Part shown: one piece after another, positions 1-43,127 of the stretch
How the letters are laid out: each line of letters begins with the position of its first letter
Numbering within the stretch: position 1 is the stretch's first letter
Assembly (NCBI GenBank): GCA_013815355.1
Contig: JACDGG010000005.1
Span: forward strand, 1 to 43,127
Length of the DNA stretch: 43,127 nt
Direction of reading: 5' to 3'
From: Solirubrobacterales bacterium
Lineage (GTDB): Bacteria; Actinomycetota; Thermoleophilia; Solirubrobacterales; Solirubrobacteraceae
Position numbers and translations under genes: made by a program
Notes under the pieces: generated by a model
Databases searched by the model: none
The model's input: the letters and a program-made list of their open reading frames with translations, nothing else
What the model was told of the DNA's origin: nothing

Positions 1-24
1 TCGCCGCGTGGCGAACGCGCGCCC

Positions 25-966
25 TCAGCCGCGGTGGTGGATCGCGTCGCTGCGCACCACTTCGAAGGCCGCGCCGGGAACGCGCTTGATCTGTTCGAGG
101 TCTCCGTCGTGCCAGCGCGGGTCCGGCGCGCCCGTGATGTACCACGAGGAGCCGTTGTCGGCCACGATCAGACCGTAGCGCTTGAGCGCGCGCAGGACGA
201 TCAGCGACTCGCCGCGATAGCCCGCGAGGCTGTAGCTCACCTTCAGGCGTAGGCGCAGCCCCATCGGCGGCAGGCTGGGGTCCGAGTTGCTCGACGCCTG
301 ATGCGTCGCCGGATGGATGTAGCCGCTCTGCGTCTCTGAGACCGTCATCCGCAGCGCGTGATCGATGCGCCCGGCGCGCACCTCGTCGTAGCGCACGAGC
401 AGCGGCAGGATCGGCAGGCCGGCAGCGTCCGCCGAGGTCCAGCCTTCGGGGCGCAGCGCGTTGCTGCGCAGGTTGAACACCGCGCCCGAGCCCGCTTCCC
501 AGCCGCTCCCGCGGCGGTGCGCGGAGTACAGCTCATACACCCGGCAGCTGCCCCGCTGCAGCACGAGCACATGCTGATCGCCGCCCGCGCCGGCGCCCTC
601 GACAGGCGCGTTCGGCGGGACCGGGTAGGGCCCCGGGTCCGATTCGCTGCCGTATTCGCTGAACGCGATCGGCACTCTCGGCTGACGCGCGCCCACGACC
701 GAGTAGGGGATGCCGTAAGCGGGGTTCGAGCCGAAGTCGGGGTGCAGATGGCCGCGCAGGCCGATGCTCGCGATGTAGCGCGCCGAGCTCGGGTCCACCG
801 GCGCGCGTGAGATGTCGCGGTTGAGCGAGTTGCTCGCCGGGAACAGCGGGCAGCCGTACTCGCTCGGTCCGCGGTGCGCGCGCGTGGGAGCGGCGAGCGT
901 CGTCGCAGGCGCGAGCAGCGTCGCTCCGAGGAGCGCAGTGAGGGCCTTGACGTTTACGACCCTCAT
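25..966 (-). CDS. Secreted protein of unknown function (widespread uncharacterised family)
   Basis: A 313-residue protein. Residues 1-24 form a signal peptide (MRVVNVK, then a hydrophobic Leu/Ala stretch ending near TLAAPT). The mature part has the run of motifs I remember from a broad family of secreted bacterial proteins with no assigned function: an N-terminal 'FPASNSLNRDIS' segment, 'LHPDFG', 'YGIPYSVV', 'ESDPGPYPVP', 'VFNLRSNALRPEGWTSAD', 'VRYDEV' and 'ADNGSSWYITGAPDPRW'. I chose the ATG at 966 because it precedes the signal peptide and overlaps the upstream stop as ATGA; the longer open frame upstream is low-complexity Arg/Gly. The overlap implies translational coupling to the secreted protein at 963-2078. 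Activity is unknown; a surface or cell-wall role is only inferred from export. Confidence 0.75.
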   Translation of the reverse strand: MRVVNVKALTALLGATLLAPATTLAAPTRAHRGPSEYGCPLFPASNSLNRDISRAPVDPSSARYIASIGLRGHLHPDFGSNPAYGIPYSVVGARQPRVPIAFSEYGSESDPGPYPVPPNAPVEGAGAGGDQHVLVLQRGSCRVYELYSAHRRGSGWEAGSGAVFNLRSNALRPEGWTSADAAGLPILPLLVRYDEVRAGRIDHALRMTVSETQSGYIHPATHQASSNSDPSLPPMGLRLRLKVSYSLAGYRGESLIVLRALKRYGLIVADNGSSWYITGAPDPRWHDGDLEQIKRVPGAAFEVVRSDAIHHRG

Positions 967-2078
967 TTTTTGAGAGTGATCGGCACGCTGATGGGGGCCA
1001 CCCCGCCGCTCGTGAAGCGCACGCTCGCCCGGACCACCAGGCGATGACGGCGCTTGAGCGTCCTGCGCGCGGCTGCGTTCAGCTTCACGCGCACGTTGCC
1101 CACCGCGCCCGCCTTCAGCGAGAAGCGCGCCGTGCCGTAGCTGACCGGCTGCGGGCGCTTCTTCGCGGTACGTGCCGCGCCCCCCGTGCGCACGCTCTGC
1201 AGGCTCAACGACCCGGCGCAGTCCAGCGCCAGGCACTGCAGCGCAATCGCGGCGACTCCACGGCGCACCAGGATCGAGACCTTCGTGAACGCGACCGCCG
1301 CGGAGGGGCGTCGCGCGAGCGCAATCGGGTTGAGCGCCTCGCCTGCCGGCGCGCCGCCGCCGCCGGAAGGTGCCGAGCCGCCCGCGCCGGACGGCACGCC
1401 CGCTTCCAGGCGCGTTTCGAAGTCGGCGTTCATCAGCATCTCCGCGCCTTCGGGACTCGCCGAGGCGCTCAGCGGCGCCGGGCCCGGCGCCGCCTGCGTC
1501 GAAGGCGTGGGCGCAGGATAGAAGCCAGCGTCCCTGCTCTTTTCGTCGATCAGCGCCGGAATCGGCACGTTCGGCGAGAGGATCGAGATCGCAAGGAGGT
1601 CACCCGCGGCCTTCGTCGTGACGTCGCTGAGCGGCGGCGTCGGCTGCTCGGTCATCGCCAGCGAGCTCGTCACGGTCGTGACCGCGCCCGCCTTCGCTTC
1701 GAACACCGGTCCGTAGGCCTCGACGAAGCAGCACGTGAAGTAGGGGTGTTCGGGGTCGCCCGCCTTATTCTCATAGAGCGAGCGCATCACCAGCACCTGC
1801 ATCTGCCCACCGAGGGCGCCCGCCCTCACGCGCACCGCCGTGACCGTGCCGCTCGCCGGCGCGTAGAAGCTCACTCCCGGCCCGCCCGAGAGCCACGTGC
1901 ACGAAGGGCTGGCGAGGAACGTCGGAAAGAAGCCTTCGCCGCACACCGCGGGGTCGTCGGCGTGCGCACGCAGATCGGCGCCGAAGCTCGTCTGCGCCGC
2001 GCCCGCGCTCGTGGCAGTGGCGCCGAGAGCGAGCACGGCTGCGACGAGCGCCTTCCCTGCCTTCAGCGTGCTGCGCAC
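963..2078 (-). CDS. Secreted protein with C-terminal beta-rich domain, unknown function
   Basis: A 371-residue protein with a GTG start, followed by a signal peptide (KAGKALVAAVLALGATATSAGAAQ). The N-terminal half contains four cysteines, including a CC pair in 'YFTCCFVEAYGPVF', and looks like a beta-sandwich. A Pro/Ala/Gly-rich linker lies around residues 190-245. The C-terminal ~110 residues have a pattern I associate with exported proteins of Thermoleophilia: a Cys-x4-Cys segment (CLALDC), 'GTARFSLKAGAVGNVRVKL' and an Arg/Lys-rich 'RRTLKRRHRL' before a final strand. It is first in a two-gene unit with the coding sequence ending at 25 (4-bp ATGA overlap). I do not recognise an enzymatic motif. 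It is probably a surface or envelope-associated structural protein, inferred from export and composition only. Confidence 0.65.
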   Translation of the reverse strand: MRSTLKAGKALVAAVLALGATATSAGAAQTSFGADLRAHADDPAVCGEGFFPTFLASPSCTWLSGGPGVSFYAPASGTVTAVRVRAGALGGQMQVLVMRSLYENKAGDPEHPYFTCCFVEAYGPVFEAKAGAVTTVTSSLAMTEQPTPPLSDVTTKAAGDLLAISILSPNVPIPALIDEKSRDAGFYPAPTPSTQAAPGPAPLSASASPEGAEMLMNADFETRLEAGVPSGAGGSAPSGGGGAPAGEALNPIALARRPSAAVAFTKVSILVRRGVAAIALQCLALDCAGSLSLQSVRTGGAARTAKKRPQPVSYGTARFSLKAGAVGNVRVKLNAAARRTLKRRHRLVVRASVRFTSGGVAPISVPITLKK

Positions 2079-2192
2079 CGCCCTGATGCTATCCGCCGGC
2101 CAGGCCGCCCTCGGACAGGCGCGCTCAGCGCTTGAGCGTCACCCGCGCGCTCTTGCCGATTCGGCGCCGGAGCGCCGTCCCGCAGCTGCTCG

Positions 2193-4064
2193 CTACTTCC
2201 TACGGTGCGTCCCGAACTTCTTCTGTGCACTGCGGCGGCACGCCGCGCGCTTCTTCTTCGGCTTCTTGGCGCAGGCTTTGAGTGCTTTTGCCAGCTTCTG
2301 CTTGTTGGTCAGTTTGACCGGGCCGGTCCCCGGCTTGCTTTCAAGCGAGGAGGCGTCGGGGTTCGGGAGCAGGGCCAACGCCGGCGGAACGGTGAAGATC
2401 GGCGGGAACGCGGCGGTCGTGAACGACGACTCGGAGCCATATGTTGTCCCGTCTCGGTTCCGTGCGACCGCGCGGTAGTAGTAGGTGACTCCTGGCTGCA
2501 GGAGATTGCCAAAGCTTGCTGACACCGAGAGCACGGTCCCAGACGCGCCGTCAACGCTCGCGCTCACGAGCGAGCCCGCGAACGGGGAGGTGCCGAGTTC
2601 GAACTGCGAGATCGTCGCAAGGCGTCGTGTGTCGATACTGCCGTGGATCGCCGCGGTGTTCTGCGTGATGCCGTCAGCGCCACCGGTCGTGACGATCGGT
2701 GGGGTCGCCGGCGCCGTCGTGAAGGTTCCGTCATTCCCGGTCGTCGTACCGACGGCGTTTGCAGCCCGCACGGCGTAATGGTAGGTCGTTCCCGGTTCGA
2801 GTTCGTCGATCAGGATGGGCCCGACCGCCTGCGTTTCGTAGCTCGCCGGCAACCCGGCTGTCGCCGTGCTGCGCCCGTACGGATCGGCGGAGGAGGCGAG
2901 CGCCGCTTCGTAGTCCGCCTGGGTCGCATAGACGACGCTGTAACCGCTCGGCGCCCCGGCGGGGTTGACGGTGCCGGTCACCGTCGCGGAGGTCCGTGTG
3001 ATCCTGGCGGCTCCGCCGGTGCTCACGACCGGGACCGCAGTCGTCGTGAACTGTTCGACCGGGCCTTCCATCTTTCCGGTGCCGTTTTCAGCCGTCACGC
3101 GGTAGAAGTAGGTGGTGCTTGGCGCCAGCGAGCCGATTGAGGTGCTCACGGGCAGTTCGGCGAATTCCGCCGACAGCGGCGCGCCGCCTGCGACCGTGAT
3201 CGCACCCGCAAGGCTTTCGCTCGTCCCGTATTCGAATGAGTACGTCGTTTCCTGGTAGTTCGGATTGACCTGCGCACGGAGCGTCGCATGTGTGGACGTC
3301 AGTTCTGAGACGCTCTCCCCACTCACGATCGGGGCTTCGAGCGGGAGCGTCGAAAATTCACCGTCCACACCTTTGGTCGTCCCCGTCGCGTTGGCGACGA
3401 CCGCGCGGAAGTGGTACGCAGTGCCAGGTTCCAGGGCCGCGATGGCCGCGGAGGCGAGCTGCGTTTCTGCGCCTTCGAGCGTGGCCGGGCTGCATTCCGC
3501 GCTCGAGCCATATGCGGTTGTTTCGCCGTATTCGAACGTGCACGAGGCGGTTGTTTCGTTCTCGGGGTTGACCTGCGCTTCGAGGGTCGCTCCGAATGGT
3601 GTGACGGCAGAGGTGCTCGCGCTCGCCACGACCGGTGCCGATGCGAGCGTTTTGAAGCTCTGGGGCGCTCCCGACGTCGATTCGGTCAATTCGCTTTCGG
3701 TGAGGTTCGCGACCAGGCAGAAGCTGTATTCGGTGTTGGCCTCGAGTTCGCTGACGGACGTCGAGACTTTGATCGCTTTGCCGGTGACAGGCCCGCCTTC
3801 GGGCGTCGTCGCACCTTCTGTACAGCTTTCACCGCGCGCGTATGTGAAGTCGTAGCTCACAGTGGCGCTTGCGCCCGGGTTGAGCGTGCCGTGCAGGGTC
3901 GCCGTCGTTCCCGTCACCACCGTTGCAGCTTCCGTGACGGGAGCTTCTGGCGCCGCCGCGGACGCCGCTGCGGCCGATAGCGCCACAATGGCCGCCGACA
4001 CCATCGCCACAGCCGCAAAGTTGCGCGAATTACCCGCGATCCAACCCAGATCCCCGATGCCCAT
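2193..4064 (-). CDS. Exported protein with five fibronectin type III-like repeats and a polybasic C-terminus
   Basis: A 623-residue protein. I chose the ATG at 4064 because a GGAGG lies 9 nt upstream; a further in-frame ATG at 4133 would add only a basic segment. After a hydrophobic N-terminal stretch (AAVAMVSAAIVALSAAAASA; signal peptide or anchor) come five repeats of about 95-100 residues. Each has the FN3-like signature of an early 'AT(L/V)xGxVNP' strand, a 'YxFEYG' strand and a late 'LEPGTTYHYRAVAxNxxG' strand ending in 'FTT'. The last ~35 residues form a strongly basic helix with two cysteines (KALKACAKKPKKKRAACRR). Proteins of this build are abundant in Thermoleophilia and are presumed to be surface or extracellular. 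The ligand is unknown, and the basic tail could bind wall polymers (inference). Confidence 0.72.
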   Translation of the reverse strand: MGIGDLGWIAGNSRNFAAVAMVSAAIVALSAAAASAAAPEAPVTEAATVVTGTTATLHGTLNPGASATVSYDFTYARGESCTEGATTPEGGPVTGKAIKVSTSVSELEANTEYSFCLVANLTESELTESTSGAPQSFKTLASAPVVASASTSAVTPFGATLEAQVNPENETTASCTFEYGETTAYGSSAECSPATLEGAETQLASAAIAALEPGTAYHFRAVVANATGTTKGVDGEFSTLPLEAPIVSGESVSELTSTHATLRAQVNPNYQETTYSFEYGTSESLAGAITVAGGAPLSAEFAELPVSTSIGSLAPSTTYFYRVTAENGTGKMEGPVEQFTTTAVPVVSTGGAARITRTSATVTGTVNPAGAPSGYSVVYATQADYEAALASSADPYGRSTATAGLPASYETQAVGPILIDELEPGTTYHYAVRAANAVGTTTGNDGTFTTAPATPPIVTTGGADGITQNTAAIHGSIDTRRLATISQFELGTSPFAGSLVSASVDGASGTVLSVSASFGNLLQPGVTYYYRAVARNRDGTTYGSESSFTTAAFPPIFTVPPALALLPNPDASSLESKPGTGPVKLTNKQKLAKALKACAKKPKKKRAACRRSAQKKFGTHRRK

Positions 4065-4277
4065 TCCCTCTCGCCTCCGTGTTCGGCGGGCCCGCAAGGC
4101 CCGTACGCAGTTACGTACTGCGTTTATAGCCACCCCGTGACGGGATAGCGAGAGGCGTCTCTGACTGTCAGGTGGCTGTTTAGAGGCCTGAAGCGCCGCG
4201 GGACGCGCCTCCTCGAGCAGCGGCGCGCATCGGCAAGAAGGCGAGCCGGCACTGGCACTAGCCGGGCTGCCCAGAGG

Positions 4278-4306
4278 GATGGCGCCGCGCGCTGCGTGGC
4301 GCCATC
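4278..4306. repeat. Inverted repeat downstream of the GspE gene
   Basis: GATGGCGCC (4278-4286) and GGCGCCATC (4298-4306) form a perfect 9-bp stem around an 11-nt GC-rich loop. It lies just past the stop codon of the minus-strand ATPase gene and upstream of the FN3 protein gene. No T-run follows on either strand, so it is at best a weak or factor-assisted terminator. The rest of 4065-4335 holds no gene I can support. Confidence 0.4.
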
Positions 4307-4335
4307 CTCGGCCCGTGTGAATAAGCTCGCGCGGG

Positions 4336-6132
4336 CTAGAGCATGCTCGATGCGATGCGTTCGATCTCGGCGATCGAGGTGAGCCCTTCGCGGACCTTCT
4401 GCAGGCCGTCGCCGCGCAGCCGGCGCATGCCTTCCCGCTCGGCGACCGCCACCATCGAGTCGACCGAGGCGCGCTCGAGGATCAGCGCGCGGATCGGCTC
4501 GCTGACGCTCATCACCTCGTAGATGCCCACGCGGCCGCGGTAGCCGGAGTTCGAGCAGCGCGAGCAGCCGACCGCCTCAAACACCTCGACCCCTGCCAGG
4601 CCGTGCTCTGCGAGCACCGACTCGGCGAGGTGCTGGGGACGCTTGCAGTGGGGACACAGCATCCGCACGAGGCGCTGGGCGACGATGCAGTCAACCGCGG
4701 AGGAGACGAGGAACGGCTCGATGCCCATGTCGATCAGACGCCCGAGCGCGCTCGGAGCATCACGAGTGTGCAGCGTCGAGAGCACGAGGTGACCGGTGAG
4801 GGCCGCCTCGACGGCGATGTGCGCAGTCTGGCGGTCGCGGATCTCGCCGACCATGATCACGTCGGGGTCGGCGCGCAGCATCGAGCGCAGGCCGACGTCG
4901 AAGGTCACGCCGGCCTTGGGTGCGATCTGCATCTGCTTGATGCCGTGGATGCGCTGCTCGACCGGGTCCTCAATCGTGAGGATGCTGCGCTCGCCGTCGT
5001 TGAGTGCGTTCAGGGCGGTGTAGAGGGTCGTCGACTTACCTGACCCGGTCGGGCCCGTCACAAGCACGGCACCGTTGGGGCGGTTGATCGCGATCGTGAA
5101 GCGCTCCTGCTCCTCGCGCTGCATGCCGAGCGATTCGAGGTCGTCGACGACGACGCCGGCATCGAGGATGCGCATGACCACGCCCTCGCCGTTGACGAGC
5201 GGCAGCGTCACGACGCGGATCGCGACGCGGCGCCCGTCGACGTTCATTGCGAAGCGGCCGTCCTGGGGCACGCGTCTCTCGGAGATGTCGAGGTCGGACA
5301 TGATCTTGATGCGCGAGACGACGGCCGCGGCCATCTTGCGCTTGACGGTCGCCGCCGGCGTCAGCACGCCATCGACGCGGAACATCACGCGCGTGTCGCC
5401 CTCCTCGGGGTTGACGTGGATGTCGGAGGCGCCCTGCTGCACGGCCTGCGCGACGATCGAGTGCACGAGCTTGATGACGGGAGCGCCGTCGTCGGCGTCG
5501 TCGAGTGAGAGGTTCTGCTCGGCGTCCTTGTCCTCGTCTTCCTCGGCGATGTCTTCGATCGACTCATCTATGCGCACGAGCCGGGTGAGCAGCAGGTTGA
5601 GATCCTCGACCGAGGCCGCGGCAGGGCGGATGCGCCGGCCGGTCATCATGCTGATGTCGTCGATCGTGAGCACGTTCGTGGGGTTGGCCATCGCCAGCAG
5701 CACAGCGCCGTCGTCGGTGAAGCCAACGGGCAGCGCCTGGTAGCGCTTGGCGGTCTCGGCGCTGACGAGGTTCGTCGCACCGACATCGAGGTCGTAGACG
5801 GACAGGTCGATGAAGTCCAGCCCGAAGCGCTCGGCTACGACGCGTGCGAGCTGGTCGTGGCGCAGGATGCCGCGCTCCACGAGCACGAGGCCCGTGGGCC
5901 TGCCCTGCTCACCCGCGGCGGTGACGGCCTCCTCGACCGTCTCGCGATCGGCGAAGCCGAGGTCGACGACGACTTCGCCGATCATCCGGGTCGAGCGACC
6001 CGGGTTCTTCGGCGAATACAGGCCGTTGGCGTTCTCGCCGGACTGCCGCGGGCCCTGCCGACGGTCGTCGGCGAGCGCACTCGCGGTCGCGGCGCTGTCG
6101 TTATCGAAGGTTGAGGCGGAGCTCTCGCTCAT
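4336..6132 (-). CDS. GspE/PilB-family secretion or pilus assembly ATPase
   Basis: A 598-residue hexameric-type ATPase of the type II secretion/type IV pilus assembly family. In order: a disordered N-terminus; a GspE N-terminal domain (about residues 50-190, with 'DLGFADRETVEEAV', 'FGLDFIDLS', 'MANPTNVLTIDD'); the N2 subdomain with 'GASDIHVNPEE' and 'FRVDGVL'; Walker A GPTGSGKST near residues 360-368; an Asp-box 'TIEDPVEQ'; Walker B 'MVGEIRDRQTA'; a His box 'LSTLHTRDA'; and a tetracysteine zinc site (CPHC, then CSRC) typical of PilB/GspE. The ATG at 6132 has an AGGA just upstream; a GTG sits one codon earlier. No pilin, PilC or prepilin peptidase gene lies beside it, so it is an orphan in this window. 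Its partners are probably encoded elsewhere. Confidence 0.88.
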   Translation of the reverse strand: MSESSASTFDNDSAATASALADDRRQGPRQSGENANGLYSPKNPGRSTRMIGEVVVDLGFADRETVEEAVTAAGEQGRPTGLVLVERGILRHDQLARVVAERFGLDFIDLSVYDLDVGATNLVSAETAKRYQALPVGFTDDGAVLLAMANPTNVLTIDDISMMTGRRIRPAAASVEDLNLLLTRLVRIDESIEDIAEEDEDKDAEQNLSLDDADDGAPVIKLVHSIVAQAVQQGASDIHVNPEEGDTRVMFRVDGVLTPAATVKRKMAAAVVSRIKIMSDLDISERRVPQDGRFAMNVDGRRVAIRVVTLPLVNGEGVVMRILDAGVVVDDLESLGMQREEQERFTIAINRPNGAVLVTGPTGSGKSTTLYTALNALNDGERSILTIEDPVEQRIHGIKQMQIAPKAGVTFDVGLRSMLRADPDVIMVGEIRDRQTAHIAVEAALTGHLVLSTLHTRDAPSALGRLIDMGIEPFLVSSAVDCIVAQRLVRMLCPHCKRPQHLAESVLAEHGLAGVEVFEAVGCSRCSNSGYRGRVGIYEVMSVSEPIRALILERASVDSMVAVAEREGMRRLRGDGLQKVREGLTSIAEIERIASSML

Positions 6133-6187
6133 CACCGCTTCCTATCGGCAGCGGTGAGACTCGCCTTGACACGGATTGATGAGGTTT

Positions 6188-7135
6188 TTAGGAAGCGAGC
6201 CCGGGCGCGCCGTGCTCCAGCACGCCCTTAACCTGAGCGTCGAGCGCGTTCAGCCGGTACAGGGCGAGCGCCTCAGCCGAGCCGAAGCGCTGGCCGGAGG
6301 CCGTATCGGCGCCGTGATGGACGATCACGCAGTGCTCGAGCGCCAGCCTGCGCTCGCCCGATAGCGCCGGGGAAATGTGCTCGGCGAGCACCCGCAGTCC
6401 CAGCTCGACGTGGCCGAGCAGGCGCCCCTCGGCGCTGCGCTCGATCTCGGCGCCGTAGGTGAACTCCCGGGTCTTGCCGAGATCGTGGACGATCGTCGCC
6501 GCGAGCAGCAGATCGCGGTCCAGCTTGGGGTGCAGGATGCAGAGCTCACTCGCGAGCGTCGCGACGGCCACCGTGTGCTCGAGCAGGCCGCCGAGGTAGG
6601 CGTGATGCCCCGACGGAGCGCGCCCGCCGCTCTGGGCGGAGCGGGGCAGCGGCGGCGAGCAGGGAGCGAGTCTAATCTGTGCGCGCAGCTCGCTGTCGCC
6701 GAGCAGTGTCGCGAGCAGTGCCTTCAGCGCAGGGTCATAGACCTCGCGCGCGAGGTGCTCAAGGAACCCTTCGAGCTCGTCGAGGTCACGGTAGGCGCTC
6801 GGCAGGAACTGCGCGGGATCGGCCTCGTCGGGCTCGGCGCGGGCGACCGAGCGGACCTCGATCTGCAGCTCGTCGCGAAAGCGCGCCACGCGTCCACGCA
6901 CACGCACGAGCTCGCCGCGCTCGAAGCGCCCGGCGAGCACGTCGGCGTCGCGAAAGGCGCGGCCGAGGATCGTGCCGCTGCGGTCGCGCAGCTCGAGCGT
7001 CAGGTAGGGGGTACCTGCGCGCGAGATCTGGCGCTCCTTGCGCGTGCACGCGAACAGTGCGTCGACCTGTTCCTCCGCGCGCAGCGTGGCGATCGTCTGC
7101 GCGTCCTCGGGAGTTGTGGAGGTGACGGCGGCCAT
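6188..7135 (-). CDS. YhaM-like protein: OB-fold plus HD-domain putative 3'-5' exoribonuclease
   Basis: A 315-residue protein. Residues ~15-105 read as an OB-fold nucleic-acid-binding domain ('YLTLELRDRSGTILGRAF', 'VRVRGRVARFRDELQIEV'). The remainder is an HD domain with the metal ligands visible as 'HHAYLGGLLEHT', 'ATIVHDLGK', 'LGHVELG' and 'EHCVIVHHG'. This OB-HD order is that of Bacillus YhaM, a Mn2+-dependent 3'-5' exonuclease acting on RNA and DNA. The start at 7135 is preferred because the longer frame runs into the divergent PAC2 gene's start region; only 25 nt separate the two starts. Function is inferred from domain order; substrate preference is unknown. Confidence 0.75.
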   Translation of the reverse strand: MAAVTSTTPEDAQTIATLRAEEQVDALFACTRKERQISRAGTPYLTLELRDRSGTILGRAFRDADVLAGRFERGELVRVRGRVARFRDELQIEVRSVARAEPDEADPAQFLPSAYRDLDELEGFLEHLAREVYDPALKALLATLLGDSELRAQIRLAPCSPPLPRSAQSGGRAPSGHHAYLGGLLEHTVAVATLASELCILHPKLDRDLLLAATIVHDLGKTREFTYGAEIERSAEGRLLGHVELGLRVLAEHISPALSGERRLALEHCVIVHHGADTASGQRFGSAEALALYRLNALDAQVKGVLEHGAPGLAS

Positions 7136-7160
7136 CGACTCATGATGTACGGTGGTTCGG

Positions 7161-8033
7161 ATGCAGCCGCTGATCTGGGATCGCCGTCCTGACGGCCTCA
7201 GGGCCCCGGCCATGATCTGCGCGTTTCAGGGCTGGAACGACGCGGGCGATGCGGCCTCCAGCGCCGTCTCCTTCCTCTCCTCCTCACTGAACGCGCGCCG
7301 CTTCGCGCGCATCGACTCCGAGGAGTTCTACGACTTCCAGTCCAACCGCCCGTGCATACGCTTCGATGAGAACGAGCGCCGCGAGATCTCCTGGCCGACG
7401 GTCGAGATCTTCGAAGCGCTGGCGCCGCGCGCACCACGCGATCTCGTGCTGGTGCAGGGCGTCGAGCCATCGATGCGCTGGCGCGCGTTCTGCGCGCACA
7501 TCGTCGATCTCGCGGAAGCCCTCGGAGTGCAGGCCGTCGTCTCGCTCGGCGCGCTGCTGGGCGACGTCCCCCACACCAGGCCGGTTGCGATGAGCGGCCA
7601 TGCCTCCGACGCGGCGATGCTCGAGCGCCTCGGCCTGTCCGCCTCCGCCTACGAGGGCCCCACGGGGATCGTGGGCGTGCTGCACACGGCCTGCGCGGAC
7701 GCGGGGCTGCCGGCGGCGAGCCTGTGGGCGGCGGTGCCCCACTACGTCGCCGCGGCCACGAACCCGAAGGCGGCGCTCGCGCTGCTGCGCAAGGTCGAAG
7801 GCCTCGTCGGCGTGTCCGTCGACGTCTCCGAGCTCGAGTCCGCGGCTGCGGACTACGAACGCCAGGTGGGCCTGGCGGTGCAGAGCGACCCCGACATCCT
7901 CGCGTTCGTCGAACGCCTCGAGCAGGCGGCCGACAGCGAGGGTCAGGGCTCGCCCCAGGACGTGCCCTCGGGCGACATGATCGCGCGCGAATTCCAGCGC
8001 TTTCTGCGTCAGCGCGGGCGCGAGGGCAAGTAG
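7161..8033 (+). CDS. PAC2 family protein (proteasome-assembly-chaperone-like fold)
   Basis: A 290-residue cytosolic protein. It has the PAC2 signatures 'AFQGWNDAGDAASSAV', 'YDFQSNRPCIRF' and 'GALLGDVPHTRPV', a 'GPTGIVGVLHTACADAGLPAASLWAAVPHYV' type region (quoted here only in part), and a C-terminal helical segment. PAC2-fold proteins are common in actinobacteria. Some archaeal and eukaryotic relatives chaperone the proteasome, but the bacterial role is not established. ATG 7161 is preceded by TACGGT (7148-7153), which fits a -10 box of a leaderless transcript; an in-frame GTG at 7152 is the alternative start. It converges on the nuclease gene with a 3-nt gap. Confidence 0.78.
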   Translation: MQPLIWDRRPDGLRAPAMICAFQGWNDAGDAASSAVSFLSSSLNARRFARIDSEEFYDFQSNRPCIRFDENERREISWPTVEIFEALAPRAPRDLVLVQGVEPSMRWRAFCAHIVDLAEALGVQAVVSLGALLGDVPHTRPVAMSGHASDAAMLERLGLSASAYEGPTGIVGVLHTACADAGLPAASLWAAVPHYVAAATNPKAALALLRKVEGLVGVSVDVSELESAAADYERQVGLAVQSDPDILAFVERLEQAADSEGQGSPQDVPSGDMIAREFQRFLRQRGREGK

Positions 8034-8036
8034 CGC

Positions 8037-9722
8037 TCAGCCCTCGGCTGCGGGACAAACGATCCGGTAGTCGCAGATCGAGCAGGCCGCACGCGAGGGC
8101 GTCGGCTCGAAGGACTGCCCGAGGATGCCCTCGCCGACCTCGAGCACGATCTCGGTGACCGCGGCGGCGTCGCGCTCGTCGCGTGGCACGGGCACCTTGA
8201 GGTCATCGAGCACGTAGTAGTAGGCCTGCTGGGAGGACTCCAGCTGCCAGGCCTCACGCGCGGCGAGCGCATACAGCGAGAGCTGTATGTCATCTGCGAG
8301 CTGCTCGGCCGTTTTGGGGCGCGAGGTCTTGTAGTCGATCAGCTCGTACTGCTCCTGCGCGCCGTCTGTGAGCAGATCGACGCGGTCGACGCGCCCGCGC
8401 AGGTGATGAGGCCCGAGGCGGAAGGCGAAGGCGCGCTCGAACCACACCGGCTTTGCGGGCTCCGCGCCGAGGCGCGCGTGGTATCGACTGAGCGCCGCGC
8501 GTGCCTTGCCCATCAGCTCGAGCTCATAGGGGCTTTCGCCGAGCGCGCTGCGACGCCAGACGACCTCGAGCAGCTCGAGCATCTGCGCGAGTGTCTGGGC
8601 GTCCTCGGAGTGGTAGCGCTCCAGCACCTGATGCACGACGATGCCGAAGCGCTGGTGCACCGTCTGCTCGGTGGGGATGCGCAGCACGCGCGCGAACTTG
8701 TAGCGCAGTGGGCAGCTGCGATAGGTCTGGATGTCCGAAGCCGACAGCGCCAGCCCGACGCCCTTGCGCGGCAGGAACGGCCCGAGCGAATGCTCCTCGC
8801 GCGGCACGAGCGCCTGGGCGCGGGCACGCTCGTCGCCCTCGACGTCGAGCAGCGTGTCATCGAGCGTGGAGGTCTGGAAGATCTCGCGCTGAAGTGGCGT
8901 CGTGGCTCCCAGCAGGCGCGTGTTGACGTCAGCCAGCGCCTCATCGAGCTCCTGCCCCTCGGGTCGCTGCAGCAGCGCGGAAAGCTTCAACAGCTCGAGG
9001 AAGCGAACGACACCGTGGGAGATGTCGAGGTCGGTGTCCAGCCGCAGCTCGCTGAGACGCCCGCCGATCCGCGCGACGGAGTCGAGGACCTCCTCGCGCA
9101 GCAGCCGCAGCGTCGTCTCCAGGCGATCCTCGGGGGGTGGCTCAGGCTCCTGCTCCTCGGCCGGACCCTCGGCGCGGCTTGGGGGCACGACCGTGGCGAG
9201 GTGGCGGGCGAGATCGCGCGTGCTCGAGCGCGGGTTCGCGGCGACAAAGCCCACGGCGAGCGCGCGTAGACGCTCGAGGCTCGCACGCTGATCGGCGGCC
9301 TCCTGCGGCGCGAGCAGCGGGCGCGAGCGCATCCCGAGGCGATCCACGAGGCGACTGAGGAACACATCCGGCTCGACTGTGTCCAGCTCTGCCGCGGCGC
9401 TGCGATGGAGCTCCAGGAAGCGCTGGATGCGTTCGCGCGCCTCCGGCGGGACCTGGGGCGACTCGATCGCTGCAGTGAGGCCGAGCACGAGGTCGAGCTT
9501 GCGCCGGCGCGCAAGGGCGATCACTCGCGCGAGGTCCACCTGGCGCAGCTCGATCGGGGGTCGCGCGAGCGCGCGCACGACCGCGGCGGCTTCGGTGGGG
9601 TCGATCAGAAGGCGCATCCAGGCGAGCGCGTCTCGCACCTCGGCGCGCTTGAGAAAGCTCCCGGGCTGCTCCTCTCGCGGCGGGCCTGCAGGCGGCGCTT
9701 GCGCGATCTCAGAGCTCGTCAC
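8037..9722 (-). CDS. Helicase-derived RecB-like PD-(D/E)XK nuclease lacking the helicase motor half
   Basis: A 561-residue protein. After ~22 disordered residues it enters directly into what looks like the distal part of a UvrD/PcrA-type helicase ('FLKRAEVRDALAWMRLLIDP', 'ALARPPIELR'), followed by a long helical linker. It ends in a RecB-family nuclease domain: 'GRVDRVDLL' and 'ELIDYKTSRP' hold the catalytic Asp and Asp-x-Lys, and 'QLSLYALAAREAW' is the Q motif. Four cysteines (one in 'YRSCPLRY', then 'CSIC' and 'VCP' near the C-terminus) are placed like the iron-sulfur cluster of AddB/Cas4-type nucleases. The Walker A and B helicase motifs are absent, and the upstream DNA is occupied by the opposite-strand metalloprotease. 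It starts with GTG. It is probably a DNA repair or recombination nuclease; a helicase partner would have to come from elsewhere. Confidence 0.7.
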   Translation of the reverse strand: MTSSEIAQAPPAGPPREEQPGSFLKRAEVRDALAWMRLLIDPTEAAAVVRALARPPIELRQVDLARVIALARRRKLDLVLGLTAAIESPQVPPEARERIQRFLELHRSAAAELDTVEPDVFLSRLVDRLGMRSRPLLAPQEAADQRASLERLRALAVGFVAANPRSSTRDLARHLATVVPPSRAEGPAEEQEPEPPPEDRLETTLRLLREEVLDSVARIGGRLSELRLDTDLDISHGVVRFLELLKLSALLQRPEGQELDEALADVNTRLLGATTPLQREIFQTSTLDDTLLDVEGDERARAQALVPREEHSLGPFLPRKGVGLALSASDIQTYRSCPLRYKFARVLRIPTEQTVHQRFGIVVHQVLERYHSEDAQTLAQMLELLEVVWRRSALGESPYELELMGKARAALSRYHARLGAEPAKPVWFERAFAFRLGPHHLRGRVDRVDLLTDGAQEQYELIDYKTSRPKTAEQLADDIQLSLYALAAREAWQLESSQQAYYYVLDDLKVPVPRDERDAAAVTEIVLEVGEGILGQSFEPTPSRAACSICDYRIVCPAAEG

Positions 9723-9771
9723 AAACCAAGGATACGCGGGAGATCGAGATCGACCGGGCTACGCTCTGTGA

Positions 9772-10878
9772 GTGGACGTCGTCGATTGGGGCTCAGCCCA
9801 GCGAATCGGAGAGATGATCGCCGGCTCGCCGCCGTTCGGTGGCGTGCGCGCGGCCAGCATCGAGCCGCTAGCGCTCGATTTCGCGGGGCGCGTGAGCGCC
9901 TACAGCGGGCTTGAGCTGCCCAGCGCGCTGCCGCCGCTGGAGGTCGTCGACCGCTCGGCCTGGATCGCGGCGAACCTGCGCACGATGCGCCCGATGCTCG
10001 CGCCGCTGACGGAGAAGATGGGCAAGGAGACGGGCATCCTCGCGGGGCCGATGCGGGCCGCCTCGGGCCTGATGCTCGGAGCACAGGTGGGCGCGCTGAC
10101 GGGGATGCTCTCCCAGCGCGTGCTCGGGCAATACGACCTCGCGCTGCTCGACTCATCGGTGGCGCCGCGTCTGCTGCTGCTGGCGCCCAACCTCGCGCAG
10201 GCCGCGCAGAGCCTGAACGTCGACCGTGACGAGCTCGTGCTGTGGGTGACGATCCACGAGATCACCCACGCGGTGCAGTTCTCGGGCGCGCCGTGGCTGC
10301 GCGACTACCTCGGTGGGATGCTCAAAGAGCTGATCGACGGCCTGCAGATGAGCGTCACGGGCAAACCGTCGCTCGCCAGCCGGCTCCCGAAGATGCCTGC
10401 GGCGAGCGAGCTGCGCGAGATGGTCGAGCGCGCCCGCAGCGGCCAGCTGCTGCGCCTGACGCTCGGCGAGGACCGCTGGGCGCTCGTCGAGCGCATGCAG
10501 GCGGCGATGTCGCTGATCGAGGGGCACGCGGAGCACACGATGGACGTGATCGGCGCCGAGATGCTCCCTTCGCTGCCGCGCCTGCGCACCGCGATGAACC
10601 ACCGCCGCGAGAGCCGCGGCCTGCCCTGGCGCGTGCTCGAGCGGCTGCTCGGCCTGGAGCTGAAGATGCGTCAGTACGCGATCGGCAGGCAGTTCTGCGA
10701 CGCCGTCGTGGCCGACGGCGGCCCCGAGATGCTGGCGCGCGCGTGGAGCGGCCCGGAGTCGCTGCCGCGTCCGGAGGAGCTGGAGCGCCCAGCCCACTGG
10801 CTCGAACGGATCCGTTCGAATGGGTCTGACGGGCCCAACGGCAATGGTCGAACGCATGTTCCTCCTGTTACAAGCTGA
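9772..10878 (+). CDS. DUF2342-type zinc metalloprotease-like protein ('F420 biosynthesis associated' family)
   Basis: A 368-residue protein with a GTG start. The zinc-binding HEITH is at residues 162-166 in 'VTIHEITHAVQF', and a downstream Glu-rich segment 'LIEGHAEHTMD' is the likely third ligand region. Other family blocks are 'GAQVGALTGMLSQRVLGQYDLALL' (in part) and 'RLLGLELKMRQYAIGRQFCDAVV' (in part). This matches the actinobacterial family once labelled coenzyme F420 biosynthesis-associated; no F420 gene lies nearby. TACGCT at 9760-9765, 6 nt before the GTG, fits a -10 element of a near-leaderless mRNA. Proteolytic activity is unproven for the family. The start is divergent from the nuclease gene (49-nt gap). 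Confidence 0.78.
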   Translation: MDVVDWGSAQRIGEMIAGSPPFGGVRAASIEPLALDFAGRVSAYSGLELPSALPPLEVVDRSAWIAANLRTMRPMLAPLTEKMGKETGILAGPMRAASGLMLGAQVGALTGMLSQRVLGQYDLALLDSSVAPRLLLLAPNLAQAAQSLNVDRDELVLWVTIHEITHAVQFSGAPWLRDYLGGMLKELIDGLQMSVTGKPSLASRLPKMPAASELREMVERARSGQLLRLTLGEDRWALVERMQAAMSLIEGHAEHTMDVIGAEMLPSLPRLRTAMNHRRESRGLPWRVLERLLGLELKMRQYAIGRQFCDAVVADGGPEMLARAWSGPESLPRPEELERPAHWLERIRSNGSDGPNGNGRTHVPPVTS

Positions 10879-10958
10879 CCGGCGCTGAGCCCCGGGGTTA
10901 CAGGGAAATCACATCCTGATAGGATCGTCCTGTAACGATCTTCCTCGAGCGGGTTACA
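10867..10958 (+). promoter_or_regulatory. Candidate promoter with four GTTACA motifs upstream of the basic-protein gene
   Basis: GTTACA occurs at 10867-10872, 10897-10902 and 10953-10958, and inverted (TGTAAC) at 10931-10936. The second copy stands exactly 17 nt before TAGGAT (10920-10925), so that pair reads as a -35/-10 promoter. The extended copies GTTACAGG (10897) and CCTGTAAC (10929-10936) form an inverted repeat around that -10. Either this is a promoter overlapped by a repeated operator or the recurrence is chance. The first copy lies in the last codons of the upstream metalloprotease gene. Confidence 0.4.
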
Positions 10959-11052
10959 AACAGGTGTTCGATTAGCTGAGACCGGCAATCGAGACCGAAC
11001 ACACATACCCATCCCTCGCACCCGGCGAGGAATACAGAGGAGCCCACTTCAG

Positions 11053-11619
11053 ATGCCCACCGTAAGCAACTCCCCCAAAGCCACCAAAGTCCGAGCGAAG
11101 GCCGCCCGTAAACCGGCCGCCCGCAAAGCTTCCACGCCCAAAGCCCGCACGCAGGCCAAGGCCTCCCACGCCAAGGGCGCACGCACCCGCGCCGCCCACC
11201 AGGCCGAGTCGACGCTGCGCCAGACCCAGACCGCGACCCGTGAGACCGCCGGCGTGTTCGGCGACTACGCCGAGCGCGCGGTGCTGATCCCCGTCGGCGC
11301 CGCCCTGATCGCCCGCGACCGCGTCGTCACGACGGTCAGCGACACGATCTCGACCTACTCCTCGACGTCCAAGACGCAGGCTCAGCTCAAAAAGTTCGAG
11401 CGTCGCGGCGCCACGGCCCGCAACCGCCTCGAGCGCGAGGTCCGCAAAGCGCGCGTGCGCGTCGAGCGCGAACTGCGCCAGCGCCGTCGCGTGATCGAGA
11501 GCACGGTCAGCGACATCGATGAGCGTCGCGAGACGATCGCCAAGAACGGCCAGGACATCGCGGGCCGCGTGCCCGAGCTGGCCACGAAGCTGCAGGAGCG
11601 CGTCCTCAGCCTCGTTTGA
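11053..11619 (+). CDS. Basic histone H1-like / HBHA-like helical protein
   Basis: A 188-residue protein. The first ~55 residues are a Lys/Ala/Arg-rich tail (repeats of the type 'KAARKPAARKAS') resembling the C-terminal tail of histone H1 or actinobacterial heparin-binding haemagglutinin. A short hydrophobic helix follows ('AVLIPVGAALIARDRVV'). From ~115 on there is a long charged helix rich in Arg/Glu ('REVRKARVRVERELRQRRR'), probably coiled coil. Codons are strongly C/G-ending and the gene has its own promoter region and a strong terminator, suggesting high expression. Likely roles are nucleoid association or an envelope phasin-like coat; I cannot decide between them from sequence. AGAGGAG upstream at suitable distance supports ATG 11053. 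Confidence 0.7.
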   Translation: MPTVSNSPKATKVRAKAARKPAARKASTPKARTQAKASHAKGARTRAAHQAESTLRQTQTATRETAGVFGDYAERAVLIPVGAALIARDRVVTTVSDTISTYSSTSKTQAQLKKFERRGATARNRLEREVRKARVRVERELRQRRRVIESTVSDIDERRETIAKNGQDIAGRVPELATKLQERVLSLV

Positions 11620-11666
11620 TCCAACCCCTTCCCCCGCCCGGCTCGGAGAGGCCGGATCGGGAAAGT

Positions 11667-11692
11667 CTGCCGACCTCATATCCCGTCGGCAG
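11667..11692. repeat. Small inverted repeat between the basic-protein gene and its terminator
   Basis: CTGCCGAC (11667-11674) and GTCGGCAG (11685-11692) form a perfect 8-bp stem with a 10-nt loop. It lies 48 nt past the stop of the basic protein and 23 nt before the main terminator. There is no T-run. It may stabilise the 3' end of the mRNA. Confidence 0.35.
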
Positions 11693-11714
11693 TAGTAGCA
11701 CCCTCTCCTCCCTC

Positions 11715-11751
11715 GACCCGCGGGCGGCCCCCACCGCCCGCGGGTCTTTTT
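11715..11751 (+). terminator. Strong rho-independent terminator
   Basis: The arms 11715-11727 and 11734-11746 form a perfect 13-bp GC-rich stem with a 6-nt loop, followed immediately by TTTTT (11747-11751). It ends transcription from the basic-protein gene. It is the clearest intrinsic terminator in the window. Confidence 0.9.
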
Positions 11752-11790
11752 AAGCCTCAAACGACGGGGAGAGACATACGCAGTCCGTGA

Positions 11791-11829
11791 GTTCAAATGA
11801 ACGTTTAATTCCGTTCAATCGAATACGCT
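11791..11829 (+). promoter_or_regulatory. Candidate operator/promoter of the HxlR regulator
   Basis: Two nested palindromes stand before the regulator gene: GTTCAAATGAAC (11791-11802; GTTCA/TGAAC arms) and TGAACG-N8-CGTTCA (11798-11817). TACGCT (11824-11829) resembles a -10 box, with the palindromes covering the -35 region. This is the expected layout for an autoregulated winged-helix repressor. The AT-rich segment stands out from its GC-rich surroundings. Confidence 0.45.
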
Positions 11830-11839
11830 GGCTGACGTT

Positions 11840-12553
11840 ATGGGAGCCGTCGGGGGCCTGCCGCACGAGACTTGGGCTACCAGCTCGAGACGAACCCGAG
11901 CCCACCGTTCGTGGACGCCGCTCGGACGCGCTCTGGCGGCGACTGGAGATCGCTGGACGCTGCTGATTGTCCTGCAACTCTCCGGTGGGCGCCTGCGCCT
12001 GAGCCGGCTTCATCGATGCCTCCCCGGTGTCAGCACGGGCGTACTCGAGCGCTACGTGCAGCAGATGGAGGAGCTCGAGCTGCTGACACGTACCCGCCAC
12101 CGAGAGATGCCCCCGCGTGTCGAACTCGAGTTGACGCAGGCCGGTAGAGAACTCCTGCCTATCGCAGTCGCCCTGTCGCGCTGGGGCATGGTCCGCATGT
12201 GGTCGGACCCCGGCGAGCGCGAACGAGTGGGTATCGAGTTACTACTACGCACCCTGCCGATGTTGGTCGAGGATCCAGCGGAGCTCCCCGACGGCACAGT
12301 CGAGGCCGTTGTAGTCGACCACCCCGAGCCACCGACCCATGTGAGCTACCGCATCTGCGGCGGCCATATCCAAGTCGAGCATGCGACCGGACGCTCGCAG
12401 AGCCGCGTCGAAGGCAACACTGGCATGTGGATCGAGGCGCTCGGACCTGCAGCCGACTACGCACGGCTCACCTTCGAAGGTGAGCGCCAACTTGCGATCG
12501 CTCTGCTCGACGCATTGCCACGCAGCACACGGAGCGTCCCGAGAGTGGGCTGA
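11840..12553 (+). CDS. HxlR-family winged-helix transcriptional regulator with extra C-terminal domain
   Basis: A 237-residue protein. Residues ~25-115 match HxlR-type winged helices: 'ALAATGDRWTLLIVLQL', 'SRLHRCLPGVSTGVLERYVQQME' (in part), 'LELLTRTRHREMPPRVELELT' (in part) and 'AGRELLPIAVALSRWG'. HxlR proteins are usually only ~110-150 residues; here a further ~120 residues follow ('VEAVVVDHPEPPTHVSYRICGG' in part, '...TFEGERQLAIALLDALP'), which resembles the SCP2-like domain on some actinobacterial HxlR regulators. The signal sensed is unknown; the tail could bind a hydrophobic ligand (inference). The gene stands alone behind a terminator and a palindromic operator candidate, so autoregulation is plausible. 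Base composition is slightly less GC-biased than its neighbours. Confidence 0.75.
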   Translation: MGAVGGLPHETWATSSRRTRAHRSWTPLGRALAATGDRWTLLIVLQLSGGRLRLSRLHRCLPGVSTGVLERYVQQMEELELLTRTRHREMPPRVELELTQAGRELLPIAVALSRWGMVRMWSDPGERERVGIELLLRTLPMLVEDPAELPDGTVEAVVVDHPEPPTHVSYRICGGHIQVEHATGRSQSRVEGNTGMWIEALGPAADYARLTFEGERQLAIALLDALPRSTRSVPRVG

Positions 12554-12600
12554 AGGGCTCGGTTGGTAGCGCAACGGGACCGGGCCCCGGGTTTGCCACA

Positions 12601-13767
12601 ATGGGCGGCGTGAGCAACCGAGACGAGATCCTCAAGGCGCTCGAGGTCGTGATCGACCCTGAGCTGCACCGCTCGATCGTCGAGCTCGACATGGTGCGCT
12701 CGATCGAGATCGGTGCAAACGGCGTCGTCGACGTGACCGTCTCGCTGACGACGCCGGGCTGCCCGATCAAGGGCCACTTTCAGAGCTCGGTCGCTGACGC
12801 GGTGAACGCGCTCGACGGCGTCACGCACACGAACGTCTACTTCGACGTGCTCACCGACACCCAGAAGGCCGCTCTGCAGCAGAAGCTCGGACGCGGGAGC
12901 TTGCCCGCGGGCTCACTCGCACAGGTCTCCAATGTGATCTGCATCGGCTCGGGCAAGGGCGGCGTCGGCAAGTCGACCCTGACGGCCAACATCGCCGCCG
13001 CACTCACAGCCGAAGGCAAGCGCGTGGGCATCCTCGACGCCGATGTGTGGGGCTACTCGATCCCGCGCATGTACGGCCTCGGCGCCACGCGTCCCCCGGT
13101 GTCCGCCGAGCGCAAGATCATTCCGCTCGAGTCCCACGGCGTGCGGGTGATGTCGATCGGCTTCTTCGTCGAGGAGGATGCCGCGGTCGTCTGGCGCGGG
13201 CCGATGCTGCACAAGGCGCTCACCCAGTTCCTCCAGGACGTCGACTGGGGCGTGCTCGACTATCTGCTCGTCGACCTACCGCCGGGTACCGGCGACGTCT
13301 CGATGACGCTCGCCCAGCTGCTGCCCCAGGCCAAGTTCCTGATCGTGACCACGCCGCAGCAGACCGCGCAGAAGGTCGCGCGCCGCTCGGCCCACATGGC
13401 GCACAAGGTCGACCTCGAGATCGCCGGCGTGATCGAGAACATGTCGGCGTTCACGACGCCCTCCGGCGAGCGTTTTACGATTTTCGGCGAGGGCGGCGGT
13501 AGTGAACTGGCCGAGGAACTCGACGTGCCCCTGCTCGGCAAGGTGCCCCTGACAATGCCGCTGCGGGCCCAGGCCGACAGCGGACTCCCGCTCGTGATCG
13601 AGGACCCGGATGACCCAGCCTCGCAGGCGATCCGCCAAGTCGCGCGCGGGATGATCGCGATGGCACCCGTGGCGCTACCCGTATTGCCGCTCGTAGAGGT
13701 TGGCGCATCCGCGCGGGAATCGGCGGAGAGCCGCAAACCCGTGGGCATGTCGCTGCCGATGGCCTGA
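12601..13767 (+). CDS. mrp: Mrp/ApbC-type P-loop ATPase, putative iron-sulfur cluster carrier
   Basis: A 388-residue cytosolic protein. The N-terminal ~90 residues are a MIP18/DUF59 domain ('LEVVIDPELHRSIVELDMV', 'TTPGCPIKG'). Residues 116-125 form the deviant Walker A GSGKGGVGKS, followed by 'DADVWGYSIPRMYG' and 'LVDLPPGTGDVSMTLAQL' (Walker B). The CxxC cluster ligands found in many Mrp/Nbp35 proteins are absent, as in many actinobacterial Mrp proteins. The family loads and transfers Fe-S clusters. It lies 135 nt before the LysRS paralog but has a separate promoter candidate in between, so co-transcription is uncertain. ATG 12601 is used; an in-frame GTG at 12610 is an alternative. Confidence 0.87.
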   Translation: MGGVSNRDEILKALEVVIDPELHRSIVELDMVRSIEIGANGVVDVTVSLTTPGCPIKGHFQSSVADAVNALDGVTHTNVYFDVLTDTQKAALQQKLGRGSLPAGSLAQVSNVICIGSGKGGVGKSTLTANIAAALTAEGKRVGILDADVWGYSIPRMYGLGATRPPVSAERKIIPLESHGVRVMSIGFFVEEDAAVVWRGPMLHKALTQFLQDVDWGVLDYLLVDLPPGTGDVSMTLAQLLPQAKFLIVTTPQQTAQKVARRSAHMAHKVDLEIAGVIENMSAFTTPSGERFTIFGEGGGSELAEELDVPLLGKVPLTMPLRAQADSGLPLVIEDPDDPASQAIRQVARGMIAMAPVALPVLPLVEVGASARESAESRKPVGMSLPMA

Positions 13768-13864
13768 TCGAGGCCGAGCGCAACAAGCGACATGCCCGTC
13801 CTCAGCCGCAGGCCGTCCGGCCCTGCGCGCACGGGTCTGCGCGACCCGCCCGGCCACCGAACGC

Positions 13865-13892
13865 TTGACAACAGCGTGTCACCTGAGAGGAT
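13865..13892 (+). promoter_or_regulatory. Candidate promoter of cassette 1 (LysRS paralog-kamD-kamE-kamB)
   Basis: A consensus -35 TTGACA (13865-13870) is followed after 16 nt by GAGGAT (13887-13892), a weak -10. The start ATG of the LysRS paralog is at 13903, so the leader would be very short. A similar CTTGACA lies before the ArgRS-like gene at 24108-24114. Confidence 0.4.
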
Positions 13893-13902
13893 CGTCTCGG
13901 AA

Positions 13903-15441
13903 ATGCCAGTACAGGACCAGCAGGAGAGGGAGCACGACGACCAGCAACCGGACTCGCCGGGTAGCGAGAACGGCGTCGTCGAATTCGATGAACGTCGCGC
14001 CAAGATGGAGCGGTTGCGCGCGGAAGGCGTCGAGCCATATCCCGCTGTCACGCTGTGGGCGACGCGCACGCGCATCGCCGAAGTGCTCGCCGGCCATGAC
14101 GCGGCGACGCTCGACGCCGGCGAGCACCCCGAGCTCAGCTACCAGATCGCCGGCCGGTTGATCTCGCGTCGCGGACACGGCAAGACCGCGTTCCTGGACA
14201 TCCGCGACCTGTCCGGCTCGATCCAGGTGGTCGTGCGCGTCGATGCGCTCGGGCAGGAGACCTATGACCGCATCCTCGGCTTCGACATCGGCGACATCCT
14301 CGGCGTGCTCGGCTGCGTGTACGTCACCCAGCGCGGTCAGCTCGCGCTGGCGGTCAAGGAGTGCACGCTGCTGACCAAGACGCTGCGCCCGCCGCCGGAC
14401 AAGCACCACGGTCTCGGCGACACCGGCACGCGCTACCGCTACCGCGAGCTTGACCTGATCGCAAACGTTGACACGCGCGAGCTGTTCATCACGCGCAACA
14501 AGATCGTCCTCGGGATCCGCGAATGGCTCGCCGAAAGGCATTTTGTGGAGATCGAAACGCCGGCGCTGCAGTCGCTCGCCGGCGGCGCCGGCTCGCGCCC
14601 GTTCACCACCCACCACAACGCGCTCGACCGCGACCTCTACCTGCGCATCTCCGTCGAGCTGTTCCTCAACCGCTGCATCGTCGGCGGCATGGAGAACGTC
14701 TACGACATGGGCAAGGTTTTCCGCAACGAGGGCATCTCGCCGAAGCACAGCCCCGAGTTCACGATCATCGAGTTCATGTGCGCCTACTCCGACTACAACG
14801 ACGTCGCCACCGTCACCGAAGAAATGTTCCGCGATGTCTCACAGACGGCGATCGGGCGCACCGTCATCAAACGAAACGGTGAGGACATCGACCTCGCAAA
14901 GCCGTGGCGGCGCGTCACGATGCGCGAGCTGATCCAGGAGCGCTTCGGACTGGACTTCATGGAGTCCACGCGCGAGCAGCTCGCCGAGGTGCTCGACGGG
15001 CCGATCGACCCCGCCGCGACGTGGGCTGAGGTCGTCGGCGACATCTACTCGGAGAAAATCGAGTCGACGCTCAACCAGCCCACGCACGTGTTTGACTTCC
15101 CGCTCGAGCCTTTCCCGATCACGAAGCGCCACGCCGTGCACCCCGAGCTCGGCGAGCACTTCGACGCGGTCATCGGCGGCATCGAGCTCGTCAGCGGCGA
15201 CACCGAGTTGAACGACCCGGTCGATCAGTGGCAGCGCTTCGTCGACCAGCGCAAGCGGCGCATGATCGACGACGAGGATGTGCCGCACCCCAACGACGAG
15301 GAATACGCGCGTGCGATCGAGTACGGCTACTCGCCGACCGCCGGCGGCGGCATGGGCGTCGACCGCCTGGTCATGATCCTGACCGAACGCGACACGCTGC
15401 GCGAGGTCATTCCCTTCCCGATCGTGCGGGATCTGCAATGA
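13903..15441 (+). CDS. Class II lysyl-tRNA synthetase paralog 1 with altered lysine pocket
   Basis: A 512-residue protein, full LysRS length. An OB-fold anticodon-binding domain ('IAGRLISRRGHGKTAFLDIRD' in part) precedes the class II core. Motif 2 'VFRNEGIS' (F273-E276 onwards) and motif 3 'GGGMGVDR' (481-488) are intact, so ATP-dependent amino acid activation is expected. The side-chain pocket differs from LysRS: 'ELY' is E290-F-M292 and 'NGFSELNDP' is S431-G-D433-T-E435-LNDP, so residues aligning with E. coli Tyr280, Asn424 and Phe426 are Met, Ser and Asp. Also 'PVEVSPLAKR' is 'PLEPFPITKR'. I chose the ATG at 13903 over 13792, whose extra 37 residues lack LysRS similarity and overlap the promoter candidate. 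Its stop overlaps kamD as ATGA. It probably activates a lysine isomer, perhaps the mutase product (inference). Confidence 0.85.
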   Translation: MPVQDQQEREHDDQQPDSPGSENGVVEFDERRAKMERLRAEGVEPYPAVTLWATRTRIAEVLAGHDAATLDAGEHPELSYQIAGRLISRRGHGKTAFLDIRDLSGSIQVVVRVDALGQETYDRILGFDIGDILGVLGCVYVTQRGQLALAVKECTLLTKTLRPPPDKHHGLGDTGTRYRYRELDLIANVDTRELFITRNKIVLGIREWLAERHFVEIETPALQSLAGGAGSRPFTTHHNALDRDLYLRISVELFLNRCIVGGMENVYDMGKVFRNEGISPKHSPEFTIIEFMCAYSDYNDVATVTEEMFRDVSQTAIGRTVIKRNGEDIDLAKPWRRVTMRELIQERFGLDFMESTREQLAEVLDGPIDPAATWAEVVGDIYSEKIESTLNQPTHVFDFPLEPFPITKRHAVHPELGEHFDAVIGGIELVSGDTELNDPVDQWQRFVDQRKRRMIDDEDVPHPNDEEYARAIEYGYSPTAGGGMGVDRLVMILTERDTLREVIPFPIVRDLQ

Positions 15442-17063
15442 GCGCTCAGGCGAACGGCACCCATGGCCGGAACGGCTCCGCGTCGGCGCAGGGCAAGCTG
15501 GGGCTCGACCCCGGGGTAGTCTCGGCCTGCCGCCAGGCGGCAAAGCAGATCGCCGATGAGGTGGGCGAGCAGATCGCCGGGCGCACGACCGTCTCGGTCG
15601 AGCGCAGCGTTACGCGCCTGCTCGGCGTCGACGGCGCGGACGCGCTCGAGGTGCCGCTGCCGAACGTGCTCGTCGATCACGTGCACCACGGAGGCGGCCT
15701 CGGCAAGGGGATCTCACACTGGCTCGGCAACGCGCTGCTGCAGAGCGAGCGCACGCCCCAGCAGATCGCCGAGGCGCTCAGCGCGGGCGAGCTCGATCTG
15801 CTGAGGATCGAGCAGGCCGACGAGCAGGCGATCCGCGAGCGCATCACCGAGGAGTGCGCGGCGAAACTGGCGGAGATCAACCGCCGCTTCGCAGAGCGCC
15901 GCGCCACGCGCGAGCGCCTCGGCGAGACTGCCACTCCACAGCGCTACGTGCTCACGGCCACGGGCGATGTCTATGAGGACGTCGTGCACGCCAAGGCCGT
16001 CGCGCAGGCCGGCGGGGACATCATCGCGGTGATTCGCTCGACCGCGCAGAGCCTGCTCGACTACGTCCCCTACGGCCCCACCACCGAGGGCTACGGCGGT
16101 ACCTTTGCCACGCAGGCGAACTTCCGCATCATGCGCGAGGCGATGGACGAGTGGTCTGAGCAGCACGGGCGCTACGTGCGCCTGTCGAGCTTCTGCTCGG
16201 GCCTGTGCATGTCGGAGATCGCCGCGATGGGCGCCTGGGAGGGCTTTGACAACATGGTCAACGACGCCCTCTACGGCATCCTCTACCGCGACATCAACCC
16301 TGTGCGCGGCCTGATCGACCAGCGCATCTCGCGCATGATCAACGGCTACTTCGGCGTCGTCATCAACACCGGCGAGGACAACTATCTGCGCACCGCCGAT
16401 GCCCTCGAGGCAGCACCCTCGGTCACTGCCTCGCAGTTCATCAACCATCAGCTCGCGCACGCCTCGGGCGTGCCCGACGCGCAGATCGGACTCGGCGACG
16501 CGTTCGAGATCGACGTGCCCGTCACCAACAGCCTGCTTTATGAGTGGGCCCAAGCGCAGCTCACGCGCGAGCTGTTCCCGGACTGCCCCGTCAAGTACAT
16601 GCCGCCCACACGGCACATGGACGGCAACCTGTTCCGCACGCACGCCGCCGACTCGCTGTTCAACCTCGTCACGATCGCAACCGGCCAGGGCATCCAGACG
16701 ATCGGCGTGCCGACTGAGGGCATCTTCACGCCCCACATCCACGACCGCGTGCTCGGCCTGCAGAACGTCGACTACGTCTTCAACGCCGCGCGCGACATCG
16801 GCGAGGAGGTCGAGTTCAAGCGCGGCGGGATCATCCAGACGCACGCCCAGCAGGTGCTCTCAGGCGCTCGGGCGCTGCTCGAGCGGATCGCGGATACGGG
16901 CCTCTTCAAGGCGATCGAGGAGGCGAGCTTCGGTGATGTCAGCCGCAAGATCGACGCGGGCCGGGGCCTGGAGGGGATCGTGGAGACCGAGCCCGGCTAC
17001 TTCAACCCCGTGGTCGGGCTGATGCGCGACCCGGCCGTCGCGGACGAGGCGAGCTATGCGTAG
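15438..17063 (+). CDS. kamD: Lysine 5,6-aminomutase alpha subunit, copy 1
   Basis: A 541-residue protein matching the large PLP-binding TIM-barrel subunit of D-lysine/beta-lysine 5,6-aminomutase, an adenosylcobalamin enzyme that moves the terminal amino group from C6 to C5. Visible family blocks: 'YGPTTEGYGGTFATQANFRI', 'RLSSFCSGLCMSEIAAMGA', 'NDALYGILYRDIN', 'INTGEDNYLRTADA', 'TASQFINHQLA' and 'VKYMPPTRHMDGNLFRTH'. These match my memory of the clostridial KamD closely, so activity is likely. The ATG overlaps the LysRS stop (ATGA), and its own stop overlaps kamE by 8 nt, giving tight stoichiometric coupling. The first ~15 residues are a flexible Gly/Asn/Ser tail. It is clearly related to the copy at 22273-23832 but with many substitutions, so the duplication is not recent. 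Confidence 0.93.
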   Translation: MSAQANGTHGRNGSASAQGKLGLDPGVVSACRQAAKQIADEVGEQIAGRTTVSVERSVTRLLGVDGADALEVPLPNVLVDHVHHGGGLGKGISHWLGNALLQSERTPQQIAEALSAGELDLLRIEQADEQAIRERITEECAAKLAEINRRFAERRATRERLGETATPQRYVLTATGDVYEDVVHAKAVAQAGGDIIAVIRSTAQSLLDYVPYGPTTEGYGGTFATQANFRIMREAMDEWSEQHGRYVRLSSFCSGLCMSEIAAMGAWEGFDNMVNDALYGILYRDINPVRGLIDQRISRMINGYFGVVINTGEDNYLRTADALEAAPSVTASQFINHQLAHASGVPDAQIGLGDAFEIDVPVTNSLLYEWAQAQLTRELFPDCPVKYMPPTRHMDGNLFRTHAADSLFNLVTIATGQGIQTIGVPTEGIFTPHIHDRVLGLQNVDYVFNAARDIGEEVEFKRGGIIQTHAQQVLSGARALLERIADTGLFKAIEEASFGDVSRKIDAGRGLEGIVETEPGYFNPVVGLMRDPAVADEASYA

Positions 17064-17814
17064 GGACGTCGACCTCACAGCGGTCGGCCCATACGCCGAC
17101 CACCTCAGCGACGGGCTCGTGCAGATGAGCTTCACGCTGCCGGTGCCCCACTCGCTCGCCGCACGCAAGGCCGCGCTGGAGCTGGCCGGCAAGATGGGAT
17201 TCTCCGAGCCCGAGGTGGTTCACTACGAGGAGCTGACCGAGGGCTACACCTACTTCGTGATGTATGGGCGCTGCACGCAGAGCGTCGACTTCGAGGCGCT
17301 GCAGGGCGAGGGCTTCGACATCGAGTACATGAGCGAGGATGAGATCGAGCGCTTCGCCGCGGAGCACCTCAGCCGCAAGGTGGTGGTCGTCGGGGCGAGC
17401 ACGGGCTCCGATACCCACAGCGTCGGCATCGACGCGATGCTCAACCTCAAGGGCTACCACGGCCACCACGGCCTCGAGGGCTACCACGCCTTCGAGACCC
17501 ACAACCTCGGCAGCCAGGTCCCCAACAGCGTGCTGCTGGCCAAGGCGATCGAGGTCGGCGCCGATGCGATCCTCGTCTCCCAGACGGTCACCCAGCAGAA
17601 CCTGCACGTGCACAATCTCACTGAGCTCGTCGAGATGGTCGAGGCCGAGGGCAGGCGCGGGGACATGATCCTCGCCTGCGGCGGCCCGCGCGTCTCCAAC
17701 GAGCTCGCCAAGGAGCTCGGCTACGACGCGGGCTTCTCCAAGGGCACTGAACCGCATCACCTCGCGACCTTCATCGTGCGAGAGCTCGCCGCACGCGTGG
17801 CGAGCACCACCTGA
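17056..17814 (+). CDS. kamE: Lysine 5,6-aminomutase beta subunit (B12-binding), copy 1
   Basis: A 252-residue protein. Residues ~1-90 are the aminomutase dimerisation domain ('VQMSFTLPVPHSLAARKAAL', 'YTYFVMYGRC'). The rest is a Rossmann-like cobalamin-binding domain. D119-x-H121-x-x-G124 (SDTHSVGID) is the base-off/His-on motif whose His ligates cobalt. Lys132 in 'NLKGYHG' lies 11 residues later, the spacing of His133 and Lys144 that I recall for the clostridial enzyme, where the lysine forms the PLP aldimine. 'NLGSQVPN', 'VSQTVTQQNLHVHNL' and 'LACGGPRVSNELAKELG' complete the fold. It overlaps kamD by 8 nt and is followed after 10 nt by the KamB-like gene. The subunit looks intact. Confidence 0.93.
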   Translation: MRRDVDLTAVGPYADHLSDGLVQMSFTLPVPHSLAARKAALELAGKMGFSEPEVVHYEELTEGYTYFVMYGRCTQSVDFEALQGEGFDIEYMSEDEIERFAAEHLSRKVVVVGASTGSDTHSVGIDAMLNLKGYHGHHGLEGYHAFETHNLGSQVPNSVLLAKAIEVGADAILVSQTVTQQNLHVHNLTELVEMVEAEGRRGDMILACGGPRVSNELAKELGYDAGFSKGTEPHHLATFIVRELAARVASTT

Positions 17815-17824
17815 GAGGCTCTGA

Positions 17825-18868
17825 GTGCTGAGCGATCTGACCGCCTCCGCCAGGCGCCTGGCGCTGGTGGGGCTCGCCAAGAACACGGGCAAGACGGAGG
17901 CGCTCGCAGCGCTCCTGCGCGAGCTGGAGGCGGCCGGGCGCCACATCGGCGTGACCTCAGTCGGCCACGACGGCGAGGAGCGCGACGTGATCAACGCCGA
18001 GATCAGCAAGCCACGCGTGCTCCTCGGAGGCGGGAGCATCGTCGCGACCACCGACGCGCTGCTGCGCGCGAGCGGACTGCCTCACGATCTGCTGCAGAGC
18101 ACAGGCGTCCGGACGCCGCTCGGCGAGGTCTTGATCGCTCGCCTGCGCGGTCGCGGCGCGCTCGAGGTCGCCGGTCCGAGCGACTCGGCAGGCCTCGGCG
18201 CGGTAAGCGAGGCGATGCTCGGCTACGGCGCCGAGCAGGTTCTGATCGACGGCGCGATCGACCGCCGCGCCGCCTCCTCGCCGGCGGTGACCGACGGCCT
18301 CGTGATCTCGACCGGCGCGGTCCTCAGCCACGACATCGAGGAGATCGTGACGATCACTCGGGAGGCCGTCGAGCTCGTGCGCCTACCCCATCTCGATCCG
18401 AGCGCGACGGGACTGCGCACGCTCGCTGAAGGCGACTCGATAACGGCGCTCCTCAGCGATGACCTCGAGCCGGTGGCGCTGCCCGAGCGCTTCATCCTCA
18501 CCAGCGAGGACGGGCAGACCGCCCGGCTGCTCGACGAGCACCCTCGCGCTCGCTGGCTGCTCGTCGCCGGTGCGCTTCCCGATCGCTTCCTGCGCCAGCT
18601 CGCGCACGCCGCGCACCGCCGCGGGCGCGAGCTGACCGTCGTCGTGGCAGACCCCACGAAGGTGTTCCTCGCCGGACACGGCATCGGCTGGTTTGGAGCG
18701 CAGGGCGTCACGATCGAGGCGCTGGACACGATCCCCCTGCTCGCGATCACCGTCAATCCGGTGGCGCCCCAGTCACACCACTTCGACTCGATTGAGCTAC
18801 GCGACCTGCTGGCCGAGGCGATCCCCGACGTGCCGATCTTCGACGTGCTGCACGCCGACTATCGCTAG
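17825..18868 (+). CDS. KamB-like P-loop protein, putative aminomutase reactivase component, copy 1
   Basis: A 347-residue protein with a GTG start. Residues 16-24 (GLAKNTGKT) are a Walker A motif in an N-terminal strand-loop-helix, followed by 'ITVNPVAPQSHHFDS' near the C-terminus and 'VLIDGAIDRRAASSP' in the middle; the middle and end fit a SIMIBI-like or related NTPase fold. Proteins of this kind sit beside kamDE in lysine fermenters, where KamB with the MutS-like KamC is proposed to reactivate cobalamin-inactivated 5,6-aminomutase. I identify it by position and the AKNTGKT loop, not by alignment. No KamC-like gene is in the window. Its last 4 bases overlap the stop of the convergent LysRS paralog 2. 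Confidence 0.62.
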   Translation: MLSDLTASARRLALVGLAKNTGKTEALAALLRELEAAGRHIGVTSVGHDGEERDVINAEISKPRVLLGGGSIVATTDALLRASGLPHDLLQSTGVRTPLGEVLIARLRGRGALEVAGPSDSAGLGAVSEAMLGYGAEQVLIDGAIDRRAASSPAVTDGLVISTGAVLSHDIEEIVTITREAVELVRLPHLDPSATGLRTLAEGDSITALLSDDLEPVALPERFILTSEDGQTARLLDEHPRARWLLVAGALPDRFLRQLAHAAHRRGRELTVVVADPTKVFLAGHGIGWFGAQGVTIEALDTIPLLAITVNPVAPQSHHFDSIELRDLLAEAIPDVPIFDVLHADYR

Positions 18869-20427
18869 CGCAGCTCGCGCAGCGTCGGGAACGGCACGAC
18901 TTCGCGAATCGACTCGACGCCGCAGAGGATCATCAGGAAGCGGTCGACGCCCATGCCGCCGCCGGTCGTCGGCGCCATGCCATATTCGAGCGCGCGCACG
19001 TAGCCCTCGTCGTAGGGGTGGGGCTGATCGCCGTCGTCGCCGGGGCGGCGCTTTCGCTGTGTGACGAAGCGATCCCACTGGTCGAGCGGGTCGTTCAGCT
19101 CGGTATCGCCTGAGAGCACCTCCATGCCGCGGATCACCGTGTCGAAGTGCTCGCCGAGGCGCGGGTCGCGGGAGTGGCGCTTGCAGATCGGGAACAGCTC
19201 GATCGGGAAGTCGAGCACGTGCGTCGGCTGCATCAGAAACGGCTCGACGTACTTGCCGTAGACCTCTTCGGCCAGCTTCGCCCAACTCATCTCCGGGTCG
19301 ACCGAGGGCTCGTCGAGCACCTCGATCAGCTCCTCGCGGCCGGCCTCGAGATAATCGACGCCGACAGCCTCCATGATCGCCTCCTGCAGAGTCACTCGCT
19401 TCCACGGGCGCGCGAGGTCGATCACCTGTCCGTCGTACTGCTCGATCTTGGTCGTGCCCAGCGTGCGCAGCGCGACACCCTCGGCGAGCTCTTCGCACCA
19501 CACCGCCACGTCGAGGTAGTCTGCGTAGCTCATCATGCACTCGAGGATCGTGAATTCGGGGCTGTGACGGTGTGAGATCCCCTCGTTGCGGAAGGCGCGA
19601 CCGAGGTCGTAGATGTTCTCGAGGCCCCCGACGATGCAGCGGTTGAGGTACAGCTCGACGGAGATGCGCAGGTGCAACTCAACGTTGAGCGCGTTGTGGT
19701 GGGTCTTGAACGGGCGCGAGTTGGCGCCGCCGGCGAGCGCCTGCAGCATCGGCGTCTCGATCTGCGTGAAGCCTTTCTCGCGCAACACCGCGTGGATCGC
19801 CTCGATCGCGTGTGTGCGTTTGAAGAACATCTCGCGCGTCTTGGCATTGGCAAGCAGGTCCAGTTCGCGGTAGCGATAGCGCGTACCAAGATCCTCGACG
19901 CCGTGGTGGCGGTCGGGCGGCGGGCGCAGCGCCTTCGCCAGCAACGTGCACGCATCGACTCCGAGCGCGAGCTGGCGACGCTGGGTCACATAGACGGCCG
20001 CATCGACGCTCACGATGTCGCCGATGTCGAGGTCGAGCATGCGCTCGTAGGCCTCGTCTCCCATCGCCTCGCGGCGTGCGACGAGCTGGATCAAGCCGGA
20101 CTGGTCGCGCAGATCGAAGAAAGTCGCCTTGGAATGCCCGCGCCGCGCAATCAAGCGACCGCACGCGCGATAGCTGAGGCCGGGATGAGCGCCCGTTGCG
20201 ATCGCTGCGGGATCGTGAGCAGCCTGGATGTCCGCCACCCAGGTGCGTGGCACACGCTTCTCGAGATAGGGATAGGGCTCGACTCCCTCGCCCCGCAGCC
20301 GCTCCATCTTCGCGCGACGTTCGTCGGCGCCGACGGTCTCCTCCTCCTGTACATGCGAACCGTTGCCCGCCGCGGTCTCGAGCGCCACGTCTGCCTCCTC
20401 TGGTGGTGACTTTCCGGGCGCGCTCAC
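18865..20427 (-). CDS. Class II lysyl-tRNA synthetase paralog 2 with altered lysine pocket
   Basis: A 520-residue protein beginning with GTG inside the GTGA overlap with the upstream KamB-like gene. It has the same layout as paralog 1: a disordered acidic N-terminus, OB fold ('ACGRLIARRGHSKATFFDLR'), motif 2 'AFRNEGISHRHSPEF' and motif 3 'TGGGMGVDR'. The pocket carries the same changes: E296-C-M298 where LysRS has ELY, and S439-G-D441-T-E443 where LysRS has NGFSE. 'PVEVSPLAKR' is 'PIELFPICKR'. So the altered pocket survived while the rest of the protein diverged from paralog 1, which argues for selection. It is last in the minus-strand cassette, whereas paralog 1 is first in its own. The substrate may be the same or a related lysine isomer (inference). 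Confidence 0.85.
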   Translation of the reverse strand: MSAPGKSPPEEADVALETAAGNGSHVQEEETVGADERRAKMERLRGEGVEPYPYLEKRVPRTWVADIQAAHDPAAIATGAHPGLSYRACGRLIARRGHSKATFFDLRDQSGLIQLVARREAMGDEAYERMLDLDIGDIVSVDAAVYVTQRRQLALGVDACTLLAKALRPPPDRHHGVEDLGTRYRYRELDLLANAKTREMFFKRTHAIEAIHAVLREKGFTQIETPMLQALAGGANSRPFKTHHNALNVELHLRISVELYLNRCIVGGLENIYDLGRAFRNEGISHRHSPEFTILECMMSYADYLDVAVWCEELAEGVALRTLGTTKIEQYDGQVIDLARPWKRVTLQEAIMEAVGVDYLEAGREELIEVLDEPSVDPEMSWAKLAEEVYGKYVEPFLMQPTHVLDFPIELFPICKRHSRDPRLGEHFDTVIRGMEVLSGDTELNDPLDQWDRFVTQRKRRPGDDGDQPHPYDEGYVRALEYGMAPTTGGGMGVDRFLMILCGVESIREVVPFPTLRELR

Positions 20428-21467
20428 ACGAGCACCAGCTCACGATCGCGCACGTCGAGAATCGGCACGCGCGGGATTGCCTCTTCGAGCAGCCCGCGCA
20501 GGTGCTTGGAGTCGAACACGTGCGAGTGCGGCGCCACCGGGTTGACCGTCAGCGCACGCAGATGAATCGGGGCGAGCACGCGCAGATGGATGCCCTGACG
20601 GGCAAACCAGCCACAGCCATGCTCTGCGAGGAACACCTTCGAACTGTCCGCCACAGTCACGGTCAGCTCGCGCCCTCGTGCGGCACGCAGCAGCCGCACG
20701 AGGAACGACTCGCAGAGGGCGCCGCGAACGATCAGGTGGCGCGCCGAGGGGCTCGAGCGCAGGACCGCGGCGATCTGCTCGCTCGTGCCGCTCAGCGCGA
20801 GGCGAGCGGGGAGCGAGAGCCACGATCCGTCGTCCTCGCCCACGAGCACGCTGTCCGGCTGTGCGCTGGCGATCGCGCGGATCAGTGGGTCCTCGAGCTC
20901 GGGCAGGCACACGAGCTCGACCGCGCTGCGGGTGCGCGCCACCACCTGCTCGGCATCACTGTCGAGCACCGCGCCCGTGGACATCACGAGGCCGTCCGAA
21001 ACGGTTGGCGAGGACGCCATCCGACGGTCGAGGGCCCCGTCGATCAGCACCTGGTCGGCGCCGTGGAAGAGCATCGCGTCGCTCACCGCGCGCACGTCCT
21101 CGGCCGCGCTCGGCCCGGCGATCTCGACGCTCCCCGCCGCCAGCATGCGCGCCACGACAACGCGGCCGAGCGAGGTGCGCATGTCCGTGCGCAGCAGCCG
21201 TTCGTGCGCCTGCGGGCATGCTTTCAGCAGCGACTCGGTCGTGGCCACGAGACTCCAGGCGGGCAGCTCGATGCGCGGCTTCTCGATGCGCGCGTCGATC
21301 ACGTCGCGCTGCTCGCCATCGCGGCCCACGGAGGTGACCCCCACAGTCTGCCCCGCTTCGTGCAGCTCGCGCACCGCGCAGGTGAGCGTTTCGGTCTTCC
21401 CCGTGTTCTTTGCGAGGCCCACGAACGCGACACGACGCGTCCAGGCGAGTAGTTCTGAGAGCGACAT
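20424..21467 (-). CDS. KamB-like P-loop protein, copy 2
   Basis: A 347-residue protein, the same length as copy 1 at 17825-18868. Walker A GLAKNTGKT is at residues 17-25. Shared blocks with copy 1 are 'GVTSVGRDGEQRDVIDARI', 'VLIDGALDRRMASSP', 'GLVMSTGAVL', 'VTVADSSKVFLAEHG' and 'LTVNPVAPHSHVFDS'. The stop codon overlaps the GTG of the LysRS paralog (GTGA), and the start lies 6 nt past the kamE2 stop, so all four genes form one translationally linked unit. The assignment as aminomutase reactivase component rests on gene context; another NTP-dependent role, such as coupling mutase and synthetase, cannot be excluded. Confidence 0.62.
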   Translation of the reverse strand: MSLSELLAWTRRVAFVGLAKNTGKTETLTCAVRELHEAGQTVGVTSVGRDGEQRDVIDARIEKPRIELPAWSLVATTESLLKACPQAHERLLRTDMRTSLGRVVVARMLAAGSVEIAGPSAAEDVRAVSDAMLFHGADQVLIDGALDRRMASSPTVSDGLVMSTGAVLDSDAEQVVARTRSAVELVCLPELEDPLIRAIASAQPDSVLVGEDDGSWLSLPARLALSGTSEQIAAVLRSSPSARHLIVRGALCESFLVRLLRAARGRELTVTVADSSKVFLAEHGCGWFARQGIHLRVLAPIHLRALTVNPVAPHSHVFDSKHLRGLLEEAIPRVPILDVRDRELVLV

Positions 21468-21473
21468 CGCGCG

Positions 21474-22268
21474 CTAACCCGCCGCCTGCACGGCGGCGTC
21501 GCGCTCGGAGAGCGTGCTTTGCTCGGCGATCCGCGCGGCCAGCTCGCGCACCAGGAACGTCGCGAGGTGATGTGGATAGGTTCCGCGCGAGAAGCCCGCG
21601 TCGAAGCCGAGCTCCTTGGCAAGCTCGTTGGAGACGCGTGAGCCGCCGCAGGCGAGAATCGTGCGCTTGCGCCGGCCCTCGGCCTCCACTATCTCGACCA
21701 GCTCGGTCAGATTGTGGATGTGCAGATCCTGCTGGGTGACCGTCTGGGAAACGAGAATCGCATCGGCGTCCAGCTCGATCGCCTTGGCGACGAGCGTGCT
21801 GTTGGGGACCTGGCTGCCGAGGTTGTGAGCCTCGAACGCGCGGTAGCCTTCCAGGCCCCGGTTGCCGTGAAAGCCCTTGAGGTCGAGCATCGCATCGATC
21901 CCGACGCTGTGGGTGTCCGAGCCGGTGCAGGCTCCGACGACCACGATCGGACGGCCGATGTGCTCGGCCGCATATGCCTCGATCTCATCTTCGCTGAGGT
22001 ACTCGAGGTCGAGCTCGTCGACCTGCTGGGCGGTGTAGTCGATGCTGCCGGCGAAGCGCCCGTAGAGAAGGAAGTGCGTGTAGCTCTCGCGCAGACGCTG
22101 CTGGTGAACGACCTCGGCGCGCTCGAGGCCGAGCCTCGCAGCGAGCTCCAACGCGCACTTGCGCCCCGCCTGCCCGTGTGGCACGGGCAGCGTGAAGCTG
22201 ATCTGCACGATGCCGTCGTCGAGATGGTCGCCGTATGGGCGCACCCGCTCGAGGTCGACCGCGCGCAT
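21474..22268 (-). CDS. kamE: Lysine 5,6-aminomutase beta subunit (B12-binding), copy 2
   Basis: A 264-residue protein. It has a dimerisation domain ('VQISFTLPVPHGQAGRKCAL') and a cobalamin domain with D118-x-H120-x-x-G123 (SDTHSVGID) and Lys131 (DLKGFHG), the same cobalt-ligand and PLP-lysine spacing as copy 1. 'NLGSQVPN', 'VSQTVTQQDLHIHNL' and 'LACGGSRVSNELAKELG' are conserved. The ATG at 22268, 4 nt after the kamD2 stop, is preferred; the longer frame upstream reads through kamD2 in another frame and is Arg/Ser-rich noise. The extra C-terminal ~12 residues compared with copy 1 are unconserved. Confidence 0.92.
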   Translation of the reverse strand: MRAVDLERVRPYGDHLDDGIVQISFTLPVPHGQAGRKCALELAARLGLERAEVVHQQRLRESYTHFLLYGRFAGSIDYTAQQVDELDLEYLSEDEIEAYAAEHIGRPIVVVGACTGSDTHSVGIDAMLDLKGFHGNRGLEGYRAFEAHNLGSQVPNSTLVAKAIELDADAILVSQTVTQQDLHIHNLTELVEIVEAEGRRKRTILACGGSRVSNELAKELGFDAGFSRGTYPHHLATFLVRELAARIAEQSTLSERDAAVQAAG

Positions 22269-22272
22269 CTGA

Positions 22273-23832
22273 CTAGACAACGCCCACTCCTTCCATGACC
22301 TCGAGCGCCGGGTTGAAGTAGCGCTCGTCGGTCTCGATAATCCCCTCGAGACCGCGCCCCTCGTCGATTCGCCGCCGCACGTCGCCGAACGTGCCGTCTT
22401 CGATCGCACCGAACATCCCCACCTCGGCGATCCGCTCGAGCAGCTCATGCGCTTTGTGCAGTACCTCGCCCGCGCGCGTCTGAATCAGTCCGCCGGGCTT
22501 GAACTGGATCTCCTCGCCGAGGTCGCGGGCGAAGTTGAAGACGTAGTCCACACATTCAAGACCCACCACGCGGTCGTACATGTGCGGCGTGAAGACGCCC
22601 TCGGTCGGTACGCCCGCGGTCTGGATGCCCTGTCCGGTGGCGACCGTGATCAGGTTGAACAGCGTGTCGCAGGCGTGCGTGCGGAACAGGTTGCCGTCCA
22701 TGTGGCGCGTCGGGGGCATGTACTTGATCGGGCAGGCAGGGAACAGCTCGCGCGTCAGCTGCGCCTGCGCCCAGGCGTAGAGCAGGCCGTTGGTCGTTGG
22801 CGGGTCGATCTCGAAGGCATCGCCGAGCGCCACCTGCTCCTCGCGCATGCCGGAGTCGAGCGCGAGGCGGTGGTTGATGAACTGCGATGCCGTCACCGAC
22901 GGCGCCGCCTCCAGTGCCTCGGCCGTGCGCAGGTAGTTGTCCTCGCCCGTGTTGATGACCATCCCGAAGTAGCCGGCGATCATCCGTGAGACGCGCTGGT
23001 CGATCAGCGTGCGCTGCATGTTGATGCCGCGGTAGAGGATGCCGTAGAGCGCGTCGTTGACCATGTTGTCGAGCCCCTCCATCGCGCCGAGCGTCGCGAA
23101 CTCGGTCATGCACAACCCCGAGCAGAAGCTCGACAGGCGCACGTAGCGCCCATTGCGCTCGCACCACTCATCCAGGCCCTCGCGCATGATGCGGAAGTTC
23201 TCCTGGGTTGCAAAGCTGCCGCCATAACCCTCGGTCGTCGGTCCATAGGGCACGTGCTCGAGCAGGCTCTGCGCCGTGGAGCGTGTCACCGAGACGACAT
23301 CCCCGCCCGCCTCGGCGACCGCCACTGAGTGCACGACATCCTCGTACACGTTGCCCGTGCCGCTGAGCATGTAGCGAAGCGGCGTCGGACCCTCGCCGAG
23401 GCGCTCGCGCATCTCTCGGCGCTCGTCCGCACGGCGCGCGACCTCTCCCATGCGCTCTTCGCACTCGCGCGTGATGAGCGTGCGGATCGCTCCCTCCTGC
23501 GCCAGCGGCAGGCTGCAGAGATCGAGCGTCCCGGCGCTGACGGCCTCGGCGACCTCCTGAGCGCTGCGCCCGCTGAGCAGCATCGCGTTGCCGAGCCAGT
23601 AGGCGACTCCCCGGCCCAACCCGCCGCCATCGTGCACGTGCCCCACCAGCACATTCGGCAGCGGCACGTCGAGATCGCTGATTCCGTCGACCCCGAGAAA
23701 ACGCGTGACCGTGCGCTCCACCGAGACGGTCGTCTTGCCCGCGGTTTCCGCAGCGAGCCGCTCAGCAATTTGCGCGGCGAGCTGCCGGCATGCCTCGAGC
23801 ACCCCTACGTCTAGGTCCAGCTTCGACTCCAT
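22273..23832 (-). CDS. kamD: Lysine 5,6-aminomutase alpha subunit, copy 2
   Basis: A 519-residue PLP-binding large subunit, first in the minus-strand cassette. Family blocks are 'YGPTTEGYGGSFATQENFRI', 'RLSSFCSGLCMTEFATLGA', 'NDALYGILYRGIN', 'INTGEDNYLRTAEA', 'TASQFINHRLA' and 'IKYMPPTRHMDGNLFRTH'. The ATG at 23832 is chosen because the protein's similarity to copy 1 begins there ('LDLDVGVLEACRQLA'); an upstream ATG at 23904 would add 24 residues with no counterpart. TAGTCT lies shortly before this start and could be a -10, but I see no convincing -35. It works with KamE2; whether the two mutases differ in substrate (D-lysine, L-beta-lysine, or another) cannot be read from sequence. Confidence 0.92.
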   Translation of the reverse strand: MESKLDLDVGVLEACRQLAAQIAERLAAETAGKTTVSVERTVTRFLGVDGISDLDVPLPNVLVGHVHDGGGLGRGVAYWLGNAMLLSGRSAQEVAEAVSAGTLDLCSLPLAQEGAIRTLITRECEERMGEVARRADERREMRERLGEGPTPLRYMLSGTGNVYEDVVHSVAVAEAGGDVVSVTRSTAQSLLEHVPYGPTTEGYGGSFATQENFRIMREGLDEWCERNGRYVRLSSFCSGLCMTEFATLGAMEGLDNMVNDALYGILYRGINMQRTLIDQRVSRMIAGYFGMVINTGEDNYLRTAEALEAAPSVTASQFINHRLALDSGMREEQVALGDAFEIDPPTTNGLLYAWAQAQLTRELFPACPIKYMPPTRHMDGNLFRTHACDTLFNLITVATGQGIQTAGVPTEGVFTPHMYDRVVGLECVDYVFNFARDLGEEIQFKPGGLIQTRAGEVLHKAHELLERIAEVGMFGAIEDGTFGDVRRRIDEGRGLEGIIETDERYFNPALEVMEGVGVV

Positions 23833-23945
23833 CGTGCGCCCGAGACTAATCGCCGCCTGCCGATGCTCGGCATAGGATGGGTGAATACTGCAATTGCCCT
23901 GCATGCGGGCGGAGTCTTATGAAGGTGAATGTTTCCCTCTCGTCC

Positions 23946-23979
23946 CAGGACTCCGGTTTTCCACATTTGGAGAGTCCTG
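23946..23979. repeat. Inverted repeat in the divergent control region
   Basis: CAGGACTC (23946-23953) and GAGTCCTG (23972-23979) are perfect 8-bp arms around an 18-nt AT-richer centre. It lies 114 bp before the kamD2 start on the minus strand and about 130 bp before the -35 of the ArgRS-like gene. It could be a regulator-binding site or a leader hairpin. Confidence 0.4.
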
Positions 23980-24108
23980 CGTCCCGTCCGTGCGCGTCAG
24001 TCTGTCGGAGACGATTCCCGTGATCTGAGTAAAACCTCAAAGCCCAGTCCCCGACAGGCGTCTGAGCGTTTTCACCCTCCTGTGGCCCGCAACCGCGCGT
24101 GTGCACCC

Positions 24109-24138
24109 TTGACATGCCTTCCTCCTTCGACCTAGCCT
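24109..24138 (+). promoter_or_regulatory. Promoter of the ArgRS-like/methyltransferase/lysA/dapD operon
   Basis: Consensus -35 TTGACA (24109-24114), an 18-nt spacer, and -10 TAGCCT (24133-24138). The ATG at 24152 is 13 nt past the -10, so the mRNA would be leaderless or nearly so. It is one of the best promoters in the window. Confidence 0.58.
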
Positions 24139-24151
24139 CGGTTGCACAGTC

Positions 24152-25558
24152 ATGGCCACGGAAATCGCCTCACTCGACCTGCTTTTCGAAGCCCCCGCCG
24201 CTCAGCCCGGCGAGCAGCCCCTGCCCGACCTGGGCAGCCGCGCCGGCGCTCGCCCGGCCCCCGCGTCGAGCACGGAGCTGCTGAAGGACAGGCCCTACAT
24301 CGTCGACTTCTGCGATCCCAGCCCGACGACCGCACTGCACGCGGGTTACCTGCGCAACATCGCGCTCGGACATGCCCTTGCGAGCGCTCTGGAAGCTGCG
24401 GGCGCGCATGTCGCACGCCAGACGCAGATCGCCGATTCCGGGCGTGACATGGGTGAGGCGATCGCGGGCTATCTGCACTTCGCCTCGGACACCGATCCTG
24501 CGGGAGCGCGCGAGAAGAGCGACCGTTTCGTCGGTCGCCTGCATGCTCTGCACGCCAAGGAGCCGCAGGAGTCTCCGGATCTCGCCGACTCGCTGCTCAA
24601 GCGCCTCGCCTCGGGCGACCGTGAGATCCGTGAGGTGTGGCAGGCGGTCCGCGACTGGGCCGTCAGCGGTCAGAACGAGACACTCGCGCGGCTGGGCGTG
24701 CGCTTCGACCGCACGATCTTCGACTCGCAGTACGTTCCTCGGATAGAGCCGCTCGTGCGGCTCGCGCTCGCGCAGGGCGTGATCTCCGCCGCCGGGGACG
24801 GCTCGCTCACGGTCGACGTGGGTGCTGAGGAGTGCCTGCCGCTGATCGGAGCCGACGGCGTCCCGACGCGCGATCTGCGCGCACTGACGATCTGGCGCTC
24901 GCTGATGACCGAGATGACAGACGTCACGCTCGTGCGTCTGACCAGCGAGGAACGACGCGACAACCTCGACGCGATTCTGCAGGAGCTCGCGCCGGGCGCG
25001 CCCAGCTATCCGACGGCCGTGCTCCACGCCGCGGTGGTCACAGACCGCGACGACGGCCCCGGCGGTGAGAGCACGCTGCTGATCGATGAGCTGCTCGACA
25101 TGCTGAGCGGCAGCGATGAGCTTCAGCGCCTGGCGATCGAGGAGCGGCCCTCGTGCGCCGCGCAGGACCTCGCTTCGATGATCTTGATGGGGATGTGCCT
25201 CGATCACCCGCTGTATGACCCGCTGCCGATCACGCCCGAGCGCGTGCTCGACAGTGCGAGCAACACCGGTTGGGTGCTGGCGAGGGCGTGGATGAAGGCG
25301 TGGGACCCGAAGAACGACGGCGGCCCGCTGCCGCTGCCCGACGAAGAGCACTACCGCTCTCTCGTCGCGCAGGCGCAGCTGCGTCCGCTGCTCGAACGGA
25401 CGGTCAAGACGCACGATGTGACCGGGCTCGTGCGCTTTCTGGCGCGAATCGGAAGCTGGTACATGGAGACCGACACCGATGCGGCCGTGGGACGCATCAT
25501 GCGCTCGCTGCTGTCAAGTGGACTGGGTGCGCTGGGCCTGATCAGGCCTTCGGAGTGA
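24152..25558 (+). CDS. Arginyl-tRNA synthetase paralog with degenerate signature motifs
   Basis: A 468-residue protein related to the class I ArgRS core. 'VDFCDPSPTTALHAGYLRNI' aligns with the ArgRS block 'VEF.SANPTGPLHVGHGR', but HIGH-type HxGH is HAGY (residues 63-66). 'RQTQIADSGRDMGEA' matches the following block. 'LARLGVRFDRTIFDS' and 'DGSLTVDV' match the central region, where the ArgRS 'MSTRKG' loop is replaced by 'GPGGEST' before 'LIDELLDML'. The C-terminus ('GLVRFLARIGSWY ... RSLLSSGLGALGLIRP') resembles the DALR anticodon-binding domain. The N-terminal ~100-residue D-loop-binding domain of ArgRS is missing; only ~45 disordered residues stand in its place. It is probably not a housekeeping ArgRS. 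It could be a ligase for another acceptor (as MshC is to CysRS), a tRNA-binding protein or a regulator. First gene of the operon. Confidence 0.72.
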   Translation: MATEIASLDLLFEAPAAQPGEQPLPDLGSRAGARPAPASSTELLKDRPYIVDFCDPSPTTALHAGYLRNIALGHALASALEAAGAHVARQTQIADSGRDMGEAIAGYLHFASDTDPAGAREKSDRFVGRLHALHAKEPQESPDLADSLLKRLASGDREIREVWQAVRDWAVSGQNETLARLGVRFDRTIFDSQYVPRIEPLVRLALAQGVISAAGDGSLTVDVGAEECLPLIGADGVPTRDLRALTIWRSLMTEMTDVTLVRLTSEERRDNLDAILQELAPGAPSYPTAVLHAAVVTDRDDGPGGESTLLIDELLDMLSGSDELQRLAIEERPSCAAQDLASMILMGMCLDHPLYDPLPITPERVLDSASNTGWVLARAWMKAWDPKNDGGPLPLPDEEHYRSLVAQAQLRPLLERTVKTHDVTGLVRFLARIGSWYMETDTDAAVGRIMRSLLSSGLGALGLIRPSE

Positions 25559-25575
25559 GAGGGGAGTGACAGCGG

Positions 25576-26286
25576 ATGAGCGCCACGTATGAGACCTCGA
25601 TGGCGGACCCCAATGCACTGGAGAACGATCTGCGCTCCTTCTACCTCACGGGGAATGAGGAGCAGAGCATCTTTGACGAGTGGGAGCACGGGATCGCCCG
25701 AGGAGACTCGACGACTCCGTCGATCTCCTCCCCCACCTACCGCTGGTGGATCCTCGAGCACCTGCGCAACGCGCTCAACCGCGACCGCAAGCACCTGCTG
25801 CTGAGCCTCGGCTCCGGCAACGCGTTCGTGGAGCGCGTGCTCTGCCGCGAAGGCTACCCCGTGCTCGCCGTGGACGCGCTCGATCACGCGGTGCAGCTCG
25901 CGCGCCAGGCGGGAGTGCCGGCGATCAACCACAACCTCTACACCTGGAAGACGGAGCCGGAATACTGGGATGTTCTCTACGCCGACGGGCTGCTCGGGCA
26001 TCTGCACGACGGACAGGACGGCGCGCACGTGGCGCTGAAGCTGTTTCACAGCTGGCTGAAGAGCTCGGGCGGCACGGTCGTGATCTCAAACGATTCGCCG
26101 AAATCCGGCGAGCCCGTGCAGCAGTCCTCGAACGTGCCGGGCTTCTACTGGCTCTCCGATCATTGGATTGCGGATGAACTGAAGCGCGCGGGCTTCTCGC
26201 GCGTCTCGACCGCAGCGATCACCTATCGCCGTCCGGTGTCGGGCCTGCGCACGCGCGCGATCATCACCGCCCACCGCAACGACTGA
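25576..26286 (+). CDS. Class I SAM-dependent methyltransferase, substrate unknown
   Basis: A 236-residue protein. Motif I 'LLLSLGSGN' is at residues 74-82, followed by 'VLAVDALDHAVQLAR' (acidic residue for the SAM ribose), 'WDVLYADGLLGHL' (motif II region) and 'SSGGTVVISND' (motif III region). The N-terminal ~65 residues are a helical cap ('YRWWILEHLRNALNRD'). It lies 17 nt after the ArgRS-like gene and 20 nt before lysA, with GAGGGGAG as a ribosome-binding site, so it belongs to the lysine operon. Its substrate may be a lysine-derived metabolite, a tRNA or a protein; nothing in the sequence decides this. Confidence 0.72.
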   Translation: MSATYETSMADPNALENDLRSFYLTGNEEQSIFDEWEHGIARGDSTTPSISSPTYRWWILEHLRNALNRDRKHLLLSLGSGNAFVERVLCREGYPVLAVDALDHAVQLARQAGVPAINHNLYTWKTEPEYWDVLYADGLLGHLHDGQDGAHVALKLFHSWLKSSGGTVVISNDSPKSGEPVQQSSNVPGFYWLSDHWIADELKRAGFSRVSTAAITYRRPVSGLRTRAIITAHRND

Positions 26287-26306
26287 CGACGGCGGCGTTT
26301 GAGGCG

Positions 26307-27638
26307 ATGCCGATCGGCCAGCACTTCAACGCGCAGCTCGAGCGCCATCTGCCGGCGATCGCCGAGCACTACGGCACGCCATTTCACATCTATGACGAGC
26401 GGGGGATCAACGACGCCGCGGGGCGACTGCTGAGCGCCTTCGAGGGACTGCCCTTCCACGAGTACTACGCGGTCAAGGCGCTGCCCAACCTGACGGTCCT
26501 GCGCATGCTGCGCGAGCGGGGCCTCGGCATGGAGTGCAGCTCGCTCGCCGAGCTCGAGCTAGCACGCGATGCGGGCGCGATCGGAGATGAGGTGTTCTTC
26601 ACCTCCAACAACACGACGCGCGAGGAGTTCGCCGCGGCGATCGAGATGGATGCGATCGTCAACATCGACGACATCTCGCTGATCGAGAAGCTGCCCAGGG
26701 CGCCCTCGATCGTCTCGTTCCGCTTCAACCCAGGGCCCGAGCGCGTCGGCGACCGCCTGATCGGCTCCCCGCGCGAGGCGAAGTTCGGGTTGCGCCGCGA
26801 CCAGCTGCTCGCGGCCTACGAGCGGGCGCGCGAACTCGGCACCGAGCGCTTCGGCCTGCACGCGATGATCGCCTCGAACGTGCTGAGCGTCGAGCCGCTG
26901 CTGGCGACGGTCGCGATGCTGCTGGAGATCGAGGAGCAGCTGCAGCGCACGCTGGGCATCTCGCTTGAGTTCATCAACGCCGGCGGCGGCCTCGGCATCC
27001 CCTACCGCCCGACGGATTCTCGCCTGGATCTCGGTGCGCTTGGGCGGGGTGCCCGCGAGCTGCTGGAGTCTCACAGCTTCCGCACCGGGCGCCGGCCAAA
27101 GCTGTTCCTCGAGTCCGGCCGCTTCATCTCAGGCCCACACGGCGTGCTCGTCACGCGCGTGATCAACCGCCTTAGCAAGTGGCGCGAGTACGCGGGCGTC
27201 GACGCCGGCATCGCGGCGCTGCTGCGCACCGCGATGTATCCCGACGCCTACCACCACGTGACGCTGCACGGCGACCGCGGCGAACGGCGCCTGCAGCGCG
27301 TGGACGTCGTCGGCTCGCTGTGTGAGAACAACGACAAGCTCGCGATCCAGCGTCCGCTGCCCGAACTGCGCGAAGGCGATCTGCTGCTCGTTCACGACAC
27401 CGGCGCACACGGCCTGGCGATGGGCTTCAACTACAATGGGCGCCTGCGCCCCCAGGAGCTGTTGCTGCGCAGCGACGGCAGCGTCGAGCTGATCCGCCGC
27501 CGCGAGGAGGTGCGCCGCGACTACTTCGCCACGCTCCAGTTCGAGGCCGACGTGTTCGATCCGAGCGCGCCCTCGGGCCTGCCACCGGGCGTGGAGCGCA
27601 TCGGTGACGACGCGCGCACTCCGGCTCCGGTGAGCTGA
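26307..27638 (+). CDS. lysA: Diaminopimelate decarboxylase-type PLP enzyme, variant subfamily
   Basis: A 443-residue fold-type III PLP decarboxylase, expected to convert meso-diaminopimelate to L-lysine. The PLP lysine is K57 in 'YYAVKALPN', the phosphate loop is 'NAGGGLGIPYRP', and C339 in 'GSLCENNDKLA' is the catalytic cysteine of the CE-x-x-D motif. The usual 'HxHIGSQ' block is 'LHAMIASN' (H185 onward), with 'FRFNPGP'; this form also occurs in a diaminopimelate decarboxylase subgroup I remember from clostridia. It is followed after 1 nt by dapD. Because the subgroup is divergent, a related substrate (another lysine-like amino acid) should be kept open. Confidence 0.8.
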   Translation: MPIGQHFNAQLERHLPAIAEHYGTPFHIYDERGINDAAGRLLSAFEGLPFHEYYAVKALPNLTVLRMLRERGLGMECSSLAELELARDAGAIGDEVFFTSNNTTREEFAAAIEMDAIVNIDDISLIEKLPRAPSIVSFRFNPGPERVGDRLIGSPREAKFGLRRDQLLAAYERARELGTERFGLHAMIASNVLSVEPLLATVAMLLEIEEQLQRTLGISLEFINAGGGLGIPYRPTDSRLDLGALGRGARELLESHSFRTGRRPKLFLESGRFISGPHGVLVTRVINRLSKWREYAGVDAGIAALLRTAMYPDAYHHVTLHGDRGERRLQRVDVVGSLCENNDKLAIQRPLPELREGDLLLVHDTGAHGLAMGFNYNGRLRPQELLLRSDGSVELIRRREEVRRDYFATLQFEADVFDPSAPSGLPPGVERIGDDARTPAPVS

Positions 27639-27639
27639 G

Positions 27640-28494
27640 GTGGCGAGCGTGGCCAGCATCGCGGACTTCGGCGGCCTCGAGGTGCTCGAGCAGAAGATCG
27701 ATGAGCTCTGGCAGCGCCGCGAGCAGCTGAGCGACCGCGACGAGTACGTGCGCGGCACCGTGCTGAGCGTGATGGAGCTGCTCGACAGCGGGCGCCTGCG
27801 CGTTGCCGAGATCGGACCCAGCGACGAGGTCATCGTGCACGAATGGCTCAAGCGCGCGATCGCGCTGCTGTTCCGCGTGTGCCCGATGGAGCACACGACC
27901 GCCGGGCCGATGATGTTCGCCGACCGTCTCCCTCCGAAGGCCGGGAGCGCCGACGTCCGGGTCGTGCCCGGCGCCTACGCGCGCTTCGGCTCCTATCTTG
28001 CCCCGGGCTCGATCCTCATGCCGAGCTTCGTCAACGTTGGCGCATACGTGGGGCGAGGCACGCTCGTCGATACCTGGGCCACGGTGGGGTCGTGCGCCCA
28101 GGTCGGCGAGCACGTGCACCTCTCGGGAGGGGTGGGGATCGGCGGCGTGCTCGAGCCGCTGCAAGCGAGCCCCGTGTTCGTCGAGAGCGACGCGTTCATC
28201 GGCAGCCGCTGCATGCTGATCGAAGGCGCACGCGTGGGACGGGGCGCGGTCGTCGGCGCAGGGATCATCCTCTCGCCGACGATCCCTGTTATCGACGCGG
28301 ACTCCGGTGAGGAGATCTCGCGCGGACACATCCCTGCCTGGAGCGTGGCGATCGGAGGCACACGCACGCGCAGCTTCCCGGGCGGCGAGTTCGGACTCCC
28401 CTGCGCACTAGTGATCAAGCGCCTCGCCGAGGGCGAGCGCTACGACAAGGTCCAGCTGAACGATCTCGTGCGCGACCACGGCGCCTCGCTGTAG
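27640..28494 (+). CDS. dapD: Tetrahydrodipicolinate N-succinyltransferase
   Basis: A 284-residue left-handed beta-helix acyltransferase of the succinylase branch of lysine biosynthesis. An N-terminal helical domain ('LDSGRLRVAEI', 'VHEWLKRAIALLFR') precedes hexapeptide-repeat turns ('VRVVPGAYARFGSYLAPG', 'SFVNVGAYVGRGTLVDTWAT', 'VGSCAQVGEHVHLSGGVGIG'). The last two segments match the DapD active-site and CoA region, and 'EDSFIGSRC'-like 'ESDAFIGSRCMLIEGARVG' follows. It uses succinyl-CoA on tetrahydrodipicolinate. GTG start at 27640, 1 nt past the lysA stop. It converges on dapC with a 3-nt gap, so lysA-dapD and dapE-dapC face each other. Confidence 0.9.
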   Translation: MASVASIADFGGLEVLEQKIDELWQRREQLSDRDEYVRGTVLSVMELLDSGRLRVAEIGPSDEVIVHEWLKRAIALLFRVCPMEHTTAGPMMFADRLPPKAGSADVRVVPGAYARFGSYLAPGSILMPSFVNVGAYVGRGTLVDTWATVGSCAQVGEHVHLSGGVGIGGVLEPLQASPVFVESDAFIGSRCMLIEGARVGRGAVVGAGIILSPTIPVIDADSGEEISRGHIPAWSVAIGGTRTRSFPGGEFGLPCALVIKRLAEGERYDKVQLNDLVRDHGASL

Positions 28495-28497
28495 CGC

Positions 28498-29652
28498 TCA
28501 GACCCCGTGGCCCAGCAGCACGCCTCTCGAAAGCAGCTCTGCGGCTCGCTCGATCTGCTCGCTCGCGGGCGTCAGCGCCGCGCGCAGGTGTCCCTCGCCG
28601 CCCGCGCCGAGATAGGAGCCGGGCACCATCAGCAGCGAGCGCTCGACCAGCAGCTCAAGCATCCGCTCATCATCGCCGCCGGGCACACGCAGCCACAAGA
28701 AGATCCCGGCCGGGCCGCCGACGTGCTCGAGTCCGGCGCGTCTCGCGGCCGCTTGGAGCACTTCGCGCTTGGCGCCGTAGCGAGCACGAGCATCCCGGAC
28801 ATGCGCCTCATCGCTCCAAGCCGCGATCGAGGCCAGCTGAACGATCGCCGGCGGGGTCGTGCCGATGTCGCTGCGGTGGCGCTTGACGCGACGGATGATC
28901 TCGCTGTCGCCGGCCATGAACCCTGAACGCAGCCCGGCCAGGCCCGAGCGCTTGGAAAGTGAGTTGAACACGACCACGCCGCTTCGATCCTCGAGCTCGA
29001 GGCCCGAGCAGGGCGCCTCGCGCTCGAACCAGAACTCCGAGTAGGTCTCATCCACGGCGAGGATCGCGCCGCTCTCGCGGCAGCGCTCCGCGAGCTCGGC
29101 GAGCAGCCCAAGCGGGGCCACCGCACCGGTGGGGTTGTGGGGGTTCACGACCCACACGATCGCCACGCGGCCCCAGGGAATGGCGTCGGGGGCCGGTAGC
29201 CAGGAGCTCGCCGCGGAGATGCTCTGCGGGATGACCTCCAGGCCGGCTGCGCGCGCGCTGCGCTCGGGCACGGGATAGGAGGGCGAGGCGACCGAGACCG
29301 CATCGCCTGGTCGCGCGAACAGGCGGGCGAGCAGCGCGATCGGCTCCTTCGCTCCGAGCGTCGGCAGCAATTCGCTGTGCGGATCCACCGTCGCGCCGTA
29401 GCGCCGCGCGATCCACGCCGCGATCGCCTCGCGCAGCGCAGGCATCCCTTCCGTGGAGGGATACTCGCACAGCGAGAGCTCAGCCGCGGCGGCGCTGAGT
29501 GCCTCGCGCACCGCCGCGGGCGCGGGGTCCGTCGGCTGACCGAGCGTCAGGTCGATGATCTCGATACCGCGCTCCTGGGCCTCGCGCCGCACCTCAGCGA
29601 GGCGCAGGAATGGATAGCCAGGCGCCTGCTCGACAGCTTGGTTCAGACGCAC
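28498..29652 (-). CDS. dapC: N-succinyldiaminopimelate aminotransferase
   Basis: A 384-residue fold-type I PLP aminotransferase. It has 'LTLGQPTDPAP', 'YPSTEGMPALREAIAAW', 'NPHNPTGA', 'ILAVDETYSEFWFE' and the PLP-lysine block 'FNSLSKRSGLAGLRSGF'. In context with dapE and dapD it fits DapC, which transaminates N-succinyl-2-amino-6-ketopimelate with glutamate. I chose the GTG at 29652 (overlapping the dapE stop by 10 nt) over an ORF start at 29793, whose extra N-terminus is Arg-rich noise antisense to the dapE frame. The alternative label, a general aspartate/alanine aminotransferase, is less likely given the neighbours. Confidence 0.85.
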   Translation of the reverse strand: MRLNQAVEQAPGYPFLRLAEVRREAQERGIEIIDLTLGQPTDPAPAAVREALSAAAAELSLCEYPSTEGMPALREAIAAWIARRYGATVDPHSELLPTLGAKEPIALLARLFARPGDAVSVASPSYPVPERSARAAGLEVIPQSISAASSWLPAPDAIPWGRVAIVWVVNPHNPTGAVAPLGLLAELAERCRESGAILAVDETYSEFWFEREAPCSGLELEDRSGVVVFNSLSKRSGLAGLRSGFMAGDSEIIRRVKRHRSDIGTTPPAIVQLASIAAWSDEAHVRDARARYGAKREVLQAAARRAGLEHVGGPAGIFLWLRVPGGDDERMLELLVERSLLMVPGSYLGAGGEGHLRAALTPASEQIERAAELLSRGVLLGHGV

Positions 29653-30722
29653 AGGGCCTCCAGGATCTCGTAGCAGCGCGCCAGGGAGGAGATCGCGACG
29701 CGCTCGTCGGAGCGATGCGCGAAGGCTGGGTCGCCTGGCCCGAGGTTGACCGCCTCGACGCCGGCGGCGGCAAACTCCGCGACGGGCGTCCACGCCTGCT
29801 TGGGCTCGATCGGGGCATCGCTCACGGCGAGCAGGCGCTCGAGCAGCGGGTTATCGTGCGGGGGCAGCGAGCCCGGCGAGTTGCTCAGCACGGTGAGCTC
29901 GCCGTGCGGCTCGCACCAGCCGCGCAACAGCCCCTCCGCCTCCGCGCCGCTGAGGCTGGGGTCGTAGCGGAAGTTGACGTTCGCGTTTGCCTCGCCCGGG
30001 ATAACGTTGCGGGCGAGGCCCGCGTTGAGCGTCGTGACGCTCACCACCTGGGTGAAGTCGAGTCCGTCGATCGTGCGCAGCGCAGGCTCGATCGTATGCA
30101 GGGCATGAATCCCCGCAACGGCGTGATCGATTGCGTTATCCGCCAGCCAGGGACGCGCTGAGTGCCCCGCCCGGCCGCGAAAGCGCCAGGCGGCATCGAC
30201 GTTACCGAGGCATCCCGCCTGCACGACGTTCGCGGTCGGCTCGAGCATGATCGCGAGGTCGGCCTCGCGAAGGCCCGGCTCGCGCTGGAGCAGGGGCGTG
30301 AGCGCACCCTCGGCCGCAGGGAGCTCCTCGCGCCCGAAGAACACGTAGCCGACATCGATCGCGCCGCGACGCTGGGCCAGCGCGAGCTCGAGCATCACTG
30401 CGACACCGCCCTTCATGTCGCTTGCGCCAAGCCCCTCGACGTGCTCATCGCTCAGCTCCCCGGGCAGGTTGCCCTGCTCTGGGACAGTGTCGAGATGTCC
30501 CGCAAGCAGCACAAACGGACGCTCAGCGCGTCCTGTGGCGGCGGCGAGCACGCACGTATCGCCCGCGTCGCGCACCTCCACGCCGGCGCCCTCGAGCAGG
30601 CTGAGCACATGTGCGGCGATGTTTCTCTCGGCTCCCGAGACCGAGGCCATGTCGATCAGCTCGAGCGTGCGCTCAGCGAGGCGCGTTTGCAGATCGGTGC
30701 GAGGAATGCCTGTAGGGGCCAT
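29643..30722 (-). CDS. dapE: Succinyl-diaminopimelate desuccinylase
   Basis: A 359-residue M20-family metallohydrolase that removes succinate from N-succinyl-LL-diaminopimelate. Metal and catalytic residues are visible in 'LLAGHLDTVPEQGN', 'GLGASDMKGGVAVML' and 'FGREELPAAEGAL' (Glu-Glu), with 'FRGRAGHSARP' in the lid/dimerisation domain and 'NLGPGDPAFAHRSDE' giving the last metal His. It is first of the dapE-dapC pair with a 10-nt overlap. No promoter is obvious upstream; 111 nt separate it from the ferredoxin stop on the same strand, so read-through is possible. Confidence 0.9.
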   Translation of the reverse strand: MAPTGIPRTDLQTRLAERTLELIDMASVSGAERNIAAHVLSLLEGAGVEVRDAGDTCVLAAATGRAERPFVLLAGHLDTVPEQGNLPGELSDEHVEGLGASDMKGGVAVMLELALAQRRGAIDVGYVFFGREELPAAEGALTPLLQREPGLREADLAIMLEPTANVVQAGCLGNVDAAWRFRGRAGHSARPWLADNAIDHAVAGIHALHTIEPALRTIDGLDFTQVVSVTTLNAGLARNVIPGEANANVNFRYDPSLSGAEAEGLLRGWCEPHGELTVLSNSPGSLPPHDNPLLERLLAVSDAPIEPKQAWTPVAEFAAAGVEAVNLGPGDPAFAHRSDERVAISSLARCYEILEALCV

Positions 30723-30833
30723 GTCTGAGCGGCCCAGGCGCCCACTCGCTCACAGCGCAGGCGCAGGCCTCACAGACATTCTCTCAAGCGAGACTGGGGT
30801 TTCCGGCAGAACCGACTCCCCGTGGATCGGCTC

Positions 30834-31100
30834 CTACTTGGCGTTGGCGAAGTAGTCGGCGTTTATTTGCGTGTACTTGCCCCACTCCTCAGGGAGCTGG
30901 TCCTCGGCAAAGCACGCGTCGACCGGGCAGGCCTCGACGCAGGCGTCGCAGTCGATGCACTCCTCGGGGTCGATGTAGAGCATTTCGGCCGCGTCATATC
31001 CGGGCTCGTCGGGCGTCGGGTGGATGCAGTCCACGGGGCATACCTCGACACAGGAGTTGTCCTTGGTGCCAATGCACGGCTCGGCGATTACGTAGGCCAT
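30834..31100 (-). CDS. fdxA: Seven-iron ferredoxin
   Basis: An 88-residue bacterial-type ferredoxin of the [3Fe-4S][4Fe-4S] class. The N-terminal cluster motif is 'CIGTKDNSCVEVCPVDC' and the second is 'CIDCDACVEACP', matching FdxA of actinobacteria with its ~30-residue C-terminal extension ('DQLPEEWGKYTQINADYF'). It is a soluble electron carrier for cytochromes P450, oxidoreductases or similar partners. The ATG at 31100 starts the conserved 'MAYVIAEPC'. A 7-bp hairpin and the likely promoter lie 30-55 nt upstream. Confidence 0.92.
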   Translation of the reverse strand: MAYVIAEPCIGTKDNSCVEVCPVDCIHPTPDEPGYDAAEMLYIDPEECIDCDACVEACPVDACFAEDQLPEEWGKYTQINADYFANAK

Positions 31101-31129
31101 TTGCTTCTTTCTTTGGGTCGATTTGCGGG

Positions 31130-31154
31130 GTCTCCCCTCGGGAGACGCATATTG
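31130..31154. promoter_or_regulatory. Divergent promoter region with hairpin (ferredoxin / NAD(P)-binding protein)
   Basis: GTCTCCC (31130-31136) and GGGAGAC (31140-31146) form a perfect 7-bp stem with a 3-nt loop, in the 5' leader of the ferredoxin. Immediately beyond it, TATTGT (31149-31154) fits a -10 for the rightward gene at 31163, and on the minus strand TACAAT in the same short stretch fits a -10 for the ferredoxin. The two promoters would nearly coincide. Confidence 0.42.
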
Positions 31155-31162
31155 TACGAACC

Positions 31163-32044
31163 ATGCTGCTGCTAACGGGCGCGACCGGCCTGGTGGGCTC
31201 GACGCTGCTGCGCCGCCTGGTCGCCGAAGGCACCCAGGTCCGCTGTCTCGTGCGCGATCCACGTAGGCTGGGGCCCCTGCGCGTGCGCGTCCAGATCGCC
31301 CTCGGAGACCTGACCGATCCGCCTTCCTTCCGCAACGCGTTGCGCGGCGTCGAGACCGTCGTGCACCTGGCGGCGGCGATCCGCGATCAGCGCCGCGGCT
31401 CGATCGAGGAGCTCAACGGCATCGCCACCTGGCGCATGGTCGAGGCCGCTGAGCGCCGCGGGGTGGAGCGCTTCGTCTTCTTCAGCGCGCTCGGCGCCTC
31501 GCCCCACCACCGCACGCGGCTGCTGCGTGCCAAGGCACTCGCCGAGGAGGCGGTGCGCGAGGCGGGGCTGCGCTCGACGGTGTTCGCGCCCTCGATCATC
31601 TACGCGCCAGGTGACCCCTGGCTGACGCTGCTCGAACGTCTCGCGCTGCTGCCGGCGATGCCCGTCTCCGGTCGTGGACGCGCGGTCTTCCAGCCGATCT
31701 GGGCCGAGGACGTGGCCGACGCTGTGATCGCCAGCCTTCGCGACGGGGGCGCAATCACACACGAGCGGGTCGAGCTGGCCGGGCCGGAGACGCTCAGCCA
31801 CACCGAGATCGTGCGTACTGTCCTGCGCTCCTTGGGACGCCGCAGAGCCTTGCTGCACGTCCCCACGCCTCTCGTCTCCCGCGGCCTGCGCATGCTCGAG
31901 CGCCTCGCGGGACCCTCCGCGTTCGCGACCTGGGACGAGGCCGAGCTGATGGAGGTCTCGATGGTCTCGGCTCGCGGTGCGGCAGGCGCCGAAACGCTCG
32001 GTGTCACGCCTCAGCGCATGGCCGCGGTGCTCGGCACGCGCTGA
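31163..32044 (+). CDS. NAD(P)-binding atypical SDR (NmrA/NDUFA9-like)
   Basis: A 293-residue Rossmann-fold protein. 'LLTGATGLVGSTLLRRL' at residues 3-19 carries the TGxxGxxG dinucleotide motif; 'CLVRDPRRLG' follows, with 'VVHLAAAI' and 'RFVFFSALGA'. The Tyr-x3-Lys catalytic pair of classical SDRs is not obvious ('LLRAKALAEEAVREAG'), as in atypical NmrA/NDUFA9-like members. The C-terminal part includes 'PIWAEDVADAV', typical of this group. Candidate roles are a redox-sensing or quinone/lipid-related reductase. It is probably transcribed alone from the divergent region shared with the ferredoxin gene. Confidence 0.75.
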   Translation: MLLLTGATGLVGSTLLRRLVAEGTQVRCLVRDPRRLGPLRVRVQIALGDLTDPPSFRNALRGVETVVHLAAAIRDQRRGSIEELNGIATWRMVEAAERRGVERFVFFSALGASPHHRTRLLRAKALAEEAVREAGLRSTVFAPSIIYAPGDPWLTLLERLALLPAMPVSGRGRAVFQPIWAEDVADAVIASLRDGGAITHERVELAGPETLSHTEIVRTVLRSLGRRRALLHVPTPLVSRGLRMLERLAGPSAFATWDEAELMEVSMVSARGAAGAETLGVTPQRMAAVLGTR

Positions 32045-32125
32045 GCGGCCAGGAGCTGTGGCAAAACGCGGAGACAGTCCACGTCCAAGCTCTTCGACAA
32101 TGCGCGTACTCCGCCGACTAATGAG

Positions 32126-32150
32126 GTCTGTTAGCATTGCAGACTAGATT
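32126..32150 (+). promoter_or_regulatory. Palindrome and -10-like box before the RHH/Mrr_N-like gene
   Basis: GTCTG (32126-32130) and CAGAC (32140-32144) flank a 9-nt AT-rich centre, and TAGATT (32145-32150) directly follows as a possible -10, 24 nt before the ATG at 32174. The layout suits a self-regulating DNA-binding protein. The surrounding ~60 bp is distinctly AT-rich for this genome. Confidence 0.35.
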
Positions 32151-32173
32151 TAAAACAAGCTTCAAGGTTACCT

Positions 32174-32638
32174 ATGTGCCCATCCATTGATGCTGACGAC
32201 GAAGTCTTTGACGTAATTAAGAAGCATGCCGAGCCCTTTGTAGATACGCCCAACACGGTCCTGCGCCGGCTTCTCGGGCTTGATCAACCGCAAAGTCGGT
32301 CAACCGCCACAGCCGAGGCTGGTGAGCCGACCAGGCGCGCTGCGCCCGGATCGCTCTTGCCCGAGTCGGAGTACGAGATCCCGATCTTGCGCTTTCTAGC
32401 GGAGCGTGGTGGGCGAGCACCAAGCCGCGAGGCGGTTGACGCCGTCGGTGCCGCATTGGACAGCAAGCTCACCGAACTTGACAAGCAGGCACTTAAGTCC
32501 GGTGACATACGCTGGGAGAATCGGGCTGCGTTTGTGCGACTGCGCCTCGTCGAACGGGGCGAGCTTATGCGCGGGTCCCCCCGCGGCACTTGGGAGATCA
32601 GCGATAGAGGGCGCGAGCGGTTGCGATCCGCGACATGA
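32174..32638 (+). CDS. Small DNA-binding protein: RHH-like N-terminus plus Mrr_N-type winged helix
   Basis: A 154-residue protein. The N-terminus 'SIDADDEVFDVIKKHAEPF' followed by 'DTPNTVLRRLLGL' resembles the SeqA-like ribbon-helix-helix segment seen on restriction-associated proteins. After a linker, residues ~65-150 look like the winged helix of Mrr-type proteins: 'ILRFLAERGGRAPSREAVDAV', 'DIRWENRAAFVRLRLVERG' (in part), 'SPRGTWEISDRGRERL'. No nuclease domain follows. Such proteins often accompany restriction or defence genes or act as their regulators. Base composition is lower in GC than the neighbours and the spacing is looser, suggesting acquisition. It is followed 6 nt later by the coding sequence at 32645. 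Confidence 0.6.
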   Translation: MCPSIDADDEVFDVIKKHAEPFVDTPNTVLRRLLGLDQPQSRSTATAEAGEPTRRAAPGSLLPESEYEIPILRFLAERGGRAPSREAVDAVGAALDSKLTELDKQALKSGDIRWENRAAFVRLRLVERGELMRGSPRGTWEISDRGRERLRSAT

Positions 32639-32644
32639 AGTCCG

Positions 32645-33013
32645 ATGACTGCTCGGCCTGAACCGCTGGAGATCCTCGATCGCTTCTTCGCAGCCGCGAG
32701 AATCGCCCACGAGTATGCCTTCGATCTGCACCGCGAGCTCACGGAACTGCGCGCCGCGGACGCCCACACTCGCGAGCTCCTGCGCGAGTCAGCAGCCGTG
32801 GCCCTCGAGCGCATGCCACAGATGACACGCCGGCTGCGCGGTCTGGAACGCCAATGGGCTGAGCAAGAGCTGCTGGATCCGCTCGCAGCCGAGCGCACCA
32901 TCGAGCTTCTGAACAGCCACGTCGCGACGCTTGTCCCGGCACTTGCGGCGCTTCGCGCGCGACAGGATCAGATTGTCGCCGAGTTGCTCGATCGCATCAG
33001 GAGCACGCGGTAG
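32645..33013 (+). CDS. Small helical protein of unknown function
   Basis: A 122-residue protein, almost wholly alpha-helical and probably coiled coil ('AHEYAFDLHRELTELRAADAH', 'QMTRRLRGLERQWAEQELL', 'ALRARQDQIVAELLDRIRST'). I recognise no family. It lies 6 nt after the RHH/Mrr_N-like gene and is probably co-transcribed with it; a partner role (for example antitoxin-like or structural) is conceivable but unsupported. It converges with the small gene at 33017 with a 3-nt gap. Confidence 0.5.
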   Translation: MTARPEPLEILDRFFAAARIAHEYAFDLHRELTELRAADAHTRELLRESAAVALERMPQMTRRLRGLERQWAEQELLDPLAAERTIELLNSHVATLVPALAALRARQDQIVAELLDRIRSTR

Positions 33014-33016
33014 CCC

Positions 33017-33241
33017 TCAAGCCGACAGCCGCACGCTCGCGGCCTGCTCGTAGCGCTCCGCGAGCGCGAGGGTGGCGTCGCGTATCCCCTTTACGTCGCT
33101 TTGCTCAGCCTCGGCGCGCAGAAGCTGCGCGCGCGCGCGCAGCTTCTCTACGCTCTGTGTGCTGTCGCGCAGTCTGCTCTCCATCGCGTCGACCAGCCAC
33201 CGATCCTCGTCCTGCAACGCGGGCCAGGGTCGAACATCCAT
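33017..33241 (-). CDS. Small coiled-coil protein of unknown function
   Basis: A 74-residue protein: 'DEDRWLVDAMESRLRDSTQSVEKLRARAQLLRAEAEQSDVKG' is a long charged helix (quoted here by its ends: DEDRWLV to QSDVKG). On the minus strand TACACT lies 6 nt before the ATG, which fits a leaderless transcript. A 26-bp perfect palindrome falls inside the frame (33121-33146). Coding is plausible but not certain; a longer reading frame on the opposite strand covers the same DNA and has no recognisable features. Confidence 0.45.
   Translation of the reverse strand: MDVRPWPALQDEDRWLVDAMESRLRDSTQSVEKLRARAQLLRAEAEQSDVKGIRDATLALAERYEQAASVRLSA
33121..33146. repeat. 26-bp perfect palindrome
   Basis: The sequence from 33121 to 33146 equals its own reverse complement: GAAGCT arms around an alternating (GC)7 core. 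It lies inside the small minus-strand gene at 33017-33241. With no loop it would extrude as a cruciform or hairpin; the alternating GC core also favours Z-DNA. No T-run follows. Confidence 0.85.
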
Positions 33242-33353
33242 GTGGTAAGTGTAGCCCCGCCCGGCGCCGTGGGCATCAATCGGGCCAATCTGGCGGCAGC
33301 GCCCGTCATGAGAGGACCGGGCGGTGGGCCCGGAGTCGAAACAGCCGCGCGCC

Positions 33354-34796
33354 TCAGTCGCGAAGAGCCCCGGCCATCACGGGCCGCCGTCCAGCCCACG
33401 GCCGTGCCGCTTCCAGCTGGGCCGCGAGGGCAAGCAGCGCACCCTCGCCGGCAGGCCGACCGACGAGCTGGACACCCAGCGGCAGACCGTCGTCTCCCTC
33501 GAACAGTGGCACCGAAATCCCGGGCTGACCGGAGGCATTGAAGATCGGCGTGAACGGCGTGAAGACACCCGAGCGGGTGAAGGTCGCCATCGGGTCCGGG
33601 GCGGCGGTGTCGAGCGTTCCCAGCGGCAAGGGGCGCTCGGCGAGCGCGGGCGTCAGCAGCGCGTCGTAGGGCAGCAGGAAGGAGACGAGCTGGCGCGCGA
33701 AACCCTGCAGGCGCACGGCTGCGCCGAGCCCATCGATGGCGTTTAGTTTCTGAATCATCGAGTAGATCGCCCAGCTCATCGGCTCCATGTCATCCGCCGT
33801 CGGCGTGCGAGACGCGACGATCCCCGAGTAGGCGATCGAGAGCGCGATCTGGCTGGAGAAGACCGCGCCGAAGAGCTCCTGCAGCCCGGGGATCTGCCAT
33901 GGCGGCTCGACCTCCTCTACCTCGTGCCCAAGCGAGCGCAGGAGTTCGGCGGCATCATCGACGGCACGGGCGCACATCGGATCGACCGGCGTGCCCGGGA
34001 TCGGCGGAAGCGTCGTGGCCGCGATCCGCAGTCCGGCCGGCTCCCTTGCAGCGCTCTGCGCGAACGGCTCGGCGGGGTCGGGCGCCCACGTCGCATCTCC
34101 CGGCTCATAGCCGGCGAGCACGTCCAGGATCGCGGCGGTGTCGGCGACGGTGCGCGTGAGCACCCCGTCGATGCCGAGCGAGGAATCGCCGAGTTCCGGC
34201 GCGGCGGAGATACGTCCGCGGCTGGGCTTCAGGCCGACGAGGCCGCAGCAGGCGGCCGGGATGCGAACGGAGCCGCCACCGTCGTTGCCATGCGCAACCG
34301 GGAGCATGCCGCTGGCGACGGCCGCGGCGGCACCCCCCGAGGAGCCGCCGGGAGTGCGCTCCAGGTCCCAGGGATTGCGCGTGGGCCCGAACAGGCGCGC
34401 CTCGCTGACGGGCAGGATCCCGTACTCCGGCAACGTCGTTGTGCCGACGATTACGAAGCCCGCCTCCTTCAGCCGCCGCGTGATGTTGTGGTCGTAGTCG
34501 CACATGTTCTCGGCCATCAGCGAGCAACCGTAGGTCAGGCGCAGACCCTGCACGGGGCGGTTGTTCTTGATCGCGATCGGCACGCCCGCAAACGGGCGCT
34601 CATCGTCTCGGCCGATGCCGTCTGCGGTCTGCAGGGCACGCTCATCGTCGACATCGACGAACGCGTTCAACGAGGGGTTGAGCTCCTCGATCCGCGCGAG
34701 CGAGATCTCCACCAGCTCGCGGGATGAGACCTCTCCCGAGCTCACCATGCCGGCGAGCTCGATCGCGGAGCGGAACATCAGATCGCTGTCGGGCAT
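33354..34796 (-). CDS. Amidase signature family enzyme
   Basis: A 480-residue amidase. The Ser-cisSer-Lys triad can be placed: Lys in 'VPIAIKNNRPVQG', the Gly/Ser-rich block 'TPGGSSGGAAAAVASGM' with the cis-Ser, and the nucleophile Ser in 'NDGGGSVRIPAACCGLVGLK'. It hydrolyses amide bonds of small molecules or peptides; GatA of the Glu-tRNA amidotransferase belongs to the same superfamily, but no gatB or gatC is adjacent and the C-terminal half is that of stand-alone amidases. A strong AGGAGG precedes the ATG. It is divergent from citrate synthase. Its substrate is unknown. Confidence 0.85.
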   Translation of the reverse strand: MPDSDLMFRSAIELAGMVSSGEVSSRELVEISLARIEELNPSLNAFVDVDDERALQTADGIGRDDERPFAGVPIAIKNNRPVQGLRLTYGCSLMAENMCDYDHNITRRLKEAGFVIVGTTTLPEYGILPVSEARLFGPTRNPWDLERTPGGSSGGAAAAVASGMLPVAHGNDGGGSVRIPAACCGLVGLKPSRGRISAAPELGDSSLGIDGVLTRTVADTAAILDVLAGYEPGDATWAPDPAEPFAQSAAREPAGLRIAATTLPPIPGTPVDPMCARAVDDAAELLRSLGHEVEEVEPPWQIPGLQELFGAVFSSQIALSIAYSGIVASRTPTADDMEPMSWAIYSMIQKLNAIDGLGAAVRLQGFARQLVSFLLPYDALLTPALAERPLPLGTLDTAAPDPMATFTRSGVFTPFTPIFNASGQPGISVPLFEGDDGLPLGVQLVGRPAGEGALLALAAQLEAARPWAGRRPVMAGALRD

Positions 34797-34943
34797 TGCT
34801 CCTCCTCGGGTGACGGTGCCGGCGAGCGCGGGCGAACGCGGGCTCGGCGCATGAGCCTACCCGCACACGCTTTCCTGCGAGGATATGGCTCTGCCCACAA
34901 GGCAGCCCACCCCGTCAAGCATCAAGCTCAGAAAGCGAGTGCC

Positions 34944-36041
34944 ATGAGCGCGGTTCAGCCTGCATCGGAGGTCCAGTCGGGCCTTGAAGGAGTCGTCGCC
35001 TTCGCCACGGAGATCGCCGAGCCCGACAAAGAGGGAGGGGCGCTCCGCTACCGCGGCGTCGACATCGAAGACCTCGTCGGCGCGGTCCCCTACGAGCAGG
35101 TGTGGGGGCTGCTGGTGGACGGGCACTTTGAGCCGGGGCTGCCGCCGGCCGAACCGCACGCGCTGACCGTTCGCTCGGGCGACCATCGCGTCGACGTACA
35201 GTCGGCCCTGGCGATGCTCGCACCCGAGTGGGGGTTCGGCCAGCTGATCGACATCTCCGACGAGGAAGCCCGCGAGAACCTCGCGCGCGCCTCGGTGATG
35301 GCGCTCTCCTTCGTCGCGCAGTCCGCACGCGAAGCGGGCCAGCCACCGGTCCCGCAGACCGAGGTCGACAAGGGCACGACCATTCCCGAGCGCTTCCTGA
35401 TCCGCTGGCGTGGCGAGGCCAACCCCGACCACGTCAAGGCGATCGACGCCTACTGGGTGTCCGCCGCCGAGCACGGCATGAACGCCTCCACGTTCACGGC
35501 TCGAGTGATCGCCTCCACCGGCGCGGACTGTGCCGCGGCGCTTTCTGGCGCCGTCGGCGCGCTCTCGGGCCCGCTGCACGGCGGCGCCCCCTCGCGCGTG
35601 CTGAAGATGCTCGAAGAAGTCGAACAGACCGGCAACGCCGAGAAGTGGGTCTCTGACGCGCTCGACCGCGGCGAGCGGCTGATGGGCTTCGGCCACCGCA
35701 TCTACCGCGCCGAAGATCCCCGTGCGCGAGTGTTGCGCAGGACCGCCGGCGAACTCGGCTCGCCCCGCTTCCAGGCCGCCGAGGCGCTCGAGAAGGCCGC
35801 GCTCGCCGAGCTTCACGCCCGCAGGCCCGACCGCGTGCTGGCGACAAACGTGGAGTTCTGGTCGGCTGTGATCCTCGACCTCGCCGAAGTGCCGCCGGAC
35901 CTGTTCACGCCGATGTTCACCTGCGCGCGCGTGGCCGGCTGGTCGGCGCACATCCTCGAGCAGAAGCGCGAGGCCAAGCTGATCCGCCCAACGGCGAAGT
36001 ACATCGGTGCGGGGCCACGCTCGGTGAGCGAGGTCGTCTAG
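34944..36041 (+). CDS. Citrate synthase
   Basis: A 365-residue citrate synthase condensing acetyl-CoA and oxaloacetate. Diagnostic blocks: 'LRYRGVDIEDLV', 'AEHGMNASTFTARVIAST' (first His), 'GALSGPLHGGAPSRVLKML' (second His), 'LMGFGHRIYRAEDPRARVL' (oxaloacetate-binding His/Arg) and 'VEFWSAVILDL' (active-site acid region). The ATG at 34944 starts the family-typical 'GLEGVVAFATEIAE'; an in-frame ATG at 34851 would add 31 unconserved residues and lies close to the divergent amidase. It could instead be a 2-methylcitrate synthase, as families overlap, but no prp genes are present. It ends before a bidirectional terminator. Confidence 0.9.
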   Translation: MSAVQPASEVQSGLEGVVAFATEIAEPDKEGGALRYRGVDIEDLVGAVPYEQVWGLLVDGHFEPGLPPAEPHALTVRSGDHRVDVQSALAMLAPEWGFGQLIDISDEEARENLARASVMALSFVAQSAREAGQPPVPQTEVDKGTTIPERFLIRWRGEANPDHVKAIDAYWVSAAEHGMNASTFTARVIASTGADCAAALSGAVGALSGPLHGGAPSRVLKMLEEVEQTGNAEKWVSDALDRGERLMGFGHRIYRAEDPRARVLRRTAGELGSPRFQAAEALEKAALAELHARRPDRVLATNVEFWSAVILDLAEVPPDLFTPMFTCARVAGWSAHILEQKREAKLIRPTAKYIGAGPRSVSEVV

Positions 36042-36086
36042 CCAGGGCTTACGCCAGAGTCGGCAAAGAGCCCGCCTCTGAACGGC

Positions 36087-36114
36087 AAAGGGCCCGGCAT
36101 CCGCCGGGCCCTTT
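36087..36114. terminator. Bidirectional terminator between citrate synthase and groEL
   Basis: AAAGGGCCCGGC (36087-36098) and GCCGGGCCCTTT (36103-36114) are perfect 12-bp arms around a 4-nt loop. The terminal A/T triplets give a short U-run in either direction. It serves the convergent citrate synthase and groEL transcripts. Confidence 0.85.
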
Positions 36115-36154
36115 CACCAATCTCATCAGCTGCGCGATCGCAGCCGAGAGCTCC

Positions 36155-37807
<1,653 letters not shown>

Positions 37808-37816
37808 TCAGTCTCC

Positions 37817-38107
37817 TTAAGACTCGACGCGGGCGAGGACATCGGACTCGCGAAGCACGAGCAGATCCTCCCCGTCGACCTTGATCTCGGTCCCGCCGTA
37901 CTTGCTGTAGAGGACCTCGTCGCCCTTCTTGACATCCAGCGGGATGCGCTTGCCGTCCTCGTCGAGCTTTCCGTCGCCGACTGCGAGGACCTTGCCCTTC
38001 TGCGGCTTCTCCTTGGCGGTCTCGGGGAGGACGATGCCACTGGCAGTGGTCAGCTCCTCCTCGATCGCCTGCACGATCAAGCGATCGCCCAGGGGCTTTA
38101 GCTTCAT
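37817..38107 (-). CDS. groES: Co-chaperonin GroES
   Basis: A 96-residue 10-kDa co-chaperonin that caps GroEL. It has '[16 protein letters not shown]', the mobile-loop region '[18 protein letters not shown]', '[20 protein letters not shown]' and '[11 protein letters not shown]'. The ATG at 38107 is the conserved start; the longer open frame runs into the CIRCE region. First gene of groES-groEL, transcribed from the promoter at 38218-38245 under HrcA control. Confidence 0.97.
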
Positions 38108-38180
38108 GTTGAAAAACCTCCGTCTTCTGAGAATGCGACCGGCTGCCCGCTGCCCTCTATTGACTGGCGAGCCGCCTCTT

Positions 38181-38207
38181 TTGGCACTCTCGTGGGGAGA
38201 GTGCCAA
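38181..38207. promoter_or_regulatory. CIRCE operator 1 (HrcA-binding)
   Basis: TTGGCACTC-N9-GAGTGCCAA, perfect 9-bp arms with the canonical 9-nt spacer; differs from the common TTAGCACTC form by G for A in both arms. It lies at or just past the expected groES start of transcription. Confidence 0.95.
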
Positions 38208-38217
38208 CTGCAAGCAC

Positions 38218-38245
38218 AATATATAGAAGATCCGGCGCGGTTCAA
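38218..38245 (-). promoter_or_regulatory. groES-groEL promoter
   Basis: On the minus strand, TTGAAC (complement of 38240-38245), a 16-nt spacer and TATATT (complement of 38218-38223). It stands between the two CIRCE operators, so HrcA bound at either site would block it. Confidence 0.7.
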
Positions 38246-38252
38246 GGGAGGA

Positions 38253-38279
38253 TTGGCACTCTCTCACGGAGACTGCCAA
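38253..38279. promoter_or_regulatory. CIRCE operator 2 (HrcA-binding, one mismatch)
   Basis: TTGGCACTC-N9-GACTGCCAA; the right arm has one change (C for G) against a perfect repeat. It lies upstream of the -35. Two CIRCE copies flanking the promoter suggest tight repression. Confidence 0.9.
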
Positions 38280-38320
38280 TGACTCCGACGCCATCCAGCG
38301 CCTAAAGACAGGCACTCGAG

Positions 38321-38719
38321 CTAGTTCTGCGCGCCGCCGAAGCCCTTCATGGCCTCGGTCATGCCGCTGGGGTTCTCGAGGATCTGCGAGAAGCGCACGA
38401 CGGTGACCGTGTCCTCGCTCGAGACCGAGCGCCCGTAGATCTGTTCGAGGAAGTTGATCAGCTCCTCGTGGCGGCGGAACTCGGGATTATCGTGCTTGAT
38501 GTCACGCGGGGAGAGCTCGCCGAGCTTCATCACCTCGACGTTGTCGATCACCGCTTCGAAGATCCGTTCGCGCGGGGAGTACTGGAAGCCGATCGTGACG
38601 AGCACGGATTCGTTCTTGCGGTACTTGCCCGACTTGTCGCCGAGGCGGATCGTGGCCGTCTTGCGCCCGCGCTTGAGCTCATCGGCGAAGATCGTCGAGT
38701 AGAAGTTCAGGACCTGCAT
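38321..38719 (-). CDS. ASCH-domain protein
   Basis: A 132-residue protein. The N-terminal 'FYSTIFADELKRGRKTATIRLGDKS' region (quoted in part) carries the G-x-KT-x-T-x-R motif of the ASCH fold, related to PUA and thought to bind RNA or modified nucleosides. 'GKYRKNESVLVTIG' and 'VEVMKLGELSPRDIKHDNP' fit the second half. It is read in the same direction as, and 12 nt after, the NUDIX gene, with which it may be co-transcribed. The biological role is not established. Confidence 0.68.
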   Translation of the reverse strand: MQVLNFYSTIFADELKRGRKTATIRLGDKSGKYRKNESVLVTIGFQYSPRERIFEAVIDNVEVMKLGELSPRDIKHDNPEFRRHEELINFLEQIYGRSVSSEDTVTVVRFSQILENPSGMTEAMKGFGGAQN

Positions 38720-38731
38720 CGCGACGGCAGG

Positions 38732-39196
38732 CTATCGGTCTTTATCGAGATAGGCGAGCGCCAGCGTGATCATCTCGCGCTCGGCGGCGTGGCTGAGCTC
38801 CTTCTCGGCCTGCGCAAGGGAGATCCAGCGGACCTCCTCGACCTCGTCGTCGTGGTCGGCGAAGTCGCCTTCGCGGAAGTCGAACAGGAAGAAGGAGACG
38901 CGCTTGCCGATCGTGCGGCCTTCGCGGCGATACCAATAGCGCGACTCACCGAGCTCCACGACGGGCTCAGCGAGAATGCCGGTCTCCTCACGCACCTCGC
39001 GCTCAGCCGCCTCAATCGGCGTCTCGCCGGGATCGACGTGGCCCTTGGGCAGCGCGAGCACACGCGAGCCGTCGGCGGCGCGCCGCGTTGGCACGATCAC
39101 GACCACCTGGCCGTCGCGCACGACGACGCCCCCGGCGGAGAACTCGCGCGCCTGCGCGCGGCGCCCGCCGCGGGTGCGCTTCGGCTTAGAAGACAT
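38732..39196 (-). CDS. NUDIX hydrolase
   Basis: A 154-residue protein. The NUDIX box is complete ('GHVDPGETPIEAAEREVREETGI', here by its ends GHVDPGET and EREVREETGI), preceded by 'SAGGVVVRDGQVVVI' and 'VLALPKG'. It hydrolyses a nucleoside diphosphate linked to a variable group; the fold resembles MutT/diadenosine polyphosphate hydrolases. The basic N-terminus (SSKPKRTRGGRRAQAR) is notable. Its start overlaps the end of the upstream Crp/Fnr-type gene by 11 nt, so the two are translated together. Confidence 0.88.
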   Translation of the reverse strand: MSSKPKRTRGGRRAQAREFSAGGVVVRDGQVVVIVPTRRAADGSRVLALPKGHVDPGETPIEAAEREVREETGILAEPVVELGESRYWYRREGRTIGKRVSFFLFDFREGDFADHDDEVEEVRWISLAQAEKELSHAAEREMITLALAYLDKDR

Positions 39197-39884
39197 ACTG
39201 CTTCAAGGCCTCCACGTCATGCACCACGAGGCGCCCGCGCCCCTGTGAGATGACCCCGGCGCGCTCAAGCACGGCCAGGAAGCGGCTTGCGGACTCACGC
39301 GAGGAGCCCGCAAGCTGCGCGAGGTCGGCCTGGGTGGCGGTGAGGAGCACGTCGCTTGAGTCCTTGCCGGCCACGATCTCCTGTTCGACCAGCTGGCTCA
39401 GCACGACCGCCACACGGCTCTGAACGGTCTGGAAGGACTGGCGCGAGAGGCGCTCGTTCATCTCGCGCAAGCGGCGCCCGAGCGCGATCACGAGCCGCGC
39501 GGCGATCGAGGGATGTTCGCTCATCAGCCGGCGCATGTCCGGGCCGAGCACGCCGACGACGCTCGTCGGCTCGACCGCCTCGACGGTGGCCGAGCGCAGC
39601 TCGTCCTCGAACATCGCGAGCTCGCCAAAGATGTCGCCCGGGCCAAACGTGGCCAGCGTGATCGTGCGCCCGTCGCCGTGGGTGCGGATCGCGCGGGCCT
39701 GGCCCTCGCGCACCACATAACAAGTGTCAGAGGCGTCGCCCTCGCGAAAGACGGCCTGTCCGGGCTCGAAGGCGCGCGGCACCGCGACCTCGGCGATCCG
39801 CTCGAGATCGGCCTGCTCGAGCGTGGAGAAGGCCGGGACCCGCCCGAGCAGCTCCACGACCTCGGCTGAGCGCGTCCTCCCCAT
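39186..39884 (-). CDS. Crp/Fnr-family transcriptional regulator
   Basis: A 232-residue protein. Residues ~10-125 are a cyclic-nucleotide-binding-type beta roll ('GQAVFREGDASDTCYVVREGQ' in part, 'FGPGDIFGELAMFEDELRSATV' in part); the phosphate-binding cassette reads 'FGELAMFEDELRSATVEA', close to the Gly-Glu-x-Ala...Arg-x-Ala pattern of cAMP binders. A C-terminal winged helix follows ('ATQADLAQLAGSSRESASRFL'). No FNR cysteine cluster is present. It is the first gene of a unit with the NUDIX and ASCH genes. It may respond to cAMP; target genes are unknown. Confidence 0.88.
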   Translation of the reverse strand: MGRTRSAEVVELLGRVPAFSTLEQADLERIAEVAVPRAFEPGQAVFREGDASDTCYVVREGQARAIRTHGDGRTITLATFGPGDIFGELAMFEDELRSATVEAVEPTSVVGVLGPDMRRLMSEHPSIAARLVIALGRRLREMNERLSRQSFQTVQSRVAVVLSQLVEQEIVAGKDSSDVLLTATQADLAQLAGSSRESASRFLAVLERAGVISQGRGRLVVHDVEALKQYVF

Positions 39885-39963
39885 TGCTCAACGGGATATC
39901 ACAACGGAGTTTGCCGCAGTCGAGCGGCACATCGAGACCCTCGGCGGCGCTATCGTCATCGCT

Positions 39964-40488
39964 ATGGCACCGCTCAGACGCGTCGCGATGTTCACACTCC
40001 TGGGATCGCTCTTCCTCGGCGGCGCTCCCGCCGTGGCCGGCGCAAAGGCACGCGTAACGAGCCACGCGCTGCTCCGATCCCACGAACTGTGGGCGACGAT
40101 CGACGTGTGCAACCCAAAGGATCAGCCCAACACGGTCGGCATCCGCGGCTCGATGCCGGGAGACGGCAGGGCGGGCGACAAGATGTACATGAGCTTTCGC
40201 CTGCAGATCATGAGCGCCGCCAAACGCTGGGTCGACCTCGTCGCGGGGGCCACTCCCGGATACGTGGCGGTCGGCAGCTCCGCCACCGCGCGCGAGGGCG
40301 GGCGCAGCTTCCAGCTCGTGCCGGTGGCCGGGAAGCCTGCCTCAGAGCTGCGCGGCGTCGTCAGCTACCAGTGGCGCCACGGCAAGACGGTGATCCTCAA
40401 GATCTCACGTCCCACGACCGCCGGGCATGAAGCGCTCGCGGGCGCGGACCCCGCGGGCTTCAGCGCCGCCAGCTGCCTCATCGGCTGA
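39964..40488 (+). CDS. Small secreted protein of unknown function
   Basis: A 174-residue protein. An N-terminal signal peptide ('RRVAMFTLLGSLFLGGAPAVAGA') is followed by a likely beta-sandwich ('ATIDVCNPKDQPNTVGIRGSM', quoted in part; 'MYMSFRLQIMSAAKRWVDL', 'FQLVPVAGKPASELRGVVSY' in part). Two cysteines (in 'DVCNP' and near the C-terminus 'SCLIG') could form a disulfide. The ATG at 39964 is used; the longer frame starts inside the divergent regulator. It overlaps the convergent phosphodiesterase gene by 11 nt. I recognise no family. Confidence 0.62.
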   Translation: MAPLRRVAMFTLLGSLFLGGAPAVAGAKARVTSHALLRSHELWATIDVCNPKDQPNTVGIRGSMPGDGRAGDKMYMSFRLQIMSAAKRWVDLVAGATPGYVAVGSSATAREGGRSFQLVPVAGKPASELRGVVSYQWRHGKTVILKISRPTTAGHEALAGADPAGFSAASCLIG

Positions 40489-41197
40489 ACAGGCGCGGGT
40501 CGTTCGTGATGATGCCGTCGACGCCCATCGCGGTGAGCTTGGCGATCAAGCGCGCGTCGTCGACCGTCCACACGTAGAGCTCGCCGCCGCCCGCAGCCAC
40601 GGCGCGCACCAGCGCGGGTGTGACGACGCGCCAGTGGGCCATGATCGCGTCGAAGCGCCCCGAGCGCAGCGCCTCGCGCGCCTTGCGCGGCAGCATCGCG
40701 CGGTAGCCGGTGAGGATCGCCAGGGCGGGGATCACGGTGAGCATGTCGGTCGTGTAGTCGCGGCGCGCGCGCGGCACCGACCAGCCGAGGCGCAGCGCCG
40801 GCTCGGCCGCGCGGATCTCGTCAAGGCTGTCAGTGAAGGTGCCGCTGATCAGGGTCCGTGGGACCAACTCACGCTCGCGCAGCGCCTCCAGCACGCGCAG
40901 CTCATAGCCGGGGATCTTCACGTCGACGTCGAATTCGAGGCGCGCGAAGGCCTCACCGGCGAGGTGGTCGAGTGCCTCCTCGAAGCTCAGCGGCGTGCGC
41001 GAGCGCATGTCCTCGTAATCGTGCGCGACGAGCAGACGCCCGCTGCCATCGATGCGCTCGGAGAGGACATCGAACTCGATCATGTCGACATCGTGCGCCA
41101 GCGCTGCGTCGAAGGAGGCCAATGTGTTGCCCAGCTCGATGTGATGCGCGCCCTTGTGGCCCACGCGGCGCGGGTGACTAGGCGGCCTGTCGACCAT
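40478..41197 (-). CDS. Glycerophosphodiester phosphodiesterase family protein
   Basis: A 239-residue TIM-barrel protein. 'RVGHKGAHHIELGNTLASF' holds the first catalytic His and the Glu-Asn-Thr-like 'GNT' block, 'MIEFDVLSERIDG' the metal-binding Glu/Asp, and 'LLVAHDYE' the second His. 'LEFDVDVKIPGYE' and the C-terminal 'GVDGIITNDPRLF' are typical. It hydrolyses glycerophosphodiesters to glycerol-3-phosphate and an alcohol. The usual 'ENT' is 'GNT', so the Glu is substituted at that point; catalytic competence should be judged with care. No signal peptide, so cytosolic. Confidence 0.82.
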   Translation of the reverse strand: MVDRPPSHPRRVGHKGAHHIELGNTLASFDAALAHDVDMIEFDVLSERIDGSGRLLVAHDYEDMRSRTPLSFEEALDHLAGEAFARLEFDVDVKIPGYELRVLEALRERELVPRTLISGTFTDSLDEIRAAEPALRLGWSVPRARRDYTTDMLTVIPALAILTGYRAMLPRKAREALRSGRFDAIMAHWRVVTPALVRAVAAGGGELYVWTVDDARLIAKLTAMGVDGIITNDPRLFSR

Positions 41198-41763
41198 TCG
41201 GCACAGGATCGCAGAGAAACGACCTACTCGGCTCGTAACCCAACGCCGCCGCCGGCGCCCATCACCAGTCCGACTACCGCGTTGGCACGCTCGCTACTAG
41301 GTGTCTGCTATCTGCACCTGTCTAACCGGGCGTCCGTGTTTCTCTCCTCGGCGCACCGTGGGAAACGCGTTTTCCCTGCAAATCGACGCATTTGTGCAGC
41401 CTGCATCCCTGTACCATTTGCCTTTGTAGATTTTTCTCGCATCTAGTGCACCCCTCCTGGTAGTTATTGGAGGCGCCTGAAACGCAGATCCCGTAAACAA
41501 GGACATGGGATTCATGCAAGTACAAACTGCCATGTGTCTCCTCGCCACCCCTGAAGCTGGGTCGCGAAGACTGCGCTGACGAACTGTACTGGCGTGATTG
41601 GCGGCAAAGCAGATCCACAAAAACATTACCTTCATGCGCCCAGCACGCCGTCGCAGTCATCTGCTTCGGTCCTGGTGACGCCGCGAGCGCAACGCACATG
41701 TTGGTGATGGCCGACCGCTGGGTAGCGGCGCATACATACCAACAACTCAAGGGAGCAAAGTCC
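41198..41763. other. Long AT-richer intergenic region without a recognised gene
   Basis: 566 bp with base composition well below the surrounding GC content. I see no open frame with family features, no tRNA and no clear terminator. The final stretch holds the ribosome-binding site for the secreted protein (CAAGGGAG before ATG 41764). A minus-strand frame crossing it has no sensible composition. Confidence 0.6.
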
Positions 41764-42342
41764 ATGAAGCAAGTCAGAATTCTCGGCCTGATGCTGATGG
41801 CCGTCTTCGCAATGAGTGCAATCGCAGCCAGCGCCGCGAGCGCTGTCGTATTCGAACCCGACTCGACTGCAGTTAAAGCGACATCGACAAACGCCAAGTT
41901 CATCGCACCGAACGGACTGTCGGTCGAATGTAAATCCACTATCGCCGAAGGTAAAACGGGCGTCAAATCAAACACGATCGCCGCGACCGCAGTGAACAGC
42001 TTCACAGGATGCACGGCGTTTGGCGTCGCCGCAACGGTCACAGAAACCTGCGGCGCAACAAAAGGCAGCACCGTTGCGAACTCCACCACCTCGGTAACCG
42101 TCGTAATTGCCGCGGGCTGCAAAGTCGTAGTGAAAACGGCGACCTGCAGCTTGACCGCCGAAGGCAAACAGGAACTAAAAGGGACGTGGGTAAACGGAAA
42201 CGGCACCACCACCAAGTCCACGTTTGAACTATCAAAAGCCCCGGTGACGGTGACTTCCACTGGCGGCATCTGCGGCGCAAGCGGCACGGGCTTCGAGTCC
42301 GGCAAATTCACCGTAGAACCAGTATCAGTGAAAATCAAATAG
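41764..42342 (+). CDS. Secreted Thr/Ser/Ala-rich protein of unknown function
   Basis: A 192-residue protein. A signal peptide ('KQVRILGLMLMAVFAMSAIAASAASA', here by its ends KQVRIL and SAASA) is followed by a small, threonine-, lysine- and glycine-rich domain with six cysteines that probably form disulfides ('GLSVECKSTIAEGKTGVKS', 'NSFTGCTAF', 'VTETCGATKG', 'AAGCKVVVKTATCSLTAEG', 'TGGICGASG'). It resembles small exported proteins found in many copies in Thermoleophilia. The codon use is less GC-biased than that of housekeeping genes here. It is followed by a hairpin terminator at 42391. Confidence 0.65.
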   Translation: MKQVRILGLMLMAVFAMSAIAASAASAVVFEPDSTAVKATSTNAKFIAPNGLSVECKSTIAEGKTGVKSNTIAATAVNSFTGCTAFGVAATVTETCGATKGSTVANSTTSVTVVIAAGCKVVVKTATCSLTAEGKQELKGTWVNGNGTTTKSTFELSKAPVTVTSTGGICGASGTGFESGKFTVEPVSVKIK

Positions 42343-42390
42343 CAGCACGTTGCTTCGCTGACCTAGCGATGCGCTAAGGAAGTAGGATAG

Positions 42391-42418
42391 TGGGGGCCGG
42401 ACACTCGTCCGGCCCCCA
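42391..42418 (+). terminator. Hairpin terminator after the secreted-protein gene
   Basis: TGGGGGCCGGAC (42391-42402) and GTCCGGCCCCCA (42407-42418) form a perfect 12-bp stem with an ACTC loop. Only TT follows, so it is a GC-strong but U-poor terminator. Confidence 0.7.
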
Positions 42419-42806
42419 TTGCGTAGTGCGTCCCGGCCGCCGCGATCCACAGCCAGCTTTGGCGGCGCTTGGCCGAGCGACTGGCGCTCCCGCATCCTGC
42501 CGCGGGCGATTGTGCGGCTCGCCCTTCGAGGATGCCGCCCAGCTCGCACAAGTTCGTCCTCATCTGTCGCAGCTTTAGCCTTCGAGGTCTTCTGCAGATC
42601 CCGGCGCCGTAGGCCCCGACGTGCCGCTCTGAATGTGGATCTCGTCAACCGTAGCCTTGCGTCAACGTTGAGGCACCCTACTGGCGACGGCATTTGCCCC
42701 GATCTACCTGTTCTGCCTAGAGACCTTCCGAACAGTTGGATAGAGGTATCCGGGTCACGGCCGACGCTGTGGGTCCTTCCAAAGATCCGCGACGAAGGGA
42801 AGCCGG
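42419..42806. other. Non-coding or decayed stretch before the transposase remnant
   Basis: 388 bp between the terminator and the transposase remnant. The open frames on both strands are short and have no family features. It may be decayed mobile DNA or the promoter flank of the IS481-type element. I see nothing more in it. Confidence 0.5.
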
Positions 42807-43001
42807 ATGCCGGACAAGCGTAGGTGGCTGCCCCGGTGGCAGCGTATCGAGCTGGTGCAGATGTGTGTGGTGCGCGGCATGACCCGTCGAGAAGCCGCAG
42901 CGTGGCGGGGAATGTCGCTCTCCACGGTGCAGTACTGGATCGATCGCTATCCAGTGCGTGCGATGGAGCTGGGAATGTCCCATGCGACCGTCTCGCTCTG
43001 A
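42807..43001 (+). pseudogene. IS481-type transposase remnant with internal deletion
   Basis: 64 codons remain. The N-terminal helix-turn-helix region 'ELVQMCVVRGMTRREAAAW' and 'SLSTVQYWIDR' fits the start of IS481-family integrase-like transposases. It then jumps directly to 'MELGMSHATVS', a block that normally lies roughly 50-70 residues further on, and stops. So an internal deletion removed the segment between, and the DDE catalytic domain is lost. The ribosome-binding site GAAGGGA precedes the ATG. The end of the frame coincides with the left end of the next element. Confidence 0.72.
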
Positions 43002-43127
43002 GGGCTTATCCCGGAAGGATTATGTAGAGCTGGGTTGAATCTTCTGATCGTCCGGTTGTTGCTACTCGATCAGGAGGTCTGTGGTGGGCTATATGGTCAG
43101 TAAGGATGATGGTTGGCGTGTCCCGGA
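43002..43127 (+). mobile_element. Left end of an IS5-like insertion sequence, cut by the window edge
   Basis: Directly after the transposase remnant the sequence changes to less GC-rich DNA, beginning near 'GGGCTTATCCCGGAAGG' and containing a strong AGGAGG and a transposase start. It is the probable left terminus of an IS5-like element inserted into, or next to, the IS481-type gene. The right end and the flanking target repeat lie outside the window. Confidence 0.55.
43084..43127 (+). CDS. IS5-like transposase, N-terminal fragment (truncated by window edge)
   Basis: The frame reads VGYMVSKDDGWRVP before the window ends. 'DDGWR(V/I)PD' opens a group of IS5-family transposases that I remember as continuing with a helical DNA-binding segment. 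AGGAGG at 43072-43077 is 6 nt before GTG 43084; ATG 43093 in the same frame is the alternative start. Catalytic residues are outside the window. Confidence 0.55.
   Translation, partial: MGYMVSKDDGWRVP

Follow-up and report, generated by a model that had tools for sequence, protein, structure and literature searches.

We propose that each of two adjoining gene cassettes in a Solirubrobacterales bacterium probably forms a unit that both makes and activates an isomer of lysine. Lysine 5,6-aminomutase (KamDE) would shift the terminal amino group of lysine from C6 to C5, with 2,5-diaminohexanoate as the most likely product, and KamB would keep KamDE active, while the adjacent paralog of lysyl-tRNA synthetase (LysRS), its side-chain pocket seemingly rebuilt for an amine closer to the alpha carbon, would adenylate the product of the mutase. 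The likeliest acceptor of the activated residue would then be a tRNA-Lys-type tRNA that serves outside normal decoding.

The window, by which we mean the whole stretch of 43,127 nucleotides that was analysed, is contig 157 of a metagenome-assembled genome of 305 contigs that is 91% complete. Both cassettes lie within positions 13903-23832, where all eight frames are open, and each holds KamD, KamE, KamB and a full-length class II LysRS, as the sequence-only reading had described. Cassette 1 runs on the plus strand from LysRS1 (13903..15441), a paralog that carries Y280M, N424S, F426D and K244N in the numbering of E. coli LysU, through the aminomutase alpha subunit KamD1 (15438..17063) and beta subunit KamE1 (17056..17814) to the P-loop protein KamB1 (17825..18868), with a 4-nt overlap between LysRS1 and KamD1, an 8-nt overlap between KamD1 and KamE1 and a 10-nt gap before KamB1. 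Cassette 2 lies on the minus strand in the order KamD2 (22273..23832, with an alternative upstream ATG at 23904), KamE2 (21474..22268), KamB2 (20424..21467) and LysRS2 (18865..20427), the last of these with the same pocket changes as LysRS1; KamB2 and LysRS2 overlap by 4 nt and the other genes are separated by a few bases. The same reading had noted overlapping or nearly touching genes, which agrees with overlaps of 4-8 nt and gaps of at most 10 nt within the cassettes. The cassettes are convergent and meet in a 4-nt overlap at 18865-18868, formed by the ends of KamB1 and LysRS2, and KamD2 is 69% identical to KamD1.

Three plus-strand genes of uncertain membership lie next to cassette 2. The first encodes an ArgRS-like class I paralog (24152..25558) with HAGY in place of HIGH and the SSSKG loop lost; we considered it as a candidate second activating enzyme and set that reading aside, the HIGH and KMSKS-like motifs being degraded in both orthologues. 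The second, 3' of it, encodes a methyltransferase-like protein (25576..26286) that accompanies cassette 2 in one further genome as well, and the third a LysA-like PLP decarboxylase (26307..27638), the first of the LysA-DapD and DapC-DapE lysine-biosynthesis genes by this cassette.

The assignment of these genes comes from curated family models, supplemented by Pfam domains. Both synthetases exceed the 427.6-bit cut-off of lysS_bact (LysRS1 470.2 bits, LysRS2 434.2 bits) and both contain the OB-fold PF01336, while in the curated aminomutase models (NF052384, NF052385 and NF052386) KamD1 scores 777 bits against a cut-off of 600, KamE1 347 bits against 280 and KamB1 288 bits against 210. The last of these models, NF052386, is named for the lysine 5,6-aminomutase reactivase subunit KamB, which sharpens the earlier description of a KamB-like P-loop protein. 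KamE2 and KamD2 are assigned by Pfam; KamB2, an open frame that had no Pfam match, is assigned because it resembles the KamB genes of relatives, its tblastn matches falling in the same regions as those of KamB1. Alignment in 1xrs numbering finds R184, S189, S238, Y263, R268, D298, N299 and K370 retained in both KamD1 and KamD2, position 238 being read off an adjacent alignment column, and we take these residues to be the PLP and substrate surroundings of the solved enzyme. The cobalamin motif DxHxxG (DTHSVG) and the lysine-bearing loop (NLK in KamE1, DLK in KamE2) are intact in both beta subunits. With dN/dS values of 0.13-0.19 against their orthologues, LysRS1, KamD1, LysRS2 and KamD2 are all, as judged by substitution rates, under purifying selection.

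The same genes are found together again in at least 12 genomes of the genus. A scan with KamD1 of one genome per species (84,980 species) returned 80 loci, and at those from Solirubrobacterales LysRS adjoins kamD; at those from Bacteroidales and Clostridia no LysRS was found beside kamD within the flanks examined. Where the genomes of the genus were searched for both genes, the pairing was conserved in 11/11 that carry kamD, the two genes being neighbours in every one, and this type of LysRS was lacking in 6/6 without kamD (Fisher p ~8e-5 for 11 with both and 6 with neither, uncorrected for relatedness). This recurrence, together with the dN/dS values, shows that the pairing is not due to chance. 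Gene order varies, as in G186 (LysRS-KamB-KamD-KamE), and in G290, where the cassettes are on separate contigs, the second recurs without KamB2 next to genes for the ArgRS-like protein, the methyltransferase, LysA, DapD, DapC and DapE. In the KamD tree the LysRS-linked KamD cluster together (93/96) when L016 is read as a wrong frame and L127 and L233 as LysRS-linked, a grouping on which we rely lightly. An ordinary LysRS, separate from the paralogs, is also encoded in each of these genus genomes, and the Kam-linked paralogs are therefore not the housekeeping enzyme; nor are they the only LysRS of the cell, which, together with a pairing not conserved in relatives, would have spoken against the sequence-only reading, as a third, ordinary LysRS lies at G000:C42 of the same genome and is 44% identical to the paralog.

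What sets the paralogs apart from these ordinary enzymes is the lysine pocket. The AlphaFold model of LysRS1 has low confidence in the catalytic domain (mean pLDDT 67 around the pocket), and although LysRS structures rank first in a Foldseek search with it, we have for that reason argued pocket geometry from an alignment that includes LysU and EpmA of the E. coli K-12 record. In this alignment Y280M, N424S, F426D, K244N and E414D are present in 14/14 Kam-linked LysRS, whereas the ordinary enzymes have Y280, N424, K244 and E414 in 33/33 and, at position 426, Phe in 32 and Tyr in 1. Neither group varies at E240, R262, E264, H270, E278, E428 or R480. In human LysRS the lysine side chain is stacked between Y341 and Y499, its epsilon-amine is bound by E501 and its alpha-amine by E339 and E301 (PMC11878792), and these five residues align with Y280, F426, E428, E278 and E240. 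By alignment, then, both aromatic walls of the side-chain channel are replaced, one of them by an acid, and the contacts to the alpha-amino group, ATP and CCA are retained; such a pocket fits an amine nearer the alpha carbon, like that of 2,5-diaminohexanoate. The copies concerned are related genes of one genus, and their shared pocket may thus be a single event.

The replaced pocket also bears on whether the paralogs are simply spare or resistant synthetases that still charge lysine, serving stress tolerance or resistance to lysine analogues, with kamDEB nearby by accident. There is precedent for such copies in LysU and in the mupirocin-resistant IleRS2 (PMC9437257), and both paralogs do pass the curated lysS_bact cut-off. 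We nevertheless regard this as improbable, given that both aromatic walls are lost in every Kam-linked copy, one of them to Asp, while ordinary copies stay aromatic, that the linkage with kamD has no exception in the genus sample, and that residue 280 changes together with the partner enzyme.

This last point comes from a sister group of LysRS in other members of the genus, which has L280, S424 and D426 and is followed at six loci by a gene for a class III aminotransferase that belongs to the diaminobutyrate transaminase family; four of the six share one site, 3' of an Mrp gene, and kamD was absent from the 3/3 such genomes that were searched for it. We named the groups of LysRS by residues 280 and 426, and the same groups result when they are defined by neighbouring genes: all M280 copies adjoin kamD and 6/7 L280 copies adjoin the transaminase. 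The remaining copy, in G186, lies on a 10-kb contig with neither transaminase nor kamD adjoining, so linkage of the transaminase type is not absolute. Kam-linked and transaminase-linked LysRS form separate clades inside one paralog clade (supports 98/86, 100/96 and 100/100). Two further variants fall outside both clades, one in G304 (E280, S426) with genes for a VioC/clavaminate-synthase-like hydroxylase and a methyltransferase-like protein nearby, the other in G047 (F280, S426, D428). The enzyme that would make the amino acid and the pocket of the synthetase are thus seen, in these alignments, to change together. We consider this co-change the strongest argument that the product of the partner is the substrate of the synthetase; as it represents one evolutionary switch, it is suggestive and falls short of proof. 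The earlier proposal, activation of the mutase product by the partner synthetase, gains support from it, as it does from the conserved pairing and the rewritten pocket.

As to which isomer is made, KamA, the lysine 2,3-aminomutase, was found in 0/20 genomes of the bacterium's own family (TIGR03820, E <= 1e-20, with an E. coli control that matches) and is present in 3/3 kamD-bearing genomes tested in a second family of the same class. Its absence argues against beta-lysine as the substrate of the mutase. All paralogs, moreover, have Gly (G475) at the position of EpmA A298, a position that we take to be significant in that enzyme. Because KamA is absent, the alpha-amino contacts are kept and Gly occupies this position, we favour 2,5-diaminohexanoate over 3,5-diaminohexanoate as the probable product. 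The distribution of KamA also weighs on the reading of the cassettes as ordinary lysine catabolism, in which kamDEB would degrade lysine and the LysRS copy would monitor translation or protect it from intermediates. Lysine fermentation is the setting in which KamDE is most familiar, which lends this some initial appeal, but KamA is missing from every genome tested in the one family and present in those tested in the other, no further fermentation genes were recognised among the genes of the window, and one would expect lysine binding to persist in a protective LysRS. Fermentation of lysine was rejected on the absence of KamA, and we hold the catabolic explanation as a whole to be very improbable.

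If the cassettes do make and activate an isomer, we lean towards a tRNA as its acceptor, because the paralogs keep the OB-fold along with the CCA contacts and most of those to the anticodon. The anticodon contacts of human LysRS, R136, F144, Q155 and E195 (PMC11878792), correspond to R76, F84, Q95 and E134 here; the first three are retained in all 14 Kam-linked LysRS, E134 is replaced by Gln in 12/14, and the CCA contacts E264 and H270 are retained in all paralogs. Binding of tRNA thus seems likely, with recognition perhaps altered at the mostly replaced E134. Neither ARAGORN nor Rfam detected a dedicated tRNA in the window, and searches of the same genome and of G151, both incomplete, found the CUU and UUU types of tRNA-Lys only and no third. 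It is a serious possibility, though short of an even chance, that 2,5-diaminohexanoate (in the sister genomes, 2,4-diaminobutyrate) is loaded by the paralogs onto a cellular tRNA, giving a natural pool for tRNA-dependent synthesis or for insertion into protein; use of the isomer in ordinary translation is a good deal less probable than a tRNA acceptor as such.

Most of the probability that remains, given activation, goes to a protein or small-molecule acceptor. Here the paralogs would act as tRNA-independent transferases, EpmA- or MshC-like, joining the isomer to a protein, for example to a lysine of EF-P, or to a small-molecule amine, with the OB-fold repurposed. EpmA (PoxA), itself a LysRS paralog, transfers beta-lysine to EF-P (PMC9437257), EF-P has a Lys equivalent to E. 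coli K34 in all the genomes concerned, and the missing dedicated tRNA-Lys in the two genomes searched would sit well with such a role. Against it, EpmA has no OB-fold while the paralogs all keep theirs together with most anticodon contacts, the cassettes have no conserved acceptor gene, and the tip of EF-P is identical in genomes with and without a cassette. We accordingly think a transferase of this kind unlikely, although less so than the spare synthetase or the catabolic explanation. Candidate acceptors were also considered one by one: EF-P was rejected as a discriminating acceptor on the sameness of its tip, and an MprF-type acceptor on the absence from the genome of the lysyl-phosphatidylglycerol synthase domain PF09924, which had matches in 2/18 genomes in all. 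Across relatives, no gene for an acceptor or a transferase is repeatedly found in the cassettes.

The make-and-activate reading, which we prefer, would have several consequences. The gene set, seemingly undescribed and found in uncultured soil actinobacteria, points to a non-standard amino acid put to a dedicated use; the sequence-only reading knew of no described system with these genes, and in the open-licence literature we likewise found no report of kamDE with any synthetase. If the reading is true, a second and independent lysine mutase feeds a LysRS paralog, by chemistry unlike that of EpmB and EpmA, within a modular family in which the 5,6-aminomutase or the diaminobutyrate-type transaminase changes along with the synthetase pocket. 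The natural re-specialisation of synthetases for non-standard amino acids would become directly testable, and genetic-code engineering would gain a LysRS pocket that nature has already fitted to other diamino acids. Should tRNA be the acceptor, there would be a natural aminoacyl-tRNA species beyond the known 22 amino acids.

Among known systems, the pyrrolysine system (PylBCD and PylRS) likewise groups the genes for making a lysine-derived amino acid with one for a dedicated class II synthetase; the cassettes differ in having no dedicated tRNA that we could find, in their mutase chemistry and in building on a LysRS rather than a PylRS scaffold. The KamDE of lysine fermenters (8t0v, 9q1a and 1xrs) are close relatives, with KamD 52-53% identical, the same active-site residues and the same curated KamD, KamE and KamB families, yet here they occur in a family without KamA and are tied, with KamB, to a synthetase paralog. 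A dedicated second LysRS is already known from actinobacteria in LysX, an MprF-LysRS fusion for the synthesis of lysyl-lipid (PMC9437257), whereas no MprF domain is fused to the present paralogs and none is encoded in their genome. EpmA and EpmB (PoxA and YjeK) share the general make-and-activate logic, as they too combine a LysRS paralog with a lysine mutase that supplies the isomer. EpmB, however, is a radical-SAM 2,3-aminomutase and the cassette enzyme a B12/PLP 5,6-aminomutase, and EpmA lacks the OB-fold, keeps Y280, N424 and F426 and has Ala at G475, where the paralogs have the OB-fold, Gly475 and all three pocket residues changed; at 165.6 and 159 bits the two paralogs also fall short of the 286.9-bit cut-off of the EpmA model TIGR00462. 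The cassettes are therefore like EpmB and EpmA in logic, yet fail every EpmA feature tested. Finally, the housekeeping LysS and LysU have the same domain layout and the same ATP, alpha-amino and CCA residues as the paralogs, which stand apart in their rebuilt side-chain pocket and in forming a separate clade (100/100), and which are LysRS by curated score and not by pocket.

Short distances upstream of ArgRS-like paralogs, and on the same strand as them, lies a 73-nt class-I tRNA with a UAA anticodon, the spacing having been read in the window genome's own locus L138 (contig C213), which carries two copies (L138:7040-7112 and 608-680), and in loci L227 (tRNA at L227:7316-7388) and L226 (tRNA at L226:8039-8111); a further copy occupies L234:3347-3419. 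G151, a relative's genome, also encodes a normal tRNA-Leu(UAA) of 85 nt, and across the genus loci UUA accounts for only 14 of 89,036 codons. In this arrangement the ArgRS-like protein appears to be a synthetase served by a dedicated tRNA, the 73-nt tRNA(UAA), assigned to a very rare codon. Furthermore, tRNAs with UCU or AGU anticodons adjoin ArgRS-like family members at L216, L217-L221, L224 and L225, several being of the same unusual type as the 73-nt tRNA(UAA). Partly degenerate, low-scoring tRNA copies also occur near a tRNA-Thr(CGU) gene, at L332:112-183 (contig C243 of the window genome) and L322:107-180 (contig C42 of G151), and are possibly remnants.

The ArgRS-like protein takes the place of LysRS as partner of kamDEB, the lysine 5,6-aminomutase and reactivase genes, in three genomes of the same family (L120, L121 and L122), locus L121 sharing its genome with L023. 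In G230 a tRNA(CCU) similar to the odd ArgRS-linked tRNAs is found ~0.5 kb from the kamDEB/ArgRS-like pair.

Read by eye, kamDEB at L022 of Micromonospora matsumotoense sits within an apparent non-ribosomal peptide gene cluster that also holds a P450, which hints that the lysine isomer serves there as a peptide building block. L138 is likely a secondary-metabolite locus, with a P450-like gene upstream of the ArgRS-like gene and a fused aminodeoxychorismate-synthase-like gene after it. Genes for an ArgRS-like protein, a methyltransferase and a dapdiamide-synthase-like ATP-grasp ligase are consecutive at L216:6671-10443.

Among other LysRS paralogs, one with E280 and S426 (LysU numbering), in the stretch L174:4284-8928 of G304, overlaps a methyltransferase-like gene and has a gene for a VioC/clavaminate-synthase-like hydroxylase close by; this may be a third type of partner, seen in this one genome only. 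At L232:9458-11183 in G047, a tRNA-Lys(UUU) gene adjoins the start of a paralog with F280, S424, S426 and D428.

Finally, the ArgRS-like protein of the window itself (24152-25558) is probably a conserved, non-adenylating synthetase relative: its gene has a dN/dS of 0.25 and its predicted structure matches ArgRS folds, while in both known orthologues, as in the window copy, HAGY replaces the HIGH motif and the SSSKG loop is gone.
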